A stretch of DNA of 51,130 nt, from positions 1 to 51,130 of the forward strand of contig JAQWHD010000014.1 of the NCBI GenBank assembly GCA_029237915.1. Direction: 5' to 3'. The stretch's first letter is position 1. The number at the start of each line of letters is the position of its first letter. Below the pieces are notes generated by a model. It saw nothing but the letters and a program-made list of their open reading frames with translations, was not told where the DNA came from and searched no databases. Origin of the DNA: Thalassotalea sp. (GTDB lineage: Bacteria; Pseudomonadota; Gammaproteobacteria; Enterobacterales; Alteromonadaceae). This document shows, one piece after another, positions 1-51,130 of this stretch. The translations under genes and the position numbers were made by a program.

Positions 1-37
1 GTAGGACTTTTTATAAGCTCTTTATATCTGAAGAGGG

Positions 38-60
38 TTCCATCCAAACGCACGATGGAA
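38..60. repeat. Perfect inverted repeat in the left-edge non-coding region
   Basis: TTCCATC (38-44) and GATGGAA (54-60) are perfect inverted arms around a 9-base spacer. The surrounding 1-215 has no convincing reading frame. Its texture is like the dispersed intergenic repeats of marine gammaproteobacteria, but no second copy lies in this window, so repeat status is inferred. It lies beyond the ribBX terminator. Confidence 0.4.
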
Positions 61-215
61 TGACGGCGCTATTTTTCTAAGATTGTGTTTACTTTTTTGG
101 TGCTTTTTAACAGGTTATGCTTTGTCGGCGAATGGCACAAATCCGCCCTACAGTACGTTCCATAAGATTGCGGCCTTCGCTACAATGACACCGTTTATTT
201 CTACTTCAAAGATAT

Positions 216-254
216 AAAAAAGCCCCAAACATTTTACAATGCAGGGGCTTTTTT
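216..254 (-). terminator. Rho-independent terminator after ribBX
   Basis: AAAAAAGCCCC (216-226) pairs with GGGGCTTTTTT (244-254) around a 17-base loop. Read on the minus strand it follows the ribBX stop by about 17 bases and ends in a U-tract, so it should end the nrdR-ribD-ribE-ribBX transcript. A/T runs on both sides would also let it work in the other direction. Confidence 0.85.
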
Positions 255-271
255 GTAGCAATAACTAAGTA

Positions 272-1381
272 TTAGTCAGCGATGTATTCAACTATCTCTA
301 AACCAAAACCACCTAATGAGTGATATTTAGTTTGTGAGCTAAGTAAGCGCATTTTACATACGCCTAAGTTAGCAAGAATTTGTGAACCAACACCAACGTT
401 ACGAGAGCCAACGTGTTTGTTTACTTCACTAACGTCAATCCCTTGGTCTTGCTGTGCGTACTTTTCAACTTGTTTAATAAGTTGCTCTGGTGTTTCATGC
501 TTACCAAGTAATACCAGTACACCGCCCTCTTTACCAATACGCTCTAGCGCATTGCCAATTGGCCAAGTGTTTTTACTTTCACGAGTTGAAAATAATAAAT
601 CGCGGAAAGTATTTTCTAAATGTACACGTACTAAGGTTGGTTTCTCAGAGCTGATCTCGCCTTTAGTTAAAGCAAAGTGCGTTTGGCCATCGATAGAGTC
701 AGTAAAAGCAACTAAATCAAAGTCACCGTATGCCGTTGGCAATTTACACTCACTTACGCGTTTAATGGTAGTTTCAGTGGCATTACGATATTCAATTAAA
801 TCGGCAATTGTACCCATTTTAATATCGTGTTTTTTAGCGATAATTTCAAGATCAGGACGACGCGCCATGGTGCCATCTTCATTTAAAATTTCAACGATAA
901 CGGCAGCAGGTTCACAACCGGCCATACGAGCTAAATCAACACCAGCTTCTGTATGACCAGCACGATTAAGTACCCCGCCATCTTTGGCGATTAACGGAAA
1001 GATATGGCCTGGTTGTACAATAGAGCGGTGATCCGCATCTTTAGCACAAGCAGCTAATACGGTTGTTGCACGATCTGCTGCTGAAATACCAGTAGTAACA
1101 CCGCGAGCGGCTTCTATCGATACCGTAAAGTTAGTGGTGAATTGAGCATCGTTTTTATCAACCATTAATGGTAATTTTAACGTGGCACATTTGTCTTTAG
1201 ACATTGGCATACAAATTAAACCACGGCCATGAGTAGCCATGAAGTTAATTGCATCTGGCGTAACTTTTTCAGCCGCCATAATGAAGTCGCCTTCGTTTTC
1301 ACGGTCTTCATCATCCATCAAGATAACCATTTTACCAAGAGCGATATCGTTAATGATCTCTTGTGGGGTATTTAAATTCAT
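272..1381 (-). CDS. ribBX: DHBP synthase with degenerate GTP cyclohydrolase II-like domain (RibBX type)
   Basis: Makes 3,4-dihydroxy-2-butanone 4-phosphate from ribulose 5-phosphate, the four-carbon precursor of riboflavin. The N-terminal domain (about residues 1-205) carries the acidic motif [10 protein letters not shown] (23-32) and the [12 protein letters not shown] block of DHBP synthases. The C-terminal part (about 206-369) aligns with GTP cyclohydrolase II, but the three zinc cysteines are gone: the LVRVHSECLTGD region reads [12 protein letters not shown], and FSLRCDCG reads FSTRESKN. It should therefore lack cyclohydrolase activity and matches the RibBX variant known from Shewanella and other Proteobacteria; a separate ribA is expected elsewhere. 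Last gene of the operon, 7 bases after ribE. Many annotations would call it ribBA or ribB. Confidence 0.93.
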
Positions 1382-1388
1382 ATTGTCT

Positions 1389-2057
1389 TTAACCTTTTAT
1401 AAAACCGCTTTGCATTAACAATTCTTTGCTAACGCCAGAGCTATTAGAAGAACTATCTTCTTGCTCTTTACAAAATAATAATCGTTCGATATAACGTGCA
1501 ATCAGATCGACTTCTAAATTTACTACGTGCCCAGCTTGGTAACTACTAATAATAGTTTGCTCGGTCGTGTGAGGCACAATAGTTAAACGAAAACGCTCAT
1601 TTTCAACGGCGTTGACCGTTAAACTTATACCATCAATGGTGATTGAGCCTTTCTCGCTAACGTACTGTTTTAAATTCTGTGGTAATTCTACCCAATACTC
1701 GACTGAGTTACCAACTGTTGTAACATTTAAGATCTTGGCTACACCATCAACATGGCCACTAACCATATGCCCACCAAAACGTGTTGTTGGCAACATGGCC
1801 TTTTCTAAGTTAACGTTAGTGCCTGGTTTGTAATGTGCAAAACCAGTTCGCGTTAATGTCTCGCTTGAAACATCGGCGCTATAACTAGACGCATCAAGTG
1901 CGACTACCGTTAAACAAATACCATTGGTTGCAATGGAATCGCCAAGCTTTACGTCGGCTAAATCAAGATTGCCACTGGCAACCACTACGCGAGCACCATC
2001 ACTATTTATATTAATTGCTTTAATTTGCCCTAGAGCTTCTACAATACCGGTGAACAT
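1389..2057 (-). CDS. ribE: Riboflavin synthase, alpha chain
   Basis: Dismutates two 6,7-dimethyl-8-ribityllumazines to riboflavin and a pyrimidinedione, the last step of the pathway. The start is set at the ATG opening [11 protein letters not shown], the near-universal N-terminus of this enzyme; the frame stays open 99 bases further upstream, but that would overlap ribD and add a non-homologous tail. The 222 residues contain two repeated lumazine-binding barrels: the first around [16 protein letters not shown], the second around [19 protein letters not shown], with MVSGHVDG between. The C-terminal tail is serine-rich and slightly longer than in E. coli (213 aa, gene ribC there). Lies between ribD and ribBX. 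Confidence 0.95.
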
Positions 2058-2127
2058 TAATGTATGCCTTTGCTTTATATAATTTATTTTAATAATTGGA
2101 TTCGATAATTTATTATCGAATCCTTTG

Positions 2128-3261
2128 TTACTTAATAGGGTTAACGATTTTGGCAATTATTCGTAAATCATTGCCAACCATACGTACATCATTGAATTCT
2201 AATGATATCGCATCGCTTAAATGACTAAGTTGTGGCAAATCAAATAAACCACGAGCGCTATCCCCCATTATTTTGGGTGCTTGGTATAAGACTAGTTCAT
2301 CAACTAAGTTTGCACTTAAAAATGCACCAGATAAACGCGCCCCACTTTCAAGCCAAAGAGTATTTAGCCCACGCTCAGCAAGCTTAAGCAGTAAGTCATG
2401 CAAATCTGCTTGCGCATTTTTGACTTTAACTATCATCTGCTCTACAAAATGAGGCCATTGTTGCTCAGTTTCAAGGTCTACTCGTACTAAAATTATAGGC
2501 GAGTCAGTTTGAAACAATGCTAAATCGGGAGTCAGTCTATTTTTAGTATCAATTATGATTCTAATTGGTTGTCGTACTTGCTCAGCGGTTAGGCTCTTCT
2601 GGGCATAACCTAATTCATCATAGCGCACATTTAGCTTAGCATTATCGGCTAAAACAGTATCGGCACCAGAGATAATGGCACAGCTTTGTGCTCTAAATCC
2701 TTGTACGTCAGAGCGTGCATCTGGGCCAGTGATCCATTTACTTTCACCGTTCGCCATTGCTGTACGCCCGTCAATAGAACTTGCTAATTTGCAACGAACT
2801 AATGGCAAGCCTTGAGTCATTCTTTTAATGAAACCAGGATTAAGTGCTCTTGCAGCATTTTCTAACACGCCCAGAGTTGTCGCAATATCAGCTTTTTCTA
2901 ACATTGCCACACCATTACCAGAAACTAACGGATTCGGGTCTTGCATCGCTATAACTACTCGGGTTATACCTGCATTGATAAGTCCCTGTGCGCAAGGAGG
3001 TGTGCGACCAAAATGACTGCAAGGTTCAAGTGTTACGTAAGCAGTAGCACCTTTTGTATGGGTACTTGCGTTAGCCAGAGCATTGACTTCAGCATGGCCT
3101 TCGCCCGCCTTTTGATGCCAGCCTTCGCCAATGACCTTGTCATCTTTAACAAGTACACAGCCAACCACTGGATTTGGTGAGGTGGTAAATTTACCGTACT
3201 TAGCAAGAGCAATCGCTCGTTGCATATAGGCTTCATCTTTTTGCACTGTTGTAGTTACCAT
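2128..3261 (-). CDS. ribD: Bifunctional diaminohydroxyphosphoribosylaminopyrimidine deaminase / 5-amino-6-(5-phosphoribosylamino)uracil reductase
   Basis: Carries out the second (deamination) and third (NADPH-dependent reduction) steps of the GTP branch of riboflavin synthesis. The N-terminal CMP/dCMP-deaminase fold (about 10-150) holds the zinc site H56-A-E58, with C81 (in TLEPCSH) and C90 (PPC); TSPNPVVGCV is also typical. The reductase domain (about 155-370) begins with LVRCKLASSIDGRTA and contains WITGPDAR. At 377 residues it is full length. It lies 34 bases downstream of nrdR on the same strand; NrdR next to rib genes is a common proteobacterial arrangement. Confidence 0.96.
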   Translation of the reverse strand: MVTTTVQKDEAYMQRAIALAKYGKFTTSPNPVVGCVLVKDDKVIGEGWHQKAGEGHAEVNALANASTHTKGATAYVTLEPCSHFGRTPPCAQGLINAGITRVVIAMQDPNPLVSGNGVAMLEKADIATTLGVLENAARALNPGFIKRMTQGLPLVRCKLASSIDGRTAMANGESKWITGPDARSDVQGFRAQSCAIISGADTVLADNAKLNVRYDELGYAQKSLTAEQVRQPIRIIIDTKNRLTPDLALFQTDSPIILVRVDLETEQQWPHFVEQMIVKVKNAQADLHDLLLKLAERGLNTLWLESGARLSGAFLSANLVDELVLYQAPKIMGDSARGLFDLPQLSHLSDAISLEFNDVRMVGNDLRIIAKIVNPIK

Positions 3262-3295
3262 AGAATTATTATGTTAGTCCTGAACACTTAATAGA

Positions 3296-3745
3296 TTAGT
3301 CGCCTAGACGAGCAATTTCTTCACCAAATTCGCGGATATCTTCAAATGAACGATACACTGAAGCAAAGCGCACATAAGCGACTTTATCAAGCAACTTAAG
3401 CTGCTCCATAATGATATTGCCTAACATCTCGCTAGAAACCTCACGCTCACCAGTGGCGCGCAGCTGAGATTTTAGTTTATTAATTGACAGCTCGGTTTGC
3501 TCGGTACTTACTGGTCTTTTTTCTAATGCACGTAATAAGCCACTACGTAATTTATCTTCATTAAACGGCTCTCTTGAACCATCACGCTTAATAATACGTG
3601 GCATAACAAGCTCTGCGGTTTCAAACGTTGTGTAACGCTCTCGACATTCTAGACACTCTCGACGACGACGTACTTGATGACCGTCAGAGACTAATCTTGA
3701 GTCGATTACTTTGGTTTCTGTTGCTGAACAAAAAGGACAGTACAT
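3296..3745 (-). CDS. nrdR: Transcriptional repressor NrdR
   Basis: Nucleotide-sensing repressor of ribonucleotide reductase operons. The 149 residues begin with a zinc ribbon (C3-P-F-C6 and C31-L-E-C34), with the basic stretch VRRRREC before the second pair, followed by an ATP-cone domain (about 46-136, starting [20 protein letters not shown]). Full length for the family. First gene of the nrdR-ribD-ribE-ribBX run. The glyA terminator lies just upstream, so its promoter must sit in the AT-rich stretch around 3746-3786; no convincing NrdR box pair was seen there. Confidence 0.97.
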
Positions 3746-3782
3746 ATCATTCCACTAGACTTACTATTATTAATTTAATTGT

Positions 3783-3813
3783 AAAAAAAATGGCCGCATA
3801 TAGCGACCATTTT
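3783..3813 (-). terminator. Terminator between glyA and nrdR
   Basis: AAAATGG (3787-3793) plus CGC (3795-3797) pair with GCG (3803-3805) plus CCATTTT (3807-3813), with one internal C/A mismatch and a 5-base loop. On the minus strand the stem is followed by eight U (complement of 3783-3790), so it terminates glyA and separates it from the nrdR-rib operon. Confidence 0.75.
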
Positions 3814-3869
3814 ATTCAACAAATGAGTATGCTTAGTTAGCTTCTCTTAGTCGTGACTCTTAATTGCTA

Positions 3870-5126
3870 TTAAGCGTACACAGGGAAGCGAGCACATAGC
3901 TCTTTAACTTGCTGTTGTACGTTAGTAATAACGTCTTCATTGTTGATATCGTCTAAGATGTCACAGATCCAGCCAGTTAACTGTGAAGTTTCAGCAGTAC
4001 CAAAACCACGACGAGTAATTGCCGGAGTACCAAGACGAAGACCAGACGTTACAAACGGAGAACGCGGATCGTTAGGTACAGAGTTTTTGTTTACTGTAAT
4101 GTGAGCACGACCAAGCGCTGCATCAGCATCTTTACCTGTGATATCTTTATCGATAAGGTCAAGAAGTAAAAGGTGGTTTTCAGTGCCGTTAGATACGACT
4201 TTGTAACCACGTTCTTGTAATACTGCAACCATAGCTTTAGCGTTATCTAAAACGTTCTGTTGGTATACTTTAAATTCTGGTGCTAATGCTTCTTTAAATG
4301 CAACTGCTTTAGCTGCAATGATGTGCATTAATGGGCCACCTTGGCCACCAGGGAAAACTGCGCTGTTTAATTTTTTATAAATAGCTTCGTCATCACAACC
4401 AGAAATAATTAAACCGCCACGAGGGCCAGCTAATGTTTTATGAGTTGTAGTAGTTACTACGTGTGCATGTGGTACTGGGTTAGGATATAAACCTGCAGCG
4501 ATAAGACCCGCAACGTGAGCCATATCAACGAAAAAGTATGCATCTACTTTATCAGCGATTTCACGCATTCTAGCCCAATCAACAACACCAGAGAACGCAG
4601 AGAAACCACCAATGATCATTTCTGGCTTATGCTCTAGTGCTAAACGCTCAAGCTCTTCGTAGTCAATATCACCAGTTTCTGGGTGAAGACCGTATTGGAA
4701 TGCTTCGTAAGATTTACCTGAAAAGTTTACATGAGAACCATGAGTTAAGTGACCGCCGTGAGCTAAGCTCATACCTAGTACTTTTCCGCCTGGCTTAACT
4801 AAGGCTTGGAATACTGCAGCATTTGCTTGTGAACCGGCATGTGGTTGCACGTTTGCATATGTAGCACCAAATAACTCTTTTGCACGGTCAATTGCTAATT
4901 GCTCAGCAACATCAACGTATTCACAACCACCGTAGTAACGCTTACCAGGGTAACCTTCAGCATACTTGTTGGTTAATTGAGAACCTTGAGCTTCAAGAAC
5001 GCGCGGGCTACAGTAGTTTTCTGAAGCGATTAATTCGATGTGCTCTTCTTGACGAACAACTTCATTGCTCATTGCTTGATACAATTCTGGGTCAAAATCA
5101 GCAATATTCATATCACGTGTAAACAT
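3870..5126 (-). CDS. glyA: Serine hydroxymethyltransferase
   Basis: PLP enzyme that converts serine and tetrahydrofolate to glycine and 5,10-methylene-THF, the main source of one-carbon units. The 418 residues match the usual bacterial length and open with [19 protein letters not shown], close to E. coli GlyA. The PLP lysine is K230 in [15 protein letters not shown]; the substrate-binding [10 protein letters not shown] and the GGQGGPLMH loop are intact. A terminator follows the gene. The upstream gap to fdx (about 213 bases) is AT-rich and must contain its promoter, but no single -35/-10 pair stands out. Confidence 0.98.
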
Positions 5127-5290
5127 GGGTAATCCTCGATTAATGTTTTGAGTACTTTAATCAATAACGATTGAGCACTTCTAGAATTTTAATTGCCCGT
5201 ATTTTGCCCTAACTCGAACTAGTTGTATATGCTTACTAAGCTAAAATTTATACAAAATCATTATTTTATATATCGTAAACTGTAAACAAT

Positions 5291-5317
5291 AAAAAAGGGC
5301 TTATCTAAGCCCTTTTA
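5291..5317 (-). terminator. Terminator of the isc operon after fdx
   Basis: AAAAGGGCTTA (5293-5303) pairs with TAAGCCCTTTT (5306-5316). On the minus strand the stem ends in six U. It follows the fdx stop by about 25 bases with no room for iscX, so the isc transcript ends with fdx. Confidence 0.85.
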
Positions 5318-5339
5318 TTTGAAACGTTTTAACGCCAGA

Positions 5340-5678
5340 TTAATGGTTTTCAGAAACCATATTTACCGTATATTTTGGAATTTCTACCACTAAATCTTCA
5401 CCAGTAACTATGGCTTGGCAACCTAGACGTGACTCAGGCTCTAAACCCCAAGCTTTATCTAGCATGTCATCTTCAAGTTCGTCGCTTTCTTCTAAAGAGT
5501 CAAAACCTTCACGAATGATCATATGACACGTTGTACATGCACATACTTTTTCACAAGCGTGTTCAACGCCTATGTCATTTTTTAGCACTACGTCTAAAAC
5601 AGTTTCGCCAACTTCAGCGTCTAACACAGCCCCATCAGGGCATAAATCTTCATTAGGAAGAACAATAATTTTTGGCAT
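5340..5678 (-). CDS. fdx: ISC system [2Fe-2S] ferredoxin
   Basis: Adrenodoxin-type ferredoxin that supplies electrons for cluster assembly on IscU. The 112-residue protein carries C42, C48, C51 and C87 as cluster ligands plus the non-ligand C46, the same spacing as E. coli Fdx; the motif reads ACEKVCACTTC. The acidic stretch SLEESDELEDDMLDKAWGL typical of the family follows. Its start is 2 bases after the hscA stop, so it is part of the isc operon and is its last gene. Confidence 0.97.
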   Translation of the reverse strand: MPKIIVLPNEDLCPDGAVLDAEVGETVLDVVLKNDIGVEHACEKVCACTTCHMIIREGFDSLEESDELEDDMLDKAWGLEPESRLGCQAIVTGEDLVVEIPKYTVNMVSENH

Positions 5679-5680
5679 GA

Positions 5681-7546
5681 TTAAACCTCATCTACCGAAT
5701 GACCGGCTAATGCTGTACGAATGGATGAATCCATACGGCGTTCAGCAAAAGTCGCTGTAATTTTATCAACCTGCTCAATTGCTTTTTCAATATCAGTAAT
5801 TTGAGTAGTTTGACTCGTTGTTAATAAATTTTCTAAAGCGAGGTGAATAGCCGTTAGCTCTTCACCCGTTAATAATCTTGTACCATCTTGTGCTATTGCC
5901 GCGCTGACGCTTTCATGAACACGAGCAGCATCAACTTGTTGCTCTTTCAACATACGAGCAGCCATGTCTTCTTTGGCATTACTCATGGAGTCTTTGAGCA
6001 TGGTGATTATGTCATCTTCTTCTAAACCAAAGGATGGTTTAACTTCAATTGAAGACTCGACCCCTGTTGATTTTTCCATAGCTGTCACGCTTAATAGACC
6101 ATCGGCATCCACTTTAAAGGTTACTCGAATATGGGCTGCTCCGGCTGTCATTGCTGGAATACCGCGTAATTCAAAGCGCGCTAATGAACGACAATCGTCG
6201 ACTAATTCACGTTCACCTTGTAAGACATGAATAGCCATAGCAGTTTGGCCATCTTTAAAGGTGGTAAACTCTTGCGCTTTCGCTACAGGGATTGTGGTGT
6301 TACGAGAAATAACTTTCTCAACCAATCCGCCCATAGTTTCTAAACCAAGCGATAAAGGAATAACGTCAAGTAATAACATATCACTATCAGGCTTATTACC
6401 CGCTAGTACATCAGCTTGAATTGCTGCGCCAATCGCGACAACTTTATCTGGGTCAATGGATGTAAGTACTGTACGTTTGAAAAAGTTACTCACTTCACTG
6501 CGTACTAATGGCACGCGAGTAGAACCACCAACCATAACTACTTCACAAATTTCATCAACGCTAACGCCAGCATCTTTAATTGAACGACGACATGAACGTA
6601 ATGTTTTGCCAACCAGGGCTTTAATTAGGCCATCAAATGTAGCGCGGTTAATTTCAGTGCTAAAGTTTGAATCATCTTCTAAAGTTAAGTTGATACTAAC
6701 TTTATCTAAATTAGATAACTGCTCTTTGGCAAAACAAGCTTGTTGTAATACCTGACGTTCCATTGTCGCACTTAACGGACGAGCAATATTTGCTTGTGTT
6801 AAGATGTGATCAACTAAAGCAATATCAAAGTCATCACCACCAAGTGCTGAATCGCCACCGGTAGCAAGCACTTCAAACACACCTTTACTTAAACGTAAGA
6901 TAGAGATATCAAAGGTACCACCACCAAGATCGTATACAGCAATAACGCCTTCTTGCTTAGAATCTAAACCATAAGCAACAGCTGCTGCCGTAGGTTCATT
7001 CAATAAGCGCAAAACATTAACACCAGCAAGTTTTGCTGCATCTTTGGTGCTTTGACGCTGAGCATCATCGAAATAAGCAGGAACAGTAATAACCACACCT
7101 TCTAAATCACCACCTAAAGATTCACTTGCACGCGCAACTAATGTCGATAGGATCTCAGCAGAAACTTGTACTGGATTTATCTTACCTTGGCGGGTCATTA
7201 GTGATGGATGATTCTCATCACCGCAAAACTCATAAGGCAACGCCGGGTATTTACTTTCAATATCTTTTAGGGAACGTCCAATAAGTCGTTTAACTGAAAC
7301 AATGGTGTTTTGCGGATCGCTAATTGAATGCGCTTTCGCGGCATTACCAACTAGCACGCTACCTTCTTGATAGCTTACGATTGAAGGAAGAATGTCTTTG
7401 CCTTCGTCATCAGTTAACGTTTCAGCCAAGCCACTTTTTACACTGGCGACCAAAGAGTTTGTCGTGCCTAAATCAATGCCCGCAGCTAATCGGTGTTGAT
7501 GAGGAACGGTACTTAAACCAGGTTCTGCAATTTGTAATAAAGCCAT
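5681..7546 (-). CDS. hscA: Fe-S assembly Hsp70 chaperone HscA
   Basis: Specialised Hsp70 that with HscB binds the LPPVK motif of IscU and drives cluster release using ATP. 621 residues (E. coli 616). The actin-like ATPase domain starts at [14 protein letters not shown], with the second phosphate motif [15 protein letters not shown] and the adenosine motif [14 protein letters not shown]; the substrate-binding domain (about 385-500) includes [17 protein letters not shown]. It lies between hscB (42 bases upstream) and fdx (2 bases downstream). Distinguished from general DnaK by the context and by the N-terminal extension before AAGIDLGT. Confidence 0.97.
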
Positions 7547-7588
7547 GGGTAATAATCTTATTTCTTGCCTATACCTAAAGGTATAGTA

Positions 7589-8128
7589 TTAATCATCAAA
7601 AAGCGTATCTTCGATGCGCTCTAATTCAATTTGTAACTTATTATAGAACTTCAGTTTTCTAAGTAATTCTGAAGCTTTAATATTGTCTTCTTTTATGTCC
7701 GCGCTTAATAGCTCTGCTACTTGTTGCCATAAATGCTGGCTTTGCACATCTAATGTTTCTTGTGCTGCAAATATTGCCGCATCAACATCACTAGCATGTT
7801 CAATATCAGCAAGCATTTCACGCAGTTCCATTTGCTCCATTAAAAATCCGATATCTTGAACTGTCTCTTGCTCACTAGGCAGTTCTGTACCGCGTAATTT
7901 TAGCAGATATTCGCCACGAGCGACCGGTTGTTTTAAGGTTTGAAATGCGTCATTAATTTCAGCGGATTTCTGCACTGCAATTAATTGTTCTTGGCTAGAA
8001 GAATGAGCAAAACGATCCGGGTGGACCGTTTTTTGTAATGCTTGATAAGTGGCCGACAATTCACTTAAGTTGAGGGAAAATTTAGCATCTAGGCCAAATA
8101 ATTCATAATAATTCAAGGGCTTGTTCAC
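7589..8128 (-). CDS. hscB: Fe-S assembly J-protein co-chaperone HscB
   Basis: DnaJ-type co-chaperone that delivers IscU to HscA and stimulates its ATPase. 179 residues. The N-terminal J domain starts NYYELFGLDAKF and has the HPD tripeptide at 36-38 (TVHPDRF); the C-terminal three-helix domain (about 85-175) is the IscU-binding part. It is the shorter, zinc-finger-free form usual in gammaproteobacteria. Located between iscA and hscA in the conserved order. Confidence 0.96.
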   Translation of the reverse strand: MNKPLNYYELFGLDAKFSLNLSELSATYQALQKTVHPDRFAHSSSQEQLIAVQKSAEINDAFQTLKQPVARGEYLLKLRGTELPSEQETVQDIGFLMEQMELREMLADIEHASDVDAAIFAAQETLDVQSQHLWQQVAELLSADIKEDNIKASELLRKLKFYNKLQIELERIEDTLFDD

Positions 8129-8148
8129 TTACACTTATTTAATTTTTG

Positions 8149-8472
8149 TTAAACGTTAAAGCTTTCACCACAACCACACTCGCCTTTCGCGTTCGGGTTA
8201 GTGAATTTAAAACCTTCGTTTAAACCTTCTTTGATAAAATCTAACTCGATGCCATCAAGGTGAACTAAGCTTTTACCATCAATGATGATATTTACATCAT
8301 CAATGGCAAAAAGTTCATCATCGTCATTAAGTTGGTCAACAAATTCCATTACATAAGCTAAACCAGAACAGCCGGTAGTTTTAACACCTAAGCGCAGGCC
8401 TATGCCTTTACCACGATTAGATAAAAAACTACTTACACGTTCTGCTGCTGCAGGAGTCATTGAAACTGCCAT
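8149..8472 (-). CDS. iscA: A-type Fe-S carrier IscA
   Basis: A-type carrier that passes Fe-S clusters to apo-targets. The start is placed at the ATG giving [13 protein letters not shown]; an in-frame ATG 63 bases further upstream would overlap the iscU 3' end and add a basic, non-homologous tail. From this start the protein is 107 residues, exactly the E. coli length, with the three ligand cysteines at C35 (TTGCSG), C99 and C101 (GECGCGESF). It follows iscU by 13 bases and precedes hscB. Confidence 0.96.
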
Positions 8473-8485
8473 TACTAACTCCGAT

Positions 8486-8869
8486 CTAGTCTGTATGCTT
8501 AGCGCGGTAATCTTCGATCGCCGCTTTAATTGCATCTTCAGCTAAAATTGAACAATGAATTTTAACTGGAGGCAATGCTAATTCTTCAGAAATATCGGTA
8601 TTCTTAATTGCCGCTGCTTCGTCGATTGATTTACCTTTAACCCATTCAGTAACTAATGAGCTAGATGCAATTGCAGAACCACAACCGTAAGTTTTAAATT
8701 TAGCATCTTCAATAATGCCATTGTCATCAATCTTAAGTTGTAACTTCATTACGTCACCACATGCTGGTGCGCCAACCATACCGGTTGCTATGCTAGGATC
8801 ACTTTTATCAAATGAACCTACGTTACGTGGATTTTCATAATGGTCGATTACTTTTTCGCTATAAGCCAT
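8486..8869 (-). CDS. iscU: Fe-S cluster scaffold IscU
   Basis: Scaffold on which IscS-derived sulfur and iron are built into [2Fe-2S] clusters. 127 residues with the three conserved cysteines C37 (GAPACGD), C63 (YGCGSA) and C106 (KIHCSIL); the HscA-recognition motif LPPVK is at 99-103 and the cluster-tuning Asp at 39. Full length. It lies 27 bases after iscS and just before iscA. Confidence 0.98.
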
Positions 8870-8896
8870 GTTATTCCCCTAAATTCCGTATAAAGC

Positions 8897-10111
8897 CTAG
8901 TGGCCTGCCCACTCGACTGTGTCTAAATCTATACCGTCTTGGAACATTTCCCAAAGCGGTGACATATCACGTAAATGTCCAATTGCGCCGCGAATTAAGT
9001 TGATCGCGTAATCAATTTCTTCAGTGGTAGTAAAACGACCAAAGCTGAAACGAATTGAACTGTGTGCCATTTCATCATTTAAGCCTAATGCACGTAGTAC
9101 ATAAGACGGTTCTAAACTTGCAGAAGTACAAGCTGAACCAGACGATACGGCTAAATCTTTAAGTGCCATAATTAACGATTCGCCTTCAACAAAGTTGAAG
9201 CTTACGTTTAAATTACCTTGATAACGTTGATTTTCATCACCGTTAATAAATACTTGTTCCATGTCATTAAGGCCGTTCCATAAACGGTCACGCATTGCTG
9301 TTACATGAGCAATATCTTGCGTCATTTCTTCTTTAGCTATGCGACATGCTTCACCAAAACCAACGATTTGATGAGTTGGTAAAGTACCACTTCTCATACC
9401 ACGCTCATGACCACCACCGTGCATTTGCGCTTCTAAACGAATACGCGGCTTGCGGCGAACATATAATGCACCAATGCCTTTAGGGCCATACATTTTATGA
9501 GCAGAGATAGACAGTAGGTCTACTTTTAATGCTTGCATATCAATGTCAATTTTACCGGCAGATTGCGCAGCATCAACATGGAATATAATTTTGCGAGAAC
9601 GACATAACTCACCAATAGCATTGATGTCTTGGATAACACCAATTTCATTGTTAACGTGCATGATACTTACTAACACAGTATCTTCACGCATTGCAGCTTC
9701 TAGCTTAGCAATATCAATTAAACCATTAGTTTCAGGGTCTAAGTAAGTTACTTCAAAGCCTTGGCGCTCTAGTTCACGACACGTATCAAGTACGGCTTTG
9801 TGCTCTGTTTTACAAGTAATGATGTGCTTACCACGTTTGTGGTAAAAGTTAGCAGCACCTTTAATTGCTAAGTTATTTGATTCAGTTGCACCCGACGTAA
9901 ATACAATTTCACGAGGGTCTGCATTGAGTAAATCAGCAATTTGATTACGAGCGATATCAACCGCTTCTTCTGCTTGCCAGCCAAATTTGTGTGAACGAGA
10001 TGCAGGATTACCGAAAAAACCATCGGTGGTCATGTATTGCATCATTTTTTCGGCAACACGCTTATCTGCTGGTGTCGTTGCTGAATAATCAAAATAAATA
10101 GGTAACTTCAT
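8897..10111 (-). CDS. iscS: Cysteine desulfurase IscS
   Basis: PLP enzyme that takes sulfur from cysteine as a persulfide and hands it to IscU, and in E. coli also to tRNA thiolation and other sulfur acceptors. The 404 residues match E. coli IscS in length. The PLP lysine is K206 in [12 protein letters not shown] and the persulfide-carrying cysteine is C328 in [10 protein letters not shown]; the EIGVIQDI and [10 protein letters not shown] segments are intact. The C-terminus ([17 protein letters not shown]) is the conserved IscU-docking tail. Second gene of the operon, 33 bases after iscR. Confidence 0.98.
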
Positions 10112-10144
10112 GGATTGTACTTCTCCAAATTAAACGAGGGCTGT

Positions 10145-10651
10145 TTACCACTCATTAATAATATTTCGTGTTGATATTAATGTGCCTGAGTTTTTGTTTT
10201 GGTTATGAGATGCATATTCCAAATCCTGACGCTTAGACACTTGTTTCACATCCCCTTTAGCTACGAGCTCAGCTAAGGAAATGTTACTTAAAAAATCGGT
10301 TATGCGATCGCTTAAATCGCTCCATAAATTATGGGTTAAACATTGATTGCCACCTTGGCAATTGCCTTTGCCACCACATTTGGTCGCATCGACACTTTCA
10401 TCTACAGCACTAATAACATCACTTATGGCGATTTCTGCAGAACATCGACCTAAACGGTAACCACCGCCAGGACCGCGAACACTGCTTACTAAACCATGTT
10501 TACGTAAACGTGAAAAAAGCTGTTCTAGATAAGATAATGAAATTGCTTGGCGCTCAGATATGTCAGCTAATGGTACTGGGCCACTTTCAGCATGAATGGC
10601 AACATCAAGCATAGCTGTAACCGCGTAACGGCCTTTTGAAGTTAATTTCAT
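10145..10651 (-). CDS. iscR: Rrf2-family Fe-S regulator IscR
   Basis: [2Fe-2S]-dependent repressor of its own operon; as apo-protein it also controls a second set of genes. The 168 residues contain the N-terminal winged helix (about 1-65, [16 protein letters not shown] recognition region) and the cluster ligands C92, C98, C104 and H107 at the same positions as in E. coli. An AGGGTAA Shine-Dalgarno precedes the ATG. First gene of the isc operon. Two 25-base type-1-like operators and a promoter lie 110-165 bases upstream, so negative feedback by holo-IscR is expected here. Confidence 0.97.
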
Positions 10652-10719
10652 TTATTTACCCTAATTATCATCAAATCATTGAGTTTATGACAAAACACGC
10701 ACATTTAATTTACGGTGTT

Positions 10720-10730
10720 TAGTCGATTAT
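10720..10730. promoter_or_regulatory. Possible IscR half-site in the iscR leader
   Basis: TAGTCGATTAT matches the right half of the E. coli type-1 IscR consensus (YAGTCRRSTAT) in 10 of 11 positions, but the opposite half of the 25-base site does not match. It lies downstream of the predicted transcription start, so it could be a weak accessory site or chance. Confidence 0.3.
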
Positions 10731-10759
10731 TTTTTTAATAATTTGATATTTGTGCGCGC

Positions 10760-10787
10760 ATTTTACTTAACCTAGTAAAATAGTCAA
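10760..10787 (-). promoter_or_regulatory. Promoter of the isc operon
   Basis: On the minus strand TTGACT (complement of 10782-10787) and TAAAAT (complement of 10760-10765) are separated by 16 bases: a good sigma-70 promoter. The -35 and spacer lie inside the proximal IscR operator at 10767-10791. The inferred start, near 10753, leaves a leader of about 100 bases before the iscR ATG. Confidence 0.7.
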
Positions 10788-10791
10788 CTTA
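10767..10791. promoter_or_regulatory. IscR type-1 operator, promoter-proximal
   Basis: The 25 bases match the E. coli type-1 IscR consensus (ATASYYGACTRWWWYAGTCRRSTAT) at 19 positions; the right half, TAGTCAACTTA, and the central AT bases are best. It covers the -35 and spacer of the iscR promoter, so occupancy by [2Fe-2S]-IscR should block RNA polymerase. The assignment is by hand comparison with the published consensus. Confidence 0.65.
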
Positions 10792-10816
10792 ATACCCTAG
10801 TATTTTACTCGGGTAT
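10792..10816. promoter_or_regulatory. IscR type-1 operator, distal
   Basis: A near-perfect palindrome: ATACCC (10792-10797) and GGGTAT (10811-10816) flank an AGT...ACT core. On the minus strand the first half reads ATACCCGAGTA, matching the consensus half ATASYYGACTR at 10 of 11 positions. It directly abuts the proximal site at 10767-10791, a two-site arrangement like that of E. coli iscR. Confidence 0.75.
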
Positions 10817-10831
10817 TGGTTTCGAGGCAAG

Positions 10832-11638
10832 TTAAATTTTAGGATCGAAAGTATCTTTTTCTAACTTTCGGCGCTCTGCAGCGGCTTTTTCGTACTCGAC
10901 AAACTCGGTTACATGAACAGGAGGAACGGTTTCTTCGCAAACAGTACCACCGACTTTATTAACTGCTTTGGTCACTTCTTGAAGTTTACCATCAAGTAAA
11001 TTTACGTGATCAAGTAAACGACCTATCGCTTTTGATACCGGATCTGGACTATCAGCTGAAACAGCATAAGCATCGAAACCAAACTCTTTCGCCATTTTAC
11101 TGCGTTTTACTTGTTCAGGATCGGTTGGGTTACTAACAATTCGCCCTGGAATACCTATTACAGTAGCACCGTCTGGTACATTTTTAATGACTACAGCGTT
11201 TGAACCAATACGTGCATTTTCACCAACCATTAATGGTCCAAGTACCTTGGCACCTGCGCCGATAACAACATTATTGCCTAATGTAGGATGACGCTTGCCC
11301 GCACTCCAACTCGTACCGCCTAAGGTTACGCCATGATATACGGTGCAATCATCGCCAATTTCAGCTGTTTCACCAATAACAATGCCCATACCATGATCAA
11401 TAAAAAAGCGTCTGCCAATAGTTGCACCTGGATGAATTTCAACACCAGTTAACCAGCGGAAAAACGTAGATACAAAGCGTGCTAACCATTTTACTTTTCT
11501 TTGCCATAACCAATGAGAAATACAATGTCCCCAAATGGCATGCAAGCCAGGGTAAGTTGTTAATACTTCGAATGTTGTTCTGGCCGCGGGATCGCGGTCA
11601 AATACACTTTTGATATCTTCTTTGATACGGCTAAACAT
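10832..11638 (-). CDS. cysE: Serine O-acetyltransferase
   Basis: Transfers acetyl from acetyl-CoA to serine, making O-acetylserine for cysteine synthesis. 268 residues: an N-terminal helical domain (about 1-75), then a left-handed beta-helix of hexapeptide repeats with [28 protein letters not shown] and [18 protein letters not shown]. Catalytic His/Asp lie in the FIDHGMG segment. The C-terminus is extended and charged and lacks the IxxGxGI-type tail of E. coli CysE, resembling the isc-linked CysE forms. It sits between trmJ and iscR in the trmJ-cysE-isc order, which ties cysteine supply to IscS. Confidence 0.93.
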
Positions 11639-11693
11639 TGGTACCCTTATTTATATTTTTTATATAATTTTAAAGAATAACCCAGGTCGTTCT

Positions 11694-12461
11694 TTATTTG
11701 CTATTTTTTACCGCTTTATCAACTGACGCTAAAATACCGCGCAGCATTTTTAATTCTTTACCATCTGGACGAGCACGATTAAATAAACGACGTACTTTAG
11801 TCATTATAATGCCAGGATGCTTAGGTTGAATAAAACCAGTACCTTGCATGGCGCTTTCAAAATGGTCATAAAATCGTTCAGTTTCTTCTACTAATTGATA
11901 TTTACTTTCACCATCTTCAACATCGCTATCTGTCGTTTCAGATTTATCTTGCTTATTATATTGTGCTTGTTCGTCTTCAAGGAAATTCATGCGAATTTCA
12001 TAGCTTAACGTTTGTACAGCCATCGCCAGATTCAGTGAACTGTATTCTGGGTTAGCAGGGATCGCAACATGGTAATGACAAAGCTGTAATTCATCATTGG
12101 TTAATCCACTACTTTCACGGCCAAACACTAATGCTACAGGATATTCTTTACCCTCTATGGTCATTTGCTTACCACAACCACGCGGGTCAAGCATTGGCCA
12201 AGGTAATGTACGTGATCGAGCACTTGTACCGACAACTAGACCGCAATCTTCGATTGCTTCTTTCATCGTTGAAACAACTTTTGCATTGGCTAATACATCG
12301 GTTGCTCCAGCAGCTAATGCTTGAGCTTGACCATTAGGCATTTCTTTAGGGTCAACAAGAACTAGGCTTTTTAAGCCCATTGTTTTCATCGCGCGAGCTG
12401 CAGAGCCGATGTTACGGCAATCAGATGTATTAACTAAAACGATACGTACGTTATCTAACAT
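11694..12461 (-). CDS. trmJ: tRNA (cytidine/uridine-2'-O-)-methyltransferase TrmJ
   Basis: SPOUT-class enzyme that 2'-O-methylates nucleotide 32 in the anticodon loop of several tRNAs using SAM. 255 residues (E. coli 246). The knotted SAM site is visible as [20 protein letters not shown] near the N-terminus, [15 protein letters not shown] (about 113-127) and [17 protein letters not shown] (about 135-151). An acidic insertion (about 168-190) precedes the C-terminal domain. Located upstream of cysE and iscR, the usual gammaproteobacterial position. Confidence 0.95.
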
Positions 12462-12481
12462 GTGTTTTTTCTTTGCTATCT

Positions 12482-12510
12482 ATAATAATGGCGCAATTTT
12501 AACACAGCAA
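12482..12510 (-). promoter_or_regulatory. Probable trmJ promoter
   Basis: On the minus strand TTGCTG (complement of 12505-12510) and TATTAT (complement of 12482-12487) are 17 bases apart. This would give a very short leader for trmJ (start at 12461). An alternative -10 (TTAAAAT) lies slightly upstream. Confidence 0.45.
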
Positions 12511-12744
12511 TTCGACCTTTTGCGAGCACTATACCTATTTGATATCTAAAATTAACATAAAAAAATTACAAATTAGATCAATTTATCTGATTAGCTTAGT
12601 TTAATTTTTTATGACAAAGTTTATTTGTATATAAGCGGTTAATCGTTTGTTTATCTAGGAATTACATTGAAAAAATATTTTTTGCACTATACATAAGTAG
12701 CAATAATACAATTTTACTTTGCTATCGCTTATTTAATATATCTT

Positions 12745-12753
12745 TGGTATAAT
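12745..12753 (+). promoter_or_regulatory. Extended -10 promoter of suhB
   Basis: TGGTATAAT is a perfect extended -10 with consensus TATAAT at 12748-12753; no good -35 lies at the right spacing. It is followed by a GC-rich discriminator (TCGCGCC), a feature of growth-rate-controlled promoters. The leader to the suhB ATG would be about 65 bases. Confidence 0.6.
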
Positions 12754-12826
12754 TCGCGCCGCTAAAATGTCATCTCTGTCGGAGTGGCATTAAAATTGTT
12801 CTTTTTACAATCTGGGGAAACCATTT

Positions 12827-13630
12827 ATGCATCCAATGCTAAATATTGCGATTCGTGCTGCTCGTGCTGCCGGTAACGTTGTTGCTCGCTCATTTGAAAA
12901 TGTTGATAAAGTTGAAGTTACGGCTAAAGGCACTAACGACTTTGTTACTAATATAGATTTAAAATCTGAAGAAGTTATTATTGAAACTCTTCGTAAATCA
13001 TATCCTGATCACTCTATTGTGAGTGAAGAGTGTGGCCAATTACCAGGTAAAGACAGCGACTACCAATGGATCATTGATCCTATTGATGGTACTGCGAACT
13101 TCGTTAAAGGTATTCCTCATTTTGCTGTATCTATCGCCCTTAAAGTTAAAGGCAAATTAGACCAAGCGGTTATTTACGATCCGATCCGTGGTGAAATGTT
13201 CACTGCAAGTCGTGGTAAAGGCGCGCAATTCAACAGTGTTCGTATTCGTGTTAAAGCTCACAAAGAGTTAGCAGGTACCGTTATTGGTACAGGTTTCCCT
13301 CACAATAACAAAGCCAGCTCAGAAGCTTACTTCTCAATTCTTTCTTCAGTATTTGCAAAAGCCGCTGATGTTCGTCATGCCGGCTCTCCAGCACTTGACT
13401 TAGCTTATGTTGCAGCAGGACGCCTAGACGGCAGTTTTGAAATGGGTTTAAAACCTTGGAGCACGGCAGCTGGTGAATTATTAGTAATTGAAGCGGGTGG
13501 TTTGGTAACTGATTTTGTTGGCGACCATAACCATGCACAAAGTGGAAACGTAGTGGCTGCAAGCCCTCGCCTACTTAAAGAGATGCTTACTGAAATGCGT
13601 CCACACTTAACGCCTGCAATGAAAAAATAA
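12827..13630 (+). CDS. suhB: Inositol-1-monophosphatase family protein SuhB
   Basis: Mg2+-dependent phosphatase of the inositol monophosphatase fold. In E. coli the same protein also works in rRNA antitermination complexes with Nus factors, which may be its main role. 267 residues, identical in length to E. coli SuhB. Metal and catalytic motifs are present: EECG (about 67-70), IDPIDGTANFVKGIPHF (about 84-100) and the C-terminal KPWSTAAGELLV. Single-gene unit: own extended -10 promoter upstream and a strong terminator downstream. It is divergent from trmJ and convergent with the M24 peptidase gene. Confidence 0.95.
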   Translation: MHPMLNIAIRAARAAGNVVARSFENVDKVEVTAKGTNDFVTNIDLKSEEVIIETLRKSYPDHSIVSEECGQLPGKDSDYQWIIDPIDGTANFVKGIPHFAVSIALKVKGKLDQAVIYDPIRGEMFTASRGKGAQFNSVRIRVKAHKELAGTVIGTGFPHNNKASSEAYFSILSSVFAKAADVRHAGSPALDLAYVAAGRLDGSFEMGLKPWSTAAGELLVIEAGGLVTDFVGDHNHAQSGNVVAASPRLLKEMLTEMRPHLTPAMKK

Positions 13631-13651
13631 ATTTTCTTTTATAGAATAAAT

Positions 13652-13686
13652 AAAAATGCCTTACTCTTTAGTAAGGCATTTTTTTT
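13652..13686. terminator. Bidirectional terminator between suhB and the M24 peptidase gene
   Basis: AAAAATGCCTTAC (13652-13664) pairs with GTAAGGCATTTTT (13671-13683) around TCTTTA, followed by more T. The A-run on the other side gives a U-tract on the minus strand as well, so it can serve both convergent genes. Confidence 0.9.
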
Positions 13687-13688
13687 GT

Positions 13689-15032
13689 CTACATGGCTTT
13701 AATTAATAGTAATTGTGTTTGACGGGGCGTTAAAAACTTAACCTTATTTTTTGAAAAAAGAGCATTTTCTTCTAGCATGATCATTATGTCTTTTTGCCAC
13801 TCTTTGCTATAGACACTTACATTTAGCTCAATTGCATAAGCGGTATCATTATGCAGAGGATAGTCACCTGAGCCTGCTACACCATTTTGAGAGTCCCATT
13901 GGCCGATTGTTGTACCTGCAGAATGACCAAAGTATCCGATTGGATGACTGTAGACCATAGGTTTAAGCCCTGCGTCCTGAGCTTGTTGACGAGTTTTTAA
14001 CAATATCTCATTACCCGTTTGCCCTGCAGTAAAATTAGCCATTAAGATATCTTGTAACTGATTGCCTTGTTGCAACGCCATTTGCAAAAATTTGGGCGCT
14101 TGTGTCTCACCGTGTTTTAAGACATAGCCATGTTGCTGAATATCGGTATTTAAACCTAAGTAGTTAATACCAAAATCAACATGGATCAAATCCCCCGCTA
14201 AAATAACTGTTTTAGGATCTTCACTAATGCCAAAATCAGTAGAATTGCGTTGCACTCGAATGGCTGGTTGAAACCAAGTAGACAAACCTAATTCACTAAC
14301 TTTAGTACGAAACCACCAGACTAATTCATTTACGGTGGTTTTATTAGGGACTATGACTCGGGCAGAAAAAGCTTCGCTAATAATATCTTTGGTTAAAGCA
14401 GCTAATTGCTGATAATAGGCAATTTCTTCTTCACTTCTTGTTTCTATCCAACTTACAGCTAAAGGCTCTGATGAGACAATTCGTTGTTTGTATTTCGTAG
14501 GTAAATTTTCAAAAAATAAATCTTTATCCGTCGCGACTAAACCATCAGCTAAAGGAAAGTCTTGTGATTGATTGACCGCAATGGTTTGCGGGTTATTTAC
14601 CTTGATCAATTCAATCAGGGCTTGCCATTGCTGCGGGTGCTTATTTTTATCCCAAGCTTTATTAAACACACTACCAATATCGTATGTAGAGATAGCATCA
14701 GCTTTGACATAATCCTGTTCTGGCGAAGGCTGTTTGACATAAGTAAATACTAAAATGGTACGTCTTCTCGCCCCCATCCAAGTTGCAGGTAGAAATGTTT
14801 TGAGGATTGGATCTTCATTGTACTCACGTGAGATCAAAATCCACATATCGATATTGGCATTACGCATCATCTCAGGCATAAGCTTTTCAACACGAGTTGC
14901 TAATATGCCATCGATCACCTCAGCTCTTTGCTGCAATGGTAATATTTGTTGATTGCTTGCGCTTGCAAACGAATTGAAACTCAGCAGCAATAAGTTGAAA
15001 ACGAACAATATTGGTAAAGTAAAATTTAACAT
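13689..15032 (-). CDS. Exported M24-family (Xaa-Pro aminopeptidase-like) metallopeptidase
   Basis: Creatinase-fold peptidase, probably cleaving N-terminal residues before proline or related peptides; the substrate is unknown. 447 residues: an N-terminal signal peptide (hydrophobic 5-24, then alanine/serine), a non-catalytic creatinase N-domain (about 40-190), and the pita-bread domain (about 205-425). Dinuclear metal ligands are visible as D286 (HVDFG), D297 (NTDIQ), H370 (GHSAG), E402 (IELN) and E421/E422 (MLEENA). The start codon directly abuts the stop of the frameshifted M28 peptidase gene (TAAATG), so the two were translated as a coupled pair. Exported location is inferred from the signal peptide. 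Confidence 0.88.
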   Translation of the reverse strand: MLNFTLPILFVFNLLLLSFNSFASASNQQILPLQQRAEVIDGILATRVEKLMPEMMRNANIDMWILISREYNEDPILKTFLPATWMGARRRTILVFTYVKQPSPEQDYVKADAISTYDIGSVFNKAWDKNKHPQQWQALIELIKVNNPQTIAVNQSQDFPLADGLVATDKDLFFENLPTKYKQRIVSSEPLAVSWIETRSEEEIAYYQQLAALTKDIISEAFSARVIVPNKTTVNELVWWFRTKVSELGLSTWFQPAIRVQRNSTDFGISEDPKTVILAGDLIHVDFGINYLGLNTDIQQHGYVLKHGETQAPKFLQMALQQGNQLQDILMANFTAGQTGNEILLKTRQQAQDAGLKPMVYSHPIGYFGHSAGTTIGQWDSQNGVAGSGDYPLHNDTAYAIELNVSVYSKEWQKDIMIMLEENALFSKNKVKFLTPRQTQLLLIKAM

Positions 15033-16456
15033 TTATTTATATCCACCAAATGCGCCCGCAGGGCCAGGAAACACCACAGGCGATTCAAAGCCATCTTTTG
15101 AAACACTACTTACCCCAAAGAAGTAATTATCAATAACAATGTTTTCCAGTATAAAGCTATCAACATTGCCTACATATTGGCTATGACTCCACTGTGCATC
15201 TGTGGTTAGGCGCCAGTAGACTCTATAACCCGCTAAATTTGTGCTTGCTTACCTTCAGGCTTAGTCCAAGACAATGTCGTTGATGCCTGTACAGCTCCTT
15301 TAATATCAACATTCGCAGGAGGTGCAGGTGCCCACGCAAGAGATGCCATAGTAACGGCGTTTAATGATGTAAGTTTGGCGGTAAAATCAAAATCTACGCC
15401 CGCTAATACATCACCATAATCAATTCCACCTTCTTCTCTTAAATCCTGATGCTGACGAGTATAATCTTCATTAGTTTCCATAATTCGCACCGCAGGAAAG
15501 CCAACTTGATTAAATGGACGATGATGCCCACCGCGAGCAAACCTATCTAAACGATACACCATCATAATATCTAAGTTAGGAATATATTTATCCGCGATAG
15601 TATCGATATAGCGTGCTAAGTTACGAGAAGAGGAATCAACTTCACCGCCACTAAAACGTCTTATTTTGGCATCTTCAGCAGTTTCAACATAACGGATGCC
15701 TTCAGAAAAAACTCGAGCGGTAGTGTTGTTAATTACGCCATTTATACCAGAGATATTACCTATCATGTCATTATTAATAACCGCTTCCACTCGCCAGTTA
15801 TCTTTAATAGCTTGTTCGGCCATAATTTTACCACCGAACAAACCTTGCTCTTCACCTGAAAGTGCCGCATAAACCACAGTACCATTAAACTTATATTTAC
15901 TCAGTACGCGTGCCGCTTCAATAACCCCGGCAACGCCAGTGGCATTATCATTAGCACCAGGTGAATCACTGGTGAAATCAAGTGGGTCAGTTACTCTAGA
16001 ATCGATGTCGCCACTCATAACGATGTAACGATTGGGATCGGTACTACCGCGCTGAATGGCAATGACATTCATCACCTCAGTTGGATCAGGGATACGTTTT
16101 TCACCAGAGAATGTCTGTGATTGAGTAATAACTTCGATACAGCCGCCACATTCTTTGGCTATTTTTTCAAATTCTGATTTGATCCAACGCCTTGCAGCGC
16201 CAATACCACGAGTATCAGACTTAGTATCAGATAGTGTATGGCGTGTACCAAAATTAACTAAGGTAGTGACATCAGATTTTAATCGCTCTGCTTGTACATC
16301 TTTTTGGATATCTCGCAACACTAGATGTTCACTTGCTGGTACTAGCATTGAGCTATTTGCAAAACTTTGTATTGATACACTCAATAATGACACACTTAAT
16401 ACCGGCATAAGCAGGCAAGTTAACTTAGGGAATAAAGCTTTATGGTCGAGTTTCAT
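15033..16456 (-). pseudogene. Exported M28-family metallopeptidase gene with a 3'-end frameshift
   Basis: Signal peptide (from MKLDHKALFPK; ATG at 16456, alternative ATG at 16483) followed by an M28 zinc-peptidase domain (about 55-370 of the 407 in-frame residues): GDIDSR (149-154), PGANDNATG (167-174), GEEQG (201-205), NND (228-230) and a late HH pair (311-312). The frame ends early at 15233-15235, after a segment that starts a fibronectin-III-like domain. Restoring one A at about 15249-15250 (GGTAAGCAAGC to GGTAAAGCAAGC) keeps the frame open to a TAA at 15033-15035, adding LAGYRVYWR, SVSKDGFESPV and a GGYK end. That stop abuts the M24 start. The catalytic domain is intact, so a shortened enzyme could still work; a sequencing error is the other explanation. 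Confidence 0.75.
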
Positions 16457-16502
16457 ATTCAGGCTCTTTTTATTTATTTTCATAACAATCATTATGTTAA
16501 TT

Positions 16503-16524
16503 AATACCAATTCTAATAAATTAG
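16503..16524 (+). repeat. ATACCAAT-type dispersed motif
   Basis: ATACCAATTCTAATAAATTAG. The first bases and the AAATTAGCA end match the copy at 24402-24423. One of several copies of this motif in intergenic or gene-end positions in the window. Confidence 0.45.
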
Positions 16525-16680
16525 CAACAGCTAATAAGTTAAGCGCCATCTAAAATAGGTTAAGTTCCAAAGTCGCAACCTTTATATAGCTAATAGATAT
16601 ATAAAATACAAAATCAATACTTTATAGTTATGTTAACTTGCCGTTATGATAAGTTTATTGATTAATTAAGATAAGCTTTT

Positions 16681-17544
16681 ATGAGCATTTATAACCAACT
16701 CGCATCCAAATCTGTATTTCAACCAGGAGAGGTAGCCTTAATAGGTGCTGGGCCTGGTGATGCTGAATTACTCACCATAAAAGCACTGCGCTTTATTGAA
16801 CAAGCAGATGTTGTTATCTACGATCGATTGGTTAGTGCTGAAATAATGCGTTTATTTAGTGATAACTGTCAAAAGGTATATGTTGGCAAGGCTTTACACA
16901 AAAACTGTATTAGCCAAGATCAAATTAATGACACTATTGTTGAGTGGGCAGGCAAAGGCAAAAAGGTTGTGCGCTTAAAGGGCGGTGACAGCTTTATTTT
17001 TGGCCGCGGTAGTGAAGAAGTAAACTATTTACTTGAGCACAACATTGCTAGTCATGTTGTACCTGGCATAACTGCAGCTTCTGGCTGTACTACTTATGCA
17101 GGAATTCCTTTAACTCACCGCAATGTTGCACATAGCTGTAGCTTTATTACCGGCCACTTTAGTCATAACGGCGAACTAGATTTACCATGGCAGAACTACG
17201 CGGACAAAACCCAAACCTTAGTATTTTATATGGGTATAAAAACGGTTAGTACTATTAGCGAACAATTAATGAAACATGGCCGCGAAGCAAGCACGCCGGT
17301 TGCAATTATTCGCAAAGGAACACAAAACGATCAAAAAGTTTGGCGCAGTACGTTACAAAATTTACCCGAGCTAGTTAAAAACAATGAGATAAAACCGCCA
17401 AGCTTATTAATTATAGGTGATGTAGTTAACGCAGTTAATCAACATCAACAATTGCAGGCAAACAACCCGCAAGCCTTTTTCGCCCCTGACAACACACTAC
17501 TCCCAAATATTGTTAATGATAGGGGCTTATACCAATTTAATTAA
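16681..17544 (+). CDS. cobA: Uroporphyrinogen-III C-methyltransferase (SUMT)
   Basis: Methylates uroporphyrinogen III at C2 and C7 with SAM to precorrin-2, entry to sirohaem (and cobalamin). 287 residues: the GEVALIGAGPGDAELLT nucleotide loop, VVRLKGGDSFIFGRGSEE and VVPGITAASGCTTYAGIPLTHR are all diagnostic. It is a stand-alone methyltransferase without the CysG dehydrogenase/ferrochelatase part, so a separate precorrin-2 dehydrogenase is expected elsewhere. The last codons (YQFN and stop) fall within the left end of the palindromic element at 17529-17793, so the C-terminal tail was probably reshaped by that insertion. Confidence 0.93.
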   Translation: MSIYNQLASKSVFQPGEVALIGAGPGDAELLTIKALRFIEQADVVIYDRLVSAEIMRLFSDNCQKVYVGKALHKNCISQDQINDTIVEWAGKGKKVVRLKGGDSFIFGRGSEEVNYLLEHNIASHVVPGITAASGCTTYAGIPLTHRNVAHSCSFITGHFSHNGELDLPWQNYADKTQTLVFYMGIKTVSTISEQLMKHGREASTPVAIIRKGTQNDQKVWRSTLQNLPELVKNNEIKPPSLLIIGDVVNAVNQHQQLQANNPQAFFAPDNTLLPNIVNDRGLYQFN

Positions 17545-17793
17545 ATTTATTTCCACCTCAGAGCTATGATATAGGTTCAATAACAAGCAAAATTGATTTA
17601 GATATAGTTATTCTATATTAAATAAATTTTGTGACGTTAGTGGACCTAGAACATGCTCCCAAGGGTGAGTTTAAAAAGCTTCCATACTGCGTTATCGACT
17701 TTGACAATGGAAAAACCATTATCTTCAATCGATGCCTTGTATAGAAACCTTTTAACTCTCACTGAGTGGGAAGTAAATTAATCAAGTTGGTAT
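17529..17793. mobile_element. MITE-like palindromic element overlapping the cobA 3' end
   Basis: The left end (ATACCAATTTAATTAA, then TTTATTTCC) and the inverted right end (ATACCAACTTGATTAA, then TTTACTTCC on the other strand) are imperfect terminal inverted repeats of about 27 bases. Weaker inverted similarity (GGTT...ACAAG...GATT...AGATA) extends inward to about 75 bases, so the whole 265 bases can fold as an interrupted hairpin. The interior has no transposase or other gene but contains a small hairpin AATGG/CCATT around 17706-17720. No target duplication could be fixed. Confidence 0.6.
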
Positions 17794-17906
17794 TTGGTTA
17801 AGTTGTTTCTTGCTTAACCTTTTTTATAAAATCAAGGTATCTGACACCTTGAAATGAAAAAGCCAGCGAATGCTGGCTTTTTTGTCAGTTGCAATAGAGT
17901 GTATTA
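17545..17906. other. Intergenic region between convergent cobA and secF
   Basis: 362 bases without a gene. It holds most of the palindromic element (to 17793), a 7-base hairpin TCAAGGT...ACCTTGA (17832-17852) and the secF terminator (17857-17883). Confidence 0.7.
17857..17883. terminator. Terminator after secF
   Basis: AAAAAGCCAGC (17857-17867), loop GAAT, GCTGGCTTTTT (17872-17882). A/T runs on both sides allow termination of secF on the minus strand and of read-through from cobA on the plus strand. Confidence 0.88.
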
Positions 17907-18854
17907 CTACATTCTAATTTCGTCTTGATCTGCGCCTTCAACTTCAATCACTTCCGGAATTAAGTCTTCTTTGGAAATACCTAATGCCAATGCTACTGAT
18001 GAAGCAACATAGATTGATGAATAAGTACCAACCACAATACCAAACAGTAACGCTGTAGCGAAACCGTGGATTAATGCCCCACCTTTAAGAAATAAAGCAA
18101 GTAACACTAAGAAAGTCGTTAATGACGTGATCATCGTACGACTAAGCGTTTGAGTTAAAGAAATATTGATAATTTCTTCTGCACCACCGTTACGAATTTT
18201 ACGGAAGTTTTCTCGAATACGATCCGATACAACAATGGTATCGTTGAGCGAGTAACCGATAACGGCAAGTACAGCCGCAAGTACAGTTAAGTCAAACTCT
18301 AAACCTAAAACAGAGAACAAGCCCAATGTTAGGATAACATCATGTGCAAGTGCCGTTACTGAACCTAATGCAAAGCGCCATTCGAAACGAAAAGCAACAT
18401 ACATCAAAATACAGATAAGTGCCGTTAACATAGCAAGACCGCCCTGCTCTGCTAACTCATCACCAACGTTAGCACCAACAAATTCGATACGGCGCATTTC
18501 AACGCTATTATCTACACCCGCTTGCAGCAAACTTAATATTTCATTGCCTAACATTTCTGCTTTAACGTTTTCACGATGACCTAAACGAATAAGTACATCT
18601 TCAGGGCTACCAAATAACTGAACTACAGCATCCGGATAACCACCTTTTTCTAATGAAGCACGTATATTATTTAAGTCTGCAGGTTGACTGTAACCAACCT
18701 CTAATAAAGTACCGCCAGTAAAGTCTAAACCAAAGTTTAACTTATTAGTGCCTAATGAAATAAGTGAGGCAACAATTAAGATAATACTTATGATAGAACT
18801 TACCTTACGGTATTTCATAAAGGCCAGAGTTTCATTTAAATTTAATAATTTCAT
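17907..18854 (-). CDS. secF: Protein translocase subunit SecF
   Basis: Inner-membrane partner of SecD that uses the proton gradient to help pull preproteins through SecYEG. 315 residues: a first membrane helix (about 19-37), the periplasmic P1-like domain beginning LNFGLDFTGGTLLEVGY, then five C-terminal membrane helices with the conserved ALAHDVILTLGLFSVLG and AVIGYSLNDTIVVSDRIRENFRK segments. It lies 14 bases after secD and is the last gene of queA-tgt-yajC-secD-secF. Confidence 0.97.
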   Translation of the reverse strand: MKLLNLNETLAFMKYRKVSSIISIILIVASLISLGTNKLNFGLDFTGGTLLEVGYSQPADLNNIRASLEKGGYPDAVVQLFGSPEDVLIRLGHRENVKAEMLGNEILSLLQAGVDNSVEMRRIEFVGANVGDELAEQGGLAMLTALICILMYVAFRFEWRFALGSVTALAHDVILTLGLFSVLGLEFDLTVLAAVLAVIGYSLNDTIVVSDRIRENFRKIRNGGAEEIINISLTQTLSRTMITSLTTFLVLLALFLKGGALIHGFATALLFGIVVGTYSSIYVASSVALALGISKEDLIPEVIEVEGADQDEIRM

Positions 18855-18868
18855 GTTATTTTCCTGAC

Positions 18869-20719
18869 CTAAATTGGTAGTTTATCGAGTTTCTTGCCAC
18901 CCCAAACCGCATTAACTACCGCACGGGTACCAACGATTGAAGTAAACATAGAAGTGATAATACCGATAGAAAGCGTTACTGCGAAACCTTTAACAGGACC
19001 AGTACCAACAGCAAATAAAATAAGCGCTGCGATTAAGGTAGTGATGTTAGCATCAAAGATTGTTGAGAATGCCGCATCATAACCTTGATGAATTGATTGC
19101 TGTACACTTTTCCCTTCACGTAATTCTTCTCGAATACGCTCAAAAATAAGTACGTTTGCATCAACAGCCATACCAACAGTAAGTACGATACCTGCCATAC
19201 CAGGAAGCGTTAAAGTCGCTCCAGGGATTAATGACATAACGCCAACAATTAACACTAAGTTTGCTGCCAGAGCTAAATTAGCTACAACACCGAACTTACG
19301 GTAATAAACCATCATGAATAAAAGTACTAAAGCGAAACCCCAAAGGATTGCTTGCATACCTAACTGTACGTTTTCAGCACCAAGTGATGGACCAACAGTA
19401 CGTTCTTCAACAATTGCAATAGGAGCTATTAAGGCACCAGCACGAAGCAATAATGCTAAGTGTTGAGATTCTGCAGGAGAATCTTGACCAGTGATCACAA
19501 ACTTACTGCCTAAACGGGCTTGGATAGTTGCAACACTGATAACTTCTTGTACTTGCGTGAAGATTAAGCTGCCGTCTGGGTTTTTCTCGCCCGTTGCTTT
19601 ACTTTCAATAAACACGGTAGCCATTGGCTTGCCGATATTATCTTTAGTTGCATTAGAGAACAGGCTACCACCTTTACTATCAAGGTCGATACTAACTTGT
19701 GGACGACTCGTTTGTTGATCACGAGAAGGTGCAGCGCCAACAATGTGCTCACCACGTAACATGATGCGTTTTTTCAACAACTGTGGACGACCATTTTGAT
19801 CATTTACTAAGAAAGATCCTGGAGGGACACGGCCATTAACTGCATCGATTACATCGTGCTGTTGATCAACCATATGAAATTGTAGCGTTGCCGTAGCACC
19901 TAAAATTTCTTTCGCTCGTGCTGTGTCTTGTACACCAGGTAATTCAACAACGATGTGTTTAGAACCTTGACGTTGTACTAGAGGCTCGGCAACACCCAAT
20001 TCATTTACACGATTACGAATAATGGTAATGTTTTGTTGAATTGCGTATTCACGAGTTTCTTTAAGCTTAGCATCAGACATCGTTGCTTTTAAAGATAACT
20101 TATCTTCATCATCAACAAAAATCAGATCACTATTAGAGCGCTTAAGCAAGCTTGTCGCTTGCGCTAAGTCTTCGCTATTACGAAATACGACTTCTACGCC
20201 ATTACCAGATTCAGTAACACTGCGGTAGCGAATTTTTTCACCACGTAGTTCCGTACGGAAACCACCAAGCATATTCTCTTGCGCACGACCCATAGCAGTT
20301 TTCATGTCCACTTCCATTAAGAAATGTACACCACCACTTAAATCTAAACCTAACTTCATTGGTACACCACCAATGTTAGCTAGCCATTCAGGTGTCGCTG
20401 GAGTTAAGTTCAAAGCAACAGAATATTGTTCACCTAAACTTTTTGATAAAGCTTGGTTAGCTGTTTGTTGATTTTTATAGTCTTTAAAACGCACAAGCAC
20501 TTGACCATTCTTAAGTGCTGCACTTTGGTAAGCAATATTTGAATTATCTAAGCTTGCTTTAACCTTATCTAAAGTAGATAGATCAGCTTTAACACCTTTC
20601 GTTCCCGAAATTTGTACCGCTGGATCTTCACCATAATAGTTAGGTAATGCGTATAAAGCACCAAGGGCGACAATAAACACCACCATCAATGATTTCCACA
20701 AAGGGTATTTGTTTAACAC
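18869..20719 (-). CDS. secD: Protein translocase subunit SecD
   Basis: RND-superfamily membrane protein that works with SecF in late steps of protein export. 616 residues (E. coli 615). TM1 (about 8-25), a large periplasmic region with the P1 base motif [15 protein letters not shown] and the head domain, then TM2-6 at the C-terminus with [21 protein letters not shown], the conserved proton-path helix. Located 10 bases after yajC. Both secD and secF are complete. Confidence 0.97.
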
Positions 20720-20729
20720 AATATTGTCC

Positions 20730-21062
20730 TTACAGAGACTTCATAGTCCCTTTTGGTAAAACTGCAGTGATTGCACCTTTTTGTACTGTTAATTCAGTAC
20801 CTTCAGCAACACTCACTACGATGAAATCTTTTTCGTCAGATACTTTAGTAATTTTGCCAACTACGCCGCCTTGAGTTAATACTTCATCACCTTTAGATAA
20901 TGCGCTCATTAAGCCTTTGTGCTCTTTAACACGCTTTGCTTGTGGACGGTAAATCATAAAGTAAAAAACTAAACCAAATACTGCTAACATAATTAACATT
21001 TCAAAACCGCCACCTTGTTGTGGTGCGTCTGCTGCGTATGCTTTACTAATTAAAAAATCCAT
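20730..21062 (-). CDS. yajC: Sec translocon accessory protein YajC
   Basis: Small single-span membrane protein that co-purifies with SecDF. 110 residues: a short N-terminal tail, one membrane helix (about 20-40: [23 protein letters not shown], here cut by residue 42), then a cytoplasmic domain with [20 protein letters not shown]. The RPQ(A)KR motif after the helix is diagnostic. Between tgt and secD, the standard position. Confidence 0.96.
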
Positions 21063-21129
21063 AAAATCCTCTACTACTTATATTATAATTATTGAAAATT
21101 GAAACAATGTATCAAACAATGCTTTGTTG

Positions 21130-22263
<1,134 letters not shown>

Positions 22264-22310
22264 TTACTTTCCTTACCAAACAGCGAAACAGGCTGTAGGT
22301 TTTGTTAATG

Positions 22311-23369
22311 TTACAGAGCGTTACTCGTCGTTTGACGGGTTAAAAACATTGCATCTCCATAACTAAAAAATCGGTATTCATTTGCTATTGCTTGCTTATA
22401 AGCATTCATTATGTGGTCGTAACCAGAAAATGCACTCACTAACATCAATAATGTTGATTCTGACAGATGAAAGTTTGTCACTAGTGCATCTATCAATTTA
22501 AATTCGTATCCTGGGGTGATAAAAATATCTGTATCACCATAAAATGCAGATAACTCTTTACCTTGCTCTGTAGATTTTTTTGCTGCACTTTCAAGGGAGC
22601 GAACCGACGTTGTACCAACGGCAATCACTCGATGACCTGCAGCTTTAGTCGCTTTAATTTGCTCGACTACATCCTGACTTACTTCAACGTACTCTGAATG
22701 CATTATATGCTCAGATATTTGGTCAACCTTTACTGGCTGAAAAGTACCTGCGCCAACATGCAAGGTAACAAACGCTAGGTTAACGCCTTTGTCTTTAATT
22801 TTTTCTAATAGTTGAGTTTCAAAATGTAAGCCCGCAGTAGGAGCTGCTACTGCACCGGGTTTTTCATTGTATACGGTTTGGTAGCGTTCTCTGTCAGAGT
22901 TTTCATCTGGGCGGTCAATATATGGAGGTAATGGCATATGGCCAATATCTTCAAGTACTTCAAGTACTGTTTGTTCGCTGTGAAATTCAAGTTCGAATAA
23001 CGCTCCGTGGCGAGCAACCATAGTGGCATTGACTTTACCTTCGAGTAAAACTTCATTACCAATTTTCAGTGCTTTACTGGCTCGAACATGAGCAAGTACG
23101 CGAGAGTCATCGACAACTCTTTCAACCAAAACTTCTATTTTACCACCCGTAGATTTCACCCCGAATACTCGAGCAGGTATAACCCTTGTATTATTAAACA
23201 CTAGCAGATCACCAGGTAATAATTTATCGATTATTTGGTTAAACTTAAGATGCTCTAACTCCCCACTATTACCGTCTAATGACAGTAAGCGGCTGGCTGA
23301 GCGTTCAGCCTGTGGATAACGAGCAATAAGCTCGGTTGGCAATTCAAATGAAAAGTCAGATACTAGCAT
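22311..23369 (-). CDS. queA: S-adenosylmethionine:tRNA ribosyltransferase-isomerase
   Basis: Transfers and isomerises the ribosyl group of SAM onto preQ1-tRNA to give epoxyqueuosine. 352 residues (E. coli 356). Diagnostic stretches: [17 protein letters not shown] at the start, [34 protein letters not shown] and [11 protein letters not shown]. First gene of the queA-tgt-yajC-secDF run. A -35/-10 pair sits about 40-65 bases upstream of the start. Confidence 0.97.
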
Positions 23370-23407
23370 GGTTAAATAGGTTCAATTTCAGCTTAAAAAA
23401 ACGCGTA

Positions 23408-23436
23408 ATTGTAGTGCTGAAAGAGCGTAATAGCAA
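23408..23436 (-). promoter_or_regulatory. Promoter of the queA-tgt-yajC-secDF operon
   Basis: On the minus strand TTGCTA (complement of 23431-23436) and TACAAT (complement of 23408-23413) are 17 bases apart. The predicted start near 23401 gives a leader of about 30 bases to the queA ATG. Confidence 0.6.
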
Positions 23437-23537
23437 GGATAATTGTGTAACAACATCTAGCTATTAGGTGCGAGGTAGCAACATAAAGTTTATAACTTTA
23501 GGGCGAAAATGTGGTCAACATAGAACAAGCGATTAAA

Positions 23538-23699
23538 TTAGCTAGTTTCTTTTTCTGTTTCGAGTTCATCTTCGGCTGGTGTGTAAAAATTTTTAGGGCA
23601 AACTTTAGATTCGATATAGCTGATATCAACCTGAACTTTTTTAGTTTGTGGTTGTTGCTTCTTGCCAGTGATTTTTGTGAAAAACTTCAAGATACTCAT
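23538..23699 (-). CDS. Small basic/acidic protein of unknown function (53 aa)
   Basis: I do not recognise this protein. The start is set at the ATG at 23699 because an AAGGAG Shine-Dalgarno lies 7 bases upstream; a longer frame to 23726 would bypass it. The 53 residues start MSILKFFTKITGKKQQ (amphipathic and lysine-rich), have a middle VQVDISYIESKVCPKNFY with a single cysteine, and end in an acidic tail (AEDELETEKETS). No membrane segment. The Shine-Dalgarno is in the loop of a perfect hairpin, preceded by two more hairpins, which suggests translational control. Monocistronic, between queA (same strand, downstream) and tRNA-Trp (divergent). Confidence 0.6.
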   Translation of the reverse strand: MSILKFFTKITGKKQQPQTKKVQVDISYIESKVCPKNFYTPAEDELETEKETS

Positions 23700-23775
23700 A
23701 CTTAAACTCCTTTTAAGTATCCGCAATAAATTAATTATTTAATGTGCGGATTAATACTACCAAGTGGGTATTAAT
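23699..23775 (-). promoter_or_regulatory. Structured leader with three consecutive hairpins, Shine-Dalgarno in a loop
   Basis: Hairpin next to the start: TACTTAAA and TTTAAGTA (23712-23719 and 23699-23706) enclose the loop AGGAG, which is the ribosome-binding site; the A of the start codon is the last paired base. Upstream, TCCGCA/TGCGGA (23720-23725/23745-23750) enclose a nested TAAAT/ATTTA stem. Farther up, ATTAATAC/GTATTAAT (23750-23757/23768-23775). All arms are perfect and the three stems are contiguous. Function as an RNA switch or thermosensor is inference. Confidence 0.6.
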
Positions 23776-24015
23776 TATTTTTATTAGCCTACATAGTAGA
23801 CAGATTTTAATTTATTTCAATTAGTTTTATGTAAAAATAATGTAAACAACATTTATTAACCTTAAAAACAGCCAGTAATAATTCGCAAAACTAGAACAAC
23901 GCGAACAATTTTGGTTGAAAAACTAGCGCATAGAGCAATATTTGAGCGAACGAACAATTTATTTAAATTTTTTCTTTACCTTTAAAAAAGCATACGTATA
24001 ATGCGAAGCCATTGC
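23700..24015. other. Intergenic region between the 53-aa gene and tRNA-Trp
   Basis: About 316 bases. It holds the three-hairpin leader (to 23775), an AT-rich stretch with TTTACA-like boxes that should include the promoter of the small gene, and the tRNA-Trp promoter (23975-24002). No other gene is visible. Confidence 0.65.
23975..24002 (+). promoter_or_regulatory. tRNA-Trp promoter
   Basis: TTTACC (23975-23980), 16-base spacer, consensus TATAAT (23997-24002), then the GC-rich discriminator GCGAAGCC, typical of stable-RNA promoters under stringent control. The start would be a few bases before the tRNA. Confidence 0.75.
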
Positions 24016-24092
24016 AGGGGTGTAGTTCCAATTGGTAGAACAGCGGTCTCCAAAACCGACGGTTGGGAGTTCGAATCTCTCCACCCCTGCCA
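24016..24092 (+). tRNA. tRNA-Trp (anticodon CCA)
   Basis: Full cloverleaf with encoded CCA. Acceptor AGGGGTG (24016-24022) pairs with CACCCCT (24082-24088), discriminator G; D-stem GTTC/GAAC; anticodon loop CTCCAAA with CCA at 24050-24052; T-stem GGGAG/CTCTC around TTCGAAT. The first pair of the anticodon stem (G27/A43) is mismatched, as I recall from other marine gammaproteobacterial tRNA-Trp genes. A single tRNA, no cluster. Confidence 0.97.
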
Positions 24093-24171
24093 TTTTCTTC
24101 TACCAATATCGAACTATTCAATTCTTATATATTCTATAAATTAATTTAACTCAAGTTAAAATTATTATTTA

Positions 24172-24345
24172 TTAAAACAACTCTCTCAATAAACCAATAG
24201 TTAACGAAATAAACACCAAGATAATAATTATTTTGCTGTATTTACTCTGTTCTTTTTCTTCCATCGGTTTAGCGTAACGTTCGCCGAAGTACACCATCAA
24301 AGCAACAACAGCAAATACAGCCCCTAAAATTAAAAATAAAGTCAT
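24172..24345 (-). CDS. Small two-helix membrane protein (57 aa), function unknown
   Basis: I do not recognise this protein. The ATG at 24345 follows AGGTAAAGGT, a reasonable ribosome-binding site. The 57 residues form two hydrophobic helices: MTLFLILGAVFAVVALMVYF at the N-terminus and KIIIILVFISLTIGLLREL near the C-terminus. They are joined by a charged loop with GERYAKPMEEKEQSKYS, giving a hairpin topology with both ends on the same side. The gene lies between tRNA-Trp (other strand) and the Lon-like protease gene (same strand, 95 bases upstream). Codon use resembles its neighbours and the gene is plausible despite its size. Confidence 0.65.
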   Translation of the reverse strand: MTLFLILGAVFAVVALMVYFGERYAKPMEEKEQSKYSKIIIILVFISLTIGLLRELF

Positions 24346-24401
24346 ACCTTTACCTAAAAATTAGCACCTAAATAGATTTATCTAAGTGCTTGTTAATATT
24401 G

Positions 24402-24423
24402 ATACCAATTTCATTAAATTAGC
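24402..24423 (+). repeat. ATACCAAT-type dispersed motif
   Basis: ATACCAATTTCATTAAATTAG, about 20 bases downstream (minus strand) of the Lon-like protease stop. It shares ACCAATTTCATTA with the left arm at 42113-42125 and AAATTAGCA with 16503-16524. Confidence 0.45.
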
Positions 24424-24440
24424 AGTATCTACTTAGCGGG

Positions 24441-26834
24441 TTAATCCGCTTCTGAGCCATTGATCATTTCAGATAAATAAGACAGTTTATCCATTGCTAA
24501 GCCATGGATAGAACGTCTAGGATAACTACCATCTCGTTTCATTTGGCCAGCCTCTTGACCAAATAATAACTCTAACGCTTGATCAATATTTTCCACTGCA
24601 TAGATACTAAACTGGCCTTTCGCCACAGCTTCAATGACATCAGGGTCGAGCATTAAGTTCATCTTATTGGTTTTAGGTATAATCACACCTTGTTCACCAG
24701 TTAAGCCTTTATCACGACATAAGCGGTAAAAACCTTCTATTTTTTCATTAACGCCGCCAATAGACTGAACTTCACCATGTTGGTTAATAGAGCCGGTGAT
24801 AGCTAATGATTGCTTAATTGGTAATTTGGTAATTGATGAGATCAACACACAAAGTTCGGCCATTGAGGCACTATCTCCGTCGATATGACCATAAGATTGT
24901 TCAATCGCTATATTCGCAGAAATAGATAACGGGAAACCTTGACCGTATTTGTGCCCTAGGTAACCTATGAGTAACAACACGCCTTTCGAGTGAATTGAGC
25001 GACCTAACTCAGCTTCTCGTTCAATATCAGTTACTCCTTGGGCGCCAGCATAAACGGTCGATGAAATACGCGCTGGTGTACCAAATACGCTATCACCGAT
25101 CTCAAGTACAGTTAACCCATTGACTCGGCCAACCTCTTCACCTTGAGTAGAAATAAGTACTTGCTCTTCTTTTATTTCTTGTAGCCAAGTTTCACTTAAG
25201 CGTCCTGTACGCCGTGCTTTAGCAGCAAGAGCAGCTTCAACATGAGAGCCTAATATATCGCCCTCTTGCTGTTGTTTACGCCAAATAAAACAGGCTTCAT
25301 CAAGTAAGTCATTAATTTGCACAATATTGGCTGACAACTTTTCTTGATGCTCGGCTTTTCTTAGCGAGTAACGTACTAATAAGCTTACCGCTTTATCACT
25401 CACATCCGGATAATTATGCTTTTGCGCATGCTGTCTTATTAACGTCGCATAGGCTTTGAGATTATCTAAATTATTAACCACGTGCCTGTCAAAGTCGGCT
25501 AAGACTCTGAACAGCTCAGTAAACTCTTGATCATATTCTTGTAAGGTGTAATAAATATCTGAGTCACCTAATAAAATTACTTTCACCTTTAGTGGGATCT
25601 TTTCTGGTTGTAAACTAATACTACCTGTCCCCATATCAGCATAAGGATGTTCAATTTGAATTTCTTGGGTTTTAAGGGCTAATTTTAATCGTGACCAAAT
25701 AATAGGTTGTGTTAACAGTTTTTCCGCATCTAATAGTAAGTAACCACCATTGGCTTTATGAAATGCCCCCGCCCGAATTAATCTGTGATTAGTATAAACT
25801 GCACCTTGCACTGTTGAATAATCAATACGGCCAAATAAATTTTGGAAGGTTGGGTTTTGTTCATAAACAACCGGAGCCCCGTCGTCTGGATTTCGTGAGA
25901 CTAAAAAGTTAGGCATAAAATGTTCAATCATCATTTTACGGCAGGCTTTATCATCACGCGATGTGTCACTGCTTTCATCAACTAAAATATCCAATACGGT
26001 TTCCGTGATTGAACCTTTTACTTGATGAAGATACTTTAACACCCCTAAATTAGTGGAGAATTCTCTTTCTAATTCTTTAATTAGCGGTCTAATGCTTTGT
26101 TCTGCGGTATCATATTTAAGTTTACGGACCGCAACACTAGACTCACGTTTCCAAAGCGGCAGCTCTAATAAAGATTCACTTAACAATGCTTCAAGTTCGG
26201 CTAACAACTCATAAAACTCAGTACGCGTTTCTTCCGAAAGCTTGGCAAACTCTTCATCTTTTAAAGGCTTACCATCAACTAAAGGAGAGAAACCGACTTC
26301 GCCCTTCTCTTCAAATAAAACTACATTTTTGCTATAAGCATGCGCTTCGACCTGCTCAATTGCCTCGTCGTATTTTTTATTAAAATCACGGTCAATCGAT
26401 GCTTTTTTTCGTTGATAACCAGGGTTGTCAAAAATCTCTGGAAATAAATCCATCAAGTCGTCAATTAAGGTGCTTATTTTACCTTGCAGTAATTTACCTT
26501 CTCCGGCGTTTAAATAGAGTTTTTGCGGGTTTTGGATATCGTCAAAGTTATTGATATAACACCACTCTTCAGCGGTTGGCTCTTGGCTTGCATATTCAGC
26601 AAGCATTTGACTTATCAAGGTTTGACGACCTGTTCCAGGCTCACCTTTTGCAAACACGTTGAAACCATTAGAGGTCATTGACAAACCAAAATCTAAAGCT
26701 TCTTTTGCACGCTCATGGCCTATAAATTTTTGTTTGGTATTAGTATCGACTTGGCTATCAGTAAATAAGGATTCGGGTAATTCAGCACACAGTTCATTAA
26801 CTGGAATTTTTAAAGCTTCAACGTTTGCAGTCAT
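24441..26834 (-). CDS. Lon-like (S16) protease with AAA_32-type, motif-degenerate ATPase domain
   Basis: Member of the LonB/LonC/YcbZ-like family, a cytosolic Ser-Lys protease. 797 residues: N-terminal AAA-like domain, a long helical insertion (about 130-330), then the S16 protease domain (about 560-760). Catalytic Ser is in HIDGDSASMAEL and Lys, 43 residues later, in GGVNEKIEGF, the canonical Lon spacing. The Walker A region reads GEPGTGRQT (64-72) with Arg and Gln instead of Lys-Ser/Thr, and the Walker B region reads YLLLDAEKLL instead of DE; ATP hydrolysis may be weak or absent, as in LonC. Not the classical Lon (no N-terminal substrate domain). Preceded (- strand) by the YbeL-like gene. 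Confidence 0.9.
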   Translation of the reverse strand: MTANVEALKIPVNELCAELPESLFTDSQVDTNTKQKFIGHERAKEALDFGLSMTSNGFNVFAKGEPGTGRQTLISQMLAEYASQEPTAEEWCYINNFDDIQNPQKLYLNAGEGKLLQGKISTLIDDLMDLFPEIFDNPGYQRKKASIDRDFNKKYDEAIEQVEAHAYSKNVVLFEEKGEVGFSPLVDGKPLKDEEFAKLSEETRTEFYELLAELEALLSESLLELPLWKRESSVAVRKLKYDTAEQSIRPLIKELEREFSTNLGVLKYLHQVKGSITETVLDILVDESSDTSRDDKACRKMMIEHFMPNFLVSRNPDDGAPVVYEQNPTFQNLFGRIDYSTVQGAVYTNHRLIRAGAFHKANGGYLLLDAEKLLTQPIIWSRLKLALKTQEIQIEHPYADMGTGSISLQPEKIPLKVKVILLGDSDIYYTLQEYDQEFTELFRVLADFDRHVVNNLDNLKAYATLIRQHAQKHNYPDVSDKAVSLLVRYSLRKAEHQEKLSANIVQINDLLDEACFIWRKQQQEGDILGSHVEAALAAKARRTGRLSETWLQEIKEEQVLISTQGEEVGRVNGLTVLEIGDSVFGTPARISSTVYAGAQGVTDIEREAELGRSIHSKGVLLLIGYLGHKYGQGFPLSISANIAIEQSYGHIDGDSASMAELCVLISSITKLPIKQSLAITGSINQHGEVQSIGGVNEKIEGFYRLCRDKGLTGEQGVIIPKTNKMNLMLDPDVIEAVAKGQFSIYAVENIDQALELLFGQEAGQMKRDGSYPRRSIHGLAMDKLSYLSEMINGSEAD

Positions 26835-26973
26835 CGATTGGGTCTATCCTTGCGGCAATGAAAGATAAGGTATTTTTATCAAAATATAGTTATTACATTA
26901 CCAATAACAAGCTAAAAAGCAACGTCTATTAGAGATAACATCACAGTTGCTCATTTAAGCAACAATATCTAGG

Positions 26974-27477
26974 TTATTTTGCTTGTTTTAGAGGCGTTCG
27001 TTTAAATTCATTGCCTGAACAGGTTATGCATGAAGTCACGGTACTAGCATGCAATATATCAACGGTTTGACCACATTGTTGACATTCTAATCGACCAAAA
27101 CCAATAGCATCTCCGGTTTTATATATGCCGTCATGATCAAAGTCGTCAAGCAATTCACTCCATTCAACCTGTGATTGATCGGTCATATGAGAAAGGTGCT
27201 GCCACATGCCTTCTTTAATTGATCTCAGATACAAGGAATGTTGCTCTGTTTGCCCCTCCTCTTCACTATTAGCGCTGTGAAACCCGAATAAATCTCGTTT
27301 AAAGTCATCTACCGATAATTGGTATTCGTTTACTGATATTTCTTCCGCGGCTTTGATATATTCATTCGCTTTAGCTACCCAGTTAGAGATATTTAACACT
27401 TCATCTTTTTTTGCTTGTTGTAGCCAATCATAGAGCTTATCAAAAACACTTTGATACTCGGGGTTTGCTTTAGCCAT
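26974..27477 (-). CDS. ybeL: YbeL-type zinc-ribbon protein (DUF1451)
   Basis: Function unknown. 167 residues: a helical, acidic N-terminal region (about 1-110: YDWLQQAKKDEVLNISNWV and the EISVNEYQLSVDDFKRDL segment) and a C-terminal zinc ribbon with C-Q-Q-C and C-I-T-C pairs (about 131-155), preceded by GDAIGFGRLEC. The layout and the position next to leuS on the opposite strand match E. coli YbeL. Own promoter presumed in the 27478-27558 region shared with leuS. Confidence 0.88.
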   Translation of the reverse strand: MAKANPEYQSVFDKLYDWLQQAKKDEVLNISNWVAKANEYIKAAEEISVNEYQLSVDDFKRDLFGFHSANSEEEGQTEQHSLYLRSIKEGMWQHLSHMTDQSQVEWSELLDDFDHDGIYKTGDAIGFGRLECQQCGQTVDILHASTVTSCITCSGNEFKRTPLKQAK

Positions 27478-27558
27478 AAATGTTTACCTTTAAAGTGATT
27501 GCTTATAATAAAAGTATAGTCGCTGTATTATATTTTTCTTATAAACAGGCAAACGATA

Positions 27559-30373
<2,815 letters not shown>

Positions 30374-30374
<1 letters not shown>

Positions 30375-30886
30375 TGATAAAAAATGCTGTTTTTACAAAA
30401 CTAATAAAGCATACAATTGCTACCCTGCTAGCGGTATCTCTGCTTAGCGGTTGTGGCTTTAAATTACGCGGTGATTATCTATTGCCGGAAGAATTTGAAA
30501 CTTTGTATGTCAGCTCCACCGATAAACACGGTGAGCTCACTCGTATGGTAAAGCAGCATTTAAAAGTTAATGAAGTTAACTTAGAAACAAAGGGCAGCGC
30601 AACAATTCCTGAACTACGGATCTTAAACGATAGTTTAGATAGGCGTACCCTTTCTTTATTTGAAAATGGCCAAGTAGCTGAATACGAACTGACTTATACA
30701 GTGCGTTACGAAATCCGTTTTTCATACGATAGACCAAGATATTTCCAATTTGAGCTCTATCGCAATTATCAAGATAATCCAGATAGAGCTCTAGCGAAAT
30801 CGCGAGAGCTTACTTTGCTTCGCACTGAAATGCGCAGTGAAGCCGCAAATAAGATCCTTCGTAATTTAGCCACAATTAAACTATAG
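30374..30886 (+). CDS. lptE: LPS-assembly lipoprotein LptE
   Basis: Outer-membrane lipoprotein that plugs the LptD barrel and helps insert LPS. 170 residues: signal peptide with lipobox LSGC (cysteine 27), mature start CGFKLRGDYLLPEEFETLYV typical of LptE, then the alpha/beta domain. Overlaps leuS by one base and directly abuts holA. Confidence 0.94.
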
Positions 30887-31945
30887 ATGCGAATTTACCA
30901 TAGTAACATCAACAATCAATTAGCCAAACCTTTACTTCCGGTTTGGTTAATTTTTGGTGACGAGCCATGGCAAAAGAATAACGGTTTAGATTCAATCAAA
31001 CAAAGCGCCAAACAACAAGGCTTTGATGAACTTATCCGCTTTACTGCTGATGATAAGTTCGACTGGAATTTAGTTTTACAAGAATACCAATCATTAAGTT
31101 TATTTTCGGCACTACGCATTATAGAAATCGATTTAGTAAATAACAAAGTTGATGATAAAGCCACTAAAGTGCTGCTTGAAATAAGCTCACAAATTCAGCA
31201 GCAACCGCAAAGCGATGTGCTGCTAATTTTACATGGTCCGAAATTAGAAGGTGCAGCTTCTCGTAAAAAGTGGTTTAAAGAACTAGATAAAGTCGGTTGT
31301 TATATTCCTCTGTATGAAATGGAAGGCAAAGGCCTCAATATTTGGTTAAACCAACAATGCCAACAGCTGAAGTTAAAACTTGATAGCCAAGCACAATCTA
31401 TGCTCGCCGAATTTTTTACCGGCAACTTACCTGCTCTGCATCAAGAATTACAAAAACTGGCTATTTTATTTGATCAGCAATTCATTCGCGTTGAAGACTT
31501 AGAGTCATTGTTAATTAAACAAGCGAAGTTTACTCCTTTTCAATTGATAGATGCATTGCTCGCTGGTGATCTTTTTAAGTGCATGAACATGCTCACCCAG
31601 CTTAAAAACGAAGGCATTGCCGCCGCACAACTTGTTTGGGTACTTCATAAAGAATTAACACAACTAGAAACCATGCAATCTCGCTTGAACAATGGCGAGA
31701 ATAATGAAGCACTATTTAAAGAATATCGAGTTTGGGATAAACGTAAGCCATTATACAATAAAGCACTTAATAGTATGACTTTGGCTAATCTAAAACTTGC
31801 TAAGCAGCGACTCGCACAAGCTGATTTGGTCAGTAAAACCAGTAGTGACTTTGATCATTATCTACTCTTGTCTGATGTTTGTATTACTGCATTTCACGGT
31901 AATATTACCAAGACCATGCCCTTAAATTATGAGCACCTTGCTTAA
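30887..31945 (+). CDS. holA: DNA polymerase III delta subunit
   Basis: Clamp-loader subunit that opens the beta sliding clamp. 352 residues (E. coli 343): N-terminal LPVWLIFGDEPWQKNNGLDSI (cf. YLLLGNDPLLLQES), the AAA+-like domain, and the C-terminal collar helices (about 210-340). The start codon immediately follows the lptE stop; the 3' end overlaps or closely precedes nadD. Confidence 0.95.
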   Translation: MRIYHSNINNQLAKPLLPVWLIFGDEPWQKNNGLDSIKQSAKQQGFDELIRFTADDKFDWNLVLQEYQSLSLFSALRIIEIDLVNNKVDDKATKVLLEISSQIQQQPQSDVLLILHGPKLEGAASRKKWFKELDKVGCYIPLYEMEGKGLNIWLNQQCQQLKLKLDSQAQSMLAEFFTGNLPALHQELQKLAILFDQQFIRVEDLESLLIKQAKFTPFQLIDALLAGDLFKCMNMLTQLKNEGIAAAQLVWVLHKELTQLETMQSRLNNGENNEALFKEYRVWDKRKPLYNKALNSMTLANLKLAKQRLAQADLVSKTSSDFDHYLLLSDVCITAFHGNITKTMPLNYEHLA

Positions 31946-32621
31946 TAATATGTCTCACACCCAGACTAAACATGCTCAGCAAACACCGAAAACAATAGGA
32001 CTTTTTGGCGGTACATTCGACCCAATTCATCTAGGCCATATCGTGCCGGTTATCGATTTGGCTGCACAAATAAACTTAGATAAAGTGTTTTTAATACCTG
32101 CGAACATACCTCCGCACAAATCAGCTGCCAGTGCCTCATCACTACATAGAAAGGCTATGGTTGAATTGGTTTGCACAAAATACCCACTATTTACTCTTGA
32201 TGACCGAGAGCTTAAGCGCAATAAAGCCTCGTATACCATCGACTCGTTGAAAGAGATAAAGCAACAATTTCCAAATGCTATTCTTTATTTTTTCATTGGC
32301 ACCGACTCATTTCTAGATCTACCTAGTTGGCATCAGATTGATGAAATAATGAAACTTTGTCATTTTGTTGTGACCACTCGCCCAGGTTACACAGTAAAAC
32401 TAGAAGGAAAACCTTGGTTTAGTAACAAAGTAACCACTAACCAACAAGAATTCCTAGCATCCCAGTTTGGGAAAATATTCTTGGCAGAAACGGCGCAAAT
32501 CGATATTTCGTCAACGACATTAAGAGCGCTTTTAAACAAAGAAGATAAATTAGTAGAGCCTTTAACCGATGTGCTCTGCCCTGAAGTACTCGCCTACATT
32601 AAAGACAACAACCTCTATTAA
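31929..32621 (+). CDS. nadD: Nicotinate-nucleotide adenylyltransferase
   Basis: Adenylates NaMN to NaAD in NAD synthesis. 230 residues with GLFGGTFDPIHLGH (nucleotide-binding HxGH motif), VFLIPANIPPHKS, FFIGTDSF and the C-terminal IDISSTTLR (ISSTxxR). Two starts are possible: the ATG at 31929, which overlaps holA by 17 bases, and the ATG at 31950 after the holA stop; neither has a strong Shine-Dalgarno. The stop codon is followed directly by an ATACCAAT-type palindrome. Confidence 0.95.
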   Translation: MSTLLNNMSHTQTKHAQQTPKTIGLFGGTFDPIHLGHIVPVIDLAAQINLDKVFLIPANIPPHKSAASASSLHRKAMVELVCTKYPLFTLDDRELKRNKASYTIDSLKEIKQQFPNAILYFFIGTDSFLDLPSWHQIDEIMKLCHFVVTTRPGYTVKLEGKPWFSNKVTTNQQEFLASQFGKIFLAETAQIDISSTTLRALLNKEDKLVEPLTDVLCPEVLAYIKDNNLY

Positions 32622-32644
32622 TACCAATTTAATTAATTAGGTAT
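32621..32644. repeat. ATACCAAT-type short palindrome at the nadD stop
   Basis: ATACC (32621-32625) and GGTAT (32640-32644) bracket an AT-only core with AATTTAATTAATTA. The first base is the last base of the nadD stop. It could act as a weak 3' hairpin; 32622-32827 otherwise contains only AT-rich sequence that should include the rsfS promoter. Confidence 0.45.
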
Positions 32645-32827
32645 AATCCATAATCCGACCATTACGAGCGCTTTTTGCAACTTTCAAATGCAAAGATAAT
32701 GTCAAAATATTTACAAAATTGTACGATATCTATGATCGTAATAGACTTTTCTGTAAATATGCTTAACTTCCCTGTAGAATAACAAGATTAGCAATCCGCT
32801 TAATTAAAATGCTCCAAGGACTTTACT

Positions 32828-33154
32828 TTGCAAACTGAACAATTAATTGAATTCGCACAAGCTGAACTTGAAAATATGAAAGCTCGTGATATCGTTGTGA
32901 TCAATGTTATAGAAAAAGCCAGCTTTACTGATTGTATGATCGTATGTTCGGGTAATTCATCTAGACATGTACGCTCGATCACTGAAAACTTAAACACCGA
33001 AGCGAAAGCCAAAGGGCTTAAAGTTATCGGCATTGAAGGTAATGATATCGGTGAATGGTCACTGGTTGATCTTGGCGATGTTATCGTTCATGTAATGACT
33101 GATGATATTCGTGATACTTACAAACTAGAAGACCTTTGGGCAAAAGATCAATAA
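32828..33154 (+). CDS. rsfS: Ribosomal silencing factor RsfS
   Basis: Binds uL14 of the 50S subunit and blocks subunit joining when nutrients run low. 108 residues (E. coli 105) with KARDIVVINV, FTDCMIVCSGNSSRHVRSI and EWSLVDLGDVIVHVM, all diagnostic. It starts at TTG (32828), supported by AAGGA at 32816-32820; the ATG at 32809 is out of frame. First gene of the rsfS-rlmH-mrdA run, 3 bases before rlmH. Confidence 0.96.
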   Translation: MQTEQLIEFAQAELENMKARDIVVINVIEKASFTDCMIVCSGNSSRHVRSITENLNTEAKAKGLKVIGIEGNDIGEWSLVDLGDVIVHVMTDDIRDTYKLEDLWAKDQ

Positions 33155-33157
33155 CGC

Positions 33158-33628
33158 ATGCGCATTACCTTAATTGCTGTAGGAAACAAAATGCCGAGCT
33201 GGATTGCTCAGGGCTTTAGTGAGTATTCACGCCGTTTCCCTCGCGATTTAAGCTTTGATCTAATTGAAGTTAACCCTGGAAAACGTGGAAAGAATGCCGA
33301 CATCGCTCGCATTCTAGAAAAAGAGGGTGAACAAACACTGGCGGCTGTACCCAAAGGCAGTAGGATAGTAACCCTTGAAGTTGAAGGTAAGCCTTGGACC
33401 ACACCTGAGTTAGCCGTGCAATTAGAGCGATGGCAAATGGATGGTCGAGATGTCGCTCTATTAGTTGGTGGCCCTGAAGGTTTAGCTCCTGCTTGTATTC
33501 AGGCATCAGAACAAAAGTGGTCTCTATCTAACCTTACCTTACCTCATCCTATGGTTCGCATTATGATTGCCGAAAGCTTGTATCGAGCTTGGAGCATCAA
33601 TAACAATCACCCTTATCACAGAGAATAA
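33158..33628 (+). CDS. rlmH: 23S rRNA pseudouridine-1915 N3-methyltransferase RlmH
   Basis: SPOUT methyltransferase that modifies m3-Psi1915 in helix 69 of 23S rRNA. 156 residues (E. coli 155): N-terminal [17 protein letters not shown]-knot motifs [14 protein letters not shown] and [34 protein letters not shown], identical in layout to the family. It lies 3 bases after rsfS. Its last codons form the upstream edge of a short duplication preceding mrdA. Confidence 0.97.
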
Positions 33629-33720
33629 CCCGTGGTGAAACGAGTATTCATAAACACCGTTACTATCCACCTCTTAATTGAGAATAAATACGCGTGGTAA
33701 AACGAGTATCCATAAAAAAC
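33621..33720 (+). repeat. Tandem duplication of the mrdA translation-start region
   Basis: GAGAATAA followed by GTGGTGAAACGAGTATTCAT (from 33632) recurs as GAGAATAA (33680-33687) followed by GTGGTAAAACGAGTATCCAT (from 33694). From the GTG onward, 23 of 27 bases agree. The first copy opens a 22-codon frame (33632-33700: VKRVFI... to YAW) whose stop overlaps the true mrdA GTG by 7 bases. Confidence 0.7.
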
Positions 33721-35658
33721 CATAGTGCCGAGGCTAATTTATTTGCTCGCAGAGCATTTCTTACTTTTGTTGGCGTGCTAGTGATGTTGTTGATTTTAAT
33801 CAACAATGTTTATGAGTTAGAGGTTAATTCATATGAAAAATATCAAACCCGCTCCAATAAAAACAGGATCAAGGTATTACCTGTAGCACCAAATCGTGGC
33901 TTAATTTACGACAGAAACGGTGTACTACTTGCTAAAAACAAGCCATTTTATTCTTTATCTATCATTCCTGAACAAGTTAAAAATATTAACGAAACATTAG
34001 ATAAGCTTAGTAGCATTATCGATATTTCTGATGAACAAAGAGCTAACTTCGTTAAAAACTCAAAACGTACTCGTCGTTTCAAGCCTATTGAATTAATTTC
34101 ACGTTTAAACGATGAAGAAGTTGCTCGAATATCAGTAAGCCAACACCTTTTCCCTGGTGTATTAATTGACGCACGCTTAAAACGCTATTACCCGTTTGGC
34201 GATCTAACCACGCATTCTTTAGGATATGTGGGGCGAATAAATCGTAAAGATTTAATTAAACTCGATCAACAAGGTAAAGCCGATGACTATAAAGCCACCA
34301 AAGATATCGGCAAACTCGGTCTTGAAAGATATTATGAAGATACCTTACATGGCACCATAGGTCATCAGGAAGTAGAGGTTAACAATCAAGGTCGTATTCT
34401 ACGAACGCTTAGCTACAACCCTCCCATTCCGGGTACCGATATTAGCTTAACTCTTGATATAGAGTTGCAAATGATCGCTAAACGAGCTTTAGCTGGAAAG
34501 CGTGGAGCTGTTGTTGCTATTGACCCTAGAGACGGTGGAATATTAGCATTTTATTCAAACCCAAGTTACGACGGTAATTTATTTGTGCATGGCATTTCAT
34601 CAAAAAATTATAAAGCCCTACAAAATCGTAACCGTCCGCTAGTAAACCGTGTGACCAAAGGAACGTATCCTCCGGCATCAACCATAAAGCCATTTTTAGG
34701 ACTTGCGGGCTTAGATAATCATACCGTTACGACTTCTAGTAAGTTATGGGATCCAGGATTTTTTATGCTTAAAGATGGCAAGCGTAAGTATCGAGATCAT
34801 TTAAAATGGGGTCATGGTTGGGTTACACTCGAAGAAGCAGTCATGCGCTCATGTAACACTTATTTCTATGATTTAGCATACCGTCTTGGTATCGATAAAA
34901 TATCTGAAACTATGGCTAAATTTGGTTTTGGCGAATCCACTGGCATCGACATTTACGAAGAAAGCTCTGCAATATTACCAAGTAGAGGCTGGAAGCGTGC
35001 TCGCTATAACCAACCTTGGTATCATGGCGATACGGTAAATATTGGTATAGGCCAAGGCTTTTGGACTGTTACCCCATTACAGTTAGCCCAGGCAACATCG
35101 ATATTAGTAAACAAAGGTAATATTTTCGAACCGCATTTTCTTGCCGCTACGCACGAACCAATATTTTCAGAAGTAGTGAATCCTGAGAATATTGAACTAG
35201 ATAGCACTGAAGATGCTGCTTTCCTGTCGATTGAAAAAAACATCGTGCCATATACAGTTAATGAAAAACCACCAATTGAACTGAGTAATGATAACAATTG
35301 GGACATTATCCTTGAGGCTATGCATAAAACCGTTAGTAAACCATCAGGCACAGGCTTTGGTGCATTTAAAGGCACAAGCTATGATGCCGCCGGTAAATCA
35401 GGTACTGGTGAAGTAGTTGGTCGAGCTCAAGATACTGATTATGACGCAACTAAAATTTCTGAAAGTAATCGTGATAACGCCATGTTTATCGCTTTTGCAC
35501 CTTTTGATGCTCCGGAAATAGTCATTGCTGTAGCTATTGAAAACGTTGCTGTAGGCGGCGGTGGTTCAAATGCGGGCCCGGTAGCAAGACAAATAATGGA
35601 CCAATATTTTGCCAGTCGAAAGTTGTCTCAAACTAATAATGTCACAGCAAAGGATTAA
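33694..35658 (+). CDS. mrdA: Penicillin-binding protein 2 (elongasome transpeptidase)
   Basis: Class B PBP that cross-links peptidoglycan during cell elongation, working with RodA. 654 residues (E. coli 633). One membrane helix (about 22-43), the pedestal domain with RGLIYDRNGVLLAKN, then the transpeptidase domain: SxxK in PPASTIKPF, SxN in RSCNTYFYDL and KSGTG in AAGKSGTGEVVG. GTG start, preceded by GAGAATAA. The region around the start is duplicated upstream. It is followed 9 bases later by rodA. Confidence 0.97.
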   Translation: MVKRVSIKNHSAEANLFARRAFLTFVGVLVMLLILINNVYELEVNSYEKYQTRSNKNRIKVLPVAPNRGLIYDRNGVLLAKNKPFYSLSIIPEQVKNINETLDKLSSIIDISDEQRANFVKNSKRTRRFKPIELISRLNDEEVARISVSQHLFPGVLIDARLKRYYPFGDLTTHSLGYVGRINRKDLIKLDQQGKADDYKATKDIGKLGLERYYEDTLHGTIGHQEVEVNNQGRILRTLSYNPPIPGTDISLTLDIELQMIAKRALAGKRGAVVAIDPRDGGILAFYSNPSYDGNLFVHGISSKNYKALQNRNRPLVNRVTKGTYPPASTIKPFLGLAGLDNHTVTTSSKLWDPGFFMLKDGKRKYRDHLKWGHGWVTLEEAVMRSCNTYFYDLAYRLGIDKISETMAKFGFGESTGIDIYEESSAILPSRGWKRARYNQPWYHGDTVNIGIGQGFWTVTPLQLAQATSILVNKGNIFEPHFLAATHEPIFSEVVNPENIELDSTEDAAFLSIEKNIVPYTVNEKPPIELSNDNNWDIILEAMHKTVSKPSGTGFGAFKGTSYDAAGKSGTGEVVGRAQDTDYDATKISESNRDNAMFIAFAPFDAPEIVIAVAIENVAVGGGGSNAGPVARQIMDQYFASRKLSQTNNVTAKD

Positions 35659-35667
35659 TAGTATTTT

Positions 35668-36789
35668 ATGAATGTCCGCTACGCCGGTAAAGATGAGGCG
35701 AAAAAGAAAACATTATTAGAACGAATTCATATCGATTGGCCTTTATTAGTGGTATTGCTGACATTAATGACTTTGGGCTTATTCGTAATTTATAGTGCTG
35801 GTGGTCAAGATACTGCGTTAGTTATTCGTCAAATAATTCGTTTAGGTATTGGCCTAGGCGTTATGTTTGTTGTGGCACAAATTCCGCCGATAGTTTACCA
35901 ACGTTGGGCTGTCGTAGTTTTTATCCTAGGCATATTGATGCTCGTTGCCGTGTTATTATTTGGCCATGTTGGTAAAGGAGCGCAGCGCTGGCTCGACTTA
36001 GGCTTTATGAAATTTCAGCCTTCAGAAATTATGAAATTAGTCGTACCTATGACAATTGCATGGTTTATTAGTCAGTACGAGATACCAGCAAAAACCAAAC
36101 ATATAATTGGCGCCTTCATTTTAGTTATGATCCCCACCTTGTTGATTTCTAAGCAACCCGATTTAGGTACTTCATTATTAATCGCAAGTTCAGGAATTTT
36201 TGTAATATTTTTAGCAGGTGCAAGTTGGCGTCTGATCGGTATAAGTTTAGGTTTGATCTCTGCTTTTTTACCGATTTTGTGGACTTTTTTGATGAAAGAC
36301 TATCAAAAGCAGCGAGTATTAACATTTTTAAATCCAGAGGAAGATCCTCTCGGAACTGGTTATCACATAATACAATCAAAAATAGCCATCGGCTCTGGTG
36401 GTTTAACCGGTAAAGGCTGGTTACAAGGTACGCAGTCACAATTAGAATTTTTACCTGAGCCGCATACCGATTTTATTTTTTCAGTATTTAGTGAAGAGTT
36501 CGGTTTATTTGGCGTGTTAGGTTTACTATTTATTTATTTGCTAATAGTAATGCGTGGTTTGTGGATTGCATATTGTGCACAAGATGCTTTTACTAAACTG
36601 CTTGCTGGCAGTTTAACCTTAACTTTCTTCGTTTATGTATTTGTTAATATCGGTATGGTATCAGGCATACTGCCGGTAGTTGGTGTGCCACTGCCTCTGG
36701 TGAGTTATGGCGGTACATCTATGGTAACCTTGATGGCAAGCTTTGGTGTTTTAATGGGTATTAGTACCCATAGACGATTAATTTCTTAG
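35668..36789 (+). CDS. rodA: Rod-shape SEDS glycosyltransferase RodA
   Basis: Polymerises lipid II into glycan strands in the elongasome, paired with PBP2. 373 residues, about ten membrane helices. SEDS signatures include GLFVIYSAGGQD, GKGAQRWLDLGFMKFQPSEIMKL, PEPHTDFIFSVFSEEFGLFG (the catalytic Asp region) and the C-terminal GVPLPLVSYGGTSMV. Directly after mrdA. No mltB follows; rlpA is next after 100 bases containing a weak hairpin. Confidence 0.97.
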   Translation: MNVRYAGKDEAKKKTLLERIHIDWPLLVVLLTLMTLGLFVIYSAGGQDTALVIRQIIRLGIGLGVMFVVAQIPPIVYQRWAVVVFILGILMLVAVLLFGHVGKGAQRWLDLGFMKFQPSEIMKLVVPMTIAWFISQYEIPAKTKHIIGAFILVMIPTLLISKQPDLGTSLLIASSGIFVIFLAGASWRLIGISLGLISAFLPILWTFLMKDYQKQRVLTFLNPEEDPLGTGYHIIQSKIAIGSGGLTGKGWLQGTQSQLEFLPEPHTDFIFSVFSEEFGLFGVLGLLFIYLLIVMRGLWIAYCAQDAFTKLLAGSLTLTFFVYVFVNIGMVSGILPVVGVPLPLVSYGGTSMVTLMASFGVLMGISTHRRLIS

Positions 36790-36831
36790 CCAAGATAAAT
36801 ATAATTTTTTTAATTTAATGAATTTATTTAG

Positions 36832-36854
36832 GCAGGCTTATTGAGTCTGCTTTT
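36832..36854 (+). terminator. Weak hairpin with T-run after rodA
   Basis: GCAGGC (36832-36837) pairs with GTCTGC (36845-36850), with one G-U pair and a 7-base loop, followed by TTTT. A 6-bp stem; it may attenuate rather than end transcription into rlpA. Confidence 0.5.
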
Positions 36855-36889
36855 AAATAACCATACACTCTAGTTAATTATTATCTATT

Positions 36890-37801
36890 GTGATCAGACT
36901 AAACAACGTGAATTTTTTTAAATACCTCTCCCTATTCATACTTACACTGCAATTATTTGCTTGTAATAACACACCATCACGTTACTCACAAAAGCATGAC
37001 AGCATCCCTACTCGCCTACCTCAAGGGCAAGAACTGCAAGAGCCTGAGCCCAAGGTTGAAACACCGAGCCGCGGCGGTAATAAAAATTATCAAGTATTTG
37101 GTCAGCCATATAAAGTACTACCAACAGCCGCAGGTTATATAGAGGAAGGTACGGCATCTTGGTATGGTAATAAGTTTCACGGCCATTTAACTTCAAACGG
37201 TGAAACCTACGATATGTATGCTTTTAGTGCTGCGCATAAATCATTACCAATACCAACTTATGCAAAAGTAACCAATCTTGCCAATAATAAGTCAGTCATT
37301 GTTAGAGTAAATGATCGCGGACCTTTCCACGGAGACCGATTAATTGATTTATCTTATAGTGCGGCTTATAAACTTGGCTACTTAAACCAAGGTACGGCGA
37401 AAGTAAAAATAGAAGCAATCACCGCTGAAAACATTGCTCAATACCAAAAATCAACAACGAATAATTCAAGCCTAGCTTTAAATACCAAGACGAAAGCAGA
37501 CACAACAAATCCGCAACAATCAAGCAAAGCATCAGTAAAGTCAGCCGATATTTCCTCAACAATAGGGGCAACTGGCAACCGGTTTATTCATGTATTAGTT
37601 ACTAGAGATAAGCTGCTAGCAGACAATACAGCTAAGGGCCTTAAATTTTTAATGTCTGTACCTGTAAATTTATCAGAAAAGAATGAACTTTTTCGCGTTC
37701 AAATAGGACCAATAGATAGTGCCGAGGAAGCAAAATCATTACTGGCAAATATTCAAAAGCAAGGATACCCTGAAGCTTACCCTCTAAAATCACTTAAATA
37801 G
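36890..37801 (+). CDS. rlpA: Septal-ring lytic transglycosylase, lipoprotein RlpA
   Basis: Outer-membrane lipoprotein acting on peptidoglycan strands lacking stem peptides. 303 residues: signal peptide ending in lipobox FAC, a double-psi beta-barrel catalytic domain (about 80-165: GTASWYGNKFHGHLTSNGE, then RVNDRGPFHGDRLIDLS with the conserved acidic and His residues), a low-complexity Ser/Thr/Lys linker (about 185-225) and a C-terminal SPOR domain (about 228-300). GTG start at 36890, with a second GTG 18 bases on that leaves a tighter signal peptide; no strong Shine-Dalgarno decides. Confidence 0.93.
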   Translation: MIRLNNVNFFKYLSLFILTLQLFACNNTPSRYSQKHDSIPTRLPQGQELQEPEPKVETPSRGGNKNYQVFGQPYKVLPTAAGYIEEGTASWYGNKFHGHLTSNGETYDMYAFSAAHKSLPIPTYAKVTNLANNKSVIVRVNDRGPFHGDRLIDLSYSAAYKLGYLNQGTAKVKIEAITAENIAQYQKSTTNNSSLALNTKTKADTTNPQQSSKASVKSADISSTIGATGNRFIHVLVTRDKLLADNTAKGLKFLMSVPVNLSEKNELFRVQIGPIDSAEEAKSLLANIQKQGYPEAYPLKSLK

Positions 37802-37930
37802 GTTAAATTCAATAGAATAGGTGGTATACTAATCGATAATTTTTGATTTCGTTAATATCATCTAATTGCGCCATTAGTAGCGTCAGTAACTATGTGGTTT
37901 TTGTAAAGGTAATATTAGAATTTGAAACAG

Positions 37931-37953
37931 TAAAATGATGGTTCATCATTTTA
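37931..37953. repeat. Perfect hairpin in the rlpA-dacA gap
   Basis: TAAAATGATG (37931-37940), GTT, CATCATTTTA (37944-37953) form a 10-bp AT-rich stem with a 3-base loop, 47 bases before the dacA ATG. It may be a weak terminator of rlpA or part of the dacA leader. Confidence 0.5.
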
Positions 37954-37999
37954 ATTTATAACTCATGCAACATTAAATAGTAAACATTACAGGTACGAA

Positions 38000-39163
38000 A
38001 TGTCCAATTCAGCAAGTAAACTTATCAATATTTTCAGTGGCTTATTATTAGCTATATGCTCAACTGTGGTCGCGGCAAATAGCATAACTCCAGCGCCACC
38101 ACAAATTAACGCTGAAGGTTACATTCTTATCGATCATGCAACCGGTAAAGTAATTGCCGAAGGTAATGCTGACATTCAGTTAGAGCCTGCAAGCTTAACC
38201 AAAATGATGACCAGTTATATCATAGGTCAAGAAATTGCCGCAGGTAACATTAGTAATTCAGACCAAGTACTCATTAGCGAAAATGCTTGGGCTAAAAACT
38301 TCCCTGATTCTTCAAAAATGTTTATTGAAGTAGGCACTGAAGTATCTGTTGACCTTTTAAACCAAGGTATCATTGTAACTTCAGGTAATGATGCGTGTGT
38401 TGCTATGGCAGAACATATTGCTGGTAGTGAGAGTGCTTTTGCTGACTTAATGAATGCTCATGCGGAACAGCTTGGTATGGCTGGTTCAAGTTTTGAAAAT
38501 GCTCATGGTTTAAGTGGCACTAATCATTTCAGTACTCCTCGCGATATGGCAACTTTAGCTAGCGCTTTGATCCGTGATGTACCAGAAGAGTATGCAATTT
38601 ATAAACAAAAATCGTTTACTTACAACAATATTAAGCAATATAACCGCAATAGCTTATTGTGGGATAAAAGCATGAACGTTGACGGTTTAAAAACTGGTCA
38701 TCATTCAAAAGCGGGTTATAACTTAGTAACCAGTGCAACGAAAGGCGAAATGCGCTTAGTAACCGTGGTAATGGGTACTAAAAGCGAACAAGCTCGTAAA
38801 ATTGAAAGCAAAAAATTATTAAACTACGGTTTCCGTTTCTTTGAAACAATAACGCCATATAAAGCCGGTGAAAGTTTTGCGACTAACCGTGTTTGGATGG
38901 GTGATATTAAAGAAGTCGATTTAGGCATTTTAGCGGATACCGCAATTACCATCCCACGCGGTCAACGTAAAAACTTAGAAGCAAACTTTGAGTTAGACAC
39001 ACAATTAACTGCGCCAATCGCCAAAGGCGAAGTAGTTGGTAAAGTGTTTTTACAACTTAATGGCGAAGACGTTGCTGAGTATCCTTTAGTTACTTTACAA
39101 GAAGTAAACGAAGGAAGCATGTTCAGCCGCTTAGTAGACTACGTAAAATTACAATTTCAGTAA
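38000..39163 (+). CDS. dacA: D-alanyl-D-alanine carboxypeptidase (PBP5/6 family)
   Basis: Removes the terminal D-Ala from pentapeptide stems, limiting cross-linking. 387 residues: signal peptide (about 1-26), catalytic domain with SxxK in EPASLTKMM, SGN in TSGNDACVAMAEHIAG and KTG in VDGLKTGHHSKAGYN; then the PBP5 C-terminal beta domain and a terminal amphipathic helix (MFSRLVDYVKLQFQ) that anchors the protein to the inner membrane. Next to a D-amino-acid transaminase gene 19 bases downstream. Confidence 0.97.
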   Translation: MSNSASKLINIFSGLLLAICSTVVAANSITPAPPQINAEGYILIDHATGKVIAEGNADIQLEPASLTKMMTSYIIGQEIAAGNISNSDQVLISENAWAKNFPDSSKMFIEVGTEVSVDLLNQGIIVTSGNDACVAMAEHIAGSESAFADLMNAHAEQLGMAGSSFENAHGLSGTNHFSTPRDMATLASALIRDVPEEYAIYKQKSFTYNNIKQYNRNSLLWDKSMNVDGLKTGHHSKAGYNLVTSATKGEMRLVTVVMGTKSEQARKIESKKLLNYGFRFFETITPYKAGESFATNRVWMGDIKEVDLGILADTAITIPRGQRKNLEANFELDTQLTAPIAKGEVVGKVFLQLNGEDVAEYPLVTLQEVNEGSMFSRLVDYVKLQFQ

Positions 39164-39182
39164 GCTTTAACTTAGTTAATAC

Positions 39183-40034
39183 ATGACTGATATTGTCTAT
39201 CTAAATGGCGAGTTAATTGCCAAGCACCAAGCAAAAATCTCGATCTTAGATCGAGGTTTTTTGTTTTCTGACGGCATATATGAAGTCATTCCTGTCTACA
39301 GCTCTACCCCTTTTCGGTTAGAGCAACACTTATCTCGCCTGCAATATTGTTTAGACCAATTAAGCATTATTAACCCACATTCAAATATTGAATGGAAAAA
39401 TATTATCCGCACCCTAATTGAACGTAATGGTGGCGGTCACCTTTCGATATATATGCACATTACCCGCGGCGTAGGCGTAGATAGAAACCATATTGGTGGC
39501 GAATCTTTATCACCAACGGTGTTGGTGATGGCAAGCCCATTAACCATAAGTGAGCAAGCAATTCAAACCACAACGGCAACTTTATTAGAAGATACCCGTT
39601 GGCACCATTGTGATATTAAGTCAGTGGCCTTATTAAGTAATGTCATGCTGCGTAATCAAGCAGAGCAGTTAGGCCACGGCGAAGCTCTTTTACATCGTAA
39701 TGGCGTGGTAACAGAAGGCTCTACTTCGAATGTGTTTATTGTAAAGCACCGAGAGGTATATACACCTAAGCAAAGCAACTTGATCCTTGGTGGTATAACA
39801 CGCGATGTTATTATTGAACTTGCAGAAAATGCTGGCTTAAAGTTACATCAAGAAAATATTTCGAAACAGCAATTGCTCAATGCAGATGAAGTGTGGATCT
39901 CAAGTTCAACTAGAGAAATTTCACCTGTCACCGCTATTGATGATAAAATAATCGGTAATGGGGAAATTGGCCCTGTTGCTAAAGCGCTCCATAGTGAGTT
40001 TCAAACATTTAAAAAGTCCCTTATTCGCCACTAA
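39183..40034 (+). CDS. dat: D-amino-acid (D-alanine) transaminase, class IV
   Basis: PLP aminotransferase of fold type IV, probably exchanging D-alanine and 2-oxoglutarate for pyruvate and D-glutamate. 283 residues. YLNGELIAKHQAKISILDRGFLFSDGIYEVIPVY is the N-terminal block of Dat enzymes; the PLP lysine is in HHCDIKSVALLSNV and the cofactor-phosphate loop in TEGSTSNVFIV. IlvE is less likely (the ILDRGF...DGIYEVIPVY signature fits Dat). Position after dacA suggests it handles D-Ala released in wall maturation, which is inference. Confidence 0.88.
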   Translation: MTDIVYLNGELIAKHQAKISILDRGFLFSDGIYEVIPVYSSTPFRLEQHLSRLQYCLDQLSIINPHSNIEWKNIIRTLIERNGGGHLSIYMHITRGVGVDRNHIGGESLSPTVLVMASPLTISEQAIQTTTATLLEDTRWHHCDIKSVALLSNVMLRNQAEQLGHGEALLHRNGVVTEGSTSNVFIVKHREVYTPKQSNLILGGITRDVIIELAENAGLKLHQENISKQQLLNADEVWISSSTREISPVTAIDDKIIGNGEIGPVAKALHSEFQTFKKSLIRH

Positions 40035-40060
40035 ACGAATAAGCCAGTTAAGAGAATATT

Positions 40061-40324
40061 ATGAAAACAAAATTCAATGAATTACTTGAATTTCCATGCG
40101 TACTAAACTTTAAAGTGATGGGAATTGCTGTAGAAGAATTACCTGACTTGATCATTGCTGTGCTGCAAAAAGATACTCCGGGTGATTACGTTCCAAAAAT
40201 AAAGCCAAGTAGTAAAGGTAATTACCACTCTGTTTCTATTCCTATTCGAGTGACGAGCCAAGAGCATATAGAGAAACTTTACAAAGAGTTATCAGCAATT
40301 GAAGAAGTGCGTTACGTTTTATAG
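40061..40324 (+). CDS. ybeD: YbeD-family protein (DUF493)
   Basis: Small ACT-like protein of unknown function. 87 residues, the same length as E. coli YbeD, with TKFNELLEFPCVLNFKVMG at the start and PKIKPSSKGNYHSVSIPIRVTS in the middle, both conserved. Sits between dat and lipB as in most gammaproteobacteria. A role in the lipoate region is suggested only by its position. Confidence 0.95.
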   Translation: MKTKFNELLEFPCVLNFKVMGIAVEELPDLIIAVLQKDTPGDYVPKIKPSSKGNYHSVSIPIRVTSQEHIEKLYKELSAIEEVRYVL

Positions 40325-40414
40325 ACAGTTTCAATAACGAGCATTGCTGCATAACTGTAGATTTTTCTACATGAACGGCTATAATGCCGCCATATTTATT
40401 AAAGAGATATCGTT

Positions 40415-41062
40415 TTGACACAACCATTAGTAATTCGCCAATTAGGTGTTATGGACTATGAAACGGTTTGGCATGCTATGCAAAACTTTACCGACACTCG
40501 CGATGATAGTGTTGCCGATGAACTTTGGTTAGTTGAACACCCTCCAGTGTTTACTCAAGGACAAGCAGGTAAAGAAGAGCACTTATTGATGCCAGGTGAT
40601 ATTCCCGTGGTTAAAGTTGACCGTGGTGGACAAGTGACTTATCACGGCCCTGGTCAGCAAGTTTTGTATCCGATGATTAATATACGTCGACGTAAAATGG
40701 GCGTAAGAGAATTGGTTACCTTGATCGAAAACAGTATCATTAATATGCTGGCGAAATACGATATTGTTGCTGCTGCTAAACCGGATGCTCCCGGTGTGTA
40801 TGTAGGCGATAAAAAAATTGCATCACTCGGTCTTCGTATTCGTAAAGGTTGCTCATTTCATGGGCTAGCCATTAATGTAAACATGGATATGGAACCATAC
40901 CACCGCATAAATCCTTGTGGTTATGCCGGCTTAGAAATGATCCAGACAAGTGATCTTGGTGGTCCAGATAACGTTACTGAAACTGGTAAAGGTTTAGTAA
41001 CAGAATTACAAAAATTATTCGATGCTGAACAAGTCAGCTATGAAACAGGTTTAACACAGTAA
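40415..41062 (+). CDS. lipB: Octanoyl-ACP:protein octanoyltransferase
   Basis: Transfers octanoyl from ACP to the lipoyl domains of 2-oxoacid dehydrogenases and GcvH, step one of lipoate synthesis. 215 residues (E. coli 213). [18 protein letters not shown], the catalytic Lys in [11 protein letters not shown] and the Cys in [11 protein letters not shown] are present. TTG start at 40415 with AAGAGAT upstream. Its stop overlaps the lipA start by one base (TAATG). Confidence 0.96.
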
Positions 41063-42045
41063 TGACTAAAACAACGGCTACAGAAAAATCAACTAGAGTA
41101 GCGCCAGGCACTAAAATGCGTGACGCTGATAAAATGGCGCATATTCCAATTCAGGTTATTACATCTGAACGTGAAACCATGTTGCGCAAGCCTGATTGGC
41201 TGCGTATTAAATTGCCTCGTACTACAGATAAAATTGATAAGATAAAATCGGCACTACGTAAGCATGATTTGCATTCCGTATGTGAAGAGGCCTCATGCCC
41301 TAACCTTGCTGAGTGTTTTAACCACGGCACGGCTACTTTTATGATCTTAGGTGATATTTGTACTCGTCGTTGTCCATTTTGTGATGTTGGTCATGGTCGT
41401 CCATTACCCGCTGAGTTAGAAGAGCCGAAAAAGCTTGCCTTAACATTAAAAGATATGGATCTAAAATACGTTGTTATTACTTCAGTAGACCGTGATGATT
41501 TACGCGATGGCGGAGCACAACAGTTTGCAGATTGTATCAATGAAATTGCCATTCATTCACCAAAGACTAAAGTCGAAATTTTAGTACCTGATTTTCGTGG
41601 TCGTATGGACCGTGCATTAGATATTTTAAATGCTGCGCCTCCACATACATTTAACCACAACTTAGAAACAGCTCCTCGCCTTTATCAAAAAGCTCGGCCT
41701 GGTGCTAACTACCAGTGGTCATTAGATTTATTGAAAAAGTTTGGAGAAGCAAACCCAACAGTGCCAACTAAATCAGGCCTTATGGTTGGTTTAGGTGAAA
41801 CTAACGAAGAAATTCTAGAAGTGATGCGCGACCTTCGTGCACACGGCGTGAAGATGTTAACTATTGGTCAGTACTTACAGCCAAGTAAGCATCACTTACC
41901 AGTTGAACGTTACGTTCACCCAGATGACTTTGATATGTTCAAACGTGAAGCTGATGCAATGGGGTTTGAACATGCAGCCTGTGGTCCATTAGTTCGCTCT
42001 AGCTACCATGCTGACAAACAAGCCGCTGGTGAAGAAGTTAAGTAA
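41062..42045 (+). CDS. lipA: Lipoyl synthase
   Basis: Radical-SAM enzyme that inserts two sulfurs into octanoyl-protein. 327 residues. The auxiliary [4Fe-4S] cluster ligands are in [12 protein letters not shown] and the radical-SAM cluster in [20 protein letters not shown] at the C-terminus carries the third conserved region. Translationally coupled to lipB, followed by a strong terminator at 42066-42093. Depends on the Fe-S machinery encoded earlier in the window. Confidence 0.98.
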
Positions 42046-42065
42046 CTTTCAGTGGTAGTAATTAC

Positions 42066-42093
42066 AAAAAAAAGCGCATTTAGCGCTTTTTTT
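42066..42093. terminator. Terminator after lipA
   Basis: AAAAAAAGCGC (42067-42077), loop ATTTA, GCGCTTTTTTT (42083-42093). Long A and T runs on the two sides let it end lipA on the plus strand and the DUF748 gene on the minus strand. Confidence 0.88.
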
Positions 42094-42112
42094 ATATCTG
42101 CTGTTTAGCTCC

Positions 42113-42148
42113 ACCAATTTCATTACTTACTTACTTAGCAAAATTGGT
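42113..42148. repeat. ATACCAAT-type palindrome with TTAC microrepeat
   Basis: ACCAATTT (42113-42120) and AAATTGGT (42141-42148) are perfect inverted arms; the interior holds TTAC repeated three times. Read on the minus strand, the motif TAATACCAATTT begins with the stop codon of the DUF748 gene (42150-42152). Confidence 0.5.
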
Positions 42149-42149
42149 A

Positions 42150-44567
42150 TTACATACTAATTTTAACGCCAGAAATTTCATCATCTTGGTACTTTGCTTT
42201 GCACAAAAATAATCGCTTACTCTTAATGTTTTTACTAATAAAGTAGCGTTTAACAGCTTTGGCTCTATCGCTTGCAAGTTCAGTTAGTAATTGATTAATT
42301 CCTTTCTCATCAACTGTGGATGGTGCTGATGATCCACTTGTCGCGGTAGGAGCTGACAATGTTGTGGCTGGTGTTGCTATTGGCGTTAGTAAAATTTGTT
42401 CTTTATCTTTTGCATTACTAAATCCGCACAAAGATAAGTTAATTTGCTCTCTTTGTATTAAAAGCCCAACCAACTTATCAGCATATGCTTGCTGCTCCGC
42501 ACTAAGCTCTACCGCATTAACAGGGAATGGCATAGGTTCAAAGTTAACGTTATTGCTTTCGTCAATTAAATATTCAGCAGCGAAGACTACTGTACTATAA
42601 GGCTGTAATGTATGCTTTAGAAATGCCAGAGAGCCTTTTTGTAATGCCTTTGATAAAGCCATTTGAATCATAGGCTGTAATCCAACTTCAGAACTACTTA
42701 AATCCCCTTTTACAGGAACCTCCAAATCAATAGTCCTATCACTATTTTCTAACATGCTTATCGCCATAGGTAACGGCATTAAGTCTGATAAGGTATTTTT
42801 ATCTTGACCTACTTCTTCAATTTCAATTTTACGAATGACAAGTACATTATTCATATCAATAATATTATTCTCTATCGCTAAGTCAAACTCATGATCAAGC
42901 TGACCGCTGAGAAACTGATACCCGATCACGGTTTCAACGAAAGGTGATATTCTGGCCAATGATATTTCATCAATGTGGCCACTAGCTTTAATAGATGGCT
43001 GTGGAGCAAAAAACTTGCCACCTCCATTAATATCTATGCTGGTGAACTCACCTACTTTAGCTTTTAAGGTGAACTTAGACTCGTTACTGGGATCAGATGG
43101 ACTTAATTGCTGCACGTTCAATTCATCGATGAAGATATCTCGGCGGATCTTATGCTCTGCTGTCTCTTGAGCGACATGGATAACGCTACCCTGACTTAAA
43201 TCAAGCTGATTTAAGCGAATACTAAAAGGCGGTTTCTGCGCATTTTCGGCTTCATCTTCTGTGATGTTATTCTCTGCAGATGCTGGAGGTTGCTCATTTT
43301 CATTTAATGTCGATAAAAATGCATTTAGGGAAGTGATTTCTGCAATTTTATAGTCATTCTCTAAATTCAAAATGCTGGTTAGCTCTGACAATACTATTTG
43401 ATCAAGGCTAAGTTCATTATCGATTAAATTTAATTTGGTATTTGTTAGCTGTACTTGTTTAAAGTAAGCGAGGTGCTTATCTTTTTCTTTAGTACTTTTT
43501 AAAGCGAGTGCGTTAAGATCGTTTATTTTTAAGGAATCAAAGGCTAAGTTGGTCTTCTCATCTACGGACAGGTTCGTTAATTCTAATGTATCAAAATCGA
43601 ATAATGAGTAGTCTTGCTGGGTATCAAAAGATTTAAATGCAGACAATGTGCTATCTGCATTCACAATATAAGAAAGATCAGAGCCATTCATATCTATATC
43701 TGAACTCAGTTGTACCTGTAACGAGTTAGTAGACATGCCTAGAGGTAAATATTGAGCCTTTAATTGCTCTAATGCTACTGCGCCATCCACTTTCATTATA
43801 ACTTGCTGCTTACTTAATCTAGAGCCGTCATAGTTTAGTTTCGCATTGAATAAGCCACTAAATTGTGAAAACTGCTTGGGAATATACTGTTTAAAGTCTG
43901 CTAGCTGTAAATTAGTTATGGCAATAGTCCCCTTAGCTGTAGGAGTAGATGCTAATGGCTTAGCTTGCAGATTGATATCTATAACGGCTTGATTAAATTT
44001 TGCTTTAACGACCAACTCTGCGGGATAATCATGCCAGGTAGATAAACGAGTTAAGGTGAACTCTTCAATATTTAATTTGGATTTAAGTTTAGCTAACTGA
44101 ATATCGACGGAAATATTACTGAAACGGATTAAATCTACGTCGAGTTTTGGAAAAGCGATTGCTTGCGCAGTTTCAGAGTTTTCCTCAACTGCTTTATTAT
44201 TTACTATTGGGATGACAACTTCTAAATTACCCTCTTCATCCTCAATAATGGCAAGATTAGTATCTCTTAATTCAATTAACTCGGTTGCTATGCCTCCACT
44301 AAAAATCCCCTGCCAGCGGTAATCTGCCCGCATTAAACCAACGGCTAACTTCTCCTTACCATTATGCCTTAAGTTGACATGTTCAATTTCAATGCTGCCT
44401 TTAAATATATTTAAAGAAATAGCTTCAATAGTTACGTCATCAAAACCTTGTTTTTCTATGTTGCTAATAATGACACTTTTAACCACATAAGGAAGAGCGA
44501 CAATAAGCAGAATGAATAGACTAAGGGTAATTAGTTTACCTTTATGGTTTAGGGCAAAGTGTTTCAT
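42150..44567 (-). CDS. DUF748/AsmA-like membrane-anchored protein
   Basis: Large envelope protein, function not established; AsmA-like families are linked to lipid transport or outer-membrane homeostasis. 805 residues: one N-terminal membrane helix (about 12-31, LITLSLFILLIVALPYVV), then a periplasmic repeat-rich beta domain with the DUF748-type segments IELRDTNLAIIEDEEGNLEVVIPI and FTLKAKVGEFTSIDINGGGKF. The C-terminal part (about 570-700) with LQKGSLAFLKHTLQPYSTVVFAAEYLI is also typical. A Ser/Thr/Ala-rich linker (about 735-755) precedes the final 45 residues. Monocistronic; own terminator shared with lipA. Confidence 0.82.
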   Translation of the reverse strand: MKHFALNHKGKLITLSLFILLIVALPYVVKSVIISNIEKQGFDDVTIEAISLNIFKGSIEIEHVNLRHNGKEKLAVGLMRADYRWQGIFSGGIATELIELRDTNLAIIEDEEGNLEVVIPIVNNKAVEENSETAQAIAFPKLDVDLIRFSNISVDIQLAKLKSKLNIEEFTLTRLSTWHDYPAELVVKAKFNQAVIDINLQAKPLASTPTAKGTIAITNLQLADFKQYIPKQFSQFSGLFNAKLNYDGSRLSKQQVIMKVDGAVALEQLKAQYLPLGMSTNSLQVQLSSDIDMNGSDLSYIVNADSTLSAFKSFDTQQDYSLFDFDTLELTNLSVDEKTNLAFDSLKINDLNALALKSTKEKDKHLAYFKQVQLTNTKLNLIDNELSLDQIVLSELTSILNLENDYKIAEITSLNAFLSTLNENEQPPASAENNITEDEAENAQKPPFSIRLNQLDLSQGSVIHVAQETAEHKIRRDIFIDELNVQQLSPSDPSNESKFTLKAKVGEFTSIDINGGGKFFAPQPSIKASGHIDEISLARISPFVETVIGYQFLSGQLDHEFDLAIENNIIDMNNVLVIRKIEIEEVGQDKNTLSDLMPLPMAISMLENSDRTIDLEVPVKGDLSSSEVGLQPMIQMALSKALQKGSLAFLKHTLQPYSTVVFAAEYLIDESNNVNFEPMPFPVNAVELSAEQQAYADKLVGLLIQREQINLSLCGFSNAKDKEQILLTPIATPATTLSAPTATSGSSAPSTVDEKGINQLLTELASDRAKAVKRYFISKNIKSKRLFLCKAKYQDDEISGVKISM

Positions 44568-44633
44568 TAAATTCCAAGCAGAGAGTTTTTATCATGAGCA
44601 ATGTTGTTTAAATAAATAATAGCACCGATAAAA

Positions 44634-44672
44634 AAAATGCCGCACTAATTACAAAATTAGTTACGGCATTTT
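44634..44672 (-). terminator. Terminator after aroC
   Basis: AAAATGCCG (44634-44642) pairs with CGGCATTTT (44664-44672); inside, ACTAATT pairs with AATTAGT. On the minus strand it is followed by a run of U, ending the prmB-aroC transcript before the DUF748 gene. Confidence 0.88.
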
Positions 44673-44704
44673 CTTAACTTAATTACTAAACAATTAATCA
44701 GTAA

Positions 44705-45796
44705 TTAATCAGTAATAATTGGCGTTGGACAATTTACATCACGGTTTTGTGCAACATGACGTAAGTAGTGATCCATTAAAGTAATTGCCATCATAGCTTC
44801 AGCAATTGGCACCGCACGAATACCCACACATGGGTCATGACGACCACGGGTAATGATATCAGCAGGCTCACCTTTAATATTTATGGTTTTACCGCTAACA
44901 CCAATACTTGATGTTGGTTTCATCGCAATACTTGCAACAATGTCTTGTCCTGAAGTTATGCCACCTAAAATACCGCCAGCATGATTAGATAAGAAGCCTG
45001 TAGGCGTCATTTCATCACGGTGCTCTGAGCCACGTTGATTAACCACTTCAAAGCCGTCACCAATTTCAACACCTTTAACGGCGTTAATGCTCATTAATGA
45101 ATGAGCAAGTTCAGCATCTATGCGGTCGAATACTGGTTCACCAAGTCCAACAGGGACATTAGATGCCATAACTTTAACGGCAGCGCCAATTGAATCTTTC
45201 TCTTTTAAAATAGCTTTAAGTAATTCTTCTAAGCTTGCCACTTTACTAGCATCAGGGAAAAAGAATGGGTTATTTCTGACTTCATTCCAATCGTATTGCT
45301 CGGCAACTATATCACCGATTTGACTTACGCAGCCTTTAATTTCAACGCCAAGTTTTTCTTTTAAGTATTTCTTCGCAATAGAGCCAGCCGCAACTCGCAT
45401 TGCCGTTTCGCGTGCTGAAGAACGACCACCACCACGATAATCACGGATACCATGCTTTTGCCAATAAGTGTAATCGGCATGACCTGGGCGGAACATTTGC
45501 GCAATTTCACCGTAGTCTTTTGAACGTTGATCGGTATTTTCAATCATCAATCCGATAGGACAACCTGTGGTTTTACCTTCAAATACGCCTGATAGAATTT
45601 TAACTTGGTCAGGTTCACGGCGCGCAGTAGTAAAACGCGAAGTCCCTGGTTTACGGCGGTCAAGGTCGAATTGCAAGTCGTCTTCGCATAATTCAATTCC
45701 AGGTGGCACGCCATCAACAATAGCACCTAGTGCTAAACCATGGCTTTCTCCAAACGTTGTTACTGTAAAAACTTTTCCTATTGTATTACCAGCCAT
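44705..45796 (-). CDS. aroC: Chorismate synthase
   Basis: Eliminates phosphate from EPSP to make chorismate, using reduced FMN; last common step of aromatic synthesis. 363 residues (E. coli 361). All signatures present: [38 protein letters not shown] and [18 protein letters not shown]. It starts 3 bases after the prmB stop, so the two are cotranscribed, as in E. coli; chorismate synthase and this methyltransferase share the operon without a known functional link. Confidence 0.98.
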
Positions 45797-45799
45797 AAT

Positions 45800-46735
45800 T
45801 TATTTGCTCACCTTTTGCTTAAATAATTCTTTATGTTGTTCTAATTGTTGTTTTGTTAATTGGAATACGCCTAAACCACCACGTTCAAATTCAATCCAAT
45901 TAAACTCGACTTCTGGGTAGAGTGCTTGCACGTGGATCATCGAATTACCCACTTCACAAATTAACGTACCATTATCGGTTAAATACTCACTAGCCTCGGC
46001 TAAAATCACCCGCACTATATCCAAGCCATCATTGCCACAGGCTAAGCCCATTTCAGGTTCATGATGAAACTCATCAGGCATATCACCCATATCTTCTGCA
46101 TCTACATACGGAGGGTTGCTGACAATAAGATCATATTGCAGACCTGCAACACCCGAAAAGATATCAGATTTGATTGCACGAACTCGCTCATCAAGTTCAT
46201 GATTATGAATATTTAGTTGGGCAACATCTAAGGCATCATCGGATAAATCAACGCCATCAACCACTGCATCAGGAAATGCATAAGCACTGGCAATAGCAAT
46301 ACAACCGCTGCCGGTACATAAGTCTAAGATGCTGTGAGGTTGATGTTCTATTAACCCAGCAAAGCCGTTTTCGATAAGCTCGCCAATTGGCGAACGAGGT
46401 ACTAGCACTCTTTCATCAACGTAAAATGGTAGACGACAAAAGTAGGCTAAATTTGTTAAATATGCTGCAGGGATACGTTCATCGATACGACGCAGGACAA
46501 GATTAATCACCGCCATTTTCTCGGTTTTTGTTAACCGAGTTTGCATGATCGAGTCATCAAGATTATCAGGAAGATGCAAAGCAAATAATGCTAAGCTTAC
46601 CGCCTCATCCCATGCGTTAGTTGCGCCGTGACCATAATATAAGTCAGATTCATTAAATCGGCTCATGCTCCAACGCAAAAAATCGGCAATGGTATGTAAG
46701 TCTGTTGTGACTTCTTCAATATTAACTTCTAGCAA
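45800..46735 (-). CDS. prmB: Ribosomal protein uL3 glutamine methyltransferase PrmB
   Basis: SAM-dependent N5-glutamine methyltransferase for ribosomal protein L3. 311 residues (E. coli 310). SAM motif ILDLCTGSGCIAIASA and the catalytic NPPY in DLIVSNPPYVDAEDM; the N-terminal helical domain has RWSMSRFNESDLYYGHGATNAWDEA, typical of PrmB and unlike HemK/PrmC. Upstream of aroC and divergent from smrB. Confidence 0.96.
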   Translation of the reverse strand: MLEVNIEEVTTDLHTIADFLRWSMSRFNESDLYYGHGATNAWDEAVSLALFALHLPDNLDDSIMQTRLTKTEKMAVINLVLRRIDERIPAAYLTNLAYFCRLPFYVDERVLVPRSPIGELIENGFAGLIEHQPHSILDLCTGSGCIAIASAYAFPDAVVDGVDLSDDALDVAQLNIHNHELDERVRAIKSDIFSGVAGLQYDLIVSNPPYVDAEDMGDMPDEFHHEPEMGLACGNDGLDIVRVILAEASEYLTDNGTLICEVGNSMIHVQALYPEVEFNWIEFERGGLGVFQLTKQQLEQHKELFKQKVSK

Positions 46736-46797
46736 AAATAATCTCCTAATATCGATTAACCTTTTATTTTTCAGTCGCCTTAATTTACACTTAGGTC

Positions 46798-47409
46798 ATG
46801 AAATTTAAAAATCTTCTAAACGACAATGATAAAAACCTATTCAAACAAGAGATAGGCAAGGTGAAAGCGCTTAAGCAAAACACCACTGATGATGAAAACC
46901 TATTTAAACAACAAATAGGTAAGGTGAAAGCACTTAAGCAAGACACCGTTCATCCACAAACGTTAACAAGTAAAAAGCACATCAAACGCCAACAAGAAAA
47001 ACAAGAGTTTGAAAAACAGCAGTTTTTCTTTTCTGATGAATTTGAGCCCAATTTAGAGTCACATGGCCCAATGAAATACGTCAGAGAAGATGTTGATAGT
47101 TTTGAGGCTAAATTACTTCGTCGTGGAGAATATACTCCTGAGCTTATTTTAGACCTGCATGGCCTTAAACAACAAGAGTCAAAACTCGAAATTGCTGCAT
47201 TAATTTCAGCTTGCCATAAACAACACGTTCATTGTGTGTGTATTATCCATGGTATTGGTAATCATATTTTGAAAACCAAAGTGCCACATTGGTTGGTACA
47301 ACACCCTGATGTAATGGCTTTTCACCAGGCACCACTTGCTCATGGCGGTAATGGTGCATTACTTGTTTTGATAGATTTAAAAGAAGATATGTTCTGTAAA
47401 GATCTTTAA
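46798..47409 (+). CDS. smrB: Ribosome rescue factor SmrB (Smr-domain endonuclease) with duplicated N-terminal motif
   Basis: Smr-domain nuclease that in E. coli cuts mRNA between collided ribosomes. 203 residues (E. coli 183). The C-terminal Smr domain has [16 protein letters not shown] and [19 protein letters not shown] (DLHG and HGxG). The N-terminal part holds the motif NLFKQ(E/Q)IGKVKALKQ(N/D)T twice, 21 codons apart (residues 13-28 and 34-49); E. coli has one (LFRQLMAGTRKIKQDT). The length difference is about one repeat. Divergent from prmB. Confidence 0.93.
46834..46959 (+). repeat. In-frame 63-bp tandem duplication within smrB
   Basis: 46834-46896 and 46897-46959. The first 48 bases of the two units differ at only a few mostly synonymous sites (for example ATAGGCAAGGTGAAAGCG against ATAGGTAAGGTGAAAGCA). 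The synonymous changes show it is not brand new. Confidence 0.85.
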
Positions 47410-47442
47410 AATCATAAATTTCAGAACTATCTAAGAACAAAT

Positions 47443-47922
47443 TTATCTAGCAAAATCATCAGGGCTAACCATTTTGGTTAAGCTGCCAGACATCATTTGC
47501 GTATCGTATTCAATTTTTGCTATTGAAGCGGTCTGAAATAATGGACAATGACTTTCAGCTGTTAGCTCTGCCGTTAGATAACAAACCAATGGCATATGCG
47601 AAACAATTAAAATATTTTGATAAGAGCTACTCGCTAATAAACCATCGATATAATCATGAACATCTTTAGCATTTCCCTCAGGAGTTATGAAACTAATCGT
47701 TTCTAAGGCTATCTCTACCTGTAGTTCATCTAATAAAGCTTTCGCGGTTTGCTGTGCACGTATGTATGGGCTTACTAAGATCAAATCAATTGCTTGATTC
47801 TCAATTTTAAGCCATTTTGCCATTACCTTGGCTTCTAAAATCCCTAACTCAGATAACTCTCGCTGCGCATCAGAGGATGCCTGTAATACTGCGTCGCCAT
47901 GACGCATAATAAATAAATTCAT
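47443..47922 (-). CDS. sixA: Phosphohistidine phosphatase SixA
   Basis: Histidine-phosphatase-family enzyme; E. coli SixA dephosphorylates phosphohistidine proteins (PTS-Ntr NPr and, as first described, ArcB). 159 residues (E. coli 161). The catalytic RHG is at residues 7-9 (MRHGDAVLQ), with VSPYIRAQQTAKAL for the phosphate-binding arginine and ILIVSHMPLVCYL for the second His. Convergent with smrB. Confidence 0.93.
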   Translation of the reverse strand: MNLFIMRHGDAVLQASSDAQRELSELGILEAKVMAKWLKIENQAIDLILVSPYIRAQQTAKALLDELQVEIALETISFITPEGNAKDVHDYIDGLLASSSYQNILIVSHMPLVCYLTAELTAESHCPLFQTASIAKIEYDTQMMSGSLTKMVSPDDFAR

Positions 47923-47942
47923 TTAGTTAGACTAATTCTGTA

Positions 47943-47955
47943 ATCACGTAGTGAT
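47943..47955. promoter_or_regulatory. Palindrome upstream of sixA
   Basis: ATCAC GTA GTGAT, perfect 5-base arms, about 20 bases upstream of the sixA start. It could be an operator; no known regulator is assigned. The rest of 47956-48147 is AT-rich and should contain the promoter of the M16 gene. Confidence 0.3.
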
Positions 47956-48147
47956 ACTAGGGTTGTTTATAACATGCAATAATAGCTGTAGTTCAATACT
48001 ATGCAACAGATTTTACAAACAAATGTACAGAAATTTGGTTTATCAGTTATATTAGTATTATATATAAGGAATATTTCCTCTTGTCAGCTTAAGATGTTCA
48101 CATCTGACTAAAATAATAATGACCGATTCTGACTACTGGAGCTGAAT

Positions 48148-50913
48148 TTGATTCAAAGTCCCAATGACCTAAAACGTTATAAACCTATTACACTTGATAA
48201 TGGTTTGCGTGTGTTATTGGTCGAAAATCAAGGTTCAAATCGAGCGGCTGCATCTTTGGTGGTTAATGCTGGTCATTTTGATGATCCTGTTGATAGACAA
48301 GGTTTGGCTCACTTTCTTGAACACATGTTATTTTTAGGTACCGAAAAGTACCCTGAAAGTGGCGAGTATCAGCAATATCTTAGCCAACATAGCGGTGCAA
48401 ATAACGCATGGACAGGCACTGAACATACCTGCTTTTATTTTGATATTAATCATCAACACCTGGCTCCTGCTCTTGATCGCTTTAGTCAGTTTTTTATTTC
48501 CCCCCTGCTATCACAAGAGTTTATCGAGAAAGAACGTTTAAATATCGACTCTGAATTTAAGTTAAAACTTAAAGATGATATGCGCAGAATTTACGATGTG
48601 CATAAAGAAACGATCAACCTAAAACATCCATTTAGTAAATTTTCGGTGGGTAGTATTGATACCTTGGCCGATAAAGAAAACCGTTGCCTTAAAGACGAAG
48701 TAAACTTGTTTTATCAAACCTATTATTGCGCAGATAGAATGACGCTCGCAATTGAAGGGCCACAATCAATAACTGAATTAGAGTTGCTTGTAAAAGAAAA
48801 ATTCTCTGCAATTAAAACATCCGGCAGGCCAAAACCTGCAATTGTAGAGCCTTTATATAACCAGGGAAATTTAGGTTTACAGATTAATATTAAGCCAGAA
48901 AAAAACGACAACAAGTTAATTTTAAGCTTTGCTATGCCAGGCATTGATGACGTTTATAAAGACAAGCCCATCACTTATCTCAGCTATTTAATTGGCCATG
49001 AAGGTGAAGGCAGTATTCTATCGTACCTTAAGAAGCGTCAATGGGCGATGGCGCTGACTTCTGGTGGCGGCATTAATGGTTCGAACTTTAAAGATTTCAA
49101 TATCAGCATTCGCTTAACCGAACAAGGCGAGGAAAATATCAATGAAATCATATCTCTAGTATATGCCTATATTAATTTGATCAGAGAAGATGGTATCAAC
49201 CAAATATACTTCTCAGAAAAAAAAGCTATTTCTGAATTTTCATTTCAATACCAAGAAAAATTAAAACCAATTGATTCAGTTAATCAATTGTCGGTAAATA
49301 TGCAGCATTATCCCGAAGAATATTATATGTACGGCGATTATGTAATGGATGAATTAAACCCCAGTTTGATGGAGCAATACTTGGGCTATTTCACTCCCCA
49401 AAATATGCGCGTCATCTGCATTAATCAACACCAACAAACAGATCAAACAAGTTATTGGTATCAAGTACCTTATGCCGTAAAAAAACTATCCGCTGCACAA
49501 GTAAACCAATGGAGTTCAAAACCGGCTTTTACAGAGCTGGCATTACCTAAAGCAAACCCTTACATAGTTGAAAAACCATTTTTAGTTGCTCCCGACGACA
49601 AACCGAGAAAGCCAGCTAAGTTACTTAGCAAGCCTGGACTAAATATTTGGTTCAAACAAGACAGCTCGTTTTTCGTCCCTAAGGGCCAAATATTTATTGG
49701 TATCGACTCTCATGTGGCAATAGAGAGTAAGAAAAATATTGCCATGACACGCCTATTCGTTGAGCTATTTTCTGATGCAGTGCTTGAACAAAACTACCAT
49801 GCCGAGCTTGCGGGTATCCACTACCACCTGTATCCACATCAAGGCGGAATGACACTTCAGCTTTCAGGGATTAATGAGAAACAGCCCCTACTATTAAAAA
49901 ATTTACTACAAAATTTAAAAGATCATTCATTAGCAGTAGACCGTTTCCACTTATTTAAAAAGCAACTAATAAAAAATTGGGGCAATGCCGATAAAAGTAA
50001 ATCGATATCACAATTATTTGCTAAATTAAGTGCACTAATGAAACCCTACGGTCCCAGCGGCATAGAGTTAGCAATTGCTTTAACAGCAATTACCTATGAT
50101 GATTTCACTGACTTTTGTCATCAGTTCTTCTCGCATTTATGTATTGAAGCCTTCATTTATGGCAATTGGTTAGAGAAAGATGCCGTTGCCATGGCAAATC
50201 TTATTGATTCCGAATTAACCGAGCATATTGATGTAAATGCAAAAGTGAATTGCGCAGTCATAGATTATAAAGAACAAGGCTCGAAGTTAATATCACAAGT
50301 GCTACCCACTCATGATTACGCCAGTATTTTATACTTTCCAATGGAAACTAACGATATTAAAACAATAGCCAAAACTATGGTTACTAGTCATTTGATATCC
50401 CCACAATTTTTTCATCAAATGCGCACAGAAAAACAATACGGCTACCTAGTTGGCGTTGGTTATATGCCGATGAACCGCTTTCCTGGCATAGCATTTTACA
50501 TTCAATCACCTGACAGTACCCCCGTAACTTTATTCGAAGCAATGGAAGAGTTCATAACAAACTTTCAATGTTCCGTAGCAGAAACCGAATGGCAACACTT
50601 ACAACAAGGCTTAATTGGGCAACTGCAAGAAAAAGACACCAGCCCAAGAGTAAAGAGCCAGCGTTACTGGATGAGCATTTGTAATAAAGATTATTACTTT
50701 GATCAAAAGCAGCAATTAATTGATGCCATAAATAATTTAACCCTAGATGACATACAAGCTTTTATCACAACTAAACTTTCAGACATTAACGCGCCTGACA
50801 AAATTTGCTTAGCTTCTTTAAAGGCTGATGATGAGCTGGTTTCCCTACCAAAAAACTATAAAATAATTAACGATATCACTAAGTTCCACACCGAAACCAA
50901 GTACAAATACTAA
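48148..50913 (+). CDS. M16-family zinc metallopeptidase (insulinase/pitrilysin-like)
   Basis: Large clan ME peptidase that degrades peptides enclosed in its two-half chamber. 921 residues (E. coli pitrilysin 962): four M16 domains, the first active. Inverted zinc motif H55-F-L-E58-H59 and the third ligand in ERLNIDSEFKLKLK. The inactive C-terminal half carries MRTEKQYGYLVGVGYMP, the substrate-positioning Arg-Tyr pair. No signal peptide is visible, so it may be cytosolic, unlike E. coli PtrA. TTG start at 48148, supported by GGAG 6 bases upstream. Transcribed away from sixA. Confidence 0.92.
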   Translation: MIQSPNDLKRYKPITLDNGLRVLLVENQGSNRAAASLVVNAGHFDDPVDRQGLAHFLEHMLFLGTEKYPESGEYQQYLSQHSGANNAWTGTEHTCFYFDINHQHLAPALDRFSQFFISPLLSQEFIEKERLNIDSEFKLKLKDDMRRIYDVHKETINLKHPFSKFSVGSIDTLADKENRCLKDEVNLFYQTYYCADRMTLAIEGPQSITELELLVKEKFSAIKTSGRPKPAIVEPLYNQGNLGLQINIKPEKNDNKLILSFAMPGIDDVYKDKPITYLSYLIGHEGEGSILSYLKKRQWAMALTSGGGINGSNFKDFNISIRLTEQGEENINEIISLVYAYINLIREDGINQIYFSEKKAISEFSFQYQEKLKPIDSVNQLSVNMQHYPEEYYMYGDYVMDELNPSLMEQYLGYFTPQNMRVICINQHQQTDQTSYWYQVPYAVKKLSAAQVNQWSSKPAFTELALPKANPYIVEKPFLVAPDDKPRKPAKLLSKPGLNIWFKQDSSFFVPKGQIFIGIDSHVAIESKKNIAMTRLFVELFSDAVLEQNYHAELAGIHYHLYPHQGGMTLQLSGINEKQPLLLKNLLQNLKDHSLAVDRFHLFKKQLIKNWGNADKSKSISQLFAKLSALMKPYGPSGIELAIALTAITYDDFTDFCHQFFSHLCIEAFIYGNWLEKDAVAMANLIDSELTEHIDVNAKVNCAVIDYKEQGSKLISQVLPTHDYASILYFPMETNDIKTIAKTMVTSHLISPQFFHQMRTEKQYGYLVGVGYMPMNRFPGIAFYIQSPDSTPVTLFEAMEEFITNFQCSVAETEWQHLQQGLIGQLQEKDTSPRVKSQRYWMSICNKDYYFDQKQQLIDAINNLTLDDIQAFITTKLSDINAPDKICLASLKADDELVSLPKNYKIINDITKFHTETKYKY

Positions 50914-51051
50914 ACGATCATTACCCTCAATAATTTAACAAGATTTTCACCTTTTAATCCCCCGCTAATTGCATTAAGATAATCATTGGAGTTATTACAA
51001 ATATTCAAAGCCTGAGAGCTTTATTAACACGGTAGTTAAAATAATAAATCT

Positions 51052-51130
51052 GTGCAATTTATAAAAAATAATAATAAAAACAGTCCAACACTACATTTAC
51101 TAAAATTCCTTTTAGCGATTTTTATCACCT
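51052..51130 (+). CDS. Possible 5' end of a membrane or exported protein gene (partial)
   Basis: A frame opening at GTG (51052) runs to the window edge: MQFIKNNNKNSPTLHLLKF, then LLAIFIT, a basic stretch followed by a hydrophobic helix as at the start of a membrane or secreted protein. No clear Shine-Dalgarno. The identity cannot be told from 26 codons. Confidence 0.35.
   Translation, partial: MQFIKNNNKNSPTLHLLKFLLAIFIT

Follow-up and report, generated by a model that had tools for sequence, protein, structure and literature searches.

The window analysed here is a stretch of 51,130 nucleotides from Thalassotalea sp., and its minus strand carries a small-protein gene (23538..23699) of 53 codons plus a stop, with the ATG at 23699..23697. 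It is followed on that strand by queA (22311..23369), and this order is kept in all 13 genus orthologues with enough flanking sequence, where queA lies 121 to 595 bases further on. A promoter-like TTGCTA-17-TACAAT (23436..23408, minus strand) is located just upstream of queA together with a CGCG-containing block, seen by eye in several orthologues, which suggests that queA has its own promoter, independent of the small gene.

On the other side, a tRNA-Trp (CCA) gene (24016-24092, plus strand) is transcribed divergently from the small gene; its sequence was also recognized by eye upstream of queA at locus L073 of genome G001, where the small gene is absent. Between the tRNA-Trp gene and a lonB-like protease gene there is an ORF of 57 amino acids (24175-24345, minus strand), which is 91% identical in L002/L011 and has no Pfam or NCBIfam match above cut-off. 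Its sequence reads as that of a small membrane protein, with the neighbour read as the lonB-like protease. An antisense frame of 64 codons (23511-23705, plus strand) is open over the small gene, has no Pfam match and is probably a by-product of composition.

The 53-codon gene had been proposed in a first-pass annotation, which also advised a search for homologues. The ORF is present, and a profile search finds orthologues in 14 of the 15 genomes of the window's genus, with further homologues in genus g49, described below. In five close pairs of the eight computed dN is 0.009-0.14 and dS is 0.39-1.6, the other three pairs being near or beyond saturation, and these rates mark the small gene as real and under purifying selection. 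The gene is not recognisable in G001, either by the profile search or in the region upstream of queA. A single-sequence genome scan gives one locus, and the profile search marks another, weak place in the window's own genome. The start codon is ATG in 10 orthologues, TTG in two, GTG in one and ATC in one; the ATC belongs to L003 (genome G003, 252..250), where the operator context is otherwise kept and the genome is 78% complete, and it may be a rare start or an assembly error. An N-terminal extension of the protein through the leader hairpin was considered and rejected, since in L004, L005, L006, L007, L009 and L012 there is no ATG, GTG or TTG from the start back to the preceding stop codon; in the window, a TTG does lie in frame nine codons before the start.

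The window protein is made of a predicted N-terminal helix, a basic stretch, a KVQVDI motif and an acidic tail. The AF2 model contains a helix at residues 3-11 (mean pLDDT 69.5, pTM 0.19), and models from both branches of the family show one short helix each (pTM 0.19 and 0.18), with the fold not confidently predicted. What the two branches have in common is a short helix predicted near the N-terminus, a stretch of basic residues, a motif like VxVDI and a tail of polar or acidic character. At E <= 0.001 there is no family match for the window protein (Pfam, NCBIfam, PHROGs), for the 14 genus members (Pfam) or for 25 members of the second branch (Pfam, NCBIfam), and the genus profile finds nothing in the PDB. 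The best matches beyond this threshold are single members at E 0.0039 (Pfam DUF6506) and 0.086 (NCBIfam), and 0.66 in the PDB. The window protein has no match in the phage and plasmid collections, titles and abstract starts among the literature matches listed contain nothing on the small gene, and queA is absent from the available text of PMC2659441. Described earlier as unrecognised, the protein is not isolated but belongs to a two-branch family encoded beside queA.

Upstream of the gene, three contiguous perfect stem-loops had been reported. The leader (23697-23780) does fold into three adjacent hairpins, with an MFE of -19.4 kcal/mol and z of -3.5, and none of 200 dinucleotide shuffles folds as low; the last hairpin is perfect, while hairpins 1 and 2 are interrupted. 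Hairpin 1 (23750..23775, minus strand) has an 8-bp perfect outer stem and an interrupted inner part, and hairpin 2 (23721..23749, minus strand) has 5 bp, beyond which an internal loop leads to an inner stem. The start-codon hairpin (23698..23720, minus strand) has 9 bp and a five-base loop AGGAG, and its 3' arm ends in the AU of AUG, in agreement with the claim that the A of AUG is paired. When a 191-nt fragment with the gene start is folded, the MFE structure opens this hairpin and the centroid keeps it.

A perfect stem of at least 9 bp with Shine-Dalgarno letters in the loop arises in 0.05% of 20,000 mononucleotide shuffles of the leader, and one of at least 7 bp in 0.6%. None of the 131 candidate starts of the 54 mechanical ORFs in the window (at least 100 codons, stop to stop) has such a stem of 6 bp or more; among 392 mechanical ORFs in 400 kb of the sister genome G004, three have a stem of 6 bp and none reaches 7 bp. 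Start hairpins of this size are exceptional. Over the whole window only tRNA-Trp exceeds the Rfam gathering score, and a search of 23370-24015 with E up to 5 yields a single match, on the plus strand and below cut-off (E 1.4).

A sigma-70-like promoter TTGAAA-16-TACTAT (23793..23820, minus strand) matches the consensus and would place the transcript start near 23786, so that the leader would be almost entirely hairpin. Promoter-like sites are found at varying distances in eight of the 14 orthologues, the window included, with 45 to 100 nt between the -10 box and the start, the boxes having been picked by hand by the author from among the matches. In these eight orthologues, the position of the start-codon hairpin is fixed relative to the start codon and not to the predicted promoter. 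Hairpins 1 and 2 were rejected as conserved parts, because the short leaders L004, L005 and L006 contain no upstream structure and because the upstream part of the leader, folded at a default leader length for six of the 14, has z of -3.2 in the window and between -1.9 and +0.9 in the other 13.

The conserved part is the 19-mer ACTTAAAAGGAGTTTAAGT (23700..23718, minus strand), directly 5' of the start codon, which is proposed below to be a CsrA operator of a long-stem variant. Its ANGGA motif (23708..23712, minus strand) is also the Shine-Dalgarno core, and ANGGA is found at -13..-9 in 14 of 14 orthologues. With L055 and L060 left out, mean pairwise identity among the other 12 orthologues is 92% at -19..-1, compared to 32% at -40..-21, 30% at -60..-41, and 60% and 57% in the gene's first two 19-base stretches. 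With all 14 it is 85% for the element, 28% and 31% for the two upstream stretches and 58% and 49% for the two gene stretches. Conservation drops sharply at the hairpin edge, and the hairpin hardly varies among the 14 orthologues although their start codons do. Of the regulatory leader postulated earlier, the last hairpin is thus upheld by conservation far above its surroundings, while the three-hairpin unit is not conserved; the last hairpin does behave as a Shine-Dalgarno presented in a loop to a trans-acting factor would.

Stems in the genus are mostly of 7-9 bp and loops mostly of 5 nt. In the short-window MFE at the start, 12 of the 14 orthologues have all three bases of GGA in the loop, the exceptions being L055, where GGA is partly paired, and L060, which is unstructured; these two form 5 and 4 pairs, respectively, around an ANGGAN hexaloop only when the search is restricted to stems around GGA. 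When the full predicted leader is folded, nine of 14 MFE structures contain the hairpin, and those of L003, L007, L054, L055 and L060 lack it. Most variants retain the hairpin: the loop carries a G to T change in L004 and L005, is longer in L054 and is one base shorter in L012, where the 7-bp stem remains, and L003 closes with a G-U pair. Since L060 is sister to L010 in the queA tree and L010 has a 7-bp stem, the long stem has probably been weakened more than once. The covariation proposed earlier as a check is negligible in the genus and too thin to serve as proof of pairing: the alignment, in which the L012 gap is misplaced, has one pair with two-sided changes, and 410 of 500 shuffles do as well.

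With up to one mismatch allowed, 10 of the 15 genus genomes contain the 19-mer, each in a single copy and always 5' of the small gene. A regulon element was therefore rejected for the genus, where the 19-mer is single-copy and gene-specific. At the same stringency, the family sample yields two matches in its remaining 380 genomes, judged by eye to lie within a reading frame (L103) and 5' of an unrelated frame (L104), and the reversed control gives five in all 395.

The family extends beyond the genus. The genus protein profile gives weak matches in another family of the order, three of them directly upstream of queA, and a profile with these three added matches 25 genomes of genus g49 (394 genomes of 115 genera sampled), so that the notion of a genus-only orphan was abandoned. 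A profile built from g49 matches 114 of 129 g49 genomes, two of the matches (L260, L261) being weak, apparently false and non-orthologous in appearance. At least four g49 genomes (G494, G508, G520, G555) were unmatched in earlier samples; the later profile picked up two of these four and missed the other two. The homology of the branches is indicated by an hhalign probability of 97.1 (E 5.4e-11) together with queA synteny, queA being next on the same strand in 25 of 25 g49 loci checked, in a gene order that we take to resemble that of Shewanella. Within the family of the window, protein matches outside the genus are weak (16 genomes, E 2.6e-4 to 0.097), and none of the four inspected (L056-L059) is a plausible orthologue. 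Upstream regions of queA from other genera of the family (28 of 29 fetched, L096 left out) gave five loose matches in a loose motif screen, which diverged copies could escape, and all five were judged unrelated by eye.

In g49, TCANGGANGAT (TCA-N-GGA-N-GAT) occupies -9..+1 in 110 of 114 starts. These starts come from related genomes and amount to 40 distinct sequences at -16..+2. As RNA the element reads AUC-ANGGAN-GAU(G), in which a stem of three pairs closes the ANGGAN hexaloop at the start codon. Among the 110, the first free loop position is A in 56, T in 46, C in six and G in two, the second is T in 88, A in 12 and C in 10, and the outer pair -10/+1 is A-U in 101 and G-U in nine. The four without the exact motif are L248, which keeps TCAAGGATGA and is seemingly one codon shorter, L257, which has lost it, and L260 and L261. 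In 63 newly fetched g49 loci the stem has 3 bp in 60, 5 in one and none in two.

The g49 GGA is placed at -5..-3 and ends 2 nt from the presumed AUG; a T at the second N creates an in-frame ATG at -3, which could also be the start and is overlapped by the GGA. Being either too near the AUG or overlapping the ATG at -3, the loop GGA cannot be the Shine-Dalgarno. A separate GGA is found at -12 in 22 of 25 g49 leaders, and the queA starts of the same 25 loci have an ordinary Shine-Dalgarno at -11..-8 and lack the hairpin pattern. Mean pairwise identity across these 25 loci reaches 81% for -14..-1 and 78% for the gene's first 14 bases, against 26-30% upstream and 45-49% further into the gene. The motif occurs 51 times in 49 loci (307 kb, both strands), two above one per locus. 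A further ANGGA lies at -54 to -74 in 10 of the 25 leaders (L142, L144, L145, L153, L157, L159, L160, L161, L162, L165), reading AAGGATGT in five of them, and is possibly a second CsrA site. The operators of the two branches do not align in sequence.

ANGGAN is the motif recognized in RsmN binding of RsmZ-2, through an AAGGAU loop, and in RsmE binding of the hcnA hairpin (PMC3791407), and the repeats of CsrB read CAGGA(U/A/C)G (PMC7652899). The g49 element can be read as a Csr/Rsm operator with good confidence, because its ANGGAN loop matches the CsrA element, only the unread loop positions vary, and CsrA genes are present. Neither ribosome binding nor temperature nor coding readily explains why variation is restricted to the two loop N. 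The csrA gene is found in 25 of 25 g49 genomes and in 14 of the 15 genomes of the window's genus, the miss being G003, which is 78% complete. In the window's genome there is also a second, partial CsrA-like match (G000:C8:27779-27886, profile positions 17-52, E 1.5e-11).

For the window's genus, the same assignment follows from homology of gene, place and loop motif and is held with less confidence, because the stem is longer, the loop is mostly of five bases and 13 of the 14 leaders have a single ANGGA; GGA is also ambiguous there, since any Shine-Dalgarno looks alike. Taken as a whole, the hairpin is judged, with moderate confidence, to be a translational operator of the Csr/Rsm type for genes of an undescribed family of small proteins, and in the window's genus it takes a long-stem form. 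At the level of sequence, the support comprises a sharply conserved hairpin that is anchored to the start codon of a real gene, the CsrA-type site in g49 and csrA in both genera.

In such an arrangement, CsrA (RsmA) would bind the loop holding ANGGA, which is the core of the Shine-Dalgarno, and the bound protein would clamp the hairpin shut and keep the 30S subunit off. CsrB-like RNAs or another antagonist would draw CsrA off, the weak AU stem would then open and the small protein would be made. Binding by CsrA, repression through that binding and the reading of the long-stem form by the same protein are what we infer. The small gene would probably be a switchable member of the CsrA network, and with the gene in nearly every genome of two genera and the operator almost fixed in its letters, it is likely to be a regular Csr output. 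A speculative and, in our view, improbable extension is that the small protein is itself a dedicated component of the Csr network, produced only once CsrA has been titrated away and with CsrA or membrane-bound partners as the target of its feedback, operator and protein together being a conserved module beside queA.

Among the other explanations, intrinsic tuning survives best and is still unlikely. Here the AU hairpin itself would lower ribosome access, or modulate it with temperature, without a trans-acting factor, as is suggested by a stem made almost entirely of AU, whose predicted folding energy at the gene start in the window weakens from -9.4 kcal/mol at 4 C to -4.3 kcal/mol at 37 C. 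RNA thermometers likewise have an AU-rich stem at the Shine-Dalgarno, but there the Shine-Dalgarno is paired at low temperature, whereas here it is in the loop. An element maintained for structure only should also drift by compensatory change, and the letters here are nearly fixed; moreover, the g49 pattern, with its two free N and its fixed GGA too close to AUG for a Shine-Dalgarno, is left unexplained.

Autogenous control, with the small basic protein binding the hairpin at its own start codon, would account for the occurrence of the 19-mer only 5' of the small gene in the genus and for the finding that the weakest hairpins, those of L055 and L060, go with the most diverged proteins (21% and 19% identity). 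It is made improbable by the operator in g49, which differs and fits the consensus of a known foreign regulator, and the fold of the protein is not confidently predicted. The dyad, whose arms match perfectly over 7 bp (9 bp in the window) on either side of five bases, could also be bound as double-stranded DNA by a dimeric repressor, which is very improbable given that its position is tied to the start codon rather than to the predicted promoter, that there is one copy per genome, that the half-site spacing is shifted by one base in L012 and that only a 3-bp dyad is kept in g49. Least probable of all is a small RNA pairing with the exposed AGGAG loop, as the element, at up to two mismatches, occurs at other places in the 15 genus genomes with roughly the frequency of the reversed control pattern, although this is a weak test because a 7-12-base seed would suffice.

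The findings define a small-protein family that had no match at E <= 0.001 in the searches above, and give it a predicted regulator. If CsrA reads the long-stem form, the logic of a GGA loop clamped on the start codon would have been kept while the letters and the stem length changed.

The hcnA site reads UUC-ACGGAU-GAA. The pairs hcnA/RsmE and RsmZ-2/RsmN resemble the g49 element in having an ANGGAN loop on a short stem, whereas in the window's genus the stem has 7-9 bp and the loop is mostly of 5 nt; here, the gene encodes an uncharacterised small protein, the stem reaches the start codon and the site is predicted (PMC3791407). Most SELEX-derived CsrA hairpins have 6-nt loops with GGA and four or fewer pairs (PMC7652899), a form which g49 fits and from which the longer stems and mostly five-base loops of the window's genus depart. 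According to PMC6028588, CsrA usually uses two sites, and hfq of E. coli is cited with one consensus copy. A single ANGGA is present in 13 of the 14 genus leaders, while g49 has the extra GGA at -12 in most leaders.

The hfq leader likewise carries its one CsrA consensus copy at the Shine-Dalgarno; it differs in that a conserved strong hairpin is found here, and further hfq sites are modelled in the same paper (PMC6028588). The ehxB leader of E. coli O157:H7, also a target of CsrA, has two sites, and its gene is unrelated (PMC9132389). In pslA of P. aeruginosa, RsmA stabilises a hairpin that excludes the ribosome, which would suit the long-stem form, although the Shine-Dalgarno is in the stem there and in the loop here (PMC7652899). 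The glgC leader of E. coli likewise has GGA both in a hairpin loop and at the Shine-Dalgarno, with CsrA competing with the 30S subunit, whereas in the window's genus, where one of 14 leaders has a second ANGGA, one element would do both jobs (PMC7652899).
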